Shown here: positions 1 through 64,000 of the stretch, piece after piece
Position numbering within the stretch: position 1 is the stretch's first letter
Layout of the letters: every line of letters begins with the position of its first letter
NCBI RefSeq assembly: GCF_014982715.1
Contig: NZ_JADCJY010000002.1
Location: forward strand, 1 to 64,000
Direction: 5' to 3'
DNA: 64,000 bases
From: Gallalistipes aquisgranensis
GTDB lineage: Bacteria > Bacteroidota > Bacteroidia > Bacteroidales > Rikenellaceae
The notes under the pieces: generated by a model
Seen by the model: only the letters and a program-made list of their open reading frames with translations
Databases searched by the model: none
Told to the model about the DNA's origin: nothing
Made by a program: the position numbers and the translations under genes

Positions 1-309
1 GCAGAAGCGCAACTTGAAAAAAATGACGCTATATCTATTCTGAACACCGGGAGTGATTATCCAAGTATGGTAACACTCGAAGATTTACGAATAATCATAC
101 GGAATGTAAGACCGGATTTGGATAAGGAAGAAATCGTATATCCAGCCACATTCACATTCGATCTGGGGTGTGACTCCCTTGATATGTTCGAAATTCTCCA
201 AGGGTGCGCCAAATTTTACGGCATCGGATTTACCGAATCCGATATGGCCAATATTATGACGGTCGGAAACTTGGCCGATATAATCCAACAAAAATTAAAC
301 AAACTCTAA
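1..309 (+). CDS. Acyl carrier protein or C-terminal ACP domain (5' end open)
   Basis: This encodes a carrier domain that would hold acyl or peptidyl intermediates on a 4'-phosphopantetheine arm. The motif LGCDSLDMFEI contains the expected D-S-L attachment site (Ser at residue 38 counting from the ATG at 67). Length from that ATG is 80 residues, normal for a stand-alone ACP. However, the same frame is open without a stop from base 1, so the domain may be the C-terminus of a larger protein that starts outside the window. A weak purine-rich stretch (GGGAGTG, 50-56) upstream of the ATG does not settle it. The partner enzymes are not visible. It is followed by a hairpin terminator. Certain as a carrier domain; start unresolved. 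Confidence 0.75.
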   Translation, partial: AEAQLEKNDAISILNTGSDYPSMVTLEDLRIIIRNVRPDLDKEEIVYPATFTFDLGCDSLDMFEILQGCAKFYGIGFTESDMANIMTVGNLADIIQQKLNKL

Positions 310-328
310 ATCATCCGCCTCTTGATTC

Positions 329-369
329 CAGGGACTGTTCTGAGAACTGCCGGACAGTCCCTGCGTTTT
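329..369 (+). terminator. Hairpin terminator after the ACP gene
   Basis: Inverted repeat with a 10-bp stem (CAGGGACTGT at 329-338 pairs with 354-363) is followed by CGTTTTCC. It lies 20 bases after the ACP stop codon and before the receptor gene. Confidence 0.6.
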
Positions 370-513
370 CCATGATTATTGCAATTTCAGAATTTCATCC
401 GGAAAAAGTCTAAATATCCTCTTTCTCATTTCCGAATTTCCCTGAAATTTCATATATTGCCATACAAGCCCCTCGGGAAACCAACAACTACACCAACCTC
501 AAACCCTGTGCGT

Positions 514-2967
514 ATGAAAACACCTCTACCGCACATCATCGTTCTTATACTGCTCATTCCGTTATGGGCGGCCGGCCAGAAAAACCAGGGTGTCCAGGGT
601 TCCGTATCGGATGCGGAGTCGGGACAGGCCATGGGTTATGTGACCATAGCCGCAGTCGACAGCAAAGGCAGACAGACCGGAACGGCCATCTCGCAGATTT
701 CCGGCAAATATTTTCTTCACCTGCCGCGTTCGGGAAAATACACCCTCTACTTCTCGTTCGTGGGCTACGGAACCGAAAGCCGGACCGTCGACTTCGGGGG
801 AACGACGCTCGGCCTGGGGAACCAGCGCCTCAAGCCCGGTATCGCTATCGAAGAGATTTTCGTGGCCGCCAGACCCCTGATCCGCAGGGAGAGCGACCGG
901 ATCGTCTTCGACGTAGGCAAAGACCCGGAGGTAGGCAAATTCAAAATGATGGAGATCATGTCCAAAATCCCTGAACTGGAGATGTCTCCCGGCAGCGGGA
1001 ATCTGAATTTCCAGGGACAGCCGCTGGAAAAAATCCTGATCGACGGAAGACACAACGACATCATCCACCACAGCCGCCAGTATCCAATGGAGTTCATCCG
1101 CGCCGACTACATGGCTCAGATCGAAGTGATTCTGCCCGGCTCGCCCGAATACCACAACGAAAAACCGATCCTCAACATCAAACTCGACCGCCCCCTACCC
1201 TACGGTATCGCCGGAGAGATCAGACCGAACGCCTCGTCAGACAAAGCATTCGGAATAAAAAGCGATCTCGTGGCCAACACACCGATCACGGGCATCGGAG
1301 TCAATTACCAGTTCCTGTTCTCCGACGCACCGAAACTCGAAAACAGATCGACCCGGGAAAATTTTCTGCCGGAAAGCAACGACCGACTGCTCGAAAGCCG
1401 GTCGGAATCGAGCCACATGACACGCTCCCACAACCTGAACGTCTCGCTTTTCCGCCCCCTGTTCCGGAATACGGGAAACATACGGCTGCAAGGAAGCACC
1501 CAACGCGCCGAAACGATTGCGGGCAAGACGAACACTTCGGAAAGCTACGACACAGAAGGCAACCGTACATCGGGAAACTCTACCTCGTCCCGGATGTACG
1601 GCCAACAGCCGATGAAGTTCAACGGAGGAGTCGGTCTCGACAAATTCTGGAAAACATACACCCGAAGATTCAACCTCAAATTCGGATATGACTATACGGA
1701 CCGCCCCACCGAAAACCGGACGACCACCCGGATCGAACCGTCACCCGAAACGGTATCCGAACAACAATCCCGCAGTCGTTCCGGATCGGTCCAGCATGCT
1801 CTCAAAGGGACCTTCTCATTCATCAACGGCACCTCCATCACTGCCTCCAGCCGTAATCGGATGCTCTACCTGAGTACGGGATACGTGAACCGCCGGTACG
1901 AAAACACGTCACAATACTATCTCCTCGACGACCTGTCGGGAGAATACATCGAAGAGGAGACCCGTTTCAACGGACTGAACTACCGGCAGGAATTCTCCTA
2001 CTGCTACCTGGGTTACTCTGACAACTTATTCAACAACCGCCTCTCCTACTCCCTGCGGCTGCACGGAGAATACCTCGCCAACGAAGGCACCTACCAGAGC
2101 CGGGAGAGCATTCCGCTGGACTATCATGAATTCAACCTGCTGCCTCAGATCCGACTGGCGTACGAGATCAAACGGGCGAATTTCCGCCTCGGATACAGCG
2201 CCAGTGTCCAACGACCCAACCTGATGCAGATGAGCCCCTATGTCAACGACACCGATCCCGATAACCTCTCCGCCGGCAATCCCGAACTGAAAGGACAATA
2301 CATGCACGCAGCCTTTTTCAATTACAGCCAGCGAATCGACCGGTTTCCGCTCAAAATGCTCGCCCTGCGTTACTATTTCCGCAGCACGAACAATGCCATC
2401 GAACGCACGACGACGGTCGACGGGAACAACGTCTCCTTCACCACCTACGAAAATCTGGGGCGGTCGAGACAAAGCGACATCAGTTTCACCATAAGCACCC
2501 GAGAGTTTTTCAAGAAGATATCAGCCTACTTTTCCATCCAATATTCCCACGATTACTATCGGTTCCACGACGGTACGGAAAACCGAAACAACCGACTGTC
2601 CGGCAGTGCATCGCTCTATTTCCATCCGGCCAAAGGTATGCAGATAAACGCCTCGTACAACATCCGTCCGACCTCCAGGTCGGCCCAACGCCAGTCGGAC
2701 GACCGCTACTCTTCCCTGAATGTCAGTCTCAGCAAATATTTTCCCAAAGCCCATCTGGGAGGAAGCATCGAGGTCGAAGACCTGCTGAACGGGCACAGGT
2801 TCCTCCGGGAGACCCTCGGTTCGACCTCCTTCTTCCAGACCAGCTACCGCGAACAACTCGGACGAATCTTCCGGTTCAGTCTCTACTGGCGTTTCGGCAA
2901 ATTCAAGCAGGAGGCGAAACAACAGCATATCGACAGCGGCGTGTACGACATGGGAACGCGAGAGTGA
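514..2967 (+). CDS. TonB-dependent receptor-like outer membrane beta-barrel protein
   Basis: An outer membrane protein of 817 residues. It begins with a signal peptide (MKTPLPHIIVLILLIPLWAAG), then a carboxypeptidase-regulatory-like beta-sandwich (about 25-95, GSVSDAESGQAMGYVTIAAV). A plug-like segment follows (IPELEMSPGSGNLNFQGQPLEKILIDG), then a long beta-barrel with the typical strand GNPELKGQY. This order fits the outer-membrane beta-barrel family Pfam OMP_b-brl_3 rather than SusC, and no SusD partner is adjacent. The start at 514 was chosen over an upstream TTG (379) because it gives a clean signal peptide. The transported ligand cannot be told from sequence. Confidence 0.85.
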   Translation: MKTPLPHIIVLILLIPLWAAGQKNQGVQGSVSDAESGQAMGYVTIAAVDSKGRQTGTAISQISGKYFLHLPRSGKYTLYFSFVGYGTESRTVDFGGTTLGLGNQRLKPGIAIEEIFVAARPLIRRESDRIVFDVGKDPEVGKFKMMEIMSKIPELEMSPGSGNLNFQGQPLEKILIDGRHNDIIHHSRQYPMEFIRADYMAQIEVILPGSPEYHNEKPILNIKLDRPLPYGIAGEIRPNASSDKAFGIKSDLVANTPITGIGVNYQFLFSDAPKLENRSTRENFLPESNDRLLESRSESSHMTRSHNLNVSLFRPLFRNTGNIRLQGSTQRAETIAGKTNTSESYDTEGNRTSGNSTSSRMYGQQPMKFNGGVGLDKFWKTYTRRFNLKFGYDYTDRPTENRTTTRIEPSPETVSEQQSRSRSGSVQHALKGTFSFINGTSITASSRNRMLYLSTGYVNRRYENTSQYYLLDDLSGEYIEEETRFNGLNYRQEFSYCYLGYSDNLFNNRLSYSLRLHGEYLANEGTYQSRESIPLDYHEFNLLPQIRLAYEIKRANFRLGYSASVQRPNLMQMSPYVNDTDPDNLSAGNPELKGQYMHAAFFNYSQRIDRFPLKMLALRYYFRSTNNAIERTTTVDGNNVSFTTYENLGRSRQSDISFTISTREFFKKISAYFSIQYSHDYYRFHDGTENRNNRLSGSASLYFHPAKGMQINASYNIRPTSRSAQRQSDDRYSSLNVSLSKYFPKAHLGGSIEVEDLLNGHRFLRETLGSTSFFQTSYREQLGRIFRFSLYWRFGKFKQEAKQQHIDSGVYDMGTRE

Positions 2968-3093
2968 CCCCGATTCCGTCGCTTCCGCCCGTTTTCCGCT
3001 CCCGGAACCGGAAAGAGGTGGCTTTTCCTCGCCGATCCGTTCTTTTTCCGCGAAATGAACGATGGGCATGATTCATCTTTTTCGCATTTTAAT

Positions 3094-3101
3094 TACCTTT
3101 G
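3094..3101 (+). promoter_or_regulatory. Bacteroidetes -7 box (TACCTTTG)
   Basis: Exact TAnnTTTG match 18 bases before the ATG at 3119. It rules out translation from the earlier ATG at 3062, which would lie upstream of the transcript start. Confidence 0.6.
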
Positions 3102-3118
3102 CCCAAATCGCATGCACA

Positions 3119-4798
3119 ATGAACGGAAACGGCTCCGGAATGAAACCCACCACCCTGCTCTGCCTTCTGCTTGGCGGATGGTGGATCGTCAACCTAATCC
3201 AGGCGGGATGTACGGAACTGGCCAACGACGAGGCGTACTACCACATGTTTTCCCGCGAACTGGCCTGGGGTTATTTCGACCATCCGCCCATGACGGCCCT
3301 GCTTGTACGCATGGGTGCCTTTCTGGGCGGAGAGTTGGGGGTCCGTTTCTTCTTCACGATCCTGCAACCGCTCTACCTGCTGATCCTCTACCGGATCATC
3401 CGGCCGGAACAGCCGACCCGCCGGGACGTGTTGCTCTATTTCGTGATCTGCGCGGCCCTTCCCGTCCTGCAGCTCTACGGCTTCATCGCAGTACCCGACG
3501 CTCCCCTATTGCTGTTCTCGGCTCTGTTCCTGCTCTGCTACAAGCGTTTTACGGAACGGGATTCGCTGCCGAACGCCCTGTGGCTGGGCCTCTCGGTCGC
3601 CGCACTGGCTTACAGCAAATACCACGGGGCGCTGGTGGTATTCTTCACGCTCGTCTCCAATCCCCGGATATTCCGGCAGCCCAGGCTCTACCTGGCGGGC
3701 GGCGTGGCCCTGCTGTTGCTCGTGCCGCATCTGATCTGGCAATACGAGCACGATTTCGCCTCGATCCGCTACCATCTGGCCGGCCGGAACGGATTCTTCA
3801 AGTTCAACTACATCACGGAATATATCCTCAACATTTTCGCCATCTTCAATCCGCTTTTCTTCCCGCTCTACGTCAAATCGTGGATCAAATCGAAATCGGC
3901 GAACCCGACCGAACGGGCCATCTACTGCATAACGCTGGGACTGATCGTGTTTTTCCTGCTGTCAAGCATCCGGGGATACGTCCAGCCGCAATGGGTGATC
4001 GTCTCTTCGTTCGGATTCATCCTGCTTTTGTTCGGTTATGCACGGCGGCATCCCCGCACCCGGAAATACACGATGGTCTCGGGGTGTGTCACGATCGGGC
4101 TGATCGGCCTGGTACGGCTGGTGATGATCTTCAACCCGATCGGCCTCCGGTTCGAGGTGTTCGACAATAAAACGAGCTACGGAGCCATCGCCGCCGTCGC
4201 GCAGGGACGCCCCGTCATCTTCGGAGGCAGCTACGCCATAGCGGCGAAATACGGATTCTATACGGGTCAGCCCGCCTTCTCTCAACCGTCGATCAACTAC
4301 CGCACCAGTCAATGGCAGTACATGGACACGGACACACGGGCTGCCGGAGGTCCCGTCCTGATCGAAACCGGACCGGAGGGAGCGGACTCCACCCTGCACC
4401 TGGCCAACGGCCGGGACTTCAGTTATGTCGCGGTCGCCGATTTCAGGCCCGTCCGGAAAGTGGAAATCGCCGGCCGTCCCCTTCCCCGCCGCGTGAAGGT
4501 CGGGGAGACACTCACTGTCCCGCTCACCATTTTCAACCCGTACGACTACGATATCGGACTGAGCCCCGAATCGAATCCGCTCGTACTGGCCTGGGGCCGC
4601 AACAAGGAGGTATTCCGAGAATATGTCCTCCCCGTGAAGGGTACCGTTCCCGCAGGATCGCTGCTGCGGCAGACGGTTCGTTTCACCGTCCCCGAAGAGT
4701 TGGCTTCTCCCCGGGAGTACCGCGTGGGTTTCACGATCCGGCCCCGTTATCAGGGTTATTGGTTCAACAGTAAAGAGAGCAAAGTGAGCGTAGAGTGA
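3119..4798 (+). CDS. GT39-type polyprenyl-phosphate sugar transferase
   Basis: Multi-spanning inner membrane protein of about 559 residues. The N-terminal signature NDEAYYHMFSRELAWGYFDHPPM is typical of the dolichyl-phosphate-mannose/ArnT-like glycosyltransferase family (GT39/PMT_2), where the acidic pair in the first periplasmic loop is catalytic. About ten hydrophobic segments follow. The last roughly 110 residues (KVGETLTVPLTIFNPYDYDIG onward) look like a soluble beta-sandwich domain. It probably moves a sugar from a lipid carrier to a periplasmic acceptor. The downstream GtrA protein (26 bases away) and acetyltransferase suggest an envelope-glycan modification operon. The start could also be the ATG at 3140. 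The donor sugar is unknown. Confidence 0.85.
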   Translation: MNGNGSGMKPTTLLCLLLGGWWIVNLIQAGCTELANDEAYYHMFSRELAWGYFDHPPMTALLVRMGAFLGGELGVRFFFTILQPLYLLILYRIIRPEQPTRRDVLLYFVICAALPVLQLYGFIAVPDAPLLLFSALFLLCYKRFTERDSLPNALWLGLSVAALAYSKYHGALVVFFTLVSNPRIFRQPRLYLAGGVALLLLVPHLIWQYEHDFASIRYHLAGRNGFFKFNYITEYILNIFAIFNPLFFPLYVKSWIKSKSANPTERAIYCITLGLIVFFLLSSIRGYVQPQWVIVSSFGFILLLFGYARRHPRTRKYTMVSGCVTIGLIGLVRLVMIFNPIGLRFEVFDNKTSYGAIAAVAQGRPVIFGGSYAIAAKYGFYTGQPAFSQPSINYRTSQWQYMDTDTRAAGGPVLIETGPEGADSTLHLANGRDFSYVAVADFRPVRKVEIAGRPLPRRVKVGETLTVPLTIFNPYDYDIGLSPESNPLVLAWGRNKEVFREYVLPVKGTVPAGSLLRQTVRFTVPEELASPREYRVGFTIRPRYQGYWFNSKESKVSVE

Positions 4799-4823
4799 CA
4801 CACGCACCTCATGGAATAAGATC

Positions 4824-5198
4824 ATGATTCAGCAATTCATCAAATTCTGCGTAGTCGGGGGTTCCGGCATGGTGGTGGACTTCGGCATTACCTACCTGCT
4901 GAAGGAGTTGGTCAAAGTCAACAAATATATCGCCAATTCCGCGGGATTCCTCTGCGCAGCCACTTCGAATTACATCCTCAACCGTATCTGGACCTTCGGC
5001 AGCACCGATCCGCACGTAGCCCGCCAGTATCTGATCTTCATCGGCATTTCGCTGATCGGACTGGCAATCAACAACGCCGCGATCTATGTGCTGAACGACC
5101 GTTTCCGCCTCAATTTCTATTTCGCCAAACTGTTGGCGATCGGAGTGGTCACCTTCTGGAACTTCTTTATGAACTATTTCTTCAATTTCAGCGCATGA
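4824..5198 (+). CDS. GtrA family membrane protein
   Basis: A 124-residue protein with four predicted transmembrane helices. It opens with the typical GtrA pattern IKFCVVGGSGMVVDFGITYLL and contains NYILNRIWTFGS, the family signature near helix 2-3. GtrA-like proteins are thought to flip undecaprenyl-phosphate-linked sugars across the inner membrane. The gene follows a GT39-type transferase and overlaps the next gene by 4 bp (ATGA), so the three are likely translated together and supply lipid-linked sugar to the transferase. Confidence 0.88.
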   Translation: MIQQFIKFCVVGGSGMVVDFGITYLLKELVKVNKYIANSAGFLCAATSNYILNRIWTFGSTDPHVARQYLIFIGISLIGLAINNAAIYVLNDRFRLNFYFAKLLAIGVVTFWNFFMNYFFNFSA

Positions 5199-5770
5199 AA
5201 AAGCCTCTGAGCGAAAAGGAGAAGATGCTGGCATCGGAACTCTACACGGCCTCCGACCCGGAACTGGTCCGGGAACGCATCCGCGTACGGCGCGATCTGA
5301 AACGGCTGAACGACATGGTCTACGGCGACGACCCGGACTATGAAACCGTCCTGCGGCGCATCCTGCCCAATTGCAGCCCGGACGTACAGGTACAGCCGCC
5401 GTTCTACTGCGACTACGGTTACAACATCCGCTGCGGGGAGAACACCTTTTTCAACTTTGACTGTGTGGTGCTCGACGTGGCTCCCGTCACGATCGGGAAA
5501 AACGGCTTTTTCGCCCCGAAGGTCCAACTCTACACGGCAGGCCATCCGCTCGACCATAAAATGCGGGGCGACATGCTCGAATACGGGAAACCGATCACCA
5601 TCGGCGACGACTGTTGGCTCGGGGGCGGCGTGATCGTATGTCCGGGCGTGACGATCGGCGACCGCGTAGTGGTCGCCGCCGGGTCGGTCGTAGCGAAAGA
5701 CATCCCTTCGGATTCGCTGGCCGCAGGCAATCCCGCCCGCGTGATCCGTTCCCTGAAAAAGGAAAATTAA
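5195..5770 (+). CDS. Maltose/galactoside O-acetyltransferase-type enzyme
   Basis: A 191-residue cytoplasmic acetyl-CoA-dependent sugar O-acetyltransferase of the Maa/LacA left-handed beta-helix family. The N-terminal Mac domain (EKEKMLASELYTASDPELVRER) is followed by hexapeptide repeats. The catalytic-type histidine lies in YTAGHPLD, and the C-terminal repeat reads IGDDCWLGGGVIVCPGVTIGD. Length and domain order are normal. The start overlaps the GtrA stop (ATGA). The true acceptor sugar is not evident. Confidence 0.88.
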   Translation: MKKPLSEKEKMLASELYTASDPELVRERIRVRRDLKRLNDMVYGDDPDYETVLRRILPNCSPDVQVQPPFYCDYGYNIRCGENTFFNFDCVVLDVAPVTIGKNGFFAPKVQLYTAGHPLDHKMRGDMLEYGKPITIGDDCWLGGGVIVCPGVTIGDRVVVAAGSVVAKDIPSDSLAAGNPARVIRSLKKEN

Positions 5771-5777
5771 TCGCTTC

Positions 5778-5978
5778 CTACTTCAGCGTATCCGCTCCGG
5801 GCAGAGCCACAGCGGCGGAATCGGCAGCAGCCCCCTCATCGGGTCGTACGGCGACGGTCTCTTCCGTACGCTCTTCCACGACCTCTTCCGGTGCAGGCAC
5901 CTCCGGGTGCCGGACCACCCACACGATAATGAAGACAACGGCGAGTGCCGCGATGATTCCGATGATTTTCTTTGCCAT
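5778..5978 (-). CDS. Small single-span membrane protein
   Basis: A 66-residue protein with one N-terminal membrane helix (IIGIIAALAVVFIIVWVV), a short positively charged start (MAKK), and an acidic, proline/alanine-rich tail (PEVPAPEEVVEERTEE). It lies 27 bases downstream of the S41 protease stop on the same strand and is convergent with the acetyltransferase gene, 7 bases away. No family is recognised. The topology suggests a periplasmic or cytosolic acidic tail that could dock onto another protein. Confidence 0.6.
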   Translation of the reverse strand: MAKKIIGIIAALAVVFIIVWVVRHPEVPAPEEVVEERTEETVAVRPDEGAAADSAAVALPGADTLK

Positions 5979-6005
5979 GTTCTTCGGGTTTAACGGTTCC
6001 GGCCG

Positions 6006-7625
6006 TTATTGGCCGTTCAGTTCGTCGATCGCGCGGACGATCACATTGTCGATCGGGTAGATATTCGAGTAGAAGCCCGCATCCTCCAGCACCGAGTTCC
6101 GGCCTATATAAGCCCTCAGCTGGGCCGTAATCAGGGCCCGCGAACGCTCGATCTGCTCCTTGTCCGGGGCGACGCCCCGGCGTGAAGCATAGGCGATGAA
6201 GTCGTCGAAGAGTCCCGGATCGCTGTCCAGCAGGGCATCGAGCTCAGACACCGTCTTGACTTCGTTCAGTTTTTCACGGATGCGGTCGGAATACTCGATC
6301 GTATATTTGTAAAGGATATTGCGCCCTGTCACCTCCAGGAAATAGGGCGTCATGTCGGTCGTGTCGAGCGGAACGAAAATATCAGGCATGATGCCTCCCC
6401 CTCCGTAGACCACCTTGCCACCGGGCGTAGTGAAACGCAGGCTGTCGGCAAACTTGATGCTGTCAGCCGAAAACATTTCGTTGTGGCGGAAACGGGTCAC
6501 CAGATCGTTGTTGTACTCGTCCGTCCCGTGTGTATAGGGCTTCTGGATGGACCGGCCCGTCGGCGTGTAATAACGGGCGATAGTGAGCCGCAATGCCGAA
6601 CCGTCCGGATAGGGAAACTGTTGCTGAACGAGCCCTTTGCCGTATGACCGGCGGCCGATCACCGTGCCCCGGTCGTTATCCTGAATGGCACCGGCCAGAA
6701 TTTCGCTCGACGAGGCGCTGCCCTCGTCGATCAGAATGGCCAGCGGCATATCGGTATATCCTCCCCGGCCGTCGCTGAACTCCTCCACGCGCCTTTTGCG
6801 TTTGTCCTCGGTGTAAACGATCAGTTTCTGTCCGGGCAGGAACTCGTTGGCGATCCGGATCGCCTGATCCAGAAAACCGCCCGTATTTCCCCTCAGGTCG
6901 AAAATCAGCCGGGTCATCCCCTCTCCTTTCAGCCGGTCGAGGGCGGCCTTCAGTTCATCGTACGAATTTTTCGAAAATGCAGTCAGTTTCACGAACCCGA
7001 CCTGCGGCGCAATCATAAAGGCGGCGTCGATACTCTTGATCGGAATCACGCCCCGCTCCACCGTCACGGGCACCAGATCGCCGATTCCCGACCGCTGGAG
7101 GGAAAGATTCACCTTCGTGCCCCGTTTTCCGCGCAGGAGTTTCACGATCCGGTCCTGCGGAATCTTCCGGCCGGCCACCAGCGAATCGTCGATCCGGATG
7201 ATCCGGTCGCCCGCCTTCACTCCGGCCTTGTCGCTGGGCCCGGACGAGATCACGTTAAGCACGATCACCGTATCGGTCGCCATGTTGAAAACCACGCCGA
7301 TTCCGTCGAACTCCCCGTCCAGCGTCTCGTTGGCCGCCGCCATATCCGGCACGGGAATATAGACCGAATGGGGGTCCAGCTCTTTCACGAGCACGGGCAA
7401 CACATGTTCCGCAATGGAGTCCATATTCACGGAATCGACATACAGATTCTCGATCAGCGAAAGCGTGTAGCCGATCTTATCGCCCGAAAACGGCAACGTC
7501 CGCGACCGGCGCTGCTGCGATTCGGCGCTGTTGCGGCCCAACAGCGAGCCGATCAGGATACCCGCCGCCACGGCCACCGCCAGCAGGGAGGGAAAAAGGA
7601 TATTCCGTTTCGTATTCTTATACAT
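6006..7625 (-). CDS. S41 family C-terminal processing peptidase
   Basis: A 539-residue periplasmic serine protease of the Tsp/CtpA type. The N-terminal signal anchor (about 8-30) is followed by an N-terminal helical region and a PDZ domain (about 105-195; GIGVVF, GVKAGDRIIRIDD). The S41 core carries LRGNTGGFLDQA, the nucleophile in EGSASSSEI (Ser305) and the general-base lysine in SYGKGLVQ (Lys330). The 25-residue Ser-Lys spacing equals that of E. coli Tsp (Ser430/Lys455). Such proteases trim C-termini of envelope proteins. It sits between a DUF3078 gene and a small membrane protein on the same strand. Confidence 0.93.
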   Translation of the reverse strand: MYKNTKRNILFPSLLAVAVAAGILIGSLLGRNSAESQQRRSRTLPFSGDKIGYTLSLIENLYVDSVNMDSIAEHVLPVLVKELDPHSVYIPVPDMAAANETLDGEFDGIGVVFNMATDTVIVLNVISSGPSDKAGVKAGDRIIRIDDSLVAGRKIPQDRIVKLLRGKRGTKVNLSLQRSGIGDLVPVTVERGVIPIKSIDAAFMIAPQVGFVKLTAFSKNSYDELKAALDRLKGEGMTRLIFDLRGNTGGFLDQAIRIANEFLPGQKLIVYTEDKRKRRVEEFSDGRGGYTDMPLAILIDEGSASSSEILAGAIQDNDRGTVIGRRSYGKGLVQQQFPYPDGSALRLTIARYYTPTGRSIQKPYTHGTDEYNNDLVTRFRHNEMFSADSIKFADSLRFTTPGGKVVYGGGGIMPDIFVPLDTTDMTPYFLEVTGRNILYKYTIEYSDRIREKLNEVKTVSELDALLDSDPGLFDDFIAYASRRGVAPDKEQIERSRALITAQLRAYIGRNSVLEDAGFYSNIYPIDNVIVRAIDELNGQ

Positions 7626-7672
7626 AACCGTCTGTTTTCAAAGGGAGCAAATTCCATACCGCCGGCCGGCCG

Positions 7673-8674
7673 CTATTTGTTGGTGATCTTGTAGGAAAGT
7701 CCCACACTGAGCGAGTAGTTCAGCTGGGGCCGTTCGGGCTTGGGGGTGTTGGCGTATTTATCATAATAGAAAAGGGCGTAAACCGTCGTCGAGAGAAAAC
7801 GCGTGGCCTTGATTTCGAACGTATTCTCCCATCGGACCGTGGGCGGGGTCTTGATATTGGTAAACGAATAGAGCGACCACCGGTAGCGGAATATCTGTTT
7901 GAAGAACTCCTTGTCGAAGTCGATCCTCACCGAGGGTCCCACCTGCCCCTTCGACCGCTTTCCCAGTTCGAGACCGTTGAGCCCCTTTCCGCCCACACCG
8001 TTTTCCCTCAGGTATTCGTCGAGCACCATCACGACGCTGCCCGCTACCGGAGAGATGGTAATGTTGAAAGGCGAACCCTCCTTCTTGTAGTTGAAACCGA
8101 CCGATATGTCGAAGAAACCCGGCGCCATGAAAGTGGACACCTTCGTCGAATCGGTCCGGGACTTGTACCCGATCGAAAACTGGCTGCGCAGGTTGGCCGT
8201 AGCCGCATACGACCAGTTCTTGTGCATCTTCCAGGTCGTCTGCACGTTCAGCTTGAATTCATCTTCGTTCTTGAAAGCCCTCTTTTCGATCACATTGAAA
8301 CCGTAACGGGCCTCCACCTTGTAATCGAGCCCGAACCGTTCCCGGGTGTGCTGATGGCGGAAATAAAGGGTCGTCCGCGCGGCCAGCGTATTGTCGCCGC
8401 CGCCCGCCCAGTTCACGAATTTGGTCTGGGTACCCTGCAATCCCAGATTCAGCTCGATGGCATTGCGCTCCTTGCGGAGTTTGCGTCGTTCGGCCTCCCA
8501 GAGCGCCTTGCTGAAAAAATCGTTGCGGTATTCGGTCTGCCGGACGGAATCGGCCCGTGCCCGGGTCTCGACAGCCGACGGCTCGACTTTTGATATGGAA
8601 AACTGGGCGACCGCCGTACAGGAAAAGAACACGGGAAACAGGAAAAACAGAATTTTCATCGCCCTCATCATCAT
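7673..8674 (-). CDS. DUF3078 domain-containing outer membrane protein
   Basis: A 333-residue protein with signal peptide (KILFFLFPVFFSCTAVAQ) and a beta-strand-rich body consistent with an outer-membrane beta-barrel. It carries the features of DUF3078 proteins of Bacteroidetes: LNLGLQGTQTKFVNWAGGGDN, ARTTLYFRHQH and SVGFNYKKEGSPFNITISPVAG. Function unknown. The start (ATG at 8674, or 8671/8668/8659) was chosen because a TATATTTG promoter box lies just upstream and would exclude the longer open frame to 8722. Confidence 0.8.
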   Translation of the reverse strand: MMMRAMKILFFLFPVFFSCTAVAQFSISKVEPSAVETRARADSVRQTEYRNDFFSKALWEAERRKLRKERNAIELNLGLQGTQTKFVNWAGGGDNTLAARTTLYFRHQHTRERFGLDYKVEARYGFNVIEKRAFKNEDEFKLNVQTTWKMHKNWSYAATANLRSQFSIGYKSRTDSTKVSTFMAPGFFDISVGFNYKKEGSPFNITISPVAGSVVMVLDEYLRENGVGGKGLNGLELGKRSKGQVGPSVRIDFDKEFFKQIFRYRWSLYSFTNIKTPPTVRWENTFEIKATRFLSTTVYALFYYDKYANTPKPERPQLNYSLSVGLSYKITNK

Positions 8675-8691
8675 ATCGGATTTCGAACGTA

Positions 8692-8699
8692 CAAATATA
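8692..8699 (-). promoter_or_regulatory. -7 box of the DUF3078 gene (TATATTTG)
   Basis: Exact TAnnTTTG match on the minus strand, 17 bases ahead of the chosen ATG. Together with 8730-8737 it forms a compact divergent promoter pair. Confidence 0.6.
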
Positions 8700-8729
8700 G
8701 CATAAAATAGGTTTCCGGTCAAATTTTCT

Positions 8730-8737
8730 TATTTTTG
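8730..8737 (+). promoter_or_regulatory. -7 box of endonuclease IV (TATTTTTG)
   Basis: Exact TAnnTTTG match 23 bases before the endonuclease IV start codon. Confidence 0.6.
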
Positions 8738-8760
8738 CAGATAAATCAAACCCGACGGAT

Positions 8761-9606
8761 ATGAAATACTTCGGAGCCCATGTCAGTGCAGCCGGAGGCG
8801 TGGAAAACGCCCCGCTCAACGCCAAAAATATCGGGGCGGGAGCCTTCGCCCTCTTCACCAAGAACCAGCGCCAGTGGTGGGCGGCCCCGCTCTCCCCGGA
8901 GACGATAGAAGCCTTCCGGAAAAACTGCGAGTCGCTGGGCTATTCCGCCCGACACATCCTGCCCCACGACAGTTACCTGATCAATCTCGGACACCCGGAA
9001 TCGGACGCGCTCGAAAAATCGCGCGACGCTTTCGACGATGAAATGCTGCGCTGCGAACAACTGGGTCTCGACCGGCTCAATTTCCATCCGGGCAGCCACC
9101 TGAACAAAATTTCGGTGGAAGCCTGCCTCGACCGGGTGGCCGAATCGATCAACCGGGCGCTCGACAAGACCCAGGGCGTCACGGCCGTCATCGAGAATAC
9201 GGCCGGACAAGGTTCGAACGTAGGATTCTCGTTCGAGCACCTGGCCCGTATCATCGACAAGGTGGAGGACAAGAGCCGCGTAGGGGTCTGCATCGACACC
9301 TGCCATGCCTTCGCCGCCGGCTACGACCTGAGCACTGCCGAGGCTTGCGACAGGACGTTCGCCGAATTCGACCGGATCGTCGGTTTCCGCTATCTGCGGG
9401 GCATGCACCTGAACGACACGATGAAGCCGCTGGCCAGCCGCGTAGACCGTCACCAGAGCCTCGGCAGAGGAGAACTGGGCATCGAGGCATTCAAATACAT
9501 CGCGGCCGACCCCCGGTTCGACGACCTGCCCCTCATTCTCGAAACCCCGAACGAGGAACTCTGGCCCGAAGAGATCGCCGAGCTGTACCGTTTCGCCGGA
9601 AAATAA
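8761..9606 (+). CDS. nfo: Deoxyribonuclease IV (AP endonuclease)
   Basis: A 281-residue zinc-dependent apurinic/apyrimidinic endonuclease of base-excision repair. It is a TIM barrel with the family landmarks in order: GAHVSAAGG at the start, [44 protein letters not shown] and [11 protein letters not shown]. The His, Glu and Asp residues in these motifs bind the three zinc ions. Length is standard. It is divergent from the DUF3078 gene. Confidence 0.96.
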
Positions 9607-9631
9607 ATTCGGAAAAAAGGGACGGATGCAG

Positions 9632-9639
9632 TAATTTTG
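9632..9639 (+). promoter_or_regulatory. -7 box of the EamA transporter (TAATTTTG)
   Basis: Exact TAnnTTTG match 19 bases ahead of the ATG at 9659. Confidence 0.55.
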
Positions 9640-9658
9640 TCCGGTCAATTCGGATAAG

Positions 9659-10633
9659 ATGAAAGAGAATCTCACGATCGGCCATCTGGCCATGTTCGGC
9701 GCCAATCTTCTGTGGGGCGTCATGTCCCCAATTTCGAAGGCCGTATTGGAATCCGGCGCCATCACCCCCCTGGCCCTCACCACCTTCCGGATGCTGGGAG
9801 CGGCCCTGCTCTTCTGGATCGCCTCGGCCTTCACCCGACGGGAACACGTCCCGCCCCACGACCTGGCGATGCTCTTCTTCGCCTCCCTGTTCGGCATCAC
9901 GCTCAACCAGGGCTGTTTCATCGCAGGCGTCTCGCTCACCTCCCCTATCGACGCCTCGGTCATCACGACTACCGTGCCGATCATCACCATGATCATCGCC
10001 GCCTTCTACCTCAAGGAACCGGTGACCAACAAAAAGGTGATCGGTATCTTTCTGGGAGCGCTCGGAGCCCTGATCCTCATTCTGAACGGACAACACGCCG
10101 CTCCGGGTACGGAACAGGAGAGCAGCATGGCCGGCAATATCCTCTGCCTGACGGGCGAGTTCAGTTTCGCCGTCTATTACGTGGTGTTCAAAAGCCTGGT
10201 GAGCCGTTATTCGCCCGTCACGCTGATGAAGTGGATGTTCACCTACGCCACGATCTGCTGCGTGCCGTTCTCCTATGCCGACATGACCGCCGTAGACTTT
10301 CCGCATCTGGGCACCGCCCTGCTATACGAACTGATCTTCATCGTCGCCGGGGCCACGTTCCTCTCCTATCTGCTGATCCCCCTCGGCCAAAAGCGTCTCC
10401 GCCCCACCGTCGTCAGCATGTACAATTACCTGCAGCCGATCGTGGCCACCATGCTGGCCGTACTGTGGGGCATGGACCGGTTCAGTCCCACCAAAGGGCT
10501 GGCGATCGTACTGGTCTTCCTGGGCGTCTATGTCGTGAACAAAAGTAAATCCCGCGCCCAGATGGAAGCGGAGGCCGCAGCCCGACAAGTCCCGGCCGAA
10601 ACCGGAGATACGGAGACCGGGAAGAGGCATTAA
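9659..10633 (+). CDS. EamA/DMT-superfamily transporter
   Basis: An inner membrane protein of 324 residues with about ten hydrophobic helices in two homologous halves, as in drug/metabolite exporters of the EamA family. The first half contains GANLLWGVMSPISKAVL and PLALTTFRMLGAALLFW. The second half ends with PIVATMLAVLWGMDRFSPTKGLAIVLVFLGVYVVN. The charged tail is cytosolic. The substrate cannot be inferred. Its stop codon overlaps the stop of the convergent SulP gene by a few bases. Confidence 0.9.
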   Translation: MKENLTIGHLAMFGANLLWGVMSPISKAVLESGAITPLALTTFRMLGAALLFWIASAFTRREHVPPHDLAMLFFASLFGITLNQGCFIAGVSLTSPIDASVITTTVPIITMIIAAFYLKEPVTNKKVIGIFLGALGALILILNGQHAAPGTEQESSMAGNILCLTGEFSFAVYYVVFKSLVSRYSPVTLMKWMFTYATICCVPFSYADMTAVDFPHLGTALLYELIFIVAGATFLSYLLIPLGQKRLRPTVVSMYNYLQPIVATMLAVLWGMDRFSPTKGLAIVLVFLGVYVVNKSKSRAQMEAEAAARQVPAETGDTETGKRH

Positions 10634-12339
10634 TCCCTCGCCGTCCCTCCGCTTTCCGTCTCCCGCCCGGCCATGAACTCCCGCGCTTTCGCCACGGCCA
10701 GATCTATATGGCTGCAGATGTTCTCCTGGCCGACCAACTCGTAGAAACCGGCCTTCTCCAGTGCCGAATGCACCTGTTCGTTCACGCCCGAGAGAATGAT
10801 GTGGATACGCTCCCGGCGGGACATCCGGCACAATATGGTCAGGTTATGAATCCCCGTGGAGTCGATGAACGGAACACGCCGCATACGGATGATACGCACG
10901 GCGGGACGGTCGCCCAGCTGGGCCATCGTCTCTTCGAATTTGTTGGCGATCCCGAAGAAGAAGGGGCCGTCGATCTCGTACACCTCCACTCCCGCAGGCA
11001 ACGAAAGGGGTTCCTCGGGAACGGATGTATCGGCACCCCGGCCCGAATCGACCTCGTCCCGCACCACCGAAATATTAGTCGTCTCGGCTACCCGTTTCAT
11101 GAATAGCAGGCAGGCGATCACCAGTCCCACCTCGATCGCCACCGTCAGGTCGAAGAATACCGTGAGCAGGAAGGTCACCAGCAGGACGGCCACGTCCGGT
11201 TTCGGATTTTTCATCAGTGCCCGGAACGAACGCCACTCGCTCATGTTATAGGAGACCACCACGAGCACTCCGGCCAGGCAGGCCATCGGAATATACTGCG
11301 CCAGAGGCATCAGGAAAAGCAGAATCAGCAACAGCACCACGGCATGGATGATACCGGCCACGGGCGTCCGGCCCCCGTTATTGATATTGGTCATCGTGCG
11401 GGCGATGGCTCCCGTAGCGGGAATACCGCCGAACAGGGGGGTCACCATGTTGGCGATACCCTGCGCCATCAGCTCCTGATTCGAATCGTGCCGGTCGCCT
11501 GTCACGCCGTCGGCCACCGTGGCCGAAAGCAGCGACTCGATCGCCCCCAGCACGGCGATGGTCAGCGCCGCGGGCATCAGCCCGCGCACCATCTCCCAGC
11601 TCATGGCGGGAACCTGCGCGTCGGGCAGGGCGGAGTCGATCGAAAAACGGTCGCCGATCGTCTCCACCGACGTAATCCCCGCATACTGCCGGAGCAGATA
11701 GACAACCACCGTCATCACGACGATCGCCACGAGAGAGCCGGGAATCTTTTTCGAAAAACGGGGTGTCAGCAGGATCAGTACGATACTGAGCACCCCCACC
11801 CCCGTCGCCCAGGGATCTATCGTGGAGAAATCCCGCATGTAAGCCCCCCATTTCGAAGCGAAGTCGGCCGGCACCTCGGCCATCGTAAGTCCGAACAGGT
11901 CCTTGATCTGCGTGGTGAAGATCGTCAGGGCGATACCGCTGGTGAAACCCACCACGATCGGATAGGGAATGAACTTGATGATCGTTCCCAGCCTGAACAG
12001 ACCGAGCAGGATCAACAGGGCCCCGGCCAGGATGGTGGCCACGATGAGTCCCGTCTCCCCGTACTGCTGGATGATACCGTAGACGATCACGATAAAGGCT
12101 CCCGTAGGTCCCCCGATCTGCACCCGGCTGCCGCCCAGCAACGAAACGAGGAACCCGGCGATAATGGCGGTCACGATACCCTTCTCGGGCGCCACACCCG
12201 ACGCGATGCCGAAAGCGATGGCCAACGGCAGGGCCACGATACCGACGATGATACCCGCCATCAGGTCGGACGAGAAGGTCGCCTTCGAATAATCCTTAAA
12301 AACCGTACAAAGTTTGGGTCTGAACTCGAAAAATTTCAT
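10630..12339 (-). CDS. SulP (SLC26-type) anion transporter with STAS domain
   Basis: A 569-residue permease. The N-terminal transmembrane core contains DLMAGIIVGIVALPLAIAFGIASGV, GGSRVQIGGPTGAFIVIVYG and GFTSGIALTIF. The cytosolic STAS domain (about 440-555) contains FFFGIANKFEETM and RMRRVPFIDSTGIHNL. Family members carry sulfate, bicarbonate or other anions; which one is not visible here. The start at 12339 (MKFFEFRPKL) was chosen because an exact TACCTTTG box lies at 12369-12376, inside the longer open frame. Confidence 0.92.
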   Translation of the reverse strand: MKFFEFRPKLCTVFKDYSKATFSSDLMAGIIVGIVALPLAIAFGIASGVAPEKGIVTAIIAGFLVSLLGGSRVQIGGPTGAFIVIVYGIIQQYGETGLIVATILAGALLILLGLFRLGTIIKFIPYPIVVGFTSGIALTIFTTQIKDLFGLTMAEVPADFASKWGAYMRDFSTIDPWATGVGVLSIVLILLTPRFSKKIPGSLVAIVVMTVVVYLLRQYAGITSVETIGDRFSIDSALPDAQVPAMSWEMVRGLMPAALTIAVLGAIESLLSATVADGVTGDRHDSNQELMAQGIANMVTPLFGGIPATGAIARTMTNINNGGRTPVAGIIHAVVLLLILLFLMPLAQYIPMACLAGVLVVVSYNMSEWRSFRALMKNPKPDVAVLLVTFLLTVFFDLTVAIEVGLVIACLLFMKRVAETTNISVVRDEVDSGRGADTSVPEEPLSLPAGVEVYEIDGPFFFGIANKFEETMAQLGDRPAVRIIRMRRVPFIDSTGIHNLTILCRMSRRERIHIILSGVNEQVHSALEKAGFYELVGQENICSHIDLAVAKAREFMAGRETESGGTARD

Positions 12340-12368
12340 CTGAACACAGTTATCCGAAAAAGAAGCCG

Positions 12369-12376
12369 CAAAGGTA
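12369..12376 (-). promoter_or_regulatory. -7 box of the SulP gene (TACCTTTG)
   Basis: Exact TAnnTTTG on the minus strand, 29 bases upstream of the chosen start. It decides between two candidate start codons. Confidence 0.6.
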
Positions 12377-12505
12377 TGAATTAAGACGGAACGATGCAAC
12401 AAATTTCATCATATTCCGCTCTTTCCGGACACTTCATCCTTATTCGCAGGCGGGACAACAGGCCATCGGTCCCCTTCCTTTCCGTCATCCGCGCCAATAC
12501 AAACG

Positions 12506-12538
12506 AAAAGGGCGTCCGCATCAGCGGACGCCCTTTTT
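12506..12538 (-). terminator. Intrinsic terminator of groES-groEL
   Basis: A 10-bp GC-rich stem (GGGCGTCCGC at 12510-12519 pairs with 12524-12533) has a 4-base loop and is flanked by A and T runs. It lies 19 bases after the groEL stop and could act in both directions. Confidence 0.8.
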
Positions 12539-12556
12539 CTTCTTGCGGAATACGGA

Positions 12557-14203
<1,647 letters not shown>

Positions 14204-14233
14204 TTAAGCGTTTCTGAATCCTGGTTTAGAAAA

Positions 14234-14503
14234 TTAGATGATTGCGAGAATATCGCTCTGACGCATGATCAGATAGTCGTTGCCGTCCACATTGACCTCG
14301 GTTCCGGCATACTTGCCGTAGAGCACCTGATCGCCGGCCTTCACCTCCATCTTGACCTCGGAGGTTCCGGGACCCACGGCCACCACTTTGCCCGCCAGCG
14401 GCTTCTCCTTGGCGGTATCGGGAATGAACAGGCCGCCCGCGGTCTTCTCCTCTGCAGGATTCGGCTGAATCAAAACTCTGTCTGATAACGGTTTAATTTT
14501 CAT
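14234..14503 (-). CDS. groS: Co-chaperonin GroES (Cpn10)
   Basis: An 89-residue lid protein of the chaperonin. It opens with [24 protein letters not shown] and contains the mobile-loop region [13 protein letters not shown] and [19 protein letters not shown]. It is the first gene of the groES-groEL operon. I looked for a CIRCE element (TTAGCACTC inverted repeat) in the 150 bases upstream and did not find one, so HrcA control is not indicated. Confidence 0.98.
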
Positions 14504-14623
14504 AATCCTTAAACTATTTTAGGTTGTTATACATTTTCCGAAGCACATTTATATCACAATGTATGCCAAAAGGATTTTGACACGTTTCCGTGACAAAATA
14601 GCGGACAGGCGGACAGAAACACC

Positions 14624-14660
14624 GGAATTTTCCTGTCACTTTGTCACGACAGGAAATTCC
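14624..14660 (-). terminator. Hairpin after the DEAD-box helicase gene
   Basis: Near-perfect inverted repeat (left arm 14624-14637, right arm 14648-14660, one bulged T, 10-base loop) right at the helicase stop. There is no clear T-run on the minus strand, so it may stabilise the mRNA end rather than terminate. Confidence 0.4.
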
Positions 14661-16612
14661 TATCCACGTCCGCGCTTTTTTGTGGCAGCCTTCTTCACCG
14701 CACCGCGTCCGCGTACCGCACCGCCGGACGTACTGCGGGTCCCCTTGCGCGAAGCCCGGTCCCAGCCTTCGCCCGCGGCTGCCCTCTCGAAGGCCGCCCA
14801 GTCGAATTCGTTGTTGGGAACCGGTTCGAAAAAGACTTTTTCCTCCTCCGCATCCCTCCGCTCCGCCGGTTTCGGCCGGCCGGCCCCATATTTTTTCCGT
14901 TCCCCGGTATCCGGCCTCTCCCGCTCCTTCCGCTCTCGGCGGATTTCCGGCTCCCCGGTATCGGGCCTCTCCCCGGCCGGACGCCTCCTCCGGCCCTCGC
15001 CCTTCTCTGCATGAGGCCGGAGACCCTTTCCACCACCTTTTCCGTCGGCCGCCAACTCGGCCACAGGGCGCTCTCCCTTCCGCAGGGCATTGAGCCGGCG
15101 TACGACCGACTCGGCATCGGCGAAAGGCACCGAAACGAACGAATAGTTGTCCATCACCTTGACATCGTCGATCTTGCTGTCGTTCAGGCCGCACTCCCGC
15201 TTCAGCAGGGCCACCATCTTCCGGGCGTCGTAACCGTCCTTCCGTCCGATGGAGATGAAAAGCCGGGCCGTTCCCCGCCGGTCGACGTTGATCGAACGGA
15301 TTTCGGGATAGTGACTCTCCTCGAGCTGGTTCTTGAAAGCCAGACGAAGCAGGGCGCTCAGCGCCACTTCCGGCGGATTCTGTCCGAGAATGTCCCGGGC
15401 CATACCGGTATATTCCGTGTAGTTTTCGCTGTCGATCACCTCTTTCAACTCTTCCAGCACCTTCGCCCGTTTCATCGCCACCACATCCTGCGGCGAGGGC
15501 AGGGTCTCGCGTTTGATGTCGGCCTTCAGATCGCGTTTCAGGTAACCGAACTGACGCAGTTCCGAACTGGATATGAACGTAATGGCCGTCCCCTGGTTGC
15601 CCGCGCGGCCCGTACGGCCGATACGGTGCACGTAACTCTCGGAGTCCTGCGGCAGGGAGTAGTTGATGACATGGGTCAGATTGTTGATGTCGATCCCCCG
15701 GGCCGCCACATCCGTGGCCACCAGGATATTGGCCTGCCTCTTTTTGAACTTGCGGAGTATCTTCTCCCGCTGCGCCTGCGATACATCCCCGTGCAGCCCC
15801 TCGGCGGCATAGCCCCGTTCGAGCAGTCTATTTACCAACTCGTCCACCCCGACTTTCGTACGGGAGAAAACGATGCCGTAGAAATCGGGCTCCACGTCGA
15901 TGATCCGGGTCAGGGCATCGAACTTGTCGCTCTCCCGCACCTCGAAATAGATCTGGTCGGTCAGTTCGGTCGTGAGCTGCGCCGATTCCACCTTCAGGAT
16001 CTCCGTATCGTGCATGTACTTCTTCGAAAGCTGCACGATCCGTTCCGGCATGGTGGCCGAAAACAGCAGTACGCGCCGCTTCTCGTCCACATGGCTCATG
16101 ATCTCCTCGATGTCTTCGATGAATCCCATATTGAGCATTTCGTCCGCTTCGTCCAGAATCAGATAACGGGTGTGTTCCAGCTTGAGCGTTCCCCGCCGGA
16201 TATGGTCCAGGATGCGTCCGGGTGTCCCCACCACGATGTCGATCCCTTTGGCCAGCCTCCTGAGCTGCTCGCTCATCGAGGCTCCGCCGTAAATCGCGGC
16301 AATCGAGAGCTTCTTCCGGTTGAACGACAGCAGCTCCTCGGTCACCTGGAGGGCCAGTTCCCGCGTCGGCACCAGAACCAGCGCCTGCACACCCTCCCGC
16401 GAAGGAGTCAGCCGATCGAGCACGGGCAGCCCGAAAGCAGCCGTTTTGCCCGTACCGGTCTGGGCCTGCGCGATAATATCATTGGTCCGGCCCAGCAGGA
16501 CCGGAATGGTCAGTTTCTGAATCGGGGAGGGGGTTTCGAATCCTTTGGCTTCGACAGCCCCGAGCATCACCTCCGACAGGCCCAATGCCTCGAATTCCTG
16601 CAAATTACTCAT
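14660..16612 (-). CDS. DEAD-box ATP-dependent RNA helicase with DbpA-type C-terminal domain
   Basis: A 650-residue RNA helicase of the DeaD/CsdA type. N-terminal Q motif (FETPSPIQ), Walker A AQTGTGKTAAF, DEAD box ILDEADEMLNMG, LLFSATMPE, and HRIGRTGRAG for motif VI. A DbpA-type RNA-binding domain follows (RLFISIGRKDGYDARKMVALL), then an Arg/Gly/Glu-rich tail. It likely acts in ribosome assembly or RNA decay at low temperature, as known for CsdA. The start at 16612 (MSNLQEF) was chosen because the longer frame runs through tRNA-His. Confidence 0.93.
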   Translation of the reverse strand: MSNLQEFEALGLSEVMLGAVEAKGFETPSPIQKLTIPVLLGRTNDIIAQAQTGTGKTAAFGLPVLDRLTPSREGVQALVLVPTRELALQVTEELLSFNRKKLSIAAIYGGASMSEQLRRLAKGIDIVVGTPGRILDHIRRGTLKLEHTRYLILDEADEMLNMGFIEDIEEIMSHVDEKRRVLLFSATMPERIVQLSKKYMHDTEILKVESAQLTTELTDQIYFEVRESDKFDALTRIIDVEPDFYGIVFSRTKVGVDELVNRLLERGYAAEGLHGDVSQAQREKILRKFKKRQANILVATDVAARGIDINNLTHVINYSLPQDSESYVHRIGRTGRAGNQGTAITFISSSELRQFGYLKRDLKADIKRETLPSPQDVVAMKRAKVLEELKEVIDSENYTEYTGMARDILGQNPPEVALSALLRLAFKNQLEESHYPEIRSINVDRRGTARLFISIGRKDGYDARKMVALLKRECGLNDSKIDDVKVMDNYSFVSVPFADAESVVRRLNALRKGERPVAELAADGKGGGKGLRPHAEKGEGRRRRPAGERPDTGEPEIRRERKERERPDTGERKKYGAGRPKPAERRDAEEEKVFFEPVPNNEFDWAAFERAAAGEGWDRASRKGTRSTSGGAVRGRGAVKKAATKKRGRG

Positions 16613-16670
16613 ATACAAACACATATTAAAAAAGAGAGCCGGGGATTTTCTCTCCGACTCTCTGCTTGGG

Positions 16671-16745
<75 letters not shown>

Positions 16746-17004
16746 ATGTGGGCCAGAATCTCTGGCGAATCAGGGTGCAAATTTAATTCTTTTTTATTAA
16801 ACCGCAATATTTGAGGCGTAAAAATTCATCTTTCCGGCAAGATTATCCCTTTTCTCGGTCTCCGAAACCGGGAAACCGCCTGTTCCGCAGAGAAACGACC
16901 GAAGGGTTTACACCCGAAGCCTTTCCCAAGCAATATCGCAGCGACCTCTCCCTCCTCTCTCCCTCCTCTCTCCCTCCTTTTCAAAACGCGGCCGGTACTC
17001 CAAG
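16746..17004. other. Gene-free stretch between tRNA-His and the uxuA terminator
   Basis: No supported open frame. The region contains a CTCCCTCCTCT direct repeat (about 16944-16975) of unclear meaning, and nothing else recognised. Confidence 0.5.
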
Positions 17005-17038
17005 ACAAAAAGGGGTATCCGCGACCTGCGGATACCCC
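17005..17038 (-). terminator. Intrinsic terminator of the hexuronate operon
   Basis: An 11-bp stem (GGGGTATCCGC at 17012-17022 pairs with 17028-17038) with a 5-base loop. On the minus strand it is followed by five T. It lies 22 bases after the uxuA stop. Confidence 0.85.
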
Positions 17039-17060
17039 GGAAAGATAACGTTTCGTTCGC

Positions 17061-18236
17061 CTATTTCTTATACAGGCTTTTGGCGATTCCCATCTCCAGA
17101 CCACGCAGTTCGGCCAGACCGCGCAGGCGGCCGATGCACGAATATCCGGGATTGGTCTTCTTCTTCAGGTCGTCCACCATCTGGTGTCCATGGTCGGGAC
17201 GCATCGGGATCGACACCCCGCGACGCTGCTGCAACTCCAGCAGGGCCTTCATCACGCCGTACATGTCCACGTCTCCTTCCAGGTGGTTCGCTTCGTAGAA
17301 GTTCCCCTCCTCATCGCGCTTCGTACTGCGCAGATGCACGAAACCGACCCGTTCGCCGAACTCCTCCATCATGGCGGCCAGCTCGTTGTCGCTGCGCACG
17401 CCGAAGGAGCCCGTGCAGAGACACAGCCCGTTCGATTTGTTGGGAACCACCTCGATCAGTTTGCGGAAGTCGTCCGCCGTAGAAAGGATACGCGGCAACC
17501 CGAGAATCGGATAGGGAGGATCGTCCGGGTGAATTACCATCTCCACGCCCACCTCGTCGGCCACGGGCGTAATCTCCTTCAGGAAGTAGATCAGGTTCGC
17601 ACGCAGTTTGTCGGCGTCGATATCCTTGTAACGGTCGAGCGCCTCCTGGAACTGGGCCACGGTGAAACTCTCCTCCGAACCCGGCAGACCGGCGATCATG
17701 TTGCGGGTCAGAAGCTCCTTGTCGGCCTCGGTCATCTGGTCGTAACGGGCTTTGGCCTTGGCCTTGTCAGCCTCGCTGTACTCCTTCTCCGCTCCGGGAC
17801 GCTTCAGGATAAAGAGGTCGAACGCCATGAAGGCGGCACGCTCGAAGCGGAGCGCCTTCGAACCGTCGGGCAGTGTATAGGCCAGGTCGGTCCGCGTCCA
17901 GTCAAGCACCGGCATGAAGTTGTAGGTCACGGTATAGATACCGCAGGCCGCCAGATTGCGGATGCTCTGTTTGTAGTTGTCGATATATTTCTGGAAGTCG
18001 CCCGTCTGGGTCTTGATGTGCTCGTGTACGGGAACACTCTCCACGACACTCCACACCAGGCCGGCATCGGCGATCATCTTCTTGCGTTTCTCGATCTCCT
18101 CGATCGTCCACACCTCTCCGTTGGGAATATGATGCAGGGCATTGACCACATCGGTCGCACCCGCCTGGCGGATATCCCACAGGCTGACGGGATCGTTGGG
18201 CCCGTACCAACGCCAGGATTGTTTGCAAAGATACAT
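17061..18236 (-). CDS. uxuA: Mannonate dehydratase
   Basis: A 391-residue cytosolic enzyme that dehydrates D-mannonate to 2-keto-3-deoxygluconate, the last step of the glucuronate arm before KDG. The TIM-barrel features of UxuA are present: [20 protein letters not shown] at the N-terminus, [19 protein letters not shown] with metal-binding residues, [14 protein letters not shown], and [10 protein letters not shown] near the end. Length matches the family. It is the last gene of the six-gene minus-strand operon and is followed by a strong terminator. Confidence 0.96.
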
Positions 18237-18255
18237 AGTCTTTCGTTTTTTGGGA

Positions 18256-18293
18256 AAGTCCCGCCCTCCCTTGTCTCAGGCAGGGCGGGACTT
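18256..18293 (-). other. 12-bp inverted repeat inside the hexuronate operon
   Basis: Perfect stem AAGTCCCGCCCT (18256-18267) paired with 18282-18293, 14-base loop, in the 79-base gap between the SDR stop and the uxuA start. On the minus strand it is followed by a short T-rich stretch, so it could be an intercistronic attenuator or an mRNA-stabilising structure. Confidence 0.6.
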
Positions 18294-18315
18294 ACCGGTT
18301 TATACAATCGTTCGT

Positions 18316-19131
18316 TTAGATCGAGAATGCGTCGAAACCGCCGTCGATCACGGTCAGCGTACCCGAAACGAATTTCGAGGCGTCGCTGGCCAGCCACTGC
18401 AACGTTCCGAGCAGCTCCTCCGGTTCGCCGAAACGGCCGTAGGGAGTGTGTGCCAGAATCGTGTGCGAACGGGGCGTCAGGCTACCGTCGGGATTGGTCA
18501 GCAGGGTACGGTTCTGCTCGGTCAGGAAGAACCCGGGGGCGATCGCATTCACCCGCAGGCCCAAACCGAACTTGGTAGCCAGCTCGCCGCACATGTATTT
18601 GGTGAAGTTCACCACGGCTGCTTTAGCCACGCCGTAGCCGGCCACGCGGGTCAGCGGACGCAAGGCCGATTCCGAAGCGATGTTGATGATCGAACCTTCC
18701 TTCTGCTCCACCATCGCCTTGGCGAAGACCATCGTGGGGATCACCGTACCGAACAGGTTCAGTTCCACCACCTTCTTCACCGCGTCGATATCCAGGTCGA
18801 AGATCGTCTTGTCGGGAGCGATCGTAGCCCCGGCCATATTGCCGCCGGCACCGTTGATCAGCACGTCAATCCGGCCGTATTTGGCCATGATATCGTCGTA
18901 ATTCTTCTCCACCGCCTCTTTTTTCAACACGTCGGTATAGAGGAAAAGCACCTCTCCGCCTTTGGCCTTGACATCGGCGGCCAGTTTGTTGCCGGCCTCC
19001 TCGTTGCGGTCGAGAATCACCACTTTCGCACCCTCGGCGGCGAAATGGTGTACCATCGAATTGCCCAGGATTCCGGCGGCACCCGTAATAACGACCACCT
19101 TATCCTTTACGCTAAATAGTTCGTTTGCCAT
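18316..19131 (-). CDS. uxuB: SDR-family D-mannonate oxidoreductase (fructuronate reductase)
   Basis: A 271-residue short-chain dehydrogenase. It has the nucleotide-binding motif TGAAGILG (16-23), the NAG-type motif INGAGGN, a catalytic serine in IINIASESALRP and YGVAK (YxxxK). SDR proteins next to uxuA in Bacteroidetes, like B. subtilis YjmF/UxuB, interconvert D-fructuronate and D-mannonate. The assignment to this step rests on context. The galacturonate arm has its own unrelated reductase (uxaB) 6 kb away, so the SDR fills the only missing step. Confidence 0.85.
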   Translation of the reverse strand: MANELFSVKDKVVVITGAAGILGNSMVHHFAAEGAKVVILDRNEEAGNKLAADVKAKGGEVLFLYTDVLKKEAVEKNYDDIMAKYGRIDVLINGAGGNMAGATIAPDKTIFDLDIDAVKKVVELNLFGTVIPTMVFAKAMVEQKEGSIINIASESALRPLTRVAGYGVAKAAVVNFTKYMCGELATKFGLGLRVNAIAPGFFLTEQNRTLLTNPDGSLTPRSHTILAHTPYGRFGEPEELLGTLQWLASDASKFVSGTLTVIDGGFDAFSI

Positions 19132-19156
19132 TTTCAGATTATTTTTTCAAAGTTGG

Positions 19157-20602
19157 TTATTTCAATACGATCACCTTGTATTTCGGCACGAGCGACTTCA
19201 TGATGACCCAGCCGATCAGATAAGCTACGGCGCAGACGCAGAAGATCACGAAGTAACCGGCCGGCTTTCCGACGAAGCCCATGAATGCCATCTGCGTCTT
19301 GTCCGCATGTACGAAGAGTTCGCCGGCGCAATACTGAAGAATCATCGAACCCACACCGCCGGCCATACCGCCGATACCCGTCACGGTCGCAATCGCGCTC
19401 TTGGGGAACATATCGCCCACGGTGGAGAAGATGTTGGCCGACCACGACTGGTGGGCCGCACCGCCGATACCGATCATGATAACCGGGAACCAGGGCGAAA
19501 TCGTACCCAGCGGCTGGGCCAGCAGCACCAGCAGCGGGAAGAAAGCGAAGATCAACATCGCCCGCATACGGGCGGCATAGGGATTCAGCCCCGTCTTGTT
19601 GATGATGATGGTCGGGAGCTTACCGCCGTAGATAGAGAGCATCGTGATGGCGTAGAGCGTGAAGATCAGCGCCATACCCAGGCCTTCCGAAGTCTTGATC
19701 CCGAACTGTGTGTTCAGGTAGGAAGGCGTCCAGAACAGGAAGAACCACCACACGCCGTCGGTCATGAACTTGCCCACAGCAAAAGCCCAAGTCTGTTTGA
19801 ACTTGAAGCACTCCAGGAAACCGATCTTCCGGCCTTCCGACTCCTCTTCCGCAGGGGCGAGGTCTTCGTGCCTGTCCTGCTCGATGTATTCGAGCTCGGC
19901 CTTGTTGACATGCTTGCTCCGGGCAGGTTTGTCATAAAGGAACACCCAGAAACCCATCCAGATAAAGCCCAGTGCACCGATGATGATGAAAGCCATCTCC
20001 CAGCCGAAAGCCTTGGCCAGCAGAGGGATAGATATCGGAGCCACCAATGCGCCGATCGAAGCGCCCGCATTGAAGATCGAGGTGGCGTAGGCACGGTCCT
20101 TCTTGGGGAAGTATTCGGCCGTCACCTTGATGGCTGCGGGGAAGTTACCGGCCTCACCAAGGGCGAGAATACACCGGGCAAACAGGAAGCAATACATGCT
20201 GACCGTAGCGATCACCACCATCGTGTCGCCCGTGGCGGCAGCCAGCTCGGCAGCAGAGTGCAGCCCTACGTGGGCCTCGGTCACCACGCCGCAGAGCGCG
20301 TGGAGGCAGGCGCCCACCGACCACACGCCGATCGACCAGAGGTATCCTTTCTTGGTCCCCATCCAGTCGATGAAACGGCCGGCGAAGAGCATGCAGATCG
20401 CATAGACGATCGAGAAGACGGAAGTGATCTTTCCGTAGTGGGATTCATCCCAGTGGAACTCGGGCTTGATAAACTCGTCCCACGTGAGGGAGAGCACCTG
20501 ACGGTCGAGATAGTTGACCGTCGTCGCAAAGAAGAGCATGGCGCAGATAACCCAACGGAAGTTGGTCATCTTCTGTTCTGATGCATTCAGTTTATTCATC
20601 AA
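19157..20602 (-). CDS. exuT: MFS hexuronate transporter (ExuT-like)
   Basis: A 481-residue major facilitator with about twelve transmembrane helices. It belongs to the anion:cation symporter subgroup (NYLDRQVLSLTWDEF after helix 1, ALGEAGNFPAAIKVTAEYFPKKDRAYATSIFNAGASIGA in the first half). These motifs match ExuT-type glucuronate/galacturonate:H+ symporters, and the gene sits inside the hexuronate operon between eda and the SDR gene. Compared with E. coli ExuT it has a slightly longer central loop (about 205-245, acidic). Substrate by context. Confidence 0.88.
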   Translation of the reverse strand: MMNKLNASEQKMTNFRWVICAMLFFATTVNYLDRQVLSLTWDEFIKPEFHWDESHYGKITSVFSIVYAICMLFAGRFIDWMGTKKGYLWSIGVWSVGACLHALCGVVTEAHVGLHSAAELAAATGDTMVVIATVSMYCFLFARCILALGEAGNFPAAIKVTAEYFPKKDRAYATSIFNAGASIGALVAPISIPLLAKAFGWEMAFIIIGALGFIWMGFWVFLYDKPARSKHVNKAELEYIEQDRHEDLAPAEEESEGRKIGFLECFKFKQTWAFAVGKFMTDGVWWFFLFWTPSYLNTQFGIKTSEGLGMALIFTLYAITMLSIYGGKLPTIIINKTGLNPYAARMRAMLIFAFFPLLVLLAQPLGTISPWFPVIMIGIGGAAHQSWSANIFSTVGDMFPKSAIATVTGIGGMAGGVGSMILQYCAGELFVHADKTQMAFMGFVGKPAGYFVIFCVCAVAYLIGWVIMKSLVPKYKVIVLK

Positions 20603-20671
20603 TCTTTCAGGTTAGGTAAATAATCGGGAATTATTAGTTTTTTCGAACCGCAAAGTAGTAAAAAAAGGTGA

Positions 20672-21343
20672 CTATTTACGGTATTTCGCAATAATCGCCA
20701 GTGCATTTTTACAAAGTTCCGTGATCGCGCCCCAGTTCTTGGCGGCCACCACGTCCTTCGGGAAGAGGTTGGAACCCATGCCCACGCAGGTCACACCCGC
20801 CTTCACCCAGGCCGAAAGATTCTCCTCGGTGGGCTCCACGGCACCCGTCACCATAATCATCGACCAGGGCATCGGCGCCTTCACGTTCTTCACGAACGAC
20901 GGACCGCCCACGTTGCCGGCCGGGAACACCTTGCAGATATCGCATCCCGCCTCCTGAGCGAAACCGATCTCCGACACCGAACCGCATCCCGGAGTGTAGG
21001 GAATCAGACGACGGTTGCAGATCTTGGCCACCTCGGGATTGAACAGCGGTCCCACCACGAAGTTGGCTCCCAACTGGATATAGAGCGCGGCCGTAGCCGG
21101 ATCGACCACCGAACCGACGCCCAGAATCATCTCGGGACACTCCTTGGCGGCGAATTTCACCAGTTCACCGAACACCTCCTGGGCGAAATCGCCCCGGTTG
21201 GTAAACTCGAATGCACGGACACCGCCCTCGTAGCACGCCTTCACCACGCTTTTAGCCACTTCGACATCCTGATTGTAAAACACGGGCACCATACCCGTTG
21301 AGGCCATCGCCGAGATGACCTGCACTTTCGAAAATTTTGCCAT
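20672..21343 (-). CDS. eda: KDPG / 4-hydroxy-2-oxoglutarate aldolase
   Basis: A 223-residue class I aldolase splitting 2-keto-3-deoxy-6-phosphogluconate to pyruvate and glyceraldehyde-3-phosphate. It shows the Schiff-base lysine in [12 protein letters not shown] (Lys138), the phosphate-binding TPGCGSVSE, and the catalytic glutamate in RAFEFTNRG (Glu46). Length is normal. It completes the pathway downstream of KdgK, whose gene lies 96 bases upstream in the same operon. Confidence 0.95.
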
Positions 21344-21439
21344 CGTTATCGTTCTTTATCTTAAAATTTCATCCTCTATTTTAAACGGCTTTTCGGGCCG
21401 GCATATTTCACCCGGCCCGAAAATCTCCGTTCGGTCTCT

Positions 21440-22480
21440 TTATCGGGACACACGGCCCGAACCGTCGCCCTTCATCAGGTTCTCCACCTCGGCTACGGTC
21501 ACCAGATTGAAGTCCCCGTAAATGGTGTGCTTCAGGCACGAAGCGGCCACGGCGAAGTTGAGCGCCTTCTGGTCCTCGCCCGTGTAGGTGAGCAAACCGT
21601 AGATCAGGCCACCCATGAACGAGTCGCCGCCGCCCACGCGGTCCACGATGTGGGTGATGTCGTAGCGGGGAGACTGGTAGAGGGTCTTGCCGTCATAGAG
21701 CACGCCGCCCCAGGTGTTGTGATTGGCGTTGATCGAACCGCGCAGGGTGATGATCACCTTCTTGGCGCGCGGGAATTTCTTCATCAGCTGGGTGCAGACG
21801 CTCTCGAATTCGGCCGCATTCACCTCGCCGGCGGTAGCCGTCACGTCGAAGCCTTCGGGCTTGATTCCGAACACCTTCTCGGCATCCTCTTCGTTGCCGA
21901 GGATCACGTCGCAGCCCTCCACGAGCGCGGGCATCACTTCGGCAGCCGTCTTGCCGTATTTCCAGAGGTTCTTGCGGTAGTTCAGGTCACACGACACGGT
22001 CACACCCAGCCGGTTGGCAGCCTTGATGGCTTCCAGGCAGGCGTCGGCGGCACCCTGACTCAGCGCGGGGGTGATTCCCGTCCAGTGGAACCAGTCGGCG
22101 CCCTTGAGCACCTCGTCCCAGTCGATCATGCCGGGTTTGATCTCGGCGATCGAAGAGTGGGCCCGGTCATAAACCACCTTGCTGGCACGCGCCACGGCAC
22201 CCGTCTCGAGGAAATAGATACCCAGCCGGTCGCCGCCGTAGATCACATGGTCGGTCTTCACGCCGTTCTTATGCAGATCCTTCACGCAGGCATCGGCGAT
22301 GTCGTTCTTGGGCAGACGGGTCACGAACTGTGCCTCCATACCGTAATTGGCCAGCGATACGGCCACATTGGCCTCGCCCCCGCCGAAGGTGGCAGTGAAC
22401 TCCTTGGCCTGACTGAATCTCAGATAACCGGGGGTTGCCAGACGCAACATGATCTCCCCGAATGTTACAACTTTTTTCAT
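21440..22480 (-). CDS. kdgK: 2-keto-3-deoxygluconate kinase (PfkB family)
   Basis: A 346-residue sugar kinase. It has the PfkB start MKKVVTFGEIMLRLATPGYLRF, the substrate-binding GGGEANVAVSLA, and the ATP/catalytic signature DRVGGGDSFMGGLIYGLL, where the Asp is the base. It phosphorylates KDG to KDPG. It is the second gene of the operon, 32 bases after uxaC. The substrate is inferred from the surrounding pathway; the family also contains ribo- and fructokinases. Confidence 0.92.
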   Translation of the reverse strand: MKKVVTFGEIMLRLATPGYLRFSQAKEFTATFGGGEANVAVSLANYGMEAQFVTRLPKNDIADACVKDLHKNGVKTDHVIYGGDRLGIYFLETGAVARASKVVYDRAHSSIAEIKPGMIDWDEVLKGADWFHWTGITPALSQGAADACLEAIKAANRLGVTVSCDLNYRKNLWKYGKTAAEVMPALVEGCDVILGNEEDAEKVFGIKPEGFDVTATAGEVNAAEFESVCTQLMKKFPRAKKVIITLRGSINANHNTWGGVLYDGKTLYQSPRYDITHIVDRVGGGDSFMGGLIYGLLTYTGEDQKALNFAVAASCLKHTIYGDFNLVTVAEVENLMKGDGSGRVSR

Positions 22481-22512
22481 GAACGAATGATATATACTTT
22501 ATAAAATGTTGC

Positions 22513-23922
22513 TTATTTGTCGAACCCGAAATAGTTCCTGGCATTGTAATAGGAGATGTCGGCCACCATCTTCGAGAGGAACTTCATCTCGCTTCGGGGC
22601 AGACGTCCGCTCTCCACGTCCCCGCCGATCACGTTGCAGAGAATCCGGCGGAAATATTCGTGGCGCGGATAGGAGAGGAAGCTGCGGGAGTCGGTGAGCA
22701 TACCCACGAAACGGCTCAGCAGACCCAGCGCCGAAAGGGCATTCAACTGCTTGCGCATACCGTCCTCCTGATCGAGGAACCACCAGCCCGAACCGAGCTG
22801 CATCTTGCCCGGGACCGTCCCGTCGTTGAACGTGTAGGCCATCGTGGCGAGCACCTCGTTGTCCTTGGGATTCAGATTGTACAGAATCGTCTTGGCCAGT
22901 TTGCCAGCCGAATCGAGCCGGTCGAGGAACTTGTGGCCGGCAGCGGCACACTGTACGTCGTGGATGGCGTCGTAACCGGTGTCGGGACCCAGTATCTTGA
23001 ACATGCGGGTATTGTTGTTGCGGATCGCCCCGATATGGAACTGCTGCGTCCATCCCTTCTCGGCGTCCATCACGGCCAGATCGTACAGAATACCGCTCTT
23101 GAACTTGAGGTTCTCCTCTTCGGTGGGTTTCACGCCGCTCATCACCTTGGCGAAGATCTGCATCAGATCGCTCTCGGTGTAGTCCTCGGCATAGAAGGTC
23201 TCCAGCCCGTGGTCGGAGAGCCGGCACCCCATCTCGGCGAAGAAGTCGTGACGCTTCTGCAGCGCCTGCAACAGGTCTTCGTAATTTCGGATCTCCATGC
23301 CGGCGGCCTCGCCCAGCTTCTCGACATAAGCCTTGTATGCCACGGGATTCTCCACGGCCATCGCCTTGTCGGGACGCCATGCAGGGAACACCTTCACGGA
23401 AAATCCGCTCTCCTTGATTTTCTTATGGTACTCCAGCGAATCGGCCGGATCGTCGGTCGTGCAGACCACCTCCACGTTGCAGCGCTTCATCAGCCCCTGC
23501 GCCCGGAACTCCTCGGTCTGGAGCTTGGCGTTGCACTCCTCGTATATCTCGCGGGCTGTCTCGGGGCTCAGCAGCTTGTCGATCCCGAAGATGCGGGAGA
23601 GCTCCAGATGGGTCCAGTGGTAGAGCGGATTACGCATGGTGTAAGGCACCGTCTCGGCCCACTTTTCGAACTTCTCGTAGTCGGATTTCCCGCCCGTGAT
23701 GTACTCCTCGGGAACGCCGTTGCCCCGCATGGCCCGCCACTTGTAATGGTCGCCGCCCAACCATATTTCGGTCAGATTGCGGAACTGGTAGTTGTCCGCG
23801 ATCATCTGCGGGATCAGGTGGCAGTGGTAGTCGATGATCGGCAGGTTTTCCGCGCTTCCGTGATACAGCTCCTGAGCCGCATCGTTGGTAAGCATGAAGT
23901 TCTTATCAATAAACTTTTCCAT
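22513..23922 (-). CDS. uxaC: Glucuronate (uronate) isomerase
   Basis: A 469-residue enzyme isomerising D-glucuronate to D-fructuronate and D-galacturonate to D-tagaturonate, the entry step of both arms. Family features: IIDYHCHLIPQMIADN (metal-binding HxH-type), WLGGDHYKWRAMRGNGV, VCTTDDPADSLEYH, HIGAIRNNNTRM, and LTDSRSFLSYPRHEYFRRIL at the end. Length is standard. It is the first gene of the minus-strand operon, reading away from the lacI-type gene. Confidence 0.97.
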   Translation of the reverse strand: MEKFIDKNFMLTNDAAQELYHGSAENLPIIDYHCHLIPQMIADNYQFRNLTEIWLGGDHYKWRAMRGNGVPEEYITGGKSDYEKFEKWAETVPYTMRNPLYHWTHLELSRIFGIDKLLSPETAREIYEECNAKLQTEEFRAQGLMKRCNVEVVCTTDDPADSLEYHKKIKESGFSVKVFPAWRPDKAMAVENPVAYKAYVEKLGEAAGMEIRNYEDLLQALQKRHDFFAEMGCRLSDHGLETFYAEDYTESDLMQIFAKVMSGVKPTEEENLKFKSGILYDLAVMDAEKGWTQQFHIGAIRNNNTRMFKILGPDTGYDAIHDVQCAAAGHKFLDRLDSAGKLAKTILYNLNPKDNEVLATMAYTFNDGTVPGKMQLGSGWWFLDQEDGMRKQLNALSALGLLSRFVGMLTDSRSFLSYPRHEYFRRILCNVIGGDVESGRLPRSEMKFLSKMVADISYYNARNYFGFDK

Positions 23923-24011
23923 AGTTAATATGTTTTAGAGCTTTTCGTCGCAACCGTAGGCAAGGCCGTACGCACAGATCGTCCGATTTATACAATCCGG
24001 CTTACAAATTC

Positions 24012-24019
24012 CAAAAGTA
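24012..24019 (-). promoter_or_regulatory. -7 box of the uxaC operon (TACTTTTG)
   Basis: Exact TAnnTTTG on the minus strand. The -33 region for this promoter falls inside the palindrome at 24034-24055. The leader to uxaC would be about 80 bases. Confidence 0.6.
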
Positions 24020-24033
24020 TAAAAAAATTCCGT

Positions 24034-24055
24034 AAATCGTGCACGTGCACGATTT
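24034..24055. promoter_or_regulatory. 22-bp perfect palindrome, probable LacI-type operator
   Basis: The half-site AAATCGTGCAC is followed immediately by its exact reverse complement. It lies between the divergent uxaC operon and the LacI-family regulator gene and overlaps the expected -33 region of both promoters. Even length with a central CG is typical of LacI/PurR-family operators. Confidence 0.8.
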
Positions 24056-24063
24056 TTTTTGCA

Positions 24064-24071
24064 TATCTTTG
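24064..24071 (+). promoter_or_regulatory. -7 box of the regulator-uxaB-uxaA operon (TATCTTTG)
   Basis: Exact TAnnTTTG 9 bases downstream of the palindrome and 51 bases before the regulator start. Confidence 0.6.
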
Positions 24072-24122
24072 TTTTGGTCTGCGGAGAGCGCTCTCCCGGC
24101 CGCTAAATTCGGGACGTTCGAC

Positions 24123-25199
24123 ATGGGAAACGACGACAAGAAAATCACGATCAAGGACGTGGCGAGACTGGCCGGCCTTTCGAAAGGGACCGTCGACCGC
24201 GTGGTGCACAACCGGGGCGAGGTCTCCGAAGAGAGCAAACGCCGCGTACTGGAAGTCATCCAGCAGATCGGCTACAAACCCAACATCTACGCCTCGCTGC
24301 TGGCCTCGAAAAAACACTACACCCTGCTCTGCCTGATTCCCCGGTTCCGCCCGGGCGAATATTGGGAACTGGTCTACACGGGTATCGGACGGGCCGTGGA
24401 AAAGGCCCGCAGCTACAACATCGGGATCGACGTGATCTCTTACGACCAGTTCGACCGGGAGTCGTTCCGCCGTGCGGCGCGCCAACTGCTGGAGGGCAAT
24501 CCGCAGGCCGTGATGCTGGCCCCCATCTACCGGGACGACACGCTGGCCCTTACCGCGGAACTCGCCGCCCGGGGCGTACCTTATGTATATATCGACTCCC
24601 GTCTGGAAGGCAGCGGCTATCTGGCTTATTTCGGCATGCCGATGTACCAGAGCGGCTATCTGGCCGCCAGTCTGCTGACCGAACAGCCGGGTATCGGCGA
24701 AATCGCCAACTTCCGTATCGACAGGGGAGGCGCCCAGCCGCAGGACAATCCCACCCGGAAACGCAGGGAAGGCTTCATGGCCTATCTGGCAGAAAACCTG
24801 CCGGAGTGCCGGGTATTCGAGGACTTCATCAGGCCCTACGATCCAGAATACAACCTGCGGGTGCTGGACGAATTTTTCGAAAAGCATCCCCGCGTGCGAC
24901 ACATCGTCACCTTCAATTCGCGCGTGCATCTGATTTCGGAATACCTCGAAAAGAGGGGGCTCGGCGACCGGATCGTGGTGGGATTCGACAAACTCGCCGG
25001 AAATCTCGAAGGGGTGCGGAAAGGATACGTCAAATACCTCATCACCCAGCGCACCGAAACCCAGGTCTACCGGGGAATCAACGCCATCATCGAACACATG
25101 GTCTTCCACACGGCCCCGGCCGAGCAGGACAACTTCATGTCGATGGACATCCTGACCCGGTACAACGTGGACTACTACTCGGACATATACGAATTCTGA
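24123..25199 (+). CDS. LacI-family transcriptional regulator of hexuronate genes
   Basis: A 358-residue DNA-binding regulator. The N-terminal helix-turn-helix and hinge read TIKDVARLAGLSKGTVDRVVHNRGEVSEESKRRVLEVIQQIGYKPN, typical of LacI but with VDRVVHNRG as in Bacteroidetes members. A periplasmic-binding-protein-like effector domain follows (about 65-350). It most likely senses a hexuronate intermediate and represses both divergent operons through the adjacent palindrome, including its own. It is the first gene of the plus-strand operon. The start at 24123 (MGNDDKK) is downstream of the promoter box, which excludes the longer frame from 24039. Confidence 0.9.
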   Translation: MGNDDKKITIKDVARLAGLSKGTVDRVVHNRGEVSEESKRRVLEVIQQIGYKPNIYASLLASKKHYTLLCLIPRFRPGEYWELVYTGIGRAVEKARSYNIGIDVISYDQFDRESFRRAARQLLEGNPQAVMLAPIYRDDTLALTAELAARGVPYVYIDSRLEGSGYLAYFGMPMYQSGYLAASLLTEQPGIGEIANFRIDRGGAQPQDNPTRKRREGFMAYLAENLPECRVFEDFIRPYDPEYNLRVLDEFFEKHPRVRHIVTFNSRVHLISEYLEKRGLGDRIVVGFDKLAGNLEGVRKGYVKYLITQRTETQVYRGINAIIEHMVFHTAPAEQDNFMSMDILTRYNVDYYSDIYEF

Positions 25200-25219
25200 C
25201 AAATCAAACATAACGAATT

Positions 25220-26656
25220 ATGCAACCTCTGAACAGAAACAACGCAGCCAACAAACGCTATCCCGAACGGATCATCCAGTTCGGGGAAGGGAACTTCCTC
25301 CGCGCCTTCGTGGACTGGATCGTGTGGAACATGAACGAAAAGGCCGGATTCAACAGCGGCGTAGTGGTCGTACAGCCCATCGAACGGGGCATGGTGGACA
25401 TGCTCAACGCCCAGGACGGCCTCTATCACCTCAACCTGCAGGGAATCGACAAGGGCCAGGAGGTCGACAGCATCCAGCTGATCGACGTCATCAGCCGCGG
25501 ACTGAACCCCTACACCCAGTTCGACGAATACCTGAAGCTGGCCGAAAATCCCGATATCCGTTTCGTGATCTCCAACACCACCGAAGCGGGCATCGCCTTC
25601 GATCCCACGTGCAAACCGGACGACAAGCCGGCCAAATCCTACCCCGGCAAGCTGACCCAGCTGCTCTACCACCGGTTCAGAACCTTCAACGGCGCCGCCG
25701 ACAAAGGGCTCATCATCTTCCCCTGCGAGCTGATCTTCCTCAACGGCAAGGAGCTCAAGAAGTGCATCGAACAGTACATCGACCTGTGGAATCTGGGCGA
25801 CGACTTCCGCCAATGGTTCGAAACGGCCTGTGGGGTTTACTGCACGCTCGTCGACCGGATCGTACCGGGCTATCCGAAAGACACCATCGACGAAATCCTC
25901 GCCAAGATCGGCGTGGAGGACAAGCTGGTGGTCAAGGGCGAGATCTTCCACCTGTGGGTGATCGAGGCTCCCGAGTCGGTCGCCAAAGAGTTTCCCGCCG
26001 ACAAGGCCGGGCTGAACGTGCTCTTCGTCCCCAGCGAGAAACCCTACCACGAGAGGAAAGTGACCCTGCTCAACGGCCCGCACACCGTGCTTTCGCCCGT
26101 GGGCTATCTTTCGGGTCTGAACACCGTGAAAGAGTGCGTGGAAGACCCCGTAATCGGCAAGTTCGTCCACAAGGTGATGTTCGACGAACTGCTGGAAACG
26201 CTCGACCTGCCCAAACCGGAACTGGAAAAGTTCGCCCACGACGTACTGGAGCGGTTCCGCAACCCGTTCGTAAAGCACTTCGTGACGAGCATCATGCTCA
26301 ACTCCTTCCCGAAGTTCAAGACCCGCGACCTGCCCGGACTGAAAATCTATCTGGAACGCAAAGGCGCTCTGCCCCGCGGACTGGTACTGGGTCTGGCCGG
26401 CATCATCACTTATTATAAAGGCGGCAAGCGCGGCAACGACGAGATCATGCCCAACGACGACCAGGCAATCATCGACCTGCTGAAACGGCTCTGGGCCACG
26501 GGCGATCCCTGCCATGTGGCCGAAGGAGTGCTGGGAGCGGAATTCATCTGGGGCGAGGACCTCAACAAGATTCCCGGCCTCACCGCCCAACTCTGCGCCG
26601 ATCTGAAACTGATCCAGGCCGAGGGCATGGCAGCAGCCGTGAAACAAATCGTATAA
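25220..26656 (+). CDS. uxaB: Tagaturonate reductase (altronate oxidoreductase)
   Basis: A 478-residue NAD-dependent enzyme of the polyol/mannitol-type long-chain dehydrogenase family. It reduces D-tagaturonate to D-altronate in galacturonate breakdown. It shows RIIQFGEGNFLRAFVDWIVWNMN at the nucleotide-binding end, VISNTTEAGI, and the catalytic stretch KVTLLNGPHTVLSPVGYLSG, where the Lys is the expected general base. It is 20 bases after the regulator and 12 bases before uxaA. Unrelated in fold to the SDR enzyme serving the glucuronate arm. Confidence 0.95.
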   Translation: MQPLNRNNAANKRYPERIIQFGEGNFLRAFVDWIVWNMNEKAGFNSGVVVVQPIERGMVDMLNAQDGLYHLNLQGIDKGQEVDSIQLIDVISRGLNPYTQFDEYLKLAENPDIRFVISNTTEAGIAFDPTCKPDDKPAKSYPGKLTQLLYHRFRTFNGAADKGLIIFPCELIFLNGKELKKCIEQYIDLWNLGDDFRQWFETACGVYCTLVDRIVPGYPKDTIDEILAKIGVEDKLVVKGEIFHLWVIEAPESVAKEFPADKAGLNVLFVPSEKPYHERKVTLLNGPHTVLSPVGYLSGLNTVKECVEDPVIGKFVHKVMFDELLETLDLPKPELEKFAHDVLERFRNPFVKHFVTSIMLNSFPKFKTRDLPGLKIYLERKGALPRGLVLGLAGIITYYKGGKRGNDEIMPNDDQAIIDLLKRLWATGDPCHVAEGVLGAEFIWGEDLNKIPGLTAQLCADLKLIQAEGMAAAVKQIV

Positions 26657-26668
26657 TTCCTCCCGTTT

Positions 26669-28159
26669 ATGGCAACATTCATTCGGATCAATCCGGCCGA
26701 CAACGTGGCCGTAGCCATCGAACCCCTGCACAAGGGCGACAGCGTGCAGATCGGGGAAGAGTTGATCGTACTGGCCGCGGATATCCCCGCCGGACACAAA
26801 TTCGCGCTGAAAGATTTCGCACCGGGCGAACACATCGTCAAATACGGCTACCCGATCGGGCATGCCCGCGAGGCGATCGCCCGGGGAGCCTGGGTCAACG
26901 AAAAGAATATCAAAACCAATCTGGACGGCGTGCTGGAATACACTTACCGGCCGCAAACGGTGACGCTCGACATTCCGAAGAGCGACCGTACGTTCCGGGG
27001 CTACCGTCGTGCCGACGGTTCGGTGGGTACGCGCAACGAAATCTGGATCGTCCCCACCGTGGGCTGCGTGAACGGAGCCGTGGGCCGGTTGGCCGAGATG
27101 CTCCGGGCCGAGACGAAAGGCGAAGGGGTGGACGCCATCGCCGCGTTCCCCCACAACTACGGATGCTCCCAGCTCGGAGGTGACCACGAGAATACGCGCA
27201 AGATTCTGCGGGACCTGGTGCTCCATCCCAATGCGGGCGGCGTACTGGTAGTGGGTCTCGGCTGCGAAAACAACCAGTTGTCGGCTTTCCGGGAGATGCT
27301 CGGCAAGGTCGATCCTGCCCGCATCAAGTTTATGGAGACCCAGAAAGTGAAGGGCGACGAACTGGAAGAGGGCATGCGGCTCCTGCGCGAAATCTACGAG
27401 GTGGTCCGGAAGGACGAACGCACCGACGTGCCCGTCTCCGAACTGCGCGTGGGCCTCAAATGCGGCGGTTCGGACGGATTCTCGGGCATTACGGCCAATC
27501 CCCTGCTGGGAGTCTTTTCCGACTGGCTGACGGCGCAGGGCGGCACGACCGTGCTGACCGAAGTACCGGAGATGTTCGGCGCCGAAACGATCCTGATGAA
27601 CCGTTGCCAGGACGAAGCCACGTTCGACAAGACCGTCCACCTGATCAACGATTTCAAGGAGTATTTCATCCGGAACGAACAGCCGATCTACGAGAACCCC
27701 TCGCCGGGCAACAAGGCAGGCGGCATATCCACGCTGGAAGAGAAATCGCTGGGCTGCACGCAGAAGTGCGGCAAGGCGACCGTACGCGACGTACTGATGT
27801 ACGGCGACCGAATCAAAACGCGCGGACTGAACCTGCTTTCGGCCCCGGGAAACGATCTGGTGGCGGCCACGGCACTCGCCTCGGCCGGCTGCCAGATGGT
27901 ACTCTTCACCACGGGACGGGGCACCCCTTTCGGCACCTACGTCCCCACCATGAAGATTTCCACCAACAGCACCCTGGCAGCCAACAAGCCCAACTGGATC
28001 GACTTCAACGCGGGAGTCATCGTGGAGAACCGGACGATCGGAGAGACCTGCGCCGATTTCACGGACTACGTGATCCGCGTGGCCAGTGGTGAAAAAGTCA
28101 ACAACGAAAAGAGCGGTTTCCGCGAGATCGCCATCTTCAAAACGGGCGTAACGCTCTGA
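26669..28159 (+). CDS. uxaA: Altronate dehydratase
   Basis: A 496-residue iron-dependent dehydratase converting D-altronate to 2-keto-3-deoxygluconate. The N-terminal SAF domain (about 12-80, DNVAVAIEPLHKGD) joins the large UxaA domain with its conserved Cys/His motifs: NYGCSQLGGDHENT, GLGCENNQ, LKCGGSDGFSG and CTQKCGKATV. Full-length fusion of the two domains as in E. coli. It is the last gene of the plus-strand hexuronate operon. Confidence 0.96.
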   Translation: MATFIRINPADNVAVAIEPLHKGDSVQIGEELIVLAADIPAGHKFALKDFAPGEHIVKYGYPIGHAREAIARGAWVNEKNIKTNLDGVLEYTYRPQTVTLDIPKSDRTFRGYRRADGSVGTRNEIWIVPTVGCVNGAVGRLAEMLRAETKGEGVDAIAAFPHNYGCSQLGGDHENTRKILRDLVLHPNAGGVLVVGLGCENNQLSAFREMLGKVDPARIKFMETQKVKGDELEEGMRLLREIYEVVRKDERTDVPVSELRVGLKCGGSDGFSGITANPLLGVFSDWLTAQGGTTVLTEVPEMFGAETILMNRCQDEATFDKTVHLINDFKEYFIRNEQPIYENPSPGNKAGGISTLEEKSLGCTQKCGKATVRDVLMYGDRIKTRGLNLLSAPGNDLVAATALASAGCQMVLFTTGRGTPFGTYVPTMKISTNSTLAANKPNWIDFNAGVIVENRTIGETCADFTDYVIRVASGEKVNNEKSGFREIAIFKTGVTL

Positions 28160-28180
28160 CAACAAATCCGAATCTACCGG

Positions 28181-28216
28181 AAGAGGGTGCCCCGCAAACC
28201 GCAGGCACCCTCTTTT
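28181..28216 (+). terminator. Terminator after uxaA
   Basis: An 11-bp stem (AAGAGGGTGCC at 28181-28191 pairs with 28204-28214) followed by T residues, 21 bases after the uxaA stop. Confidence 0.8.
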
Positions 28217-28248
28217 CCTTTCCGGCCGACACCGGCAACCAGCCCCTT

Positions 28249-28632
28249 CTATTCGGCCACCAGCTCGATCCGGTTGCCGTCCGGGTCGCACACCACGCTC
28301 TCGAAAAAGCCGTCGCCGGTCACGCGGGGCTCTCCCGCCACTTCGTATCCCGCGCTGCGCAGCCGCCCGGTCAGCCCGACCACTTCGTCCCGGCTTCCCG
28401 CCGAGAACGCCAGATGACAAAATCCGGTGCACACCTCTCCGGGCCCGCAGGCCACATCCCGACTGCGCATGATCTCCAGCGAAGCCCCCTCCCCGAACGA
28501 GAGGAAATAGGATTCGAATCCCTTGTCCGGGTTCACGTATTTCGGGCCGGCAGTCGCGCCCAGCCACTGCACGTAAAAATCCCTCAACTCTTCGAGGCGG
28601 GTGGTCCACAAGGCGACGTGTGCGATCTTCAT
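28249..28632 (-). CDS. VOC-family (glyoxalase/bleomycin-resistance fold) protein
   Basis: A 127-residue metal-dependent-type protein of the vicinal oxygen chelate superfamily. Two beta-alpha-beta-beta-beta modules: IAHVALWTTRLEELRDFYVQWLG then YFLSFGEGASLEIM, and GFCHLAFSAGSRDEVVGLTGRL then FESVVCDPDGNRIELVAE. His5, the Glu of SLEIM, the His of CHLAF and the Glu of RIELVAE sit where VOC enzymes bind their metal. It resembles lactoylglutathione lyase-like proteins, but the substrate is unknown. Confidence 0.85.
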   Translation of the reverse strand: MKIAHVALWTTRLEELRDFYVQWLGATAGPKYVNPDKGFESYFLSFGEGASLEIMRSRDVACGPGEVCTGFCHLAFSAGSRDEVVGLTGRLRSAGYEVAGEPRVTGDGFFESVVCDPDGNRIELVAE

Positions 28633-28654
28633 CGGTTTTCGGTTTTCCGTACGA

Positions 28655-28683
28655 CAAAAAAGCCGCCCGGCAAAGGCGGCTTT
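28655..28683 (-). terminator. Terminator of rpsT
   Basis: A 9-bp stem (AAAGCCGCC at 28659-28667 pairs with 28675-28683), followed on the minus strand by a T run. It lies 23 bases after the rpsT stop. Confidence 0.8.
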
Positions 28684-28706
28684 ATAACGTTTATATCTTA
28701 ATCCGC

Positions 28707-28958
28707 TTACAGCGAGTTCACGTGAACCTGCAGGCTTCCCTTGAGGTTGCCGGCCTTGTTCTTGTGAATCACGTTTTTCTTGGCAAGCTTATCCAGCATG
28801 GCCGTAACTTTGGGAAGCAGGGCTTCGGCGGCACTCTTGTCGGTGGTGTTGCGCAGCGCCTTCATCGCGTTACGGGCAGTCTTGTGATAATACCTGTTCT
28901 GCAGCCGCTTGGCCTCAGTCTGACGGATTCTTTTCTCAGATGACTTGTGGTTTGCCAT
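28707..28958 (-). CDS. rpsT: 30S ribosomal protein S20
   Basis: An 83-residue basic primary 16S-rRNA-binding protein. It opens with [36 protein letters not shown] and shows the Ala/Lys-rich helical pattern of bS20. The start at 28958 was chosen over the longer frame (to 29117), which runs through tRNA-Glu. It is 33 bases downstream of tRNA-Glu on the same strand, a common bS20 neighbourhood in Bacteroidetes. Confidence 0.96.
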
Positions 28959-28991
28959 GTTCCTTTTATTAAAAAGCGTCTTTAAATTTCG

Positions 28992-29063
28992 TAGCCCATA
29001 GGAGAATCGAACTCCTCTTTCAAGAATGAAAATCTTGCGTCCTAACCGATAGACGAATGGGCC
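28992..29063 (-). tRNA. tRNA-Glu (anticodon TTC)
   Basis: Cloverleaf on the minus strand. Acceptor GGCCCAT pairs with ATGGGCT (one G-T pair at 1:72). The D-arm contains TCGGTTAGGA. The anticodon stem CAAGA/TCTTG encloses TTTTCAT (anticodon TTC). The T arm is GAGGAG TTCGATT CTCCT. CCA is not encoded. Confidence 0.95.
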
Positions 29064-29167
29064 ATCGTACGCCGATGTGTTAATTTCAGCGGTGCAAAGG
29101 TAACTAAAAAGTGACAATATGCAAATATTTCACCGAAAAAAGTGACGGGAAGCGTTTTTTCATCCTG

Positions 29168-29488
29168 TCATTCGGCCGCCGGAGTGTCGTACATCATGTA
29201 ATCGGCAGCCAGCAGCACGAGCAGCATGAAATAAGAGACCGCTCCGCTGAACCAGGCCGAAAGCAGCAGCGACAGCACGGCCACAGAGATGACGGCCCGC
29301 GCCTGTCTCCGCCGGGGCATGCTCCGGAAACGGAGCAGACAGGCCACCGTGCGCCGGACCGTGCCCAGCAGGTAAAAGGCCAGGGCGACGAGCGTGGCAG
29401 CCAGCCCCGCCGCCGGGTAATCCCGGTTTAGCAGCGCACCGAGCACGACCAGCCCCACGACGATTAAAATAAAACTCTTTCCGGACAT
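29168..29488 (-). CDS. Small integral membrane protein
   Basis: A 106-residue hydrophobic protein with about four transmembrane segments (ILIVVGLVVLGALL; GLAATLVALAFYLLGTV; AVISVAVLSLLLSAW; YFMLLVLLAADYMMY) and a short basic loop (RSMPRRRQAR) between helices 2 and 3. No family recognised. Another frame overlaps almost completely but lacks a coherent protein pattern. The start at 29488 was chosen because a TACCTTTG box lies at 29510-29517. Confidence 0.65.
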   Translation of the reverse strand: MSGKSFILIVVGLVVLGALLNRDYPAAGLAATLVALAFYLLGTVRRTVACLLRFRSMPRRRQARAVISVAVLSLLLSAWFSGAVSYFMLLVLLAADYMMYDTPAAE

Positions 29489-29509
29489 CCCAATAAAATT
29501 CACACACCG

Positions 29510-29517
29510 CAAAGGTA
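29510..29517 (-). promoter_or_regulatory. -7 box of the small membrane protein (TACCTTTG)
   Basis: Exact TAnnTTTG on the minus strand, 21 bases upstream of the start. It is back to back with the box at 29535-29542. Confidence 0.6.
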
Positions 29518-29534
29518 CAATAAAAATCTTTTCG

Positions 29535-29542
29535 TAGTTTTG
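29535..29542 (+). promoter_or_regulatory. -7 box of the aminotransferase (TAGTTTTG)
   Basis: Exact TAnnTTTG 30 bases before the ATG at 29573. It excludes an upstream TTG start at 29540 that would fall within the box. Confidence 0.6.
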
Positions 29543-29572
29543 TCCCGAAACGATTTACAAATCCGCCACATC

Positions 29573-30772
29573 ATGCCGAACCTGTCAGAAAAAGGGATTT
29601 ACCTGCCGCCTTCCCCTATCCGGAAGCTGGTTCCCTATGCCGAAGAGGCCAAGCGCCGGGGCATCAAAGTACACCACCTCAACATCGGTCAACCGGACAT
29701 TCCCACGCCGGCCGTCGCGGTCGAGGCGGTCCGCGCCGTCCACGACAGGGTGTTCGAGTACTCCCACTCGGCCGGCATCGAAAGCTACCGCCGCAAACTG
29801 GCGGGCTACTATACCGGCATCGGTATCGACATCACTTACGAGGACCTGCTCGTCACGGTCGGAGGCTCGGAGGCGATCTTCATGGCCATGACCGTCTGCA
29901 TGAATCCCGGCGACGAGGTGCTCGTTCCCGAACCCTTCTACGCCAACTACAACGGTTTCGCCATGGAGGCGGGCGTCAACATCAAGCCGATCTTCTCGAC
30001 CATCGAGAACGATTTCGCCCTCCCTCCGATGGAGGAGTTCGAACGCCACATCACCCCGCGCACCAAAGCGATCCTGATCTGCAATCCGAACAACCCGACC
30101 GGATACCTGTACAGCCGCGAGGAACTGAACCAACTGCGCGACATCGTCAAACGGTACGATCTGTTCCTGCTCTCGGACGAAGTGTACCGGGAGTTCTGCT
30201 ATGACGGCCACAAACATATCTCCGTGATGAATCTCGAAGGAATCGAGGATAACGTGGTGATGATCGACTCCGTATCGAAACGGTACAGCATGTGCGGTGT
30301 CCGGCTGGGCACGCTCGCCTCGCGCAACCGCGAGGTGATCGAGGCGGCACTGAAAATGGCCCAGGCCCGCCTCTCGCCTCCCTATCTGGCCCAAGTGGCA
30401 GCCGAAGCCGCCCTGGACGCCCCTAAAAGCTATTTCGAAGAGGTTTACGCCGAATACAACAAACGGCGCATCTGCATCGTGAATGCCCTCAACGAAATCG
30501 AAGGCGTCTACTGCCCCATGCCCAAAGGAGCCTTCTATACCACCGTAAGGCTGCCGATCGACGATTCGGACCGTTTCGCCCAATGGATGCTCGAGGAGTT
30601 CAGCCACAAGGGCGAGACCGTCATGCTGGCCCCGGCTACGGGATTCTACGCCTCCCGCCACCTCGGACACGACGAGGTGCGCGTGGCCTACGTGCTCAAG
30701 TGCGAAGACCTGCTGGCTGCCGCGGAATGTATCCGGGAAGCACTGAAAGTCTACCCCGGACGCACTCTTTAG
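29573..30772 (+). CDS. Class I/II PLP-dependent aminotransferase (aspartate-aminotransferase type)
   Basis: A 399-residue fold-type I aminotransferase. Visible landmarks: HLNIGQPDIPTP near the N-terminus, the cofactor-binding CNPNNPTGYLYSREEL, LLSDEVYREF (Asp contacting the PLP nitrogen), the Schiff-base lysine in DSVSKRYSMCGVRLG, and the substrate-carboxylate arginine in the C-terminal HDEVRVAYV. The amino-acid substrate cannot be fixed; aspartate, or aromatic amino acids, are the usual ones for this subgroup. Confidence 0.9.
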   Translation: MPNLSEKGIYLPPSPIRKLVPYAEEAKRRGIKVHHLNIGQPDIPTPAVAVEAVRAVHDRVFEYSHSAGIESYRRKLAGYYTGIGIDITYEDLLVTVGGSEAIFMAMTVCMNPGDEVLVPEPFYANYNGFAMEAGVNIKPIFSTIENDFALPPMEEFERHITPRTKAILICNPNNPTGYLYSREELNQLRDIVKRYDLFLLSDEVYREFCYDGHKHISVMNLEGIEDNVVMIDSVSKRYSMCGVRLGTLASRNREVIEAALKMAQARLSPPYLAQVAAEAALDAPKSYFEEVYAEYNKRRICIVNALNEIEGVYCPMPKGAFYTTVRLPIDDSDRFAQWMLEEFSHKGETVMLAPATGFYASRHLGHDEVRVAYVLKCEDLLAAAECIREALKVYPGRTL

Positions 30773-30809
30773 CCACCACAAAAAGAGGCTGTCCTACGCG
30801 CCCGGGTCC

Positions 30810-30857
30810 AATGAAATCACCCCCGCAGGAACAAAATCCTGCGGGGGTGATTTCATT
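30810..30857. terminator. Bidirectional terminator with a perfect 21-bp stem
   Basis: Left arm 30810-30830 (AATGAAATCACCCCCGCAGGA region), 6-base loop, right arm 30837-30857. It lies between the convergent aminotransferase and lipoprotein genes. The stem is unusually long and perfect. Confidence 0.75.
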
Positions 30858-30906
30858 TCAGAAAGCCCGACAGACCTTATTCCCGTCGACAGGCAATCCG
30901 TCTGTT

Positions 30907-32262
30907 CTACCTGACATACAGGATGCTGCCCACAGACCGCTCTCCCTCGTGGTCGAAAGCTCCGTTATCGCAGGGATAGTTGACCACCCCTTTCCCCGAA
31001 ATCCACAGGGTCGTGGAACCGCCTCCGTCCAGATTCATCGCATCGTCGGCTCCCAGGGCCCACATCGCCTTGGCAAGTTGGGGCGTGGTCATCCCCGCCG
31101 CCTTGCTCGGGAAACGGCCGTCGACCGTCAGAAAAATCACGTCTCCGCCCTCGGTCACACCGACGGCCGTCCGGGGATTTTTCGACGTATTGTGAGAGGA
31201 TGAGGTGCTCAACGCCTCGACCACCTTGTCTTTCAGCAGGAACGGCCCGCCTACCAGGATATTGTCCCCCTCGAGTGTCCGGGCCTCGGTGTTGCGTCCG
31301 GGCACTTTCCGAACCTCCGCACGATTGTCCTGAATGATGATGGCAGCGTTCCCGAACGTAGCCGAAACATCGTCGTAGCCCTGCTGCACTACAACCCCGT
31401 CGATCTTTACGAAAGGCAGTTTATCCGCGGAAAAATACCCTGCATTGATTCCGGCCAACGCTCCCGCCGCTTCACATTGCACGCTCGTTTTACGAGTTCC
31501 CGAAGCGGGATTTGCGATTCCCAGCTTATTGGCCGAAGAGGGCGTCACACACACCACATTCATCGACTGGGGCAGGCCGAATGCGGTGAGGAAGGCCGAC
31601 TTCCACACGACGCCCTCCCGCAGCTGTTCGGTTTTCCAGTCGGCCGTGACGATCAGCAGCGAATCGCACCGGTCAAGGTCATAATCATAATTCCCTGCAT
31701 TCGACGTGGCACCGTCGCGCACCACCGTAACGGCGACACTCTCCTTGTAAATGCGCGGCACCTTCACTTTCAGGGCCGTCTCGGAAGCCTCCGACACCTC
31801 GGCCTTCACATCGTCGAAATAGACCTCGTTCTCGGCAGGCACCGTTCCGAAATTCTTCCCGGTGACGGTGACGGTCTCGTCGTACACGCCCCGCCCTCCT
31901 TCGATTCCGGTCACCTCGGGCACGCCCGGACGATAAGTCAGGGTGAGGGTATTCGTCGCGGCCCCGCCGACCTTCAAGTTGACGGCCACGGTCTGGCCCT
32001 CACGGCCGTCTTCCGGCGCTGCAACCATGATCCGGTCGTTGGAGAACGCGATGATGGGGTTCTCCCTTCCGTCGAACAATACCTGCACGTTTTCCCGGTG
32101 AAGGCCGAAATTCTTACCGTGAATGAAAAGGCATTTTCCAGGCCGGACATATTCCGGCTCGAGCGAAGTGATTTCAGGTGCGGAATCTTCGTCCTTATCG
32201 CATCCGGCCGCAACGGCAAGCAGCAGAGGCAGGGACAACAGCAGTAAAAGGCTTCGTTTCAT
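30907..32262 (-). CDS. Phosphodiester glycosidase-type lipoprotein with IPT/TIG domains (copy 1)
   Basis: A 451-residue secreted lipoprotein (lipobox AVAAGC, Cys21). Two immunoglobulin-like IPT/TIG domains (about 30-112 and 113-197; PEITSLEPEYVRPG and PEVTGIEGGRGVYDETVTVTGKNFG) precede a C-terminal NAGPA/phosphodiester-glycosidase domain (INAGYF, PRTAVGVTEGGDVIFLTVDGR, DDAMNLDGGGSTTLW). Related enzymes uncover GlcNAc-1-phosphodiesters; the substrate here is unknown. It is 161 bases downstream of a close paralogue on the same strand and has its own promoter box. Confidence 0.87.
   Translation of the reverse strand: MKRSLLLLLSLPLLLAVAAGCDKDEDSAPEITSLEPEYVRPGKCLFIHGKNFGLHRENVQVLFDGRENPIIAFSNDRIMVAAPEDGREGQTVAVNLKVGGAATNTLTLTYRPGVPEVTGIEGGRGVYDETVTVTGKNFGTVPAENEVYFDDVKAEVSEASETALKVKVPRIYKESVAVTVVRDGATSNAGNYDYDLDRCDSLLIVTADWKTEQLREGVVWKSAFLTAFGLPQSMNVVCVTPSSANKLGIANPASGTRKTSVQCEAAGALAGINAGYFSADKLPFVKIDGVVVQQGYDDVSATFGNAAIIIQDNRAEVRKVPGRNTEARTLEGDNILVGGPFLLKDKVVEALSTSSSHNTSKNPRTAVGVTEGGDVIFLTVDGRFPSKAAGMTTPQLAKAMWALGADDAMNLDGGGSTTLWISGKGVVNYPCDNGAFDHEGERSVGSILYVR
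30962..31061. repeat. Exact 100-bp direct repeat, copy in gene 1
   Basis: Identical base for base to 32479-32578. It encodes the C-terminal part of the glycosidase domain (MNLDGGGSTTLW region). Similarity stays high for a further roughly 130 bases. Confidence 0.9.
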
Positions 32263-32308
32263 AACGACAAAATCAATTTACAGATTAGCATATAGATCTT
32301 TTGTAAAT

Positions 32309-32316
32309 CAAAACTA
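32309..32316 (-). promoter_or_regulatory. -7 box of lipoprotein copy 1 (TAGTTTTG)
   Basis: Exact TAnnTTTG on the minus strand, 46 bases upstream of the copy-1 start. Confidence 0.55.
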
Positions 32317-32423
32317 TACATCCCTCCTGCAAAATCCAAGCGGAGCGGCTCACTTTGACGCGAATCGCCCCGCCTTTGCCGTTTTTCGAAACCTCGCACC
32401 TCCGGTCCCGGCGTTTCCGGTCC

Positions 32424-33797
32424 CTATTTCACATAGACGACACTTCCCACCGGGCGCTCCCCCCCATGATCGAACGCCCCGTTATCGCAGGGATAGTTGA
32501 CCACCCCTTTCCCCGAAATCCACAGGGTCGTGGAACCGCCTCCGTCCAGATTCATCGCATCGTCGGCTCCCAGGGCCCGCATCGCCTTGGCGAGTTGGGG
32601 CGTGGTCATCCCCGCCGCCTTGCCCGGGAAACGGCCGTCGACCGTCAGGAAAATCACGTCTCCGTCCCCGGTCACACCGACGGCCGTCCGGGGATGCCTC
32701 GCCGTATTATGGGTAGTGGAAGTGCTCAACTGCTCCACCACTCCGTCTTTCAACAGAAACGGTCCGCACACCAGAATGTCGTCCCCTTCCAGAGTCCGGG
32801 CTTCGGCATTGCAGCCCGCCACTTTCCGTATCTCGACCCGGTTGTTCCGTATGACGATCGCGGCATTTCCGAATGTCGACGAAACACGGTCGTATCCGGA
32901 CTGAACGACCGTTCCGCCTATCTTTACGAAGGGCTTTTTCTTCTCATCGAAATACCCCCCGTTTACACCGAGCAAAGCACCCGCATCACCGCACTGCAAA
33001 CTCGTTCTGCGGAGCCCCGAAACGCTGCACCCGATCCCCAGTCTGTTCTGCTGCGAAGGAGTCACGTACACCACATTCATCGAGTGGGGAGCGTCGAACG
33101 CCTTCAGGAAAGCCGACTTCCATACGACGCCTTCCCTCAGCTGCTCGGTCTTCCAGTCGGCCGTGACGATCAGCAGCGAATCGCAGCGATCCAGATCATA
33201 CGAAAAATTCACGGCATTCGACCTCACTCCGCCGCGAACGACCGTGACAGAGACATTCTCCTTATAGATACGGGGCACTTTCACAGTCAAGGCAGTCTCC
33301 GACTCTTCCGTAATCTCCGCCTCCGTCTCGTCGAAATAAACGACACGCTCACCGACAGCCCCGAACCTCTTTCCGATGACCGTGACGAGCTCTCCGTACA
33401 ACCCCCGACCACCGTCTATACTCGTTATCTCCGGCACATCGGTACGCCAAACAGAAGTGACGGCCTCCGAAACATTTCCATCCCTGCTCAGGCGAACGGA
33501 AACCGGACGACCGTCCTGCCCTCCGTCGGGAACCGTAACCCCGACCCGGTTACCGGAAAGCGACTCCGCCGGATATTCCCGCCCGTCGAAAAGCACCCGG
33601 ATCGCACCTGCGTCCGAACCGAAATTTTTCCCGTAAACCATCAGGGTTCCACCGGGCTGAAGGTAGTCCGGCACCAGCGAAACGATAACAGGTGCCGGCA
33701 TCGATTCGGCTTCCGCATCCTTGCCGCATCCGAACGCAGCATAAACCGACAAGACGATCAACAGAAAAAATGCCATACCACTACGCTTTAGGGTCAT
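32424..33797 (-). CDS. Phosphodiester glycosidase-type lipoprotein with IPT/TIG domains (copy 2)
   Basis: A 457-residue paralogue of the downstream gene with the same plan: signal peptide with lipobox (AAFGC, Cys24), two IPT/TIG domains (VIVSLVPDYLQPGGTLMVYGKNFG; PEITSIDGGRGLYGELVTVIGKRFG) and a phosphodiester-glycosidase domain (VNGGYF, PRTAVGVTGDGDVIFLTVDGR, MNLDGGGSTTLW). The TIG part has diverged much more than the enzyme part. A 100-bp block (32479-32578) is identical to copy 1. The start could also be the in-frame ATG at 33812. Confidence 0.86.
   Translation of the reverse strand: MTLKRSGMAFFLLIVLSVYAAFGCGKDAEAESMPAPVIVSLVPDYLQPGGTLMVYGKNFGSDAGAIRVLFDGREYPAESLSGNRVGVTVPDGGQDGRPVSVRLSRDGNVSEAVTSVWRTDVPEITSIDGGRGLYGELVTVIGKRFGAVGERVVYFDETEAEITEESETALTVKVPRIYKENVSVTVVRGGVRSNAVNFSYDLDRCDSLLIVTADWKTEQLREGVVWKSAFLKAFDAPHSMNVVYVTPSQQNRLGIGCSVSGLRRTSLQCGDAGALLGVNGGYFDEKKKPFVKIGGTVVQSGYDRVSSTFGNAAIVIRNNRVEIRKVAGCNAEARTLEGDDILVCGPFLLKDGVVEQLSTSTTHNTARHPRTAVGVTGDGDVIFLTVDGRFPGKAAGMTTPQLAKAMRALGADDAMNLDGGGSTTLWISGKGVVNYPCDNGAFDHGGERPVGSVVYVK
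32479..32578. repeat. Exact 100-bp direct repeat, copy in gene 2
   Basis: Partner of 30962-31061, 1,517 bases apart, same orientation, inside the paralogous gene. Confidence 0.9.
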
Positions 33798-33832
33798 GGA
33801 ATAAACCACCATAATTAATAATATTAATCATA

Positions 33833-33840
33833 CAAATATA
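33833..33840 (-). promoter_or_regulatory. -7 box of lipoprotein copy 2 (TATATTTG)
   Basis: Exact TAnnTTTG on the minus strand, 35 bases upstream of the chosen start (20 bases from the alternative ATG at 33812). Confidence 0.55.
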
Positions 33841-34012
33841 ACGGAAAAATACTCACGAACAAGTATCGGACAACATTCCGTTCACACCCGAAAACATTTT
33901 TTATACATCATCTCCGGAACCGATGAAAAAATACGAAATATCTTGCAAAAAAGAAAAACAAGCCCTATCTTTGCACCCGCAATTAGATCCCAAAGGATTC
34001 ATAATTGCGACT

Positions 34013-34087
34013 CGGGGTGTAGCTCAGCCCGGTTAGAGTACACGTCTGGGGGGCGTGTGGTCGTACGTTCGAATCGTATCACCCCGA
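34013..34087 (+). tRNA. tRNA-Pro (anticodon GGG)
   Basis: Acceptor CGGGGTG pairs with CACCCCG and the discriminator is A. The D-arm contains AGCTCAGCCCGGTTAGA. The anticodon stem CACGT/GCGTG encloses CTGGGGG (anticodon GGG). The T-arm is GTACG TTCGAAT CGTAT (with one mismatch-tolerant pair). The gene is intact; its 3' part is duplicated at 36889-36944, so the tRNA served as an integration site. Confidence 0.94.
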
Positions 34088-34088
34088 C
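34033..34088. repeat. 56-bp direct repeat, left junction (attL-like)
   Basis: 3' three quarters of tRNA-Pro from the D-loop to one base past the discriminator. It is identical to 36889-36944 with no mismatch. Confidence 0.92.
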
Positions 34089-34093
34089 AAATT

Positions 34094-34125
34094 AGGCCTA
34101 AGTATTAATCACTTAGGCCTTTTTG
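34094..34125 (+). terminator. Terminator directly after tRNA-Pro, inside the island
   Basis: A 10-bp stem (AGGCCTAAGT at 34094-34103 pairs with 34111-34120), followed by TTTTG. It is brought in by the island and replaces the native terminator now found at 36947-36980. Confidence 0.8.
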
Positions 34126-34471
34126 TTTCCGCATACGTTTCCGCTTTAAAATGAAAATCTCGGTTTGAGGTCTTCTACCCGGATAAATACGGAGTATCTC
34201 CACTCATTTCTACTTCACTTATCGCCCCCACAGGAAACAATCCTAAAAAAGTTTTTCCGGATAACTTTATGCCGAAATCTTGCAACTGGATTCTGTGAAC
34301 ATTATTTGGAGCAGTTCAAACAACAGATACGAGGACAGACTTTGACAGGGGTCTTAATATAAACACTTTGACAATGTTTGTCCTTTTTATACTATATCCT
34401 TTTTATTTCAATTATAATTTCATAACTTGTATTGCATATATGTAGATGATTAATAATCATTAGTTTTTTCA
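34126..34471. other. Gene-poor left end of the island
   Basis: No convincing gene. A short frame ending at 34362 (CRNLATGFCEHYLEQF) has no recognisable relatives and may be a remnant of a deleted gene. The AT-rich segment 34380-34470 precedes the CoiA-like gene and probably holds its promoter. Confidence 0.5.
34372..34387 (+). repeat. 16-bp repeat upstream of the CoiA-like gene
   Basis: CAATGTTTGTCCTTTT, repeated exactly at 35449-35464 upstream of the next gene. Possibly a shared promoter or regulator site of the island. Confidence 0.7.
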
Positions 34472-35416
34472 ATGACAAAACTATTGCTTCCATACGCCAT
34501 TAATAGCTCTGGCAACCTTGTACACATTGATGACGCCCGTAAAGGCGATATTTATACATGTCCTTCATGTGGAGCGAATTTATCATTAAGAATTAGTAAA
34601 ATACCTGAAGGTCAAAAATATCATCGAATAAATCACTTTGCCCACAAAGGTTCTGTTGATAATCGTTGTTCGGAATCATTTCTGCATAAATTATTCAAAC
34701 AACGCGTAGCAGAGTATATAAGAACGGAGTTAGACAGGCCCAATAAAGCTATTTGGTTTGAATGGAAGTGTGATAAATGCAACGAACTACATAAGGGGAA
34801 CTTACTAAAAAAAGCAACTCAAGTCATTGAAGAATTAGACTTGCAAGTATGTAGGCCCGATATTGCATTACTTGATAAAGATGGTAAAGTTGTCATAGTA
34901 ATAGAAATTGTGGTGACACATAAACCTTCGTCAGAGACATTACAATTCTATAAAGATAATAAGATTGCATGTCTACAAATCGAGGTCTCTGATTTTTCAG
35001 AATGTGACAGGATACAAGAGAAAGTATTGCATCCAAACGCTGTAAGTATGTGTCCAAACCCGATTTGTAAAAAATGCGGAGAGGTAATGAATAGTGCCAA
35101 ATTAATAGTTGTTACTGCCCCATGCTGGAAATGTTCTAATGCCATGAAAATTGCCATGATTGTATCAAATGACGGCAATTACATACATAGTCCCAAGGTT
35201 TTTACCAATGATGAAATTAGGAAGGCTCAAATGTTTGGAGTAAATATTAAAAACCGATATAGTCAAACGGTACGAGAAAATTATTGGGCAAATGTTTGTG
35301 ATAAATGCAATGCATTCGTAGGAGATTTTTATATGCATGGCTATTTCAATTTACCTCATGACGAAGAGGTAGATTTAAGTTATAAATGCTTTAATTGTAT
35401 GCAAATGGAGTATTAA
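34472..35416 (+). CDS. CoiA-like zinc-ribbon protein with nuclease-like core
   Basis: A 314-residue protein, strongly AT-rich in codon use compared with its surroundings. The N-terminal part (TCPSCGANLSLRIS, HFAHKGS) resembles competence protein CoiA. The middle CRPDIALLDKDGKVVIVIEIVVTHK has the D...ExV arrangement of PD-(D/E)XK nucleases. The C-terminal half has paired cysteines (CPNPICKKCG, CWKC, CDKC, CFNC), i.e. several zinc ribbons. CoiA family members process DNA in transformation; here, within a mobile island, a nuclease role in defence or DNA uptake is inference. The start is the ATG at 34472. Confidence 0.65.
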   Translation: MTKLLLPYAINSSGNLVHIDDARKGDIYTCPSCGANLSLRISKIPEGQKYHRINHFAHKGSVDNRCSESFLHKLFKQRVAEYIRTELDRPNKAIWFEWKCDKCNELHKGNLLKKATQVIEELDLQVCRPDIALLDKDGKVVIVIEIVVTHKPSSETLQFYKDNKIACLQIEVSDFSECDRIQEKVLHPNAVSMCPNPICKKCGEVMNSAKLIVVTAPCWKCSNAMKIAMIVSNDGNYIHSPKVFTNDEIRKAQMFGVNIKNRYSQTVRENYWANVCDKCNAFVGDFYMHGYFNLPHDEEVDLSYKCFNCMQMEY

Positions 35417-35448
35417 AAGACGAAATAGAAGCCGAGACCCATTTTATG

Positions 35449-35464
35449 CAATGTTTGTCCTTTT
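35449..35464 (+). repeat. 16-bp repeat upstream of the A1S_2505-type gene
   Basis: Second copy of CAATGTTTGTCCTTTT (see 34372-34387), ending 18 bases before the start codon at 35483. Confidence 0.7.
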
Positions 35465-35482
35465 CGATATTTTTACCTAATT

Positions 35483-35863
35483 ATGAGAATAGCATCCAAT
35501 CATATCATCACACTCCAATCTAATGAAATTTTCGTCTTCGGAAGTAATCTGGCAGGACAACATGGAGGTGGTGCAGCGCGGTTGGCATATCAGAAATTCG
35601 GGGCTGTTTGGGGGCAGGGTGTCGGATTGCAAGGACAAAGTTATGCTATACCGACCATGCAAGGTGGAGTAGAGACTATTAAGCCCTATGTAGACGAGTT
35701 CATTGAGTTTGCAAAGCAACATCCACAACTCAAATTCTTGGTGACGGAAATCGGTTGCGGGATAGCAGGATTCACTCCAACCGAGATTGCTCCGTTATTT
35801 GAACAGGCAAAAGGAGTAAGCAATATCTATTTGCCAGAACACTTTTGGAAGCTACTTAAATAA
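35483..35863 (+). CDS. A1S_2505-family phage non-structural protein
   Basis: A 126-residue protein with the pattern NEIFVFGSNLAGQHGGGAARLAYQKFGAVWGQGVGLQGQSYAIPT followed by FLVTEIGCGIAGFTPTEIAPLFEQA. This matches a family seen in phages and mobile elements (NCBI name A1S_2505 family phage non-structural protein). The GSNLAGxHGGGAA loop recalls a nucleotide- or ADP-ribose-binding macro-like pocket, which is inference. It lies between the CoiA-like and zeta-toxin genes, same strand, with 66- and 75-base gaps. Confidence 0.75.
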   Translation: MRIASNHIITLQSNEIFVFGSNLAGQHGGGAARLAYQKFGAVWGQGVGLQGQSYAIPTMQGGVETIKPYVDEFIEFAKQHPQLKFLVTEIGCGIAGFTPTEIAPLFEQAKGVSNIYLPEHFWKLLK

Positions 35864-35938
35864 GATAAAATAGAGTATAAAGGCAAGCGGAAGATTTGGC
35901 ACAATTTATATAAATTATTATACCTTTGCTCATACGAT

Positions 35939-36520
35939 ATGCCGAAACTATACATCATAGCAGGTTGCAACGGTGCGGGAAAAACGACTGCATCCTATAC
36001 CGTATTACCTGAAATGCTCGGTTGCAAAGAGTTTGTCAATGCCGACGAGATTGCAAAAGGTCTATCACCGTTCAACCCCGAAAGCGTGGCAATCGAGGCG
36101 GGGCGGCTGATGTTGCAACGAATGGATGATCTGCTTGCAGAGGGTGCTGATTTTGCTTTTGAAACGACACTGGCGACACGCTCTTATGTGAGATTTATCG
36201 AGCGGGCACATGCGAAAGGCTACTTCGTAACCTTACTTTATTTTTGGTTGCCGACACCCGAACAAGCTATCGAACGTGTAGCGACACGGGTCAGAGAGGG
36301 CGGACATAATATTCCATCAGATGTCATTCGCCGTCGTTATGCAAATGGGATGAAGAATCTGACGACACTTTATACACCGATTTGCGATTTCTGGGCGATA
36401 TACGACAACAGTTCGGCAGATGCGGAGATTAAAATCGTTGCTTCGGGAGAGAAAGATACAACAATCCAAATAACAGATACGTTATCCTATAAAGCGATTA
36501 CAACCTATGAGCGAGCTTGA
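35939..36520 (+). CDS. Zeta-toxin family P-loop kinase
   Basis: A 193-residue protein with Walker A GCNGAGKTT (9-17), the zeta-toxin-type motif EFVNADEIAKGLSPFNPESVAIEAGRLM, FAFETTLATRSYVRFI and the LID-like region VREGGHNIPSDVIRRRY. Zeta toxins phosphorylate UDP-GlcNAc, but close Bacteroidetes relatives are uncharacterised and may act on another substrate. There is no epsilon-type antitoxin upstream. Instead a 52-residue ORF overlaps the 3' end by 14 bases, suggesting a coupled pair. Confidence 0.85.
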   Translation: MPKLYIIAGCNGAGKTTASYTVLPEMLGCKEFVNADEIAKGLSPFNPESVAIEAGRLMLQRMDDLLAEGADFAFETTLATRSYVRFIERAHAKGYFVTLLYFWLPTPEQAIERVATRVREGGHNIPSDVIRRRYANGMKNLTTLYTPICDFWAIYDNSSADAEIKIVASGEKDTTIQITDTLSYKAITTYERA

Positions 36521-36665
36521 AATAAAACAGATGCAGGAAAAGATCAATGCAGGGATTTTACTCGCCCGAAAGCGTCTGATCGAGAAAACCAAGAAAGAGG
36601 ACGGCGAATTGGTGGTCATGCGTGATGGCAAGGTCGTACGCATCAAAGCCAAAGACCTCAAATAA
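36507..36665 (+). CDS. Small basic protein overlapping the zeta-toxin gene
   Basis: A 52-residue ORF, start ATG at 36507 inside the last codons of the kinase gene (14-base overlap, other frame). The sequence is MSELEIKQMQEKINAGILLA at the start, then RKRLIEKTKK, then GELVVMRDGKVVRIKAKDLK. An N-terminal amphipathic helix is followed by a short beta segment. It ends just before a terminator. Translational coupling and size suggest an antitoxin or accessory partner of the kinase, which is inference. Confidence 0.65.
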   Translation: MSELEIKQMQEKINAGILLARKRLIEKTKKEDGELVVMRDGKVVRIKAKDLK

Positions 36666-36670
36666 TCTAT

Positions 36671-36700
36671 ATCCTCGGCTAAAGGGTCGGGGATTTTTCT
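36671..36700 (+). terminator. Terminator of the island cargo operon
   Basis: A 9-bp stem with two G-T pairs (ATCCTCGGC at 36671-36679 with 36686-36694), then TTTTTCTTTTT. It lies 5 bases after the small ORF stop. Confidence 0.75.
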
Positions 36701-36888
36701 TTTTGCTGAAACAAAAGCATCGCAACATTCTTAAAAGAAGGGAGCTGGAAAAAGTTTCTTGCACGTCTTTTCTTCTTGTTATCAATTCACTAATTGTCTA
36801 ACCATGATTGACTGTCGAATCAACCGACAAGTCAACCGTACCTGTTTCAGCTATCGCAATAAACTGATAACTTGTTTATTATATAGCT

Positions 36889-36944
36889 TTAGAGTACACG
36901 TCTGGGGGGCGTGTGGTCGTACGTTCGAATCGTATCACCCCGAC
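36889..36944. repeat. 56-bp direct repeat, right junction (attR-like tRNA-Pro 3' part)
   Basis: Exact copy of 34033-34088. It lacks the 5' acceptor strand and D-stem, so it is not a functional tRNA. It marks the right end of the island. Confidence 0.92.
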
Positions 36945-36946
36945 CG

Positions 36947-36980
36947 AAGAAGCCGACTGGTATCAGTCGGCTTCTTTATT
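36947..36980 (+). terminator. Original tRNA-Pro terminator, now displaced
   Basis: A 12-bp stem (AAGAAGCCGACT at 36947-36958 with 36965-36976) followed by TTTATTTT, three bases beyond the attR-like repeat. Removing the island would rejoin it to tRNA-Pro. Confidence 0.8.
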
Positions 36981-37147
36981 TTCGACATTTTAGTCTCTGA
37001 CATATCCTGCCCCTTGTCCGGCGGCAACCGGCAAAACCTTCCGCACCGGCCGTATCCATCAGCAAGAAACACGACAAAAAAGTCCACTTCGTATACCGTA
37101 TCGAAAAAATAGCTATATTTATACGGAATACCGACCGATGAACCGCC

Positions 37148-37717
37148 ATGAAAACTCTGAAATTCAAAATCGAAGGCGTATGCCCCCTGTTGCAGCACGA
37201 CGACAAAACCGCGAATCCATTCAATGAATATGCGAAACAGCTCAAGGCCATCTCCTCGAAACGGAAGAAGACGGAAGACGACCTGCTGGAAATGGCCCGT
37301 ATAGAGTGGCTGGCCGGACTATACCACACTCCGCAGTCCGGATATTTCATGAAAGCCGAATGTTTCGAAGGCTCCTTTTACGAAGCGGCCAAGGCGAAAA
37401 AACTGGGCAAGACATTCAAGGAAGCCGTCAGAATTCCGGACGATCCGGCATTCCATTTCGAACACGAGGCCCTCTCCCCCGACCAGCTGTTTCTCATGGA
37501 CGAATACAAAGATTTCAGGACCATCAAAATCCAGCGCTCCAAGGTTCTGCGCTGCCGCCCGATATTCAACCGGTGGCACTGCGAAATCGAGATATGGTAT
37601 GAGGAGACCCGGCTGAACGAACAGGAGATCCGGGATCTCGTGGAATACGCCGGCCGGTATATCGGCATCTGCGACTACCGGCCGAAGTACGGTCGGTTCC
37701 GCGCCACCGAAATCTGA
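37148..37717 (+). CDS. Phage-like conserved protein, function unknown
   Basis: A 189-residue protein starting MKTLKFKIEGVCPLLQHDDK with a Lys-rich helix (KQLKAISSKRKKTEDDLLEMARIEW). It contains YFMKAECFEGSFYEAAKAKK, and ends in a GICDYRPKYGRF-type motif. The overall beta-rich pattern with a terminal G-D-R-YGRF reminds me of small phage proteins and faintly of RAMP-like folds, but I cannot name a family with confidence. GC content is like the host, unlike the island to its left. Confidence 0.55.
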   Translation: MKTLKFKIEGVCPLLQHDDKTANPFNEYAKQLKAISSKRKKTEDDLLEMARIEWLAGLYHTPQSGYFMKAECFEGSFYEAAKAKKLGKTFKEAVRIPDDPAFHFEHEALSPDQLFLMDEYKDFRTIKIQRSKVLRCRPIFNRWHCEIEIWYEETRLNEQEIRDLVEYAGRYIGICDYRPKYGRFRATEI

Positions 37718-37735
37718 CATACGGCACGGTTCGGC

Positions 37736-37877
37736 GTGGCATGGCCTCGCAAGGCGGGACTGGGCATGATTTGGCGAGACGAGACGAGGCGGAACATGGC
37801 ATGGCTCCCCAGAAAGGGAGTGGCTTTAAAAGATAGTTCGGAATACTCAGGGGTTCGATTCCCCTGCTATCTGCAGG
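37736..37877 (+). repeat. Repeat unit 1 with acceptor/T-arm-like hairpin
   Basis: The core at 37831-37873 folds as AGATAGT pairing with GCTATCT, enclosing a short linker and the hairpin AGGGG-TTCGATT-CCCCT. This looks like the acceptor plus T arm of a tRNA without D and anticodon arms. The core is preceded by a TGGCATGGC-rich stretch and a CTCCC/GGGAG hairpin. The core is repeated at 38032-38073. Confidence 0.6.
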
Positions 37878-37927
37878 ACTGTCCCCGGCAGTCCGTCCCG
37901 GCGGAGTGGGCTCCGGCGAGACACGAC

Positions 37928-38075
37928 AGCGCAAGGTACGGTGCGGTGCAGAATGGCTGAGCGTGGCGGGATGCGGCTGGGCATGGCTTGTCCTGGCATG
38001 GCACGGCTCCGGAAAGGAGTGGCTTTCAAAGATAGTTTGGAATACACAGGGGTTCGATTCCCCTGCTATCTGCAC
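37928..38075 (+). repeat. Repeat unit 2 with acceptor/T-arm-like hairpin
   Basis: Second copy of the unit: AAAGGAGTGGCTTTCAAAGA, then GATAGTTTGGAATACACAGG, then GGTTCGATTCCCCTGCTATC. It differs from unit 1 at a few positions outside the stems, and the stem sequences are conserved. Upstream TGGCATGGC-like repeats are present again. Confidence 0.6.
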
Positions 38076-38098
38076 GCAAATAACCGGTATCTCATCAT

Positions 38099-38575
38099 AT
38101 GGAACCCATCCGAATCGACTCCGGACCCTGGAATATACTCGTGGAGGAAATCCTGGCAGTCTATGCGCCGGGCAGCCTGATTCCGCACGAATGGCTCAAA
38201 AACAGATTCCGTATCCGGGACAAATCCGAGCTGAAATTCAAGGATTACGGCAACGAGGCCGAATTCATCGCGGCCCTCGAACGGATCGACCGCACCTACC
38301 AGTTCCTCGTCGAGAGCCTGCAAAGCCGACTGCTGGAGGACAGGAAAGGCTACCTGGTCAACCGGCACGGGGAGGGCTACATGATCCTGCCTTACGACGA
38401 ACAGGTGGCGTACGCCTACAACCGGTTCATCGGGAAACTGGAGCGAAGCATAAAAAAGACGGACCGCATCATGAAATACCGTCCGCCCGTCTCCGCCGAA
38501 CAGCAGGCCAGGGACAACGACATCATCGCCCGCTACTCTTGGTTCACGCAAATGGTTCCCGTACTGAAAAAATAG
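38099..38575 (+). CDS. Unrecognised protein, possibly phage-derived
   Basis: A 158-residue, largely helical protein: IDSGPWNILVEEILAVYAPGSLIPHEWLKNRFRI, then ERIDRTYQFLVESLQSRLLEDRKGYLVNRHGEGYMILPYDEQVAYAYN. The central part (helix, helix, short beta hairpin GYLVNRHGEGYMIL) resembles a winged-helix layout, so DNA binding is possible. It shares strand and neighbourhood with the 189-residue phage-like gene. No family named. Confidence 0.5.
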   Translation: MEPIRIDSGPWNILVEEILAVYAPGSLIPHEWLKNRFRIRDKSELKFKDYGNEAEFIAALERIDRTYQFLVESLQSRLLEDRKGYLVNRHGEGYMILPYDEQVAYAYNRFIGKLERSIKKTDRIMKYRPPVSAEQQARDNDIIARYSWFTQMVPVLKK

Positions 38576-38626
38576 TTCGCCCGGCCTCCGGCACCGGCGT
38601 ATCCCGTCCGGAGGCGAGTGGCCGGT

Positions 38627-41275
38627 TCACCGGTCCTCGACGGTAATCACGTTCTCCCCCTGCCGCAACCGGATATCCCGGTCCAGCCGCAGCGTACCCC
38701 GGACATTGGCCGGCACGGTGAGCGTCAGCCGAATGCGTCCGTTCTTCCGCTCCCACCGGCTCCGGATCGTGCCGGACACCGAACGGTACTCCCCCTCGGC
38801 CCACGTGAGCGCCTTAATGAATCGGGGAGTGAAAATCACATGCCGGAATCCCGGTTCGGAACGATCGTAATTGATACCGGCAACAACCTGGGTCATCCAA
38901 GCCGTCACGTCGCCCAGAAACGAATGGTTCAACGACGCATCCTTGAAACCTTTGTCCATCACCCAGGTCTCGGGCAGCGTGGTCAGCCCCATATAGATCC
39001 AGTTGGCCCACGAGGGCGCTTCCGGATTGACGATCATCCGGTAGGCATCTTCCGCATAGCCGTAACGGGCCAGCACGGAGGGGACCAGTTTGCTGCCCAA
39101 CATTCCGAAATCGAGGTGATACCCGTTGCGGCGGATCATCTCCGCCAGCCGGTCGGCCGTGCGCTGCTCCTCCCCGGCCGGCACCATACCCATACCGAGC
39201 GCCACGGCCTGCGCCGCCTGCGTTCCGTTGGCCCAAAGACCGGTGGCGGGGTCGTACCACCGCTCCACGATCGTCCGGCGCAACTCTTCCGCCTTCCGGC
39301 GATAAGGAGCGGGATCGTGCCCCAGTTGTTCCGAAAAACGGGCCATCAGGGCATTGTCCAGCCAGTAGAAAACGGTGGAGGTGAACGACGCGTCGGTCTT
39401 CGCCTTGTAATAGACCCAGTCTCCGAGTCCGTAGGTCAGTATTCCGTCCTTTTCCCGCGTCTTCAGATACTCCAGATAACGCCGCAGGGTGGGATAGAGA
39501 GCCTCTATGGCCCGCGTATCGCCGTAGTACATATTCAGTTTGTAGGGAATGACGAACATGGCTGCGTCCCACACCGGACCGATCCAGCCTTCGTATCCCC
39601 ATCCCGCACTGGGCACGATTCCCGAAATGTCGCCCGCCTCGCGCTGGTTGTCGACGAAATCGTTCATCCACTTCTCGTACACCGCGATCCCGTCGTAATT
39701 GAGCAGCCCCAGGTCGAGCGAAATGTAGGCGTCTGCCGTCCAGCCGTTTTTCTCCCGCTGGGGACAATCGGTAGGAATACTGTGCAGATTGCTCAGATAG
39801 GTATGACAGGTCGCCTCATGAATCCTATTGAGTATCGTGTCCGAACAGCAGAACGACCCTACGGGCTCCACGTCGGTATGGATGAACAACCCGGTCACGC
39901 TCTCCCGGCCGATCTCCACGGGCCGGTCGCTCTCCACCTCGACGTAGCGGAACCCGTGGTAACAGAACGACGGCATCCAGACCTCCGTTCCGCCGCCCTT
40001 CAGGTAGTAGGTATCCGTCTGGAACACCTCGTTGGGGTCCCGGTGCCACGACCGGTCGTTTCCCTCCCGCTGGAAATAGACGTCGATATTCCCCTGGTTG
40101 AGCCGGCCGTCGGGATGGAGCAGCTCCCCGTGCCGGATTTTCACGCACGTTCCAGCCTGTCCCCGTATCTTCAGCCGGCAGAGCCCGCTGATGTTCTTTC
40201 CCATGTCGAAGACGTAAACGTTGTCCGGAAAAGACTTCATGTCCGCCGGCACGATCTCTTTCGTAATCCGGATCGGAGGCATTTGCTGGGCTGTCACCAG
40301 CGGGGCCGGCGCTTCGACCTGCCGCACCCGGTCCCACCCGGAATCGTCGTAACCGGGCTCCGTCCATCCCGTCTTCTCCAGCCGGGCGTCGTACATGTCG
40401 CCGCTGTACAGGTTGTTGTACACGTAAGGCCCCGTATTGTACCGCCACGAAGTGTCCGACGCGATCGTCTCCACGCTGCCGTCCGCATACTCGATGCGCA
40501 GATCGCACAACAGGCGGGGACGCATCCGCCAGCGGGCCTTGTGGAAGTTCCACACCGCCAGCGACTGAATGTTCAGCCAGCCGTTGCCCAACACCGCGGC
40601 CACGGCATTCTCCCCCTCTTTCAGCAGCTCCGTCACATCGTAGGTGGAATAGAGCACCCGTTTGTCGAAATGCGTGTAACCCGGATCGAGCAGGCGGTCC
40701 CCCACCCGGCGGCCGTTGATGAACATCTCGTAATAACCCACCCCGCAGACATAGGCCCGGGCCGAACGGACCGGCTTGCCGACCGAAAAACCCCGGCGCA
40801 GCATCGGAGCTTTCCGGTACTCCTTGTCGAACCAGTCGCCGATCCACACTCCGCTCCAGTCCGCCGGCTTCATCTTGGCCGTTTCGAACCATCCGGGAAC
40901 GGAAACCGCCTTCCGTCCCCGGCGGTCCCACACCTCTACCCGCCACCAGTAACGGGTATGCGGAGCGAGCGGCCTCTTTCCGTCGTAACGGACGCACATC
41001 CGGCCCCCGTCCGCGGGTTCCGCCGTCCAGAAATCGGGCTTTCCGGCCGTCAGAAAGGCCGAATCGGTCGCTACAGAAACCCGGCAGCGCACCTGCACGA
41101 ACTCCCTGTCCGACTCGATATTCCATGTAAACCGGGGCCGGGGATTGTCGATTCCCAACGGCACCTCCAGGTATTCGGTACGCATCCGGGTGACGCGCTC
41201 GCCGGCCCTGATCACATCGGGCAGTACGAAAAGGGAAAGGGCTACACAAAGGCAGAACAGAACGGTCTTTTTCAT
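38627..41275 (-). CDS. Alpha-L-rhamnosidase (GH78)
   Basis: An 882-residue secreted inverting glycosidase (signal peptide MKKTVLFCLCVALSLFVLPDVIRAG) that removes terminal alpha-L-rhamnose. Domain order of the family: N-terminal fibronectin-like and beta-sandwich domains (WSGVWIGDWFD, ARAYVCGVGYYEMFINGRRVG), then the (alpha/alpha)6 barrel with the general-acid motif TDCPQREKNGWTADA (about residue 505), and a C-terminal beta domain. It is convergent with the phage-like region and divergent from the deacetylase-like gene. Likely part of the PUL and acting on rhamnogalacturonan or plant rhamnosides. Confidence 0.93.
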   Translation of the reverse strand: MKKTVLFCLCVALSLFVLPDVIRAGERVTRMRTEYLEVPLGIDNPRPRFTWNIESDREFVQVRCRVSVATDSAFLTAGKPDFWTAEPADGGRMCVRYDGKRPLAPHTRYWWRVEVWDRRGRKAVSVPGWFETAKMKPADWSGVWIGDWFDKEYRKAPMLRRGFSVGKPVRSARAYVCGVGYYEMFINGRRVGDRLLDPGYTHFDKRVLYSTYDVTELLKEGENAVAAVLGNGWLNIQSLAVWNFHKARWRMRPRLLCDLRIEYADGSVETIASDTSWRYNTGPYVYNNLYSGDMYDARLEKTGWTEPGYDDSGWDRVRQVEAPAPLVTAQQMPPIRITKEIVPADMKSFPDNVYVFDMGKNISGLCRLKIRGQAGTCVKIRHGELLHPDGRLNQGNIDVYFQREGNDRSWHRDPNEVFQTDTYYLKGGGTEVWMPSFCYHGFRYVEVESDRPVEIGRESVTGLFIHTDVEPVGSFCCSDTILNRIHEATCHTYLSNLHSIPTDCPQREKNGWTADAYISLDLGLLNYDGIAVYEKWMNDFVDNQREAGDISGIVPSAGWGYEGWIGPVWDAAMFVIPYKLNMYYGDTRAIEALYPTLRRYLEYLKTREKDGILTYGLGDWVYYKAKTDASFTSTVFYWLDNALMARFSEQLGHDPAPYRRKAEELRRTIVERWYDPATGLWANGTQAAQAVALGMGMVPAGEEQRTADRLAEMIRRNGYHLDFGMLGSKLVPSVLARYGYAEDAYRMIVNPEAPSWANWIYMGLTTLPETWVMDKGFKDASLNHSFLGDVTAWMTQVVAGINYDRSEPGFRHVIFTPRFIKALTWAEGEYRSVSGTIRSRWERKNGRIRLTLTVPANVRGTLRLDRDIRLRQGENVITVEDR

Positions 41276-41307
41276 CTTCGAGTTAATTTTTTCTGATTAG
41301 GGTTGTC

Positions 41308-41315
41308 CAAAAATA
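41308..41315 (-). promoter_or_regulatory. -7 box of the rhamnosidase gene (TATTTTTG)
   Basis: Exact TAnnTTTG on the minus strand, 32 bases before the start. A TTG lies 20 bases upstream at -33 spacing. Confidence 0.6.
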
Positions 41316-41531
41316 ATCAACACGCACCGGATTGCCAACTCCCCTCGGCCGGATACCTCGTTTTTTCTTCCGCTTCCCCGCACAAGCCGCCCCTACCGGC
41401 TCTTCCCTTCACGAAACACAAAAAAGCGGAGGAATTATCGGACGAACCGCAATATTTCCATAACTTTACCACGCGGCACCTGTCCGCGACACCCGAAAAA
41501 ACTATTTGTACAACCCGAAAACAAACCATCC

Positions 41532-43196
41532 ATGAAACCACGCAACCTCGTCCTGCTGTGCCTGCTCGCCTCCCTCCTGTCGGGATGCACGGCAAAAACC
41601 GACAGCGGCACCCCGCGCATCGTCAACATCGTCAACTTCATCCGGCTCTGCGAGCCCCGCTTCCCGGAGATCACCGAAGATGTGCTCTACGAAACCACCG
41701 CACGCCAGGTGGAACTGATGGACCGCTACGGGTTCCGGGGCACCTTCCTGCTGCAATACGACGCCCTCATGGAGCCCCGTTACGCCGAACTGCTGAAAGA
41801 GGCGGCCGGCCGGGGGCACGAAGCCGGAGCCTGGTGGGAGATCACCCAACCCCACGTCGAACGAGCCGGACTCACCTGGCGGGGCCGTTTCCCGTGGGAC
41901 TGGCATGCGAACGTAGGCTTCTCCACCGGCTACACGCCGGCCGAACGGGAAAAGCTGGTCGATGTCTACATGGAAGATTTCAAAAACATTTTCGGCGCCT
42001 ATCCCCGGGTGGTGGGCTGCTGGTTCTTCGATGCCCGCACGCTGGCCTACATGCACGAAAAGTACGGTGTCGAAGCCGCCTGCAACATGAAGGACCAGAT
42101 CGGCACCGACGGCTACACGCTCTGGGGCGGCTACTGGGCGGGAGCCTACTATCCCAGCCGGGAGAACTCCTACATGCCGGCCCAGAACGAGGCGATGCAG
42201 ATTCCGGTCCCCGTCTTCCGCATGCTGGGCAGCGACCCCATCTACCAGTACGACAACGGACTGGGTACCGACGTTCAGACGGTCGAATCCCTCGAAGCTG
42301 TCTATCCCGAGAGCGGCGGCCACCCCGGCTGGATTCGCTACTTCTACCGTTCGCTGACCGACGATCCGGCCCTCGGGTTCACCTACGCCCAGACCGGGCA
42401 GGAGAACTCCTTCACGTGGCCCGCCATGGAAAAGGGACTCCGGGAACAGTTCGCAGTGCTGGATTCCCTCAACCGCGCAGGCAAAGTCCGCATCGAACCG
42501 CTCAGCCACACGGCCCGCTGGTTCCGCAGCCGGTATCCCGTCACGCCTCCCACGGCCCTCTCCGTTCTGGAAGACCACAAGGGGGAGGGCCGCCGGACCG
42601 TCTGGTTCGACAGTCGTTTCTACCGGGCCAACCTGCTGCTCGAAAACGGAACGCTGCGTTTCCGGGACATCCACCTGTTCGACGAGACCGTCCGCTCGGC
42701 CTACCTCGACACACCGGGCACCGACACCCGGTCGGCCTACTACACGCTGCCCGTGGTGGACGGCTTCGAGTGGAGCACGCCGGACAGCCGGGCGGGGCTC
42801 TATCTCTGCCGCACCGGAGCGGACGGCCGGCCAAAACCCGTGACAGTACGGAACCTGCGGGTTCCCTCGCCCGAAAAGAACACCATGTGCGCCGTAGCGG
42901 AAACCGAATCGGGTAACTTCGACATCCGGCTGGAAGAGTCGGGATGGAGCATACGCTCCTGCGACGGCAGCGACGACTGGGCATTGGTCTTCCGGACCCC
43001 GAAAAAGGAGGCGGTACCCGCCCTCTCCGTCTCCCCCCGGCAGCTCCACCTGCTTTCCGACGGTCATCCGTACCGGCTCGAAGCCCGTTCCGGCCGCTTC
43101 GAAACACCCGAACTCCCGGCCCAGGAAACCGTCCCCGCACTCTGGTCCCTCCGTCCCTCGGAAGGGGAAATCCGGATCGACTGCTCCCTCCGGTAA
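41532..43196 (+). CDS. Secreted lipoprotein with polysaccharide-deacetylase-like barrel
   Basis: A 554-residue lipoprotein (lipobox LLSGC, Cys19). The first half looks like the NodB/glycoside hydrolase-deacetylase (beta/alpha) barrel: YGFRGTFLLQYDALMEPRYAELL followed by RGHEAGAWWEITQPHVE, and VVGCWFFDARTLAYMHEKYG. The C-terminal half is predicted beta-rich. It is unclear whether metal-binding residues of true deacetylases are complete, so it may be a glycosidase instead. The gene lies between rhamnosidase and the minus-strand PUL genes. Confidence 0.6.
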   Translation: MKPRNLVLLCLLASLLSGCTAKTDSGTPRIVNIVNFIRLCEPRFPEITEDVLYETTARQVELMDRYGFRGTFLLQYDALMEPRYAELLKEAAGRGHEAGAWWEITQPHVERAGLTWRGRFPWDWHANVGFSTGYTPAEREKLVDVYMEDFKNIFGAYPRVVGCWFFDARTLAYMHEKYGVEAACNMKDQIGTDGYTLWGGYWAGAYYPSRENSYMPAQNEAMQIPVPVFRMLGSDPIYQYDNGLGTDVQTVESLEAVYPESGGHPGWIRYFYRSLTDDPALGFTYAQTGQENSFTWPAMEKGLREQFAVLDSLNRAGKVRIEPLSHTARWFRSRYPVTPPTALSVLEDHKGEGRRTVWFDSRFYRANLLLENGTLRFRDIHLFDETVRSAYLDTPGTDTRSAYYTLPVVDGFEWSTPDSRAGLYLCRTGADGRPKPVTVRNLRVPSPEKNTMCAVAETESGNFDIRLEESGWSIRSCDGSDDWALVFRTPKKEAVPALSVSPRQLHLLSDGHPYRLEARSGRFETPELPAQETVPALWSLRPSEGEIRIDCSLR

Positions 43197-43212
43197 CCGA
43201 GCATACATAATA

Positions 43213-43251
43213 AAGACGAAGCCTTCCCGAGTTTCGGGAAGGCTCCGTCTT
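43213..43251. terminator. Bidirectional terminator between convergent PUL genes
   Basis: An 18-bp stem with one mismatch (43213-43230 with 43234-43251), 3-base loop, between the stops at 43196 (+) and 43267 (-). Confidence 0.8.
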
Positions 43252-43266
43252 CTATACCGGTTTTCT

Positions 43267-45273
43267 CTATTCCGTAAAAGTCACGTGACTGTGCTCGAAA
43301 AACATCAGTTTGCCGCTCTCTACCCCGACCAGCAGATTGATCCCCTTCGACGTGTCCCCGAGACCGCAGGGCGCGGGGGCATTCGAATGGATACCCAGAT
43401 AGAGATCTTTCCCGTCTACCTGCACCTGACGCGGATACTCGAACTTCATCCTTTCGTTCGTCCCCGCATTGCGGAACAGGAGCACCTGCATCCCGTCCAC
43501 CTTGCCGAACTCGTTCCGCCGGTGGGCTGGCAGTCCCTTTTCCGGATTGGGATATGAACCGCCCCGGGTACAGCCGACCAGCAGGTCGAGATTGCCGTCG
43601 CCGTCCCAGTCCGCGAAGGCCAGTTTACCCCGGCCGAAATTGTTCCCGAGCCGTTTTTCGGTCGTCTGGTGTCCCGTAATGTAGCACCCGTCCGTCAACT
43701 CCAGCCGTCCGCCGTCCTCCAGCGTCAGGTCGTCCACCTGCCAGTAAAGATGCAGGGCATTCCCCTCGTCCATGTTGACCAGACAGTTCCTTCCTCCGAT
43801 CCGGGCCACGGCGGGACGCACCCGCCACGAGCCCCACAGCTCGAGATTGTCCACCGACAGCGGCTGGGGAGCACCCAGATCGGGTTCTGCGGCCGTCCCC
43901 CGGTTCAGCATCACGCGGAACCGGGCATCGGAACCGGAAAAGACCACATCGGGCAGTCCGTCGCCGTTCCAGTCGAAGACCGTGGGACACATATAGCCCC
44001 ACGCAGCCTCCATCGGCCCCTGCACGATCTTGTATCCGGGCCGGAAACAGATCGGTTCTCCGGCCGAACATATCTCCTCGGGGTAATCGAAATCGGGTGC
44101 TCCGTTCGTTCCCCGGTTACGGAAAAAGAGCAGACGGCCCTCCGAATTGCCGACCACCAGGTCGAGCACCCCGTCGCCGTTCCAGTCCACCACGTTCGGC
44201 ACAGCCAGCGATCCGGCGAACAGGTCGCCCCCCTCGCACACCACCGGCACGGGAGCCCCGAACACAGGGTCCTCGCCGGACTTCATCCCGGCAGCCGGGT
44301 AATAGTAGAGCGCACTCTCCCCTCCGATCATCATCGCATACTCCTTGCCCCCGTTCACGGGGAAAGCGACCGCCACGCCGCCCTGCGCCGGATGGGTCAG
44401 CACCCGGTTCCGGTCGCGCCACACGTATTTTCCCTCTCCGTCGTCGCCGATCATCCGCAGGGCTCCCAGCGAATTGGTCACCACATAGCCGTTCCCGATC
44501 CGGGCCGAGGAGAGCGGCTGGAGCATGAACCGGTCTCCGCCCGCGAGCCACCGCGAACGCCCCACCGTCTTTTTCGCATCCAGATCGACCGTCACCTGCC
44601 TCAGTCCGCCCCGGGGCAGCGTTCCCCGGAACAGACCGGCCCCGTTGTAGTACGAATGAGCATCGACATTACCTCCCGCATCCTTCGGGAAATAGGTGCT
44701 CCCGTCGTCGGCCGTCACGGTCACTTCGGCGGTCGAAGTCCCCGTCATCCGCACCGACATGTGGGAAAAACGGCCGAGGCCGCCGATCTTCATCCGTCCC
44801 GTTTCGATCAGGGCATTGGACTGCGGGTCGTACTCCGTGAGCAGGAACTCTCCCCCGCCAGCCGCCCACAGCGCCAAGGTCTTCCCCTCACGGACGAAGA
44901 ACGCCCCCACGGGAAGCCGGGAAATCCCGCTCACCGAAAGGTCTATCTTCTCCGGCTGCGCATACACGGGTCTCCCTTCCGGACCCATATAGCGGAACCG
45001 GGCCACATACATACCCTGCGTGGCCGCCAGCCCGTTGGGAGCCCGCAGGAAAACGTCCGGCAGTTGCGCCTCCGCAGAGGAGAACCGCCAGCCGACCGGA
45101 GTGAAACTGATCGCATACCCGGGTTTGAGCGGGGCATACCCTTTCTCCCCGCCCGCCTTCAGGGGAGAGGCATTCTGCAGCGGAGGCGCGGCGGCCGCCT
45201 CCGGACACACCGTTCCGGCCGACAGCCATACCCCCAGCAGAAGCGCACAACGTATCATCGCCCTTCTTTCCAT
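43267..45273 (-). CDS. FG-GAP/VCBS repeat secreted protein of the PUL
   Basis: A 668-residue protein with signal peptide (CALLLGVWLSAGTVCPEAAAA) and three or more calcium-type FG-GAP repeats: DWNGDGVLDLVVGNSEGRL, FDWNGDGLPDVVFSGSDARF and DWDGDGNLDLLVGCTRGG, each followed by FRNRGTN-type strands. This suggests a beta-propeller that binds or cleaves a glycan; rhamnogalacturonan lyases and related PUL proteins use such propellers. It is 5 bases after the DUF5017 lipoprotein and co-transcribed with susCD. Confidence 0.75.
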   Translation of the reverse strand: MERRAMIRCALLLGVWLSAGTVCPEAAAAPPLQNASPLKAGGEKGYAPLKPGYAISFTPVGWRFSSAEAQLPDVFLRAPNGLAATQGMYVARFRYMGPEGRPVYAQPEKIDLSVSGISRLPVGAFFVREGKTLALWAAGGGEFLLTEYDPQSNALIETGRMKIGGLGRFSHMSVRMTGTSTAEVTVTADDGSTYFPKDAGGNVDAHSYYNGAGLFRGTLPRGGLRQVTVDLDAKKTVGRSRWLAGGDRFMLQPLSSARIGNGYVVTNSLGALRMIGDDGEGKYVWRDRNRVLTHPAQGGVAVAFPVNGGKEYAMMIGGESALYYYPAAGMKSGEDPVFGAPVPVVCEGGDLFAGSLAVPNVVDWNGDGVLDLVVGNSEGRLLFFRNRGTNGAPDFDYPEEICSAGEPICFRPGYKIVQGPMEAAWGYMCPTVFDWNGDGLPDVVFSGSDARFRVMLNRGTAAEPDLGAPQPLSVDNLELWGSWRVRPAVARIGGRNCLVNMDEGNALHLYWQVDDLTLEDGGRLELTDGCYITGHQTTEKRLGNNFGRGKLAFADWDGDGNLDLLVGCTRGGSYPNPEKGLPAHRRNEFGKVDGMQVLLFRNAGTNERMKFEYPRQVQVDGKDLYLGIHSNAPAPCGLGDTSKGINLLVGVESGKLMFFEHSHVTFTE

Positions 45274-45278
45274 ACCTC

Positions 45279-46238
45279 TTATTCCTCAATGTTTACGGTC
45301 ACCTTGACGACGCTCTCTTTCCGTTCGCGCCCGAAGACGTTCGAAGCCACGAACACCGCTTCGTACGTTCCCGGCTCCTCGAACACATGCTCGTAGGAGA
45401 CGACGTCCGTATCCGAAAACGCCTTGACCGGGACACCCCAGTCGGGGCCCAGATTGGTCACGGCCTCCACGCCGAACCCTTTGCTGATCGCCCAGGCGTT
45501 CTTGTCCACGGTCGGGTTTCCGGCACAACTGAATACCAGCCGTTCCGTATTCTGGGTCAGCACATTATCCTTTTCCGTCTCGAATCCTGCGTACCGCACG
45601 AACGTCCACCCGGCCCCTACATGGTTCGAAAGCACGCTCTCCTTCTCCGTAGTGACGGTCGTCAGCTCGAAATCGTAGATGAGCGCATTGGTCCGCTGCC
45701 CGTGATCCCTGACCGGCGCCTTGATAACGTACTCGTAAGCGAGGTAGAGTTCGCCCCCGTCTTTCGGGAAAAGATCATAAATATCCACCTCCCCCGAAGG
45801 CGTCCGGGTCGTGGAGAGCGAATGCGCCAAGTCGAACCGGTCGGAAATGTCCGTCCAGGTCGCCGCGTCGATCCCCGCCGGCGTATAATCGCCCGAAAAA
45901 TCGGTGGAACACTTCACCTTCAGATTGTTGAACTGACTGCCGTTCTGCAGCTGGGTCGTGAAGAACATCTTCACGGCCTGTGTCTCGTACACCCGGTCGC
46001 GGTCGGCGAAGGCATAGTCGTTCCCCTTCTCGCCCGAGTAGAAACGGATGAAATCCGCCCCGCCCGAGAGTTCGAACCGTACGGCGTCGCCCGCATGCCA
46101 GGTCCCCGGCGCCACCCGCACCGAAAGGCCCGGTGCCGAAATATCGTCCGACTTGTCGCACCCCTGGAACAGGGAGGCCGCAGCCCACAGCGACGCGAAC
46201 ATAATGCAATATCCGATTGTTTTCATGATTTTACGCAT
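45279..46238 (-). CDS. DUF5017-type surface lipoprotein (SusE-position glycan-binding candidate)
   Basis: A 319-residue lipoprotein (lipobox LFQGC, Cys27). The pattern ISAPGLSVRVAPGTWHAGDAVRFELSGGADFIRFYSGEKGNDYAFADRDRVYE matches DUF5017, which usually follows SusD in glycan-uptake operons. A PKD-like C-terminal strand block (YEHVFEEPGTYEAVFVASNVFGRERKESVVKVTV) follows. It is likely an outer-surface glycan-binding protein cooperating with SusC/SusD. It is one base after the SusD stop region. Confidence 0.75.
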   Translation of the reverse strand: MRKIMKTIGYCIMFASLWAAASLFQGCDKSDDISAPGLSVRVAPGTWHAGDAVRFELSGGADFIRFYSGEKGNDYAFADRDRVYETQAVKMFFTTQLQNGSQFNNLKVKCSTDFSGDYTPAGIDAATWTDISDRFDLAHSLSTTRTPSGEVDIYDLFPKDGGELYLAYEYVIKAPVRDHGQRTNALIYDFELTTVTTEKESVLSNHVGAGWTFVRYAGFETEKDNVLTQNTERLVFSCAGNPTVDKNAWAISKGFGVEAVTNLGPDWGVPVKAFSDTDVVSYEHVFEEPGTYEAVFVASNVFGRERKESVVKVTVNIEE

Positions 46239-46239
46239 T

Positions 46240-47820
46240 TTACCAACCCGTATTTTGTACCAGTTTTCTGTTCACACCCATCTCGTAGGAGGGAATCGGC
46301 CACATCACGCCCTTTGGCTCGACCTGATTGAAATAGAGCATGGCCTCCGTATAGTTGCGCGGCACGGTACCCTTCACGTACTGCATCTGGTCGTAATAGA
46401 TGCCCCACCGCACCAGGTCGTCCTTGCGAAGCAGCTCGAAAGCCAGTTCGCGGGCCCGCTCGTCGCGCAGCTCCTGCATGAAGTTCTCCTTGCCCGAATA
46501 TACGTAGTCGACCTCTTCGCTGGCCGTCTCCGGATCGAGCCCGTGTCCCCGGCGCCGCACCTGGTTGAAACACTCGAGCGCCTCGTCATCCTCCTCGGCC
46601 AGCGCCTGGTCGTTGTTGAAATGCGCTTCGGCATACATCAGCAGCACATCGGAGTAGCGGAGCACCGGAAAGTTGATCGGCGTGGCATTGTTCTGCTTCG
46701 GAGATCCTTTCTCGTACTCGCGCCGGAATTTGGCACAGTAGCGCAGCCATTTCTGCGCGGCGGCCGTGGGAATCTTCTCAAGCGTATTCCTGTCGTAGGT
46801 GAAACTGCCGATACACCAGTCCCGGCGCACGTCGTCTCCGTCGTAGAGTTCGTACAGATAGGCCGTCGCCCGCAGGAACCCCTGGCAGAAGCCGATCGAG
46901 GAGCCCGCCGGCGAAGGAATGCCCGTATTGCGGCCCACCATGGCGGCACAGTAATAGACCGTATTGTCACCCCAGTATTCGATCTCCCAGATACTTTCCG
47001 CAATATCGTACTTGTCCTGGCTGTAATTGATGAAGACCTGCTGATAGTCGGGATTGAGCCTGTGTGTTCCGCAGTCGATCACCTTCTTCGCGTACATCTC
47101 CGCCTTGGCATACATATCGGTGCGCTTCAGCGGTTCGCCCGCCATCGTCAGGCAGACCCGCGCCAGCGTCCCCCACACGGCGGACCGGTTGATCTTTCCC
47201 CCGCCGTAGAGTCCCTCGGCCGGCACGACCAGCCCGGCCGCCGTCTCCATGTCGGAGACGATCTGCTCGTACACCTTCTCCGGATCGGCCTGCGGCACCT
47301 GCGTGTATTCGGGTTCGGCACTGGGCGCCGAGTGCAGGATCAGCGGCACGTTGCGGAATTTGTTCACCAGCATGAAGTAGGCATAGGCCCGCAGAAAGAG
47401 GGCCTCGCCCCGGACATTGTCGCGCACGGTCTCGTCCATCGGGGCCCGGTCGAGATTCTCCAGCAGCAGATTGGCCCGGCTGATGCAGATGTAGAGATAC
47501 TGCCAGTAGGAGAGGATACGGCTGTCGGTCGACACCACGTAGTTGTACCCCACGGTAAACTGGTCGCGGTTGTAGGATTCGTACCCCAGGTCGGCGCTCA
47601 GCCCCATGATGCCCTGCATGTTGGCTCCGTAGAGCATGTTGTTGGCCAGCGCCCGGTACACCCCGTACAGGGCCGTGTTCACCTGTTCCTCGGTTTTGTA
47701 GAACCCCTGCGGGGTAAAGGTGTCGTGCGGTTCCGTTTCGAGGAATTCGCAGGCGGACAGCAGGCCGCAGAGCGTCAGAACCGGCAAAAAACGTTTTATG
47801 AAGCGGTTGTTCTTTTTCAT
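46240..47820 (-). CDS. SusD/RagB-family starch-binding-type outer membrane lipoprotein
   Basis: A 526-residue lipoprotein (lipobox LLSAC, Cys24 in LTLCGLLSACEFLETEPHD) forming the lid of the SusC channel. SusD signatures: N-terminal TPQGFYKTEEQVNTALYGVYRAL, the SRANLLLENLD helix, RGEALFLRAYAYFMLVNKFRNVPLIL, and C-terminal DLVRWGIYYDQMQY and LYFNQVEPKGVMWPIPSYEM. It is between susC (21 bases upstream) and the DUF5017 gene. Confidence 0.96.
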   Translation of the reverse strand: MKKNNRFIKRFLPVLTLCGLLSACEFLETEPHDTFTPQGFYKTEEQVNTALYGVYRALANNMLYGANMQGIMGLSADLGYESYNRDQFTVGYNYVVSTDSRILSYWQYLYICISRANLLLENLDRAPMDETVRDNVRGEALFLRAYAYFMLVNKFRNVPLILHSAPSAEPEYTQVPQADPEKVYEQIVSDMETAAGLVVPAEGLYGGGKINRSAVWGTLARVCLTMAGEPLKRTDMYAKAEMYAKKVIDCGTHRLNPDYQQVFINYSQDKYDIAESIWEIEYWGDNTVYYCAAMVGRNTGIPSPAGSSIGFCQGFLRATAYLYELYDGDDVRRDWCIGSFTYDRNTLEKIPTAAAQKWLRYCAKFRREYEKGSPKQNNATPINFPVLRYSDVLLMYAEAHFNNDQALAEEDDEALECFNQVRRRGHGLDPETASEEVDYVYSGKENFMQELRDERARELAFELLRKDDLVRWGIYYDQMQYVKGTVPRNYTEAMLYFNQVEPKGVMWPIPSYEMGVNRKLVQNTGW

Positions 47821-47841
47821 CGTCGTGACGTTTTAGGAGGA

Positions 47842-50800
47842 CTAAAAGTCCAGTTGTAATCCGAACGTGTAAATCCTGTTGCGGGCATAGGCCGAGTAGT
47901 CGAACCCGGGGGTCAGCGTCGTGTTGCGCGTGGAAACCTCGGGGTCCACGCCGGAATAGTTCGTCCACGTGAAGAGGTTCTGGCAGGCGAAATTGACGTT
48001 GATCGACCGCATACCCAGCTTCTTCACGAATTTTTTCGGCAGCGAGTAGGCCAGTTGCAGCGTCTTCAGCCGCAGGAACGAGCCGTCCTCCAGCGTCCGG
48101 GAGGTGTAGTACCCGGTGGGGCCGTGTCCCTTGGCCCGCGGGATGTTGCTACCCTGATTCTCCATCGACCAGCGGCCGGCATAGCTGGCGTACTGGTTGA
48201 TGGCGACGTTCTGGTAATTGCCCTCCAGGACGATCCGGTTGGCGTTCATCACCTTGTTGCCGTAGTTCCACTGGAAGAAGACATTAAGCGAAAGGTTCTT
48301 GTACACGAACGTATTGTTGAACCCGCCCGTATGGAGAGGCAGGGCGCGCCCTATCACGGCATTGTCGGCCGCGGTGATGGTGCCGTCGCCGTTCTGGTCC
48401 ACGAACTTCGCGTCGCCGGGACGGATGTTGGCCCGGGCGCTGCCGTTGGTCGGGAGCGAGGGCTTGAGCAGGTAGCTGCCGTCGCGCTGCACGTCGAAAT
48501 CCGACATCTGGTAGACCCCGTCGTACACCAGTCCGTAGAAAGCGGTGATCGGCCCTCCCACCTTCGTCACGTAAAGGTTGGTGTTGTTGAAGTCGCCCGT
48601 GAAGACGATCTTCGAGAAGAGCATCTGCTGTCCGTCCGTCAGCTGCAGCACCTTGCTCCGGTTGAAACTGATATTGAAACTGCTGCTCCAGGTAAAGTTC
48701 CGGGTCTTCACGTTCACCGTGTTGAGCGAAATCTCCAGACCGTCGTTACGGACCTTTCCGATGTTGCGGTAGGCCTTCGTGAGCCCCATGCTGTACGGCA
48801 GGTCGGAATTGAGCAGCAGGTGGTCCGACGTCTTGCGATAAAGGTCGACGGTCAGGGCCAGCCGTTCCTTGAACATGGTCAGGTCGTAGCCCAGGTCGAA
48901 CTGCTCCGTGCTCTCCCACGTCAGGTTCGGATTTGCGAGGCTCGAGATCACGGCCGCGTTTTGCGGGGTTTCGTTGTTCTGGGAATAGTATTCGTTCACC
49001 TTGATCCCGCCGTAGGAGGCGTAGTTTCCCACACGGTTGTTACCCGTAACACCCCAGCTGAAACGGAGCTTCGCCTCGTCCACGAACTTCACATTGCGCA
49101 GGAACTTCTCGTCCTTCATTCGCCAGGCCACGGCTCCCGAGGGGAAATACCCCCACCGTTTGCCCTTGGCGAATTTCGACGAACCGTCCGCCCGGAACGA
49201 AGCGGTCAGGATATAGCGCGACTTGTAGCTGTAATTGACACGGGCCAGCGCCGACATCAGCCGGTTCTCCTCGATCACGGCATTGGTGGAGTGCGGCGTT
49301 CCCGTGTCCAGCCCCGCCAGGCCGAACTCCTCGAAGGGGATGTTCCACACCTCATGCGAATTGTCCTTCAGGTTGTAGGTCTGCATCGTGAAACCGGCCA
49401 GCGCCGAGATGAAATGGTCCCGGCGGAAACGGGTCTGGTAGGTCAGCGTGTTCTCGTTGAGCAGCTGTTTGTTGCGGTACATGCCGTAACTGCCGTTCAC
49501 CCCGCGGGAGTTGTTGGCCGAGGGATAACCCGAATAGGTCTTCGAGTTGTAGAAACGCTCCGTCTCCCGGCTGTTCTCATAGATACCGCCCCGGATATTG
49601 AGCGTCAGCTCGGGCAGTATCTTGTAGGTCAGCCGGGCATTCACCCTGAGGTTGCGGCGCGTCACGTTCCGCACCTCGTTGGCATTGGACATGATGGGGT
49701 TCAGGTTCGAGAGCGAGGACTCGTCCTCGTACATCTGGTCGTAGGTGGTGTCGCCCAGCAGGAACGGACGGTAACTCCACACCCGGTACATCATGTAGGA
49801 CTGGTACTGCGTGGACTGCGGCCCGGAATTGGACTCCTCGGAGGCCACCGCCCCCTTGGTCACGTCGGTCATGTAGGCGGCGTTCAGGTCGAGCCGCAGT
49901 TTTTTCGAAAGCGCCTGGTCGATCCGCACCTGCCCCTGGTAGCGGGTGTACCCGGAGTGGTCGATGATGCCCTTCTGGTCCACGATGTTTCCCGAAGCCC
50001 AATAGCGCGTCTGCTGCGTACCCCCGCTCACGGAGACCGAATGGGTGTGCATCGGGGCGATGCGGAACAGCTTGTCCTGCCAGTCGATCATCGCCTCGTT
50101 GCGGTAGTCCTCCAGCGTCATGTTCACGTTCGTCAGGAAGGTCTCGGAGAGATTGGGATTGAGCTCCAACATGTAGCTCACGTAGTCGTAGGGATTCATC
50201 ACGTCCATCGTCTTGGCCACCTGCTGCACGCCGTAGGTTCCCGTGTAGGAGACCTTCACCGGCCCCGTCTTCCCGCTCTTGGTCTCGATGATGACCACGC
50301 CGTTGGCACCCCGCGAACCGTAGATGGCCGTCGAAGAGGCGTCCTTCAGAATGGAGATCGAGGCGATGTCCTGCGGATTGATCGAGGCCGCGGAGAAATC
50401 CTCCGTCGGGAAACCGTCAATCACGTAGAGCGGCGAGTTGTCCTGTGACACGGAGTTGGCGCCGCGCACCACGATGTTCATGTCGCTGCCCGGCTGCCCG
50501 TCGTTGCTGGTGATCATGACTCCCGCGATGCGGCCCTGCAAGGCCTGGTCGAACGAGGGCACGGGCGCTTTGGTCAGGTCGCCCACGTCGACCGTCCCGA
50601 TGGTTCCCGTCACGTCCTTCCGGTTCTGTTCACCGTAACCGATCACCACCACGTCGTCGATCTTCCGGGTGGACTCCTCCAGCACGATCGTCAGCGACGT
50701 GCGCGAACCGACCGTCACTTCGGCGGCCTTGTACCCCAGCATACTGACCGAAATCACATCGGATGCCTTCACCATGAGGGTGAACTTGCCTCCCTTTTCG

Positions 50801-51042
50801 GCGATCGAGCCGCGCTGGGTTCCCTTCACGATCACGGCGGCGCCGACCAGCGGCTGTTTCTCCTCGTTGACCACCGTGCCGGTCAACCTGAAAAGTTTCT
50901 CCTTCCCTTTCGGAGCGCCGTCCGCCAGCACCCGGTCCGCCGCCGCGAACATTCCCAGCAGGCAGACCAGCCACACCGCCGCACCGAAAGAGAACCTGCC
51001 CGCAAAGGGCATGTTTCGTCCAAGGTTCTTCATCGCATTCAT
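47842..51042 (-). CDS. SusC/RagA-type TonB-linked outer membrane transporter
   Basis: A 1066-residue outer membrane channel. Signal peptide (RFSFGAAVWLVCLLGMFAAADRVLA), CarboxypepD-like domain (about 55-135, LTGTVVNEEKQPLVGAAVIVKG), TonB-box-like DDVVVIGYGEQNRKDVTGTIGTV, and a plug with the SusC signature DMNIVVRGANSVSQDNSPLYVIDGFPTEDF, then the barrel to the C-terminal FGLQLDF. It imports oligosaccharides with SusD. The start (51042 or 51033) was chosen to give a proper signal peptide. The glycan is not known; neighbouring enzymes suggest a rhamnose-containing polymer. Confidence 0.96.
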   Translation of the reverse strand: MNAMKNLGRNMPFAGRFSFGAAVWLVCLLGMFAAADRVLADGAPKGKEKLFRLTGTVVNEEKQPLVGAAVIVKGTQRGSIAEKGGKFTLMVKASDVISVSMLGYKAAEVTVGSRTSLTIVLEESTRKIDDVVVIGYGEQNRKDVTGTIGTVDVGDLTKAPVPSFDQALQGRIAGVMITSNDGQPGSDMNIVVRGANSVSQDNSPLYVIDGFPTEDFSAASINPQDIASISILKDASSTAIYGSRGANGVVIIETKSGKTGPVKVSYTGTYGVQQVAKTMDVMNPYDYVSYMLELNPNLSETFLTNVNMTLEDYRNEAMIDWQDKLFRIAPMHTHSVSVSGGTQQTRYWASGNIVDQKGIIDHSGYTRYQGQVRIDQALSKKLRLDLNAAYMTDVTKGAVASEESNSGPQSTQYQSYMMYRVWSYRPFLLGDTTYDQMYEDESSLSNLNPIMSNANEVRNVTRRNLRVNARLTYKILPELTLNIRGGIYENSRETERFYNSKTYSGYPSANNSRGVNGSYGMYRNKQLLNENTLTYQTRFRRDHFISALAGFTMQTYNLKDNSHEVWNIPFEEFGLAGLDTGTPHSTNAVIEENRLMSALARVNYSYKSRYILTASFRADGSSKFAKGKRWGYFPSGAVAWRMKDEKFLRNVKFVDEAKLRFSWGVTGNNRVGNYASYGGIKVNEYYSQNNETPQNAAVISSLANPNLTWESTEQFDLGYDLTMFKERLALTVDLYRKTSDHLLLNSDLPYSMGLTKAYRNIGKVRNDGLEISLNTVNVKTRNFTWSSSFNISFNRSKVLQLTDGQQMLFSKIVFTGDFNNTNLYVTKVGGPITAFYGLVYDGVYQMSDFDVQRDGSYLLKPSLPTNGSARANIRPGDAKFVDQNGDGTITAADNAVIGRALPLHTGGFNNTFVYKNLSLNVFFQWNYGNKVMNANRIVLEGNYQNVAINQYASYAGRWSMENQGSNIPRAKGHGPTGYYTSRTLEDGSFLRLKTLQLAYSLPKKFVKKLGMRSINVNFACQNLFTWTNYSGVDPEVSTRNTTLTPGFDYSAYARNRIYTFGLQLDF

Positions 51043-51081
51043 ATTTAGGTTAATAAATTCACGGCCTCCTGAACCGGCACA

Positions 51082-51095
51082 AGAACAAACGTTTG
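51082..51095 (+). promoter_or_regulatory. Operator-like 14-mer upstream of susC (site A)
   Basis: AGAACAAACGTTTG, containing the palindrome CAAACGTTTG. The same 14-mer occurs inverted at 51327-51340. The site lies 40 bases upstream of the susC start. Confidence 0.6.
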
Positions 51096-51420
51096 CGCAA
51101 AAACCGCGAAAAAAATAGGCTTCCACGCCCTCCCGATCTGCCTGTCCGGATACGGCGAGACGGCACCGTCCTGCCGCCTCATTCCTCGTTCACCCCTTCT
51201 CATCCGCTAAATCGTTTTACAAATTAAAATATATTATTCTAAAAAAGCAAAATTTAGCTGAAAAAATTTTTTCGGACGAAATTTTCTTTCTTTCATCCAC
51301 ACATGCGGAGCGTGCGGCCGTCCCGACAAACGTTTGTTCTCACAGTCCGTTCCGGCCTCACGCCACATCCGCCCTTTCCGGAAGGCGGCCCGGAAAGGAT
51401 GTTTTCCGCCCCTGTCATAA
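51096..51420. other. Long intergenic region upstream of the susC operon
   Basis: No supported ORF. It holds an AT-rich tract (51215-51300) likely to contain the susC promoter. No perfect TAnnTTTG was found, but related boxes such as TAATTTG occur on the minus strand. The two operator-like 14-mers lie at either side. Confidence 0.5.
51327..51340 (-). promoter_or_regulatory. Operator-like 14-mer upstream of susC (site B, inverted)
   Basis: Exact reverse complement of site A, 245 bases away. Its inner part is the 12-bp palindrome ACAAACGTTTGT (51326-51337). Confidence 0.6.
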
Positions 51421-51446
51421 AAAAACGACCCCAAAAGGTCGTTTTT
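51421..51446 (-). terminator. Terminator of the RhlE-type helicase gene
   Basis: A 10-bp stem (AAAAACGACC at 51421-51430 with 51437-51446) that also supplies the T-run, 43 bases after the helicase stop. Confidence 0.75.
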
Positions 51447-51489
51447 CATGATTCCGGTCCTGCGGCGGGGGAAGAGCCGCGGCCAACCG

Positions 51490-52605
51490 CTATGCCTGCA
51501 TCTCGGGAATCGTCTTCCCGATCAGCTTCTGAATCTCACGCAGCAGGGGGCGCTCCTCTTCCGAACAGAACGAAACCGCCACCCCGTCGTTTCCGGCCCG
51601 GCCCGTGCGGCCGATACGGTGCACGTAAGTCTCCGGCACTTCCGGCAGATCGTAGTTCACCACCCGCTCCAGCCGGTCGATGTCGATGCCCCGCGCAGCG
51701 ATGTCGGTCGCCACCAGCACCCGGGTCTTGTGGGCCTTGAAATTGCCCAGCGCACGCTGGCGGGCCACCTGCGTCTTGTTGCCGTGGATCGCCTCGCTGC
51801 GGATTCCCGCCTTGGTCAGGAACCGGGCGATCTTGTCGGCCCCGTACTTCGTGCGGGAAAAGACCAGCACGGAGTCGCTCCTGTCCTCCTGCAACAGATG
51901 GATGAGCTGCTCCTTCTTCTCCTTTTTCTCCACGAAGCAGACCGACTGCCGGATCACGTCCACCGTCGAGGCGGGAGGCGCCACCTCCACCTTCACGGGC
52001 TTGTAGAGAATGGAGCGCGAGAGCGAGGCGATGGCCGGCGGCAGGGTGGCCGAAAAGAAAAGGGTCTGTTTCCTTTTGGGCAGCATCGGCAGTATCCGTT
52101 TGATGTCGTGGATAAACCCCATGTCCAGCATCCGGTCGGCCTCGTCCAGCACGAAATAGCGCACCGCATCGAGCGAAACGAAGCCCTGTGCCGCCAGATC
52201 GAGCAGCCGTCCCGGCGTGGCGATCAGCACGTCCACACCTTTAGCCAGCGCTTCGGTCTGCGGACGCTGGTTCACCCCGCCGAAAATCACGCAGTGGCGC
52301 AGCGGGGTGTGACGGGCATAATCGGTGAAACACTCCCCGATCTGGATGGCCAGTTCGCGGGTCGGGGTCAGGATCAGCGACTGTATCTTGCGGGGCGAGG
52401 GAATCCGTTCCCGGCAGATATGCTGGATGATGGGCAGGGCGAAAGCCGCCGTCTTGCCCGTTCCCGTCTGGGCGCACCCGAACAGATCGCGGCCTTCGAG
52501 TGCCACGGGAATGGCTTTTTCCTGGATGGGAGTGGGAGTAACGTAACCTTTTTCGGCAAGAGCCCGCAACACGGGTTCCGCAATATTCAATTCTTCAAAT
52601 GTCAT
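51490..52605 (-). CDS. DEAD-box RNA helicase, RhlE-like
   Basis: A 371-residue helicase core without extra domains. Q motif TFEELNIAEPVLRALAEKGYVTPTPIQEKAIP, Walker A AQTGTGKTAAF, FVLDEADRMLDMG, LFFSATLP, VATDIAARGIDI and YVHRIGRTGRAG. The short tail suggests the RhlE branch rather than DeaD. It likely remodels rRNA or mRNA. The start at 52605 (MTFEEL) is preferred because the family begins at the Q motif. Confidence 0.93.
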   Translation of the reverse strand: MTFEELNIAEPVLRALAEKGYVTPTPIQEKAIPVALEGRDLFGCAQTGTGKTAAFALPIIQHICRERIPSPRKIQSLILTPTRELAIQIGECFTDYARHTPLRHCVIFGGVNQRPQTEALAKGVDVLIATPGRLLDLAAQGFVSLDAVRYFVLDEADRMLDMGFIHDIKRILPMLPKRKQTLFFSATLPPAIASLSRSILYKPVKVEVAPPASTVDVIRQSVCFVEKKEKKEQLIHLLQEDRSDSVLVFSRTKYGADKIARFLTKAGIRSEAIHGNKTQVARQRALGNFKAHKTRVLVATDIAARGIDIDRLERVVNYDLPEVPETYVHRIGRTGRAGNDGVAVSFCSEEERPLLREIQKLIGKTIPEMQA

Positions 52606-52777
52606 AATGATAAGAGGCCGCATCATAAGGCAGCCGTTTTTTTAAATTCGACTCAACTGCAAGGAAAGTGCGGGAGAAGGGGCCTGATTCACGGCGCCGC
52701 AGAAGACTTTGCCCGACAAAGATACGACAATTTACCGGAATCGCAACCGAAGCGTTGATTATTCCGCGAATAATCGT

Positions 52778-52785
52778 TACTTTTG
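52778..52785 (+). promoter_or_regulatory. -7 box of thi4-thiE (TACTTTTG)
   Basis: Exact TAnnTTTG just before the TPP riboswitch, with TTG at 52755-52757 (20-base spacing) as -33 element. Confidence 0.65.
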
Positions 52786-52790
52786 GCCCG

Positions 52791-52875
52791 ACACACAGGG
52801 GTGGCCGCCTCCGGGCAGTCTGAGATCATACCCATTGAACCTGATGCGGGTAATGCCGCCGTAGGAAGAAAGAGA
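52791..52875 (+). promoter_or_regulatory. TPP riboswitch (THI element)
   Basis: It contains the conserved blocks of the thiamine-pyrophosphate aptamer in order: ACAGGGGTG, CTGAGATCATACCCATTGAA, CCTGATGCGGGTAATGCCGC and GTAGGAA. It is located between the promoter and the thi4 start, so high TPP would reduce thi4-thiE expression, probably by blocking translation since no terminator is seen before the start. Confidence 0.93.
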
Positions 52876-52953
52876 GTCTTTTCCCGGAAGACCCGCGCAC
52901 AGCCGCGCCCCGTGTGATTTACCGTTTACCATCAACCAAAACGTTAAACCGAC

Positions 52954-53730
52954 ATGGAAAGAGTCGTATCCGCGGGAATCATAGATTCCTATTTCAGCAA
53001 ACTCAAATCGAACCTCAGCCTCGACGCCGCCATCGTGGGCGGCGGTCCCTCGGGACTGGTGGCCGCCTACTACCTGGCCAAAATGGGGCGCAAGGTGGCC
53101 CTCTTCGAACGCAAACTGGCCCCCGGCGGCGGCATGTGGGGCGGCGCCATGATGTTCAACCAGATCATGGTGCAGCAGGAGGCCGTCTTCATCCTCGACG
53201 AGCTGGGCATCCGCCACGAACCCTACGGCGAAGGCTACTGCACGGTCGACTCCGTCCACTCCACCTCGGCCCTGATCTACAAGGCCACGCAGGCCGGCGC
53301 CACCGTCTTCAATTGTTTTTCGGTGGAGGACGTCGTTTTCCAGGACAACGCCGTGCGCGGACTGGTGGTGAACTGGGCCCCCGTACACCGCGAAGGACTG
53401 CACGTCGATCCGCTGGTCATCATGGCCGGAGCCGTGCTCGAAGGCACGGGCCACGACTGCGAGGTGTGCCGGCTGGTGGCCCGCAAGAACGGCATCCGCC
53501 TCGACACCCCCTCGGGCGAAGTGATGGGCGAGCGCTCGCTTTCGATCGAACTGGGCGAAAAGACCACCGTGGAGAACACCAAGCAGGTCTATCCCGGCCT
53601 CTACGTTTCGGGCATGGCGGCCAACGGCGTGAGCGGCAGCTTCCGCATGGGTCCCATCTTCGGCGGCATGCTCCTCTCGGGCAAGAAAGCGGCCGAAATG
53701 ATCGCCGCCGACCTCGACCGCCGCAAATAA
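52954..53730 (+). CDS. thi4: Thi4-family adenosine diphosphate thiazole synthase (sulfide-dependent type)
   Basis: A 258-residue FAD-type protein (GGGPSG, 29-34) related to yeast Thi4. It makes the thiazole of thiamine from NAD and glycine. In the position where yeast Thi4 carries the sacrificial sulfur-donor cysteine, the sequence is EGLHVDPL with His150, as in the archaeal catalytic enzyme. So sulfur should come from free sulfide and turnover be multiple. It is under a TPP riboswitch and shares one base with thiE. No thiG/thiS is visible nearby. Confidence 0.88.
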   Translation: MERVVSAGIIDSYFSKLKSNLSLDAAIVGGGPSGLVAAYYLAKMGRKVALFERKLAPGGGMWGGAMMFNQIMVQQEAVFILDELGIRHEPYGEGYCTVDSVHSTSALIYKATQAGATVFNCFSVEDVVFQDNAVRGLVVNWAPVHREGLHVDPLVIMAGAVLEGTGHDCEVCRLVARKNGIRLDTPSGEVMGERSLSIELGEKTTVENTKQVYPGLYVSGMAANGVSGSFRMGPIFGGMLLSGKKAAEMIAADLDRRK

Positions 53731-54359
53731 TGTCGGCCGTGAAAGATTTCGGACTCTACGTCATCATCACCCGTCCCGTCCTCCCCTACGAACGGATCGC
53801 CGAGATCTGCGCGGAGGAGGGCGTCCGGATGCTCCAGCTGCGCGAAAAGCATCTTCCCGACCGGGAGATGCTCGCCGTCTGCCGGCGGCTGGCCGCGGTC
53901 ACCCGGGGCAGCGGCACGAAACTGATCGTGGACGACCGGGCCGACATCGCCCTGCTGGGCGGGGCGGACGGAGTACATCTGGGACAGACCGACCTGACCC
54001 TGGAAGAGGCACGGCGCATCGTCGGTCCCGGCCGCATCATCGGCCTCTCCACCCACTCCCTCGCCCAGGCCCGCGAAGCGATCGCCCAAAGCCCCGACTA
54101 CATCGGGTTCGGCCCCGTCTACCCCACGCCGACCAAAGCGATACCCGATCCCACGGTCGGCACACAGCTGCTCCGCGAAGCGGTAGCCCTCTCCCCGGTG
54201 CCCGTGGTGGCGATCGGGGGAATCGACGCCGGCAACCTGCACACCGTCACCGCCGCCGGAGCCCGCAACCTCTGCTGCGTGCGTTACCTGATGGAAAGCC
54301 CCGACCTGCGGGACCGCATCCGCGAACTCCGGAGGCTGATGGACGGAGCGGCCGGATAG
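53730..54359 (+). CDS. thiE: Thiamine-phosphate synthase
   Basis: A 209-residue TIM-barrel enzyme joining HMP-pyrophosphate and the thiazole phosphate. It shows the ThiE signature MLQLREK, LIVDDRADIA, GVHLGQTDL, GLSTHSLAQA, the phosphate-binding DYIGFGPVYPTPTK, and PVVAIGGIDAGNL. The ATG (53730) overlaps the thi4 TAA (TAATG), indicating translational coupling. A longer frame beginning at 52914 is a shadow over thi4. Confidence 0.95.
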   Translation: MSAVKDFGLYVIITRPVLPYERIAEICAEEGVRMLQLREKHLPDREMLAVCRRLAAVTRGSGTKLIVDDRADIALLGGADGVHLGQTDLTLEEARRIVGPGRIIGLSTHSLAQAREAIAQSPDYIGFGPVYPTPTKAIPDPTVGTQLLREAVALSPVPVVAIGGIDAGNLHTVTAAGARNLCCVRYLMESPDLRDRIRELRRLMDGAAG

Positions 54360-54410
54360 AGGGCTGTTCCCCGCTCCGGCGGGAAGAACCGCCGTCCGAG
54401 CTTTTCCGAT

Positions 54411-54442
54411 AAAAATCTCCGCACAGACAGGCGGAGATTTTT
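54411..54442 (+). terminator. Terminator after thiE
   Basis: A 12-bp stem (AAAAATCTCCGC at 54411-54422 with 54431-54442) then TTATTTTTT, 51 bases after the thiE stop. Confidence 0.8.
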
Positions 54443-54480
54443 ATTTTTTCCCTACCTTAGAGATTCAAAACTACCCTGCC

Positions 54481-56064
54481 ATGAAAAAACTGCTGTTCAC
54501 CCTGCTGCTCTTTGCCGCCTGCGGTTCGCAGGCCGAAGACGGCGGAACGTCCCCGGCTCCCGGGACCAAGGAGTACGACATCACCGATTTCGGAGCCTCC
54601 GGCGACGGCACGACGCTCTCGACCGGCGCGATCCAGCGTGCGATCGACCGCTGTTCGGCCGAAGGCGGCGGAACGGTCTGCATACCGCGCGGACGTTTCC
54701 TCTCCGGAACGCTCCAACTGAAAAGCGGCGTCACGCTCCACCTGGCGGAAGGAGCCATTCTGCTCGGCAGCACGAAGATGGAAGACTACACCCCGTCCAA
54801 CCTGATCCGGGCCAAACAGGCCGACGACATCGGCATCACCGGTCCCGGCACAATCGACGGGCAGGGCTCCCATTTCTGGTACCGCAAGCCCACGGGCCAC
54901 TACGACCACCTGCCGGAGCGTCCCGGCTGCATGGTCTACCTCGAAGACTGCCGCAACGTCCGCGTCGAGAATGTCCGCCTGCAGAACTCCGAGAGCTGGA
55001 CGCTGCACCTGCTGGGCTGCACCGGGGCCACGGTCCGGAGAGTCACCGTCCGCAACCCGCTCCACGGGCCCAACACCGACGGGATCGACATCCAGGCGTC
55101 CAGCGACGTGCATGTCTCGGAGTGCGACATCTACACCGGCGACGACGCCATCGTCCTGAAGCACCGCCACTCGAAATACTACGACCGCATCTGCGAAAAC
55201 GTCACCGTTACCGGCTGCGTCCTCACCACGACCTGCAACGCACTGAAAATCGGAACGGAAACCCTCGGCGAATTCCGGAACATCACCTTCCGCGACTGTA
55301 CGGTGCGCGCCGTCGGACCCGATGACTCGCTGGCCCGCATACGGCTCGAAGCCGGCCTGCCCGCACGGGCCATTTCGGGTATTTCGGTCGAAAGCGTGGA
55401 CGGGTCGCACATCCGGGACGTCCGTTTCGACAACATCGAGATGGAAGAGGTACGCGCCCCGATCTTCGTGCGGCTGGCCAACCGGGGCGCGGGCGACCGG
55501 AAGGGACGGCCCAAAGTGCCCGGTTCGATCCGGAACGTCACCATCTCCCGCGTCAGCGCCGGTTCCGCCTGGTACGCCTCGTCCATTACGGCCATCCCGG
55601 GCTATGCCGTGGAGGAGGTAACCCTCTCCGACATCCGGATCACGACGGCCGGCGGGGGCGACGAGGCCCTGGCCGAAAAGAGCGTCGACGAGCGGATCGA
55701 ATCCTACCCCGACGCCCACATGTGGAAGGAGCTGCCCGCCTCGGCCCTCTACGTCCGCCATGCCCGGGGAATCGGGTTCGACGGCATACGGATTTCGCTG
55801 GAGGGAACCGACAGGCGGCCCGTCCTGATCTGCGACGACGTGCGCGACTTCCGGATGGAGGGGCTGAAGGCGGACGACCGCTCCGAAGGCGAAGCCCTCA
55901 TCCGGCTCCAGGAGACGAAGGGAGCCCTTTTCGGTCCGATCGACACCGAATCGCCCTGCCCTTACCTGTTCGACCTGCGCGGAACGGGCTGCACGGACAT
56001 CCGCACGGAGTGCCCCTCCTCCCGGATCAAGGGGCCGGCCGGAACCACCCCCGCACAGATTTAA
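54481..56064 (+). CDS. GH28 polygalacturonase-type lipoprotein
   Basis: A 527-residue secreted enzyme (lipobox FAAC, Cys14) with a right-handed beta-helix of GH28. It starts YDITDFGASGDGTTLSTGAIQRAID. The active-site acids lie in NTDGIDIQAS (Asp200) and YTGDDAIVLK (Asp221/Asp222). It cleaves polygalacturonan or rhamnogalacturonan. The usual GHG motif is replaced by TCNALKIGTET. The product galacturonate would feed the hexuronate regulon at 17-28 kb. It may be part of pectin use although not adjacent to the PUL. A box TACCTTAG (54453-54460) resembles a -7 element. Confidence 0.9.
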   Translation: MKKLLFTLLLFAACGSQAEDGGTSPAPGTKEYDITDFGASGDGTTLSTGAIQRAIDRCSAEGGGTVCIPRGRFLSGTLQLKSGVTLHLAEGAILLGSTKMEDYTPSNLIRAKQADDIGITGPGTIDGQGSHFWYRKPTGHYDHLPERPGCMVYLEDCRNVRVENVRLQNSESWTLHLLGCTGATVRRVTVRNPLHGPNTDGIDIQASSDVHVSECDIYTGDDAIVLKHRHSKYYDRICENVTVTGCVLTTTCNALKIGTETLGEFRNITFRDCTVRAVGPDDSLARIRLEAGLPARAISGISVESVDGSHIRDVRFDNIEMEEVRAPIFVRLANRGAGDRKGRPKVPGSIRNVTISRVSAGSAWYASSITAIPGYAVEEVTLSDIRITTAGGGDEALAEKSVDERIESYPDAHMWKELPASALYVRHARGIGFDGIRISLEGTDRRPVLICDDVRDFRMEGLKADDRSEGEALIRLQETKGALFGPIDTESPCPYLFDLRGTGCTDIRTECPSSRIKGPAGTTPAQI

Positions 56065-56097
56065 CGGTAAATGAACGGTTATTCCCGTTTAATTGCG

Positions 56098-56105
56098 TAG
56101 CTTTG
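56098..56105 (+). promoter_or_regulatory. -7 box of rnr (TAGCTTTG)
   Basis: Exact TAnnTTTG 20 bases before the rnr start. Confidence 0.55.
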
Positions 56106-56125
56106 CAGAGAATTAATAGAAATAT

Positions 56126-58471
56126 ATGACGAAGAAAGTATCCAAAAAACAGACGAAACTGGGACGGAAGATCGGAACCGGCGCCGAACGGGCGGGGGTC
56201 ATCGCCGACCTGTTCCGCTCGTTCCCCTCAAAAAAATACACGATCAAGAATCTGGCCGCCGCCATCGGCAGCAGCGACCGCGAAGGGCGGCAGTTCGCCC
56301 GCGAGGTGGTCGACACGCTGATCCACCAGGGCATGGTGGAGGAGGTGATGGACGGCAAGTACCGCCTCCGGGCCAATCTCAACCGGGAAACCTACGAAGG
56401 TGTGGTCGACATGCTCGCCTCGGGCTCGATGTATGTGACCGTGGAGGGGCTCGACCACGACGTATTCATCACCTCGCGCCACGCGGCCCACGCCCTCCAC
56501 GGCGACCGCGTGAAACTCATCATCACCCGCACGGGCAAGGGCGGCGTCCCCGAAGGGGAGATCCTCGAGGTTCTCCAGCGCACCGACCGCAACTATGTGG
56601 GCGTGGTGGAACTCTCGCCGGGCTTCGCCTTCGTGAAGGTCGACTCGCGCAAGGTCCCCGTAGACATTTTCGTCCCGCTGAAAGAGGGACATCCCTACAA
56701 GAACGGACAGAAGGTGCTGGTGCACATCACCGAATGGCCCGAAACGATGAAGAGCCCCCGGGGCGAAATCCTCGACGTATTCGGGCAGAGCGGCGACAAC
56801 AACGCCGAAATGCACGCCATCCTGGCCGAATTCGACCTCCCCTACAAATTCGACGAAGAGGTGGAGAAGGCGGCCGAGGCGATCCCCGACCGCATCACCG
56901 AACAGGACTACAAGGAGCGGCGCGATTTCCGCAGCGTCACCACGTTCACCATCGACCCGGCCGATGCCAAGGACTTCGACGACGCCCTTTCGATCCGCCC
57001 GCTGGGCGAAGGGAAATGGGAGGTGGGCGTCCACATCGCCGACGTCACCCACTACGTCACGGAGGGTTCCGTGGTGGACACCGAGGGCGAAAACCGGGCC
57101 ACGTCGGTCTACCTGGTCGACCGCACGGTACCCATGCTGCCCGAACACCTCTCGAACGGACTCTGCTCCCTGCGTCCGAACGAGGAGAAACTCTGCTTCT
57201 CGGCGGTCTTCGAACTGGACGGCGAGGCGCAGGTCTCCCGACAGTGGTTCGGCCGCACGGTCATCCTCTCCGACCGCCGGTTCACCTACGCCGAAGCGCA
57301 GGAGATCATCGAGGGGAAGAACCAGACCGACCCGCTGCGGGACGAGGTGCTGGCCCTCAACGCCCTGGCCCGGAAACTGCGGGCCGAACGCTTCCGCCAC
57401 GGTTCGATCAGCTTCGAACGCGAGGAGGCCAAATTCGAATTGGACGAAAACGGCAAACCGCTGGGAGTCTACTTCAAGGAGCAGAAGGAGTCGAATCAGC
57501 TGATCGAGGAGTTCATGCTGCTGGCCAACCGCAAGGTGGCCGAATTCATCGGCAAGAAACGGGGCCCCGGCGCCAACGCCGAACGCACGTTCGTCTACCG
57601 GGTGCACGACAAGCCCAACAGCGACAAGCTGGCCCGCTTCAGCAGCTTCATCACCCGTTTCGGATACAAATTCCAGGCGCAGGAGGGCAAGGCCATCGCC
57701 AGGGAGATGAACCGTCTGATGGACCAGATCAAAGGCAAAAGCGAGGAGAACGTCATCTCCACGCTGGCCGTGCGCACCATGGCCAAAGCCACCTATACCA
57801 CCGACAACATCGGCCACTACGGCCTGGCGTTCGACTACTACACGCACTTCACCTCGCCCATCCGCCGCTATCCCGACATGATGGTCCACCGCCTGCTGGC
57901 CCGCTATCTGGCCGGAGGCGCTTCGGCCGACAAGGAGTATTACGAACGCCTGTGCGAACACTCCTCCGACATGGAGGTCCGCGCGGCCGAGGCGGAACGC
58001 GCATCCGTCAAATACAAGATGGTGGAGTTCATGCTCGACAAACTGGGCCAGACGTTCGACGGTCACATCTCGGGCATCACCGACTGGGGTATCTACGTCG
58101 AACTGAACGACACCCACATCGAGGGCATGGTGGCCCTGCGGGAGATGAACGACGACTTCTACACCTTCGACGAAAACTCCTACTGCGTGACGGGCAACCG
58201 CACGGGCCGCACCTTCACTCTCGGCGACGAAGTGCAGATCCGCGTCCTGCGCGCCGACCTGGCACGCAAACAGCTCGACTTCGAACTGGTCGCCTCCTAC
58301 GACTTCGACACCCACGAGGCAACGCCGCTGGGAACCGCCGATCCCCAGGCGAACCAAAACCCGGCGGAGGTCTATTCCACGCGCGGCCGTTCCGGTGGAA
58401 AACCCGGAAAGGGCAGCCGCAGAACGGAGAAAGGCGGCAAAGGCAAAAAAAGCCGCGGCAAGAGGAAATAA
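56126..58471 (+). CDS. rnr: Ribonuclease R
   Basis: A 781-residue 3'-5' exoribonuclease degrading structured RNA. Order of parts: N-terminal winged helix (IKNLAAAIGSSDREGRQFAREVVDTLIHQGMVEE), cold-shock-type domains (GVVDMLASGSMYVTVEG), the RNB catalytic domain with TIDPADAKDFDDALSIRPLG (metal-binding Asps) and THFTSPIRRYPDMMVHRLL, an S1 domain (TFDGHISGITDWGIYVEL), and a basic Lys/Gly-rich tail. Full length. Confidence 0.96.
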   Translation: MTKKVSKKQTKLGRKIGTGAERAGVIADLFRSFPSKKYTIKNLAAAIGSSDREGRQFAREVVDTLIHQGMVEEVMDGKYRLRANLNRETYEGVVDMLASGSMYVTVEGLDHDVFITSRHAAHALHGDRVKLIITRTGKGGVPEGEILEVLQRTDRNYVGVVELSPGFAFVKVDSRKVPVDIFVPLKEGHPYKNGQKVLVHITEWPETMKSPRGEILDVFGQSGDNNAEMHAILAEFDLPYKFDEEVEKAAEAIPDRITEQDYKERRDFRSVTTFTIDPADAKDFDDALSIRPLGEGKWEVGVHIADVTHYVTEGSVVDTEGENRATSVYLVDRTVPMLPEHLSNGLCSLRPNEEKLCFSAVFELDGEAQVSRQWFGRTVILSDRRFTYAEAQEIIEGKNQTDPLRDEVLALNALARKLRAERFRHGSISFEREEAKFELDENGKPLGVYFKEQKESNQLIEEFMLLANRKVAEFIGKKRGPGANAERTFVYRVHDKPNSDKLARFSSFITRFGYKFQAQEGKAIAREMNRLMDQIKGKSEENVISTLAVRTMAKATYTTDNIGHYGLAFDYYTHFTSPIRRYPDMMVHRLLARYLAGGASADKEYYERLCEHSSDMEVRAAEAERASVKYKMVEFMLDKLGQTFDGHISGITDWGIYVELNDTHIEGMVALREMNDDFYTFDENSYCVTGNRTGRTFTLGDEVQIRVLRADLARKQLDFELVASYDFDTHEATPLGTADPQANQNPAEVYSTRGRSGGKPGKGSRRTEKGGKGKKSRGKRK

Positions 58472-58490
58472 TTCCGATACCGGACATACC

Positions 58491-58529
58491 AAAATAGGGA
58501 AGCGCCCATGCATGGCGCTTCCCTATTTT
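58491..58529 (+). terminator. Terminator after rnr
   Basis: Perfect 16-bp stem (58491-58506 with 58514-58529), loop CATGCAT, T-rich 3' side. It lies 19 bases after the rnr stop. Confidence 0.85.
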
Positions 58530-58845
58530 TATACACCCCGCTTCCATGCTTCCACCCTATCCGTTGAATCCTCCAGGCATATCCGGCGGCCGGGCTTCCC
58601 CGCACTGTATATACGGGGAAGCCCTGTGCCGACGACAACGGCCTTCCTGCCCGTAAAAGAATCGCCCCGCAACACGACACGGAGCGTGGGAGCCCGATAC
58701 TCTCCGTTTTGACTTTCAATCTCCCAAAGGCGCGATCCGGTTTCGGACCGCACCTGTCTCAATACGCGACATTTCTCCGCAAATATTTTGAATTCCGCTA
58801 TAAATCAATTACATTTACAATAGCGCTTTTCTAAACCACACGCCT
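58530..58845. other. Intergenic stretch with a second strong hairpin
   Basis: No supported gene. A perfect 11-bp stem (GGGCTTCCCCG at 58592-58602 with 58614-58624) lies inside. A 77-residue minus-strand frame (58529-58762) exists but lacks coherent features. The last 60 bases, AT-rich, are likely promoter of the lipoprotein gene at 58846. Confidence 0.5.
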
Positions 58846-59508
58846 ATGAAACTCTTTATCCCCTTTGCCATCACAGGAGCCGTGCTGCTGCTCGCCTCCT
58901 GCCACCGCTCCCCGCAGTCCGTCCCGGAGAAGATGAACCCCGCAGTAATCCTGACCGTCAACGAAGGGGAACAACTCGATCCGGACCAGATCGAAGAGCG
59001 CGTACGCCTCTGCAAGCTGCTCAAACCGGTCGTCCGGGGCGACACATTAGCGCTCGATCAATCGGCAGAGGCGTTGGCAACAGCGGGCGTAGCCCCCGTC
59101 TATTCGCAGTATATGAACGAAGTCCTGCTCCTGCTGAACCGTTATATTCCTCTGATCCCGACCGAACTCAGGGAAATCGTATCCGAGATGGCAAACCAGG
59201 ATGCGGAACGGAATGTACTCACCGGACTTTGCCGTGAAAACAAGGAAAACGGGCTTTACGAACCGGGGATCAGCCGCGAAGAAGCATTGCAGGCCGGAAT
59301 AAGCGCTGCCGCATACGATACATACGTGCAGGAGCTGCAACGGCACAACGAAACGGCGGCAGCGCCGAATGGCATCGAAAACGAAACGATCTCCGTACAG
59401 TCGCCGGTGATGCTGCCCCTTTCGGTCTTTGTAGTGGCCCTTCCTCCCGAACTCTCCGACCGACTGATCGGAGAGTTCGACCGACTGAACCTGAATTACC
59501 TGCAATAG
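58846..59508 (+). CDS. Unrecognised lipoprotein
   Basis: A 220-residue protein with lipobox LLASC (Cys19). The body is mostly helical: an N-terminal acidic part (NEGEQLDPDQIEERVRLCKLLKPVVRG), a middle helix region and a C-terminal hydrophobic-containing segment SPVMLPLSVFVVALPPELSDRLIGEF. No family recognised. Flanked by a terminator-like hairpin downstream. Confidence 0.7.
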   Translation: MKLFIPFAITGAVLLLASCHRSPQSVPEKMNPAVILTVNEGEQLDPDQIEERVRLCKLLKPVVRGDTLALDQSAEALATAGVAPVYSQYMNEVLLLLNRYIPLIPTELREIVSEMANQDAERNVLTGLCRENKENGLYEPGISREEALQAGISAAAYDTYVQELQRHNETAAAPNGIENETISVQSPVMLPLSVFVVALPPELSDRLIGEFDRLNLNYLQ

Positions 59509-59521
59509 CACACCCCCGAAT

Positions 59522-59554
59522 AAAAAAAGAGCGAACCTCGGTTCGCTCTTTTTT
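59522..59554. terminator. Bidirectional terminator
   Basis: Stem AAAGAGCGAACC / GGTTCGCTCTTT region with A and T runs on both sides, between the convergent lipoprotein and carboxyltransferase genes. Confidence 0.8.
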
Positions 59555-59571
59555 GCCCAAAACAAGACAGC

Positions 59572-61431
59572 CTACTTTCCGATCTCGATCAGCGGGGCAT
59601 CCACAGCCACATTATCGCCTTCGCCGACAAGAATCTGTTTCACCACTCCCTCGTAAGCCGACTGGATGCTGTTCTCCATCTTCATCGCCTCGAGCAGCAG
59701 CACCTCCTGCCCCCGTTTCACCGGATCGCCCGGTTTCACCAGTACTTTCAGCACCTTTCCCGGCATCGGCGCGGCGATCACATCGCCCGTAATGGGCACC
59801 GTCGCCGGCTTCTCCCTCTCCGGAACCGGAGCCTCCACGACCTTTTCCTTGCCGGCCGCCGCCTTGCAGCGGGCCTCCTTACCCTCGCGCAGGAACTTCG
59901 AAGCCACCAGCGGGAAGAGTTCCAGCAACAGCACCTCCTTCTCGTCGGCGGCCAGCTTCACCCCGCCGCACTCGGGCAGCTCGGGATTGGGCTGCATCCT
60001 GTACTGCGACATGTCGTAGGGAGTCTCCCGCTCCACACCCGCGATCTTCAGCCGGAATTTCGGATCGACCGGCACCGGCGTATGGCCGTATTCGCCCTTG
60101 ACCAGATTCACGAACTGGTTCGACACGTTCGAATACATCGGTTTGCCGTTCTTCAGATCGAGCGCGCAGTTCACGGCCTGTGCCCCCACGATCTGGCTGG
60201 TGGGGGTCACCAGCGGCGGCAGGCCGGCATCGAGCCGTACCCTCGGGATGAGCTCCATCGCCTTCTCCAGAATATCCTCGGCCTTGAGCTGCTTGAGCTG
60301 GGCCACCATGTTGGTGTACATGCCGCCCGGTATCTCCGCCTTCTGCACCAGCAGGTTCGGCTTCGGGAAACCGAAATAGCGTTCGATGGCATGGCAGGCC
60401 TCCAGCAGAGCGGCTTCGTCGCCCCGGTTCACCGCATCGACCGCCGTGTCGAACTGCCTGTCCACGTCGTCCGGCAACTCGTCCTTCAGCGGATTGAACG
60501 GATTGGGGAACTGTTTCACCGTATCGTAAGCGGCCAATTCCTTGCGGATCTCGTACAGTTCGGCGTTGATCTTGGCCACGGCCTCCATGTCGATGTCGAG
60601 TTCCACGTCCATCTTCTTACAGAACAGGTAGATCAGTTCGATGGCCGGAGCGGCGGGCCCTTCGGCGAAATACCAGATATTGGTGTCCACAACATCCGCC
60701 CCGCTGGCGATGGCCGACACCACCGAAGCCAGTCCGTAACCCGGCGTGCAATGGGTATGGAAATCGACCGGGACACTCAGGTTGCTCTTGAACAGCTTCA
60801 CCAGACCGGCCACCCGTTTCGGGGGAATCAGTCCGCTCATGTCCTTGATCGTAATCATATCGGCACCCAGCGCGGCCATCTGCCGGGCCTTGTCGAGGAA
60901 ATAGGCGTCGGTAAAGACGGGCCCCGGCAGTTTCCTGCCCCGAAGCATCGCCTTGAAACGCTCCCCGGCCGTAAAGTGCGGATCGACCGTATAGCAGACG
61001 GCACAATCGGCGATCCCGCCGTATTTCTTGATGAACTTGACCGTGGATTTCACGTTGTCCACGTCGTTCAGCGCATCGAATATGCGCATGATGCCCAGCC
61101 CCGAGGCGATCGAATTGCGGCAGAACCCCTCGATGATCTCGTCGCTGTACGGACTGTACCCGAACAGGTTCCGCCCGCGCGAAAGGGCCGTCAGTTTCGA
61201 GACGTCGCCCACGGCCGCCTTGATCTTCTCCAGACGGTCCCACGGATTCTCACCCAGATAGCGCATCACGGAGTCGGGCACGGCTCCGCCCCACACCTCC
61301 ATCGCATAAAATCCGGCATCCTTGTAGAAAGGAAGCACCCGGTCGACCTGCTGCTGCGTCATGCGCGTCGCAAAGGAGGATTGCTGCCCGTCCCTGAGCG
61401 TCAAATCCCTGATCAAAAGTTTACGTGCCAT
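59572..61431 (-). CDS. Biotin-dependent carboxyltransferase (oxaloacetate decarboxylase alpha / pyruvate carboxylase subunit B)
   Basis: A 619-residue protein. The HMGL-like TIM-barrel domain reads IRDLTLRDGQQSSFATRMTQQQVDRVLPFYKDAGFYAMEVWGGA, with DMSGLIPPKRV and HTHCTPGYGLASVV. A conserved carboxylase region (about 300-480) and a C-terminal biotinyl domain follow (LLLEAMKMENS, biotin Lys near residue 584). It either carboxylates pyruvate as subunit B or decarboxylates oxaloacetate with Na+ pump partners; no partner genes are adjacent. The start at 61431 was preferred because homologues begin MARKLLIRD. Confidence 0.9.
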   Translation of the reverse strand: MARKLLIRDLTLRDGQQSSFATRMTQQQVDRVLPFYKDAGFYAMEVWGGAVPDSVMRYLGENPWDRLEKIKAAVGDVSKLTALSRGRNLFGYSPYSDEIIEGFCRNSIASGLGIMRIFDALNDVDNVKSTVKFIKKYGGIADCAVCYTVDPHFTAGERFKAMLRGRKLPGPVFTDAYFLDKARQMAALGADMITIKDMSGLIPPKRVAGLVKLFKSNLSVPVDFHTHCTPGYGLASVVSAIASGADVVDTNIWYFAEGPAAPAIELIYLFCKKMDVELDIDMEAVAKINAELYEIRKELAAYDTVKQFPNPFNPLKDELPDDVDRQFDTAVDAVNRGDEAALLEACHAIERYFGFPKPNLLVQKAEIPGGMYTNMVAQLKQLKAEDILEKAMELIPRVRLDAGLPPLVTPTSQIVGAQAVNCALDLKNGKPMYSNVSNQFVNLVKGEYGHTPVPVDPKFRLKIAGVERETPYDMSQYRMQPNPELPECGGVKLAADEKEVLLLELFPLVASKFLREGKEARCKAAAGKEKVVEAPVPEREKPATVPITGDVIAAPMPGKVLKVLVKPGDPVKRGQEVLLLEAMKMENSIQSAYEGVVKQILVGEGDNVAVDAPLIEIGK

Positions 61432-61486
61432 ATACTCCACCGTTTTAGCGTGAAACCGGAACCCCCGGTCACTGTTATTCTGCTAA

Positions 61487-61494
61487 CAAATATA
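61487..61494 (-). promoter_or_regulatory. -7 box of the carboxyltransferase gene (TATATTTG)
   Basis: Exact TAnnTTTG on the minus strand, 55 bases before the start. Confidence 0.55.
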
Positions 61495-61859
61495 ATAATA
61501 TATTGATACCGTTCTCATTTTATCCGAAAAATTTTTCTCATCCCCGGATTTTGCCGTTCGAAATCGCAACACGATATTAAATATTGAACACACGTCATCT
61601 TTTATAAACATGAAATCGCATTCCGCCACTTTTTCCCAATCCGGGAGTGCGCCGGTCCCCCGCCGGCAAGAACAAAAACCGCACCGCCCCCGCCGTTCCC
61701 CGCCCGAACGGGAAGGCGCCGGACAGAGAAGTCGTCCGAAAAAGCAATCGTCCGCCCTCTCCTCTCCAACGCATCCGCCCCGGCACAGTCTCGCTGTACC
61801 GGGGCGGATTCCATACGCGGAGAGCCGACGGACAGTCGCCCCCCGGATAAAACGCGGCC
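61495..61859. other. Intergenic stretch with a hairpin
   Basis: No supported gene; several short frames overlap but none is coherent. An 11-bp stem (ATCCGCCCCGG at 61773-61783 with 61799-61809) lies 50-87 bases past the esterase stop and may end its transcript, though a T-run is not clear. Confidence 0.5.
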
Positions 61860-63287
61860 CTACCGGATGTCGTCCCAGTCGTCCGTACGGAACGGGAAGA
61901 CGGGCTGCCCGTAGTGGTTGCTGAGGTTCGCCCCCGGTGTGAAAGCCCGGAAAGCATAGCGCACGGCCACCGGCTCGGGCACCTTGTCCGACCATACCTG
62001 CACCATCTGTTTCCGGTTTACCACGCAGGCCTCGGCCGGATAGAACTTTCTGTCGGCACCGGCAATTTCGAACCCTTCCAGCGGCATCAGCATCTTGCCT
62101 ACGCCCTGCGTGGCACTGCCGTCGAAAGAGACGATCGCCTTCCCTTTTTCGAACGACACCGATTTGTAGATCGGGCCGGTCGGGGGAATATCGCTCATCC
62201 CGTAGGTTTTCGAAAGGGCGAGCAGCGCCAGACGCTGCCCCACGGGCTCCTTGCGGCCGGGATGGATACACTTCTCCTCACCCAGGTCGGTGGTGCCGAC
62301 GATTCCCGAGTTCGGGATCAGCGACTGGGCCTTCACCTGCGCTTCGACGAACAGGGCGGCCGGAGTTCCCTCCTTATACCCGTAGGGTGCGATCTGCACA
62401 TAGTAGAACGGCATGTCGGGATTTCCCCACTTCTCGCGCCAGAGCTCCACCATGGCCGCCTGCATCTGCGGATAGAGCTTGTAGTGCGCACGGCTCGACT
62501 CGCCCTGGTACCAGAGGAATCCGCGGGCGGTGTAGTTGGTCAGCGGTGCGATCATGCCGTAATAGAACAGCGTGGGTACGTCCTGCGGACGGGGATTGTC
62601 GAGACGGATGGAGTCGCGCTTGAAAGGGGGCAGTTTGTCGAGCGTGGGCTTGTCCATCCAGCACTCGATACGGGAACCTCCGTAACTGGCGGTGATGATC
62701 CCCACCGGAACGCCGCCCAGTGCATCGGTCAGGTGACGGGCGAAGAAATAGGCCACGGCACTGAACATCCCCACGCACCCCGGCGAAGAGACCTCCCATT
62801 CGCCCGTACAATCCTGCCTGGGCTCCAGAGCCCTGCCCGATTTCACCCAGAAACTGCGTATCTGGGGATACCTTCCGGAGGAGAGGACCGTCTCGGCGGT
62901 ATTCTCCATGTGCTGGTTGATCGAACCGCGCACCCGGTACTGCATGTTGGACTGCCCGGAGCAGACCCACACTTCGCCGATCATCACATTCCTGAGCGTG
63001 ACGGTCTCCCCCTCCCGGATGTCGATCGTGTAGGGACCGCCCCATGCGGGGGTCTTCACCTTCACCAGCCATCCGCCGTCTCCGGCCGCCGTAGCCGTGT
63101 AGCTCGCCCCGTCCCACGAGGTGGTGACGGTCACCTTTCTGCCGGGATCGGCCCAGCCCCAGAGGTTCGCATCGCTTCTCTGCTGGAGCACCATGCCGTC
63201 GCCCATCAGGGCGGGCAGTTTCACTTTGGCCCCGAGGCCCGTAGCCGCCGCGCAGAAAAGCACGGCGAGCATCAGTTTCTTCATCAT
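61860..63287 (-). CDS. Sialate O-acetylesterase-type SGNH hydrolase
   Basis: A 475-residue secreted enzyme (signal peptide LMLAVLFCAAATGLGA). N-terminal beta domain, then VWVCSGQSNMQYRVRG with the nucleophile serine of the GQSNM block, GVPVGIITASYGGSRIECWM, and LWYQGESSRAHY in the middle. The family removes O-acetyl groups from sialic acid or plant glycans such as rhamnogalacturonan. It follows the aspartate kinase gene by 24 bases on the same strand, though no functional link is apparent. Confidence 0.87.
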   Translation of the reverse strand: MMKKLMLAVLFCAAATGLGAKVKLPALMGDGMVLQQRSDANLWGWADPGRKVTVTTSWDGASYTATAAGDGGWLVKVKTPAWGGPYTIDIREGETVTLRNVMIGEVWVCSGQSNMQYRVRGSINQHMENTAETVLSSGRYPQIRSFWVKSGRALEPRQDCTGEWEVSSPGCVGMFSAVAYFFARHLTDALGGVPVGIITASYGGSRIECWMDKPTLDKLPPFKRDSIRLDNPRPQDVPTLFYYGMIAPLTNYTARGFLWYQGESSRAHYKLYPQMQAAMVELWREKWGNPDMPFYYVQIAPYGYKEGTPAALFVEAQVKAQSLIPNSGIVGTTDLGEEKCIHPGRKEPVGQRLALLALSKTYGMSDIPPTGPIYKSVSFEKGKAIVSFDGSATQGVGKMLMPLEGFEIAGADRKFYPAEACVVNRKQMVQVWSDKVPEPVAVRYAFRAFTPGANLSNHYGQPVFPFRTDDWDDIR

Positions 63288-63311
63288 TTCAGTTCGTTTT
63301 AAGGATTATCG

Positions 63312-64000
63312 TCAGTAAATATTGGTCTGCGGACGCCACGGGAACGTGCGGCGAACGATCCGCACCATCTTGCGGGTCTTTTGGATCAGGTAGGCATTAC
63401 TGCTCTCCGCATACTTTTCATAGAGCGGAGGCGTGTATCCCCGGATCGTGAGCAGCTCCATGTCGGAATTGTAGACCACCCGGAACTCCTGCCGGAGCCG
63501 CTCCGCCACCTCCTTCAGATGGCGGGAAGCATCCACGCAGACGCTCAGGTTCACGGCCGAACTCTGGATCAGGTTGGTCCGGATACGATATTGTTCGAGC
63601 AGAGAGAAAATATAGACCATGCGGTCTTCGATCACGAACGAAAAGTCTTTCGGCCGGATCGAAAGCAACACCTGGTTGGGCTTGAGGATCAGGATCGGCG
63701 CCTCGATGCGCCCGGTCATCTCGCCCCGGATCACGCTGCCCGGTTTCCCCCTGTCGGAAAAGGGACGCACGTAGAGCGGAATGTTCTTGTTCTGGAGCGG
63801 CTTGATCGTCTTGGGGTGGATGATCTGTGCCCCGCTGTACGCCAGTTCGATGGCATCGAGGTAGGTGAGTTCCGGGATGTAGACCGTATCGGCGAACAAC
63901 TTGGGATCGGCATTGAGGATGCCCTCCACGTCCTTCCAGATCGAGAGGCTCTCCGCGTCGAGGATATTGGCCGCCACGGCCGCCGAATAGTCCGACCCTT
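63312..64000 (-). CDS. Aspartate kinase, C-terminal part (5' end outside window)
   Basis: About 229 codons of the 3' portion of a lysC-type kinase. It starts in the conserved KGSDYSAAVAANILDAESLSIWKDVEGI, then LTYLDAIELAYSGAQIIHPKTIKPL, followed by ACT-like regulatory strands to the stop. It phosphorylates aspartate for lysine/threonine/methionine synthesis. The gene runs off the right edge of the window. No fused homoserine dehydrogenase is present after it. Confidence 0.9.
   Translation of the reverse strand, partial: GSDYSAAVAANILDAESLSIWKDVEGILNADPKLFADTVYIPELTYLDAIELAYSGAQIIHPKTIKPLQNKNIPLYVRPFSDRGKPGSVIRGEMTGRIEAPILILKPNQVLLSIRPKDFSFVIEDRMVYIFSLLEQYRIRTNLIQSSAVNLSVCVDASRHLKEVAERLRQEFRVVYNSDMELLTIRGYTPPLYEKYAESSNAYLIQKTRKMVRIVRRTFPWRPQTNIY

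Follow-up and report, generated by a model that had tools for sequence, protein, structure and literature searches.

A 22-bp perfect palindrome situated between two divergent groups of hexuronate catabolism genes is predicted to be bound as an operator by the LacI-family regulator encoded next to it, which in this lineage would repress both divergent promoters and be released by a uronate intermediate. We give this reading a probability of roughly 0.87. The palindrome, AAATCGTGCACGTGCACGATTT, occupies positions 24034..24055 (a strandless feature) of the window, the term used here for the whole 64,000-nucleotide stretch of DNA that was analysed; it was read directly from the sequence, and its conservation alongside the regulator supports the proposal of an operator. 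The earlier note had made the right observation and interpreted it in a way that proved largely right, and the operator prediction that results is convincing, its kind being already known. Similar sites accompany the repressor in many gut Bacteroidales, which makes this a well-supported but ordinary gene switch.

The palindrome and its two promoter boxes

What the computation shows is the palindrome with its boxes, how these are conserved, and an association of the site with the regulator and with uronate genes. AAATCGTGCACGTGCACGATTT is made of two 11-bp arms with no spacer, its centre is a CpG, and the gene next door encodes a LacI protein. Perfect palindromes of 22 bp are expected by chance about 0.015 times per 64 kb (from 4^-11 arithmetic), and no other copy was found in the 2.99 Mb genome at up to three mismatches. 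A second perfect palindrome, GGAGAGCGCTCTCC, at 24083-24096 in the leader of the regulator gene, is not conserved in close relatives and was regarded as chance.

TAnnTTTG is the promoter consensus of sigma-ABfr, the primary sigma factor of Bacteroidetes, as summarised in PMC7366714, and exact matches to this -7 element flank the palindrome on both sides. The box TACTTTTG (24012..24019, minus strand) is assigned to the promoter of the uxaC operon and TATCTTTG (24064..24071, plus strand) to that of the regulator-uxaB-uxaA operon; both are invariant in close relatives, they point apart, and no further TAnnTTTG occurs between the two divergent genes. Assuming that transcription starts about 7 nt past each box, the -33 position of either promoter comes to lie near 24042, within the palindrome, and so the earlier description of a perfect palindrome overlapping the -33 zone of two exact, opposite-facing -7 boxes is borne out. 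The spacing is uneven, with 20 nt from the palindrome centre to the plus-strand box and 26 nt to the minus-strand box. The TTTG expected at about -33 in sigma-ABfr promoters is absent from both promoters, and CGTG half-sites fill that zone. This is weak evidence against promoter function because a previous global search in a different Bacteroidetes species missed the element, whose spacing varies (PMC7366714).

The palindrome also scores as a plus-strand terminator-like stem followed by T, as would be expected if palindrome and T-run formed an intrinsic terminator or some other RNA hairpin. However, both predicted starts are downstream of it, so that neither operon would transcribe across it, and no plus-strand gene reads in from the left. 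Terminator-like matches in the region are not in excess (9 vs 11.7 in shuffles), and conservation is seen in the half-site sequence and in its register with the -7 boxes, while the arms are imperfect in many relatives. Given this position and an Rfam match that stays below threshold, the hairpin reading was dropped as having almost no probability, and an operator remains the preferred reading of the site.

Genes flanking the palindrome

Nine genes are present around the site: uxaC, kdgK, eda, an MFS transporter gene, uxuB and uxuA on the minus strand, and lacI, uxaB and uxaA on the plus strand. The regulator (24123..25199, plus strand) combines an N-terminal LacI HTH domain (PF00356, 59.6 bits vs a cut-off of 27) with a C-terminal periplasmic-binding-type effector domain (PF13407, 98.4 bits vs a cut-off of 35.1), both over the curated cut-off, and the palindromic, operator-like site with a central CpG close to its own gene is a further LacI-family trait. 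Downstream on the same strand are uxaB, encoding tagaturonate reductase (25220..26656; NF002969 over cut-off), and uxaA, which encodes a member of the altronate/galactarate dehydratase family (26669..28159; PF20629, PF04295 and PF08666, with TIGR03248 under cut-off) that, judged by its context, is altronate dehydratase.

On the minus strand, uxaC encodes uronate isomerase (22513..23922; NF002794 over cut-off, a single copy in this genome), kdgK a PfkB-type sugar kinase annotated as KDG kinase (21440..22480; PF00294, resembling the kinase half of NF041633), and eda a KDPG/KHG aldolase (20672..21343; NF005499 over cut-off). They are followed by the gene for the MFS transporter (19157..20602; PF07690), whose context makes it a probable hexuronate importer, and by uxuB, encoding an SDR-type mannonate oxidoreductase (18316..19131; NF006132 over cut-off), and uxuA, encoding mannonate dehydratase (17061..18236; TIGR00695 over cut-off). 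Directly past uxuA, the stem scan placed a strong terminator-like stem of 11 pairs with a T-run (17012..17038, minus strand), which likely marks the end of the six-gene operon. Scanned along their coding strands, the two operons show no internal TAnnTTTG apart from one within the first codons of uxuA, and no terminator-like stem on those strands interrupts either of them. With so few internal boxes and such uninterrupted gene runs, a single promoter on each side, from which the genes may be co-transcribed, is plausible.

Conservation alongside the regulator

In an alignment of the window with L002, L046 and L003, the region as a whole has diverged, yet the core of the palindrome and the two boxes show no change; L002 and L046 are apparently one sister genome, and the L003 regulator is 79% identical. 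More widely, the dyad YCGTGNNCGNNCACGR, with the core CGTGNACGTNCACG, is found with at most two mismatches in 51 of the 62 regions upstream of regulator homologues with more than 40% identity, while dinucleotide shuffles give an expectation of 0.2. It is mostly found once per locus, its usual place being the gap that separates the regulator gene from a divergently oriented kdgK-eda-MFS or uxaC operon.

Across 150 genomes, the exact symmetric core, full symmetry being a criterion chosen once the data had been seen, is present in 9/13 family genomes with a close orthologue of the regulator vs 0/137 without one (Fisher p ~1e-11, kinship left uncorrected); when exact matches short of full symmetry are included, the counts are 9/13 vs 6/137. 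Two of the orthologue-bearing genomes without the exact core (G079 and G127) have one-mismatch sites adjoining the regulator, and in the other two (G012 and G032) the surroundings of the regulator hold no uronate genes. The earlier note had named, as one outcome that would refute its idea, a palindrome not conserved together with the regulator in related genomes; the idea survived this check strongly.

The site tracks not only the regulator but also the target enzymes. In L034 and L036 it lies between uxaC and uxaB rather than before the regulator, and in G104 it occurs at two divergent gaps, kdgK/regulator and uxaC/uxaB. A few regulator homologues (L004, L048, L049 and L102-L104) have neither the site nor uronate neighbours, which counts against the operator reading. 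Four homologues with 49-50% identity (L102, L103, L104 and L136) carry a stop codon in the frame of the match and no operator upstream; these are apparently decaying copies, or the stop merely falls at the end of the match.

These distributions also bear on whether the site might serve another regulator, for example a global one of the Crp type, as could be supposed from the Crp-like motif predicted upstream of uxuRBA in Bacteroides (PMC3878776). The exact core is unique in this genome, unlike a site for global control, and its occurrence across genomes follows that of the LacI regulator; we consider such an assignment very improbable.

Geometry of the enzyme-side and regulator-side promoters

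The placement of -7 boxes relative to the operator centre was counted in the 54 loci with a site, and the counts are not independent of kinship. An enzyme-side box lies 17-27 nt from the centre in 43/54 loci, mostly at 25-27 nt, and a regulator-side box lies within the same range in 20/54, the background rate for this range being about 3%. This difference indicates that the conserved design is probably an operator that covers the enzyme promoter across its -33/spacer region.

The fixed register on the enzyme side, set against its rarity on the regulator side, would also be consistent with a regulator that binds the palindrome chiefly to control the enzyme operon and affects the regulator-uxaB-uxaA promoter weakly or incidentally. 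We consider this unlikely: the window, L046 and L003 share an invariant regulator-side box at 19-21 nt from the centre of the operator, and the products of uxaB and uxaA act in the same pathway. The two-sided control proposed in the earlier note has good support in this lineage and in roughly a third of the rest. The earlier suggestion that one LacI-type repressor could silence nine genes, itself included, is supported with the qualification that the conserved geometry is that of the enzyme promoter, while the predicted control of the regulator's own promoter is clear here but variable elsewhere.

Proposed mechanism

From sequence data we infer binding, repression rather than activation, the dimer mode, co-transcription and the effector as follows. 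A regulator dimer would hold the two CGTG half-sites and, like other LacI proteins, place its hinge region at the central CpG; the bound dimer would cover the -33/spacer region of the two divergent sigma-ABfr-type promoters, excluding RNA polymerase. On the enzyme side, this would silence the six-gene uxaC-kdgK-eda-MFS-uxuB-uxuA operon; in this lineage the regulator-uxaB-uxaA operon would be silenced too, so that the regulator would repress itself. The design would be compact, given that a single dimer could shut two divergent Bacteroidetes promoters. An intracellular uronate intermediate would then free the operator. Judged from gene content alone, KDG is the likeliest effector, as the branches found with this type of operator, kdgK-eda-KduI-SDR operons among them, have it in common.

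Specificity and extent of the predicted regulon

The LacI paralogues linked to uxuBA (L061-L073) are members of the same family, with 34-39% identity, and also have a conserved palindromic site upstream, with their linkage being to genes of the mannonate branch. They differ from the window regulator in carrying another dyad, GTGTGTGCGCACAC, and in occupying a separate part of the tree, which suggests that the half-site changed between paralogues and that the pair could serve to map recognition residues. In the regulator tree, which was a quick one, the window regulator falls in a 60-row clade in which 46 rows have the CGTG operator, 14 have no clear one and none has the TGTG type. The other 41 rows of uronate-linked LacI proteins are of mixed types and include regulators whose gene order, uxaC/regulator-uxaB, matches that of the window.

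The window's genome holds another uxuA-uxuB pair, with 41% and 51% identity to the one in the window, at L210:7648-9656 (C1:683650 onward); it adjoins long open frames and lacks the operator site. Control of both hexuronate arms, as proposed earlier, would therefore apply to the nine-gene locus and not extend to this second pair. Genome-wide, two-mismatch matches are many and mostly due to chance. The relaxed consensus has 13 exact matches in the genome, most of them within open reading frames; the one in L198 lies at the start of what we read as an rseC-like gene, and the one in L197 is weak.

Relation to known LacI-family systems

Classical operators of the LacI/PurR type are two-fold symmetric with a central CpG, and LacI proteins carry an N-terminal HTH and a periplasmic-binding-type effector domain. 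The system described here shares the two-fold symmetry, the central CpG, the LacI HTH and the periplasmic-binding-type domain, and differs in its CGTG half-sites and in having Bacteroidetes TAnnTTTG promoters in place of sigma-70 ones.

In Bacteroides, of the same bacterial order, comparative genomics of the sort used here has predicted the LacI-family regulons of KdgR (BT0487), UxaR (BT0824) and UxuR (BT1434) (Ravcheev et al. 2013, PMC3878776), regulators that are also covered by a LacI survey (PMC4052901). These are local regulators of glucuronate and galacturonate catabolism, and the window regulator resembles them in its linkage to the catabolic genes of both sugars. Whereas in Bacteroides the pathway is split among three regulators, here one regulator gene accompanies uxaCBA, uxuBA and kdgK-eda. 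LacI-type regulons for these pathways had thus already been predicted in Bacteroides, and the present case extends the kind to a lineage with a merged gene order. The new elements are the consensus, its clade-wide conservation and the enzyme-side promoter as the probable conserved target. YCGTGNNCGNNCACGR offers a testable candidate operator for a Bacteroidales LacI clade represented here mostly by metagenome-assembled genomes, and it may help to forecast when these bacteria use sugars derived from pectin and glucuronate.

A palindrome upstream of fabI

Besides the uronate site, the only strong non-coding match to the relaxed consensus is upstream of fabI. The palindrome CGTGNACGNGCACG precedes the fabI start by exactly 85 bp in both sampled members of the genus, at L079:1501-1514 in the window's own genome (C1:250803-250816) and at L168:1734-1747 in the other (G018 C44), and a similar palindrome upstream of fabI was found in 0/8 other genomes of the family. 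It is doubtful, with the odds well against it, that the targets of the three Bacteroides regulators (galacturonate, glucuronate and KDG) have been merged here under one two-way operator whose regulator also reaches fabI; if true, such a reach would tie uronate supply to fatty-acid synthesis. In the window's genome the fabI palindrome is part of a 20-bp hairpin, and it may serve as a second operator or else be a terminator-like element.

Follow-up and report, generated by a model that had tools for sequence, protein, structure and literature searches.

A VIPR locus in Gallalistipes aquisgranensis with tRNA-like mini-helices as the 3′ tails of its guide RNAs

The region 37148-38575 of a 64,000-nt stretch of the Gallalistipes aquisgranensis genome (hereafter the window) is a VIPR system, and a pair of tRNA-like mini-helices within it form the distal 3′ tails of its guide RNAs. 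VIPR is a newly described, phage-derived and CRISPR-like DNA-recognition system that has been proposed as a pre-CRISPR form of RNA-guided recognition (PMC13142463). The window locus is ordered vipr, guide 1, mini-helix, guide 2, mini-helix, vap (Table 1). Judging from sequence, we consider it reasonably probable that each mini-helix is a minimal tRNA mimic through which host RNase P and RNase Z would release the guides. We give about even weight to a broader proposal, in which such loci would be natural tRNA-guide arrays of phyla without encoded CCA, the mimic would have arisen or been acquired more than once, and the Bacteroidota guides would be directed largely against conjugative elements. 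VIPR itself is already in a preprint.

Table 1 Features of the VIPR locus in the window.
Feature	Position	Strand	Description
vipr	37148-37717	+	189 aa; RAMP-fold protein; PHROG 4652 (E 1.1e-52)
vrRNA 1 guide array	37723-37802	+	16 GGYNN pentamers; GG intact in 10/16, Y in 16/16
vrRNA 1 tail, proximal part	37803-37830	+	GGCTCC hairpin and GAGTGGCTTTNAAA handle
tRNA-like mini-helix 1	37831-37875	+	acceptor 37831-37837/37866-37872; T-arm 37849-37865; then G73, C74, A
vrRNA 2 guide array	37915-38004	+	18 pentamers; GG intact in 11/18, Y in 17/18
vrRNA 2 tail, proximal part	38005-38029	+	GGCTCC hairpin and GAGTGGCTTTCAA handle
tRNA-like mini-helix 2	38030-38074	+	acceptor 38030-38036/38065-38071; T-arm 38048-38064; then G73, C74, A
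vap	38099-38575	+	158 aa; accessory protein; PHROG 5926 (E 1.8e-9)

Results

Genes of the locus

Vipr has a RAMP fold. Its AlphaFold2 model (pLDDT 94.6) finds its best PDB matches among Csm3/Cas7, Cas6 and Cas7-11 RAMPs (Z 11.2), the Csm3/Cas7 type being the best, and the protein is 32% identical to the VIPR-locus protein of phage SUSP1 (E 3e-38). The adjacent vap gene, which occupies the same place in the gene order of other loci, encodes a protein that profile comparison links to the gene following vipr in SUSP1 (probability 98.8%). Structural comparison of Vap returns weak wHTH matches (Z up to 6.1) and no Foldseek or PDB match at E ≤ 0.001; the predicted structure points to a probable winged-helix DNA-binding accessory protein. 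PHROG 4652 and PHROG 5926 both carry no functional annotation in PHROGs.

Relatives of Vipr were found in 130 phage records, in Dysgonomonas, a Bacteroides MAG and Comamonas, and in 34 viral contigs, and 129 phage records match the Vipr of phage MakoManhole; the search returned no Vap relatives among viral contigs and phages. The regions examined cover 8 phage records (of the 130 window-Vipr and 129 MakoManhole-Vipr matches) and 4 of 6 plasmid records, and in the loci examined a Vap relative usually comes after the Vipr relative. Within the family, 2 of 268 genomes carry both vipr and vap, namely the window's own and G220, a member of another genus. When the genome and its relatives were searched for the mini-helix core, as the preliminary description had advised, the own genome held two copies only, and among the 268 family genomes G220 alone contained a tail element, at 80% identity and between the same two genes. 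A same-genus genome has no vipr, vap or tail match; it matches other parts of the region only, so no clean empty site can be demonstrated.

Guide arrays and their targets

Both mini-helices had been described as preceded by TGGCATGGC-rich DNA. Such DNA is present, and is more exactly a phased GGY/NN pentamer array, the guide. With 16 and 18 units, the two arrays agree with the roughly 9-16 YNNGG repeats of VIPR guides. An imperfect GG occurs in 6 of the 16 and 7 of the 18 pentamers, so that the locus could be decaying. Phased GGY/NN arrays gave 85 matches in VIPR-type loci versus 2 in shuffles, and none in the 20 control loci L002-L021. In nearly all cases the arrays lie on the same strand as the vipr and vap genes. 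Of the four arrays at the SUSP1 locus, one lies upstream and three lie downstream, in agreement with the published description (PMC13142463). Each window array runs into a structured 3′ tail, the structure of which differs from that in the SUSP1 clade, and the proximal tail of vrRNA 1 is conserved in copy 2 and in the related VIPR loci compared. The unit common to the two copies spans about 80 nt; it starts with the final pentamers of the preceding array and continues, in this order, with the GGCTCC-loop-GGAG hairpin, GTGGCTTTNAAA, the mini-helix and GCA.

We decoded the guides by reading the NN dinucleotides with one skipped target base each, the published 1-nt-skip rule. This places the targets in mobile elements, and a reversed-pattern control gave 0 sites in each genome search. 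Guide 2 (12 units searched, at most 3 mismatches) has 28 sites in 23 of the 268 family genomes and none in its own genome. Over all 18 units, 28-32 of 36 letters match (15 of the 28 sites compared), including, in the best cases, 10 of 10 letters in five units outside the search pattern, while other skip lengths reach 22 at most. An order-wide draw of 295 genomes yields 13 sites in 10 of them (control 0), and the best site has 2 mismatches in 34. The target gene encodes a DUF4134 protein (E 9.6e-39) with a weak TrbC/VirB2 pilin match, and a DUF4133 gene follows it; we take the two to be TraE and TraF of Bacteroides conjugative elements. The DUF4134 target protein has no match in the own genome, an empty result that by itself does not establish absence.

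Guide 1 has 3 sites in 3 of the 268 family genomes (control 0). Against viral-contig homologs it shows a moderate match of up to 27 of 32 letters; other skips reach 20 and shuffled order reaches 22. Its target gene lies behind a tail-sheath gene, and PHROGs label the product a major head or tail protein. The guide of G220, read in the same way, has 30 sites spread over 20 of the 268 family genomes (control 0); its 16 units match at 31 of 32 letters in 4 of the 8 loci read (of the 30 sites), and in those best loci 8 of 8 letters outside the search pattern match. The target gene is mobC, for a coupling protein. One of the 30 sites falls in the window's own genome (C1:1277764-1277798, minus strand, 2 mismatches), which thus probably has a similar coupling-protein gene. 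The vipr of G220 (L025/L030) has an in-frame stop, though its guide matches so closely, and its array exceeds 23 pentamers, perhaps as two overlapping guides.

In all three guides the last pentamer is unmatched to the target and hence probably belongs to the tail. The skipped base is the codon wobble position in the loci read, the same as in the published system (PMC13142463). Taken together, guide 2 seems to target a conjugative element and guide 1 a phage. The decoded targets are further evidence for the 1-nt-skip rule, here from another phylum, and widen its range to conjugation genes.

The mini-helix pair

The preliminary description had reported a duplicated stem joined to a T-arm hairpin without D or anticodon arm, and we confirm it as two 42-nt cores at 37831-37872 and 38030-38071, both on the plus strand. 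Each consists of a 7-bp acceptor-like stem (AGATAGT/GCTATCT) stacked on a 5-bp T-stem (AGGGG/CCCCT) with the loop TTCGATT. Folded singly, each copy adopts the acceptor plus T-arm shape at -13.9 kcal/mol (z -1.6 and -2.1), while copy 2 together with its upstream hairpin takes an alternative minimum fold, which counts against the processing model. Of the earlier statement that the stems are conserved and the linker varies, the first half stands; the linkers differ at only 2 positions and keep GG. A third core within 3 mismatches was found neither in the window nor in 100 shuffles, degenerate-pattern scans for the core in genome contigs and viral contigs gave 0 matches, and the intergenic region has no homolog in plasmid or phage DNA.

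Neither ARAGORN nor Rfam (gathering thresholds) reports an ordinary tRNA at the mini-helices. With a permissive Rfam threshold, the strongest same-strand match by E-value is the T-arm of tmRNA. We rejected identity with an ordinary tRNA or tmRNA, as the D and anticodon arms are absent and tRNA finders report none.

An attachment-site remnant had also been suggested, and the mini-helices might be the scar of another element or a fragment of an ordinary tRNA gene, given that their T-arm is identical to that of a tRNA-Glu gene and that a duplicated tRNA-Pro 3′ end lies 0.9 kb upstream. The other T-arm match in the own genome is a single 17-nt site (C1:1130826) inside the ARAGORN tRNA-Glu gene, and it does not reach the acceptor. 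No own-genome tRNA carries the acceptor half, so that the core does not match the 3′ end of an ordinary tRNA gene there. In other genomes the elements recur, with different stem sequences, next to this gene pair, and across other genomes and phages they go together with GGY arrays and have stems that changed independently. A scar is refuted on present data, and we rejected it as extremely improbable.

The tRNA-Pro gene (34013-34088) has its 3′ end repeated exactly at 36918-36943, bounding a segment (34013-36945) with a weak CoiA_N match, an A1S_2505-family protein and a zeta-toxin-like ORF. This segment is likely an integrated element distinct from the VIPR locus.

Recurrence and pairing of the mini-helix beside guide arrays

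Mini-helices occur behind arrays 44 times (42 distinct) in 22 loci, and a looser rule finds 27 elsewhere in 1.87 Mb with both strands counted. These 44 rows are not 44 independent events, because L143 agrees in length and tails with Gordonia phage Trine (L221) and L135 and L142 are near copies. Under a strict rule, a perfect helix of at least 11 bp forms at 40 of 53 GTTCRANNC sites beside arrays versus 4 of 369 T-loop sites elsewhere, and in 78 of 2648 trials when halves are swapped between loci, which excludes chance. The search and the strict count both skipped 17 duplicate loci, and three of the four helices "elsewhere" are further copies in VIPR loci L072, L121 and L143.

The MAFFT alignments A6 and A7 mix stems of 5-7 bp and therefore misplace the acceptor strands, so that covariation was tested by half-swapping and in a gap-free subset. 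In this subset of 14 sequences, the percentage paired is circular because the subset was chosen by pairing, and 7 of 11 pairs show double changes. Both tests support a paired, covarying structure. Phage LittleE carries 4 copies with 4 unrelated stem sets. The earlier suggestions of a non-coding RNA and of tRNA likeness both gain support from these results: the mini-helix forms a structured tail on each of the two guide RNAs, and its acceptor/T-arm form recurs beside guide arrays.

The copies also share a tRNA signature outside the stems. The linker contains GG in 43 of 44 copies, at an offset of 2-3 in 38, where shuffled linkers give a mean of 26.7 and a highest value of 36. Position 73 is a purine in 44 of 44 and position 74 is C in 39 of 44. 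The ordinary tRNA genes of the loci compared end alike, with C74 in 29 of 31 and a full CCA in 3 of 31, these 31 genes coming mostly from loci chosen by T-arm match, with many tRNA-Glu and two unassigned calls. Minimal features of an RNase P and RNase Z substrate are present, namely 11-13 bp in 44 of 44 (required by the search), the T-loop and purine 73. The 44-row signature counts include L082, L083 and L104 and four mismatch rows, which are excluded from the alignments. In L082, L083 and L104 (about 280, 450 and 2910, plus strand) the tail is a different tRNA-like one, its 7-bp acceptor directly joined to the array, with a linker that holds a possible small D-arm-like hairpin (GCCAGATGGGGC) and then GATCCCCA.

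Hosts and phylogeny

Among the loci whose host is named or clear, all five from Bacteroidota genomes (the window's, G220, Dysgonomonas twice and a Bacteroides MAG) and all four from Actinobacteria phages (MakoManhole, LittleE, prophiBWHA-1 and Trine) have the mini-helix. It occurs in 0 of 9 proteobacterial loci, which include two Ounavirinae phages, two Azospirillum and two Bradyrhizobium and so amount to few independent points. Most tRNA genes of Bacteroidota and Actinobacteria do not template CCA (PMC5143459). No mini-helix was found in the Bacteroidota-like viral contigs L035 and L153, or at some arrays of the related loci L054, L115 and L095. Behind vipr, L035 and L153 have long GGY arrays interrupted by GGTCAGAGGT-like motifs.

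On the Vipr tree, mini-helix loci lie in the Bacteroidota group and in several other separate places, and the mostly proteobacterial sister of the Bacteroidota group has 0 mini-helix loci. A change count on this tree ignores 75 unlabelled rows and so does not fix the number of origins. On sequence grounds, mini-helix mimics seem to recur in several Vipr lineages, with known hosts in phyla that are usually without encoded CCA.

Discussion

In the mechanism that we propose, a polycistronic transcript would carry the guides, the mini-helices and the vap mRNA. Vipr, as a RAMP protein, would bind the guide RNAs, whose NN dinucleotides would recognise double-stranded DNA with one base skipped each, and Vap would assist Vipr. 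The mini-helix would present an acceptor helix that stacks on the T-arm to give 11-12 bp in all. In tRNA, the D-loop GG docks on the T-loop, and we suggest that the linker GG may stand in for it at the elbow. Host RNase P would cut at the 5′ side of the mini-helix and host RNase Z behind R73 on the 3′ side, and these cuts would free each guide RNA from the next guide and from the vap mRNA. The mini-helices are without a D arm, an anticodon arm and an encoded CCA, which counts against processing, and full RCC(A) favours bacterial RNase P. Other points that weigh against the model are the arrays and Bacteroidota-like viral contigs that lack a mini-helix, the 17-42 nt before the next array in the window and Dysgonomonas loci, the degenerate GG of the window pentamers, the moderate match of guide 1 and the small number of independent points in the host contrast.

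Two precedents bear on such cleavage. Stacked acceptor/T-stem mini-helices serve as RNase P substrates (PMC11221534), and in Haloferax RNase P and tRNase Z release an engineered crRNA that is flanked by tRNA-like t-elements (PMC4326828). The model substrates resemble the window elements in that acceptor and T-stem stack coaxially over about 12 bp and other arms are absent, but end in GCCA (PMC11221534), whereas the present elements have R-C only. The Haloferax t-element and icrRNA likewise use a tRNA-like element to release a neighbour (5S rRNA; the engineered crRNA), but that system is archaeal and its guide version engineered (PMC4326828), whereas the window element is natural. Human MALAT1, with its mascRNA, also has a tRNA-like element adjoining a functional RNA and is matured by RNase P; unlike the window element, it has no known link to guide RNAs.

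In the chief rival model the mature guide retains the mini-helix as its 3′ cap, which would be either a structured handle bound by Vipr or Vap or a tRNA-like end that keeps off 3′ exonucleases and may be given CCA; we regard this as possible, at a clear minority probability. The mini-helix does sit where the published invariable structured 3′ extension, or tail, sits (PMC13142463), the pseudoknotted tail of the SUSP1 clade may act likewise, and in actinobacterial-type loci there is little else between array and mini-helix. Copies within one phage nevertheless have completely different stems, so sequence-specific binding is unlikely. The first GG of the next array follows the mini-helix at a median of 8 nt (n = 37), as would be expected of a separator; in the window and in the Dysgonomonas loci L031 and L033 the next array comes 17-42 nt behind. 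Last units can also be without a mini-helix: it was not found at the last arrays of L219 (LittleE), L220 and L068, where a gene or a terminator-like hairpin comes next.

We consider an action in cis on translation or transcription improbable, for instance as a tRNA-like 5′ UTR structure regulating vap. The stem of copy 2 does end 27 nt ahead of the vap start codon, but copy 1, like most copies elsewhere, is flanked by an array on either side and is not followed directly by a gene. The decoy raised in the preliminary description would titrate host tRNA enzymes or an anti-phage nuclease. It gained no specific support and we hold it to be quite improbable, since the mini-helix offers it the shape only, is coupled in cis to a guide array and has no anticodon arm for an anticodon nuclease.

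Release by tRNA-processing enzymes is our preferred reading. The SUSP1, or type II, system is similar in its RAMP protein, its small DNA-binding accessory gene, its GGY/NN arrays with a structured tail, and its 1-nt-skip targets in mobile elements with the skipped base at the wobble position (PMC13142463). Its tail is a pseudoknot (PMC13142463), whereas that of the window is a tRNA acceptor/T-arm mini-helix. The window further differs from the SUSP1 clade in its Bacteroidota host, in targets that include conjugation genes and in its partly degenerate GG. Hammerhead ribozymes lie between guides in some VIPR types, and the main text does not describe how other guides are cut (PMC13142463). Arrays interspersed with hammerheads resemble the window in having an RNA element between guides as a possible separator, but they self-cleave (PMC13142463), whereas the window mimic would depend on host enzymes. 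The words "tRNA" and "RNase P" do not occur in the main text of PMC13142463, the supplement of which (figs S16-S20) could show such tails, and we found no report in the literature of natural tRNA-like separators between such guides.

If this reading is correct, constructs engineered to join tRNA-like elements to guides would have a natural counterpart in the tRNA mimic between guides, and guide maturation would be tied to the tRNA biology of the host, in which CCA is encoded or not. It yields a testable prediction of cleavage by RNase P and RNase Z. Near other VIPR loci, Rfam also identifies a FopS sRNA (L031, 2075-2147) and a DUF3800-VII RNA (L048, 1459-1537).
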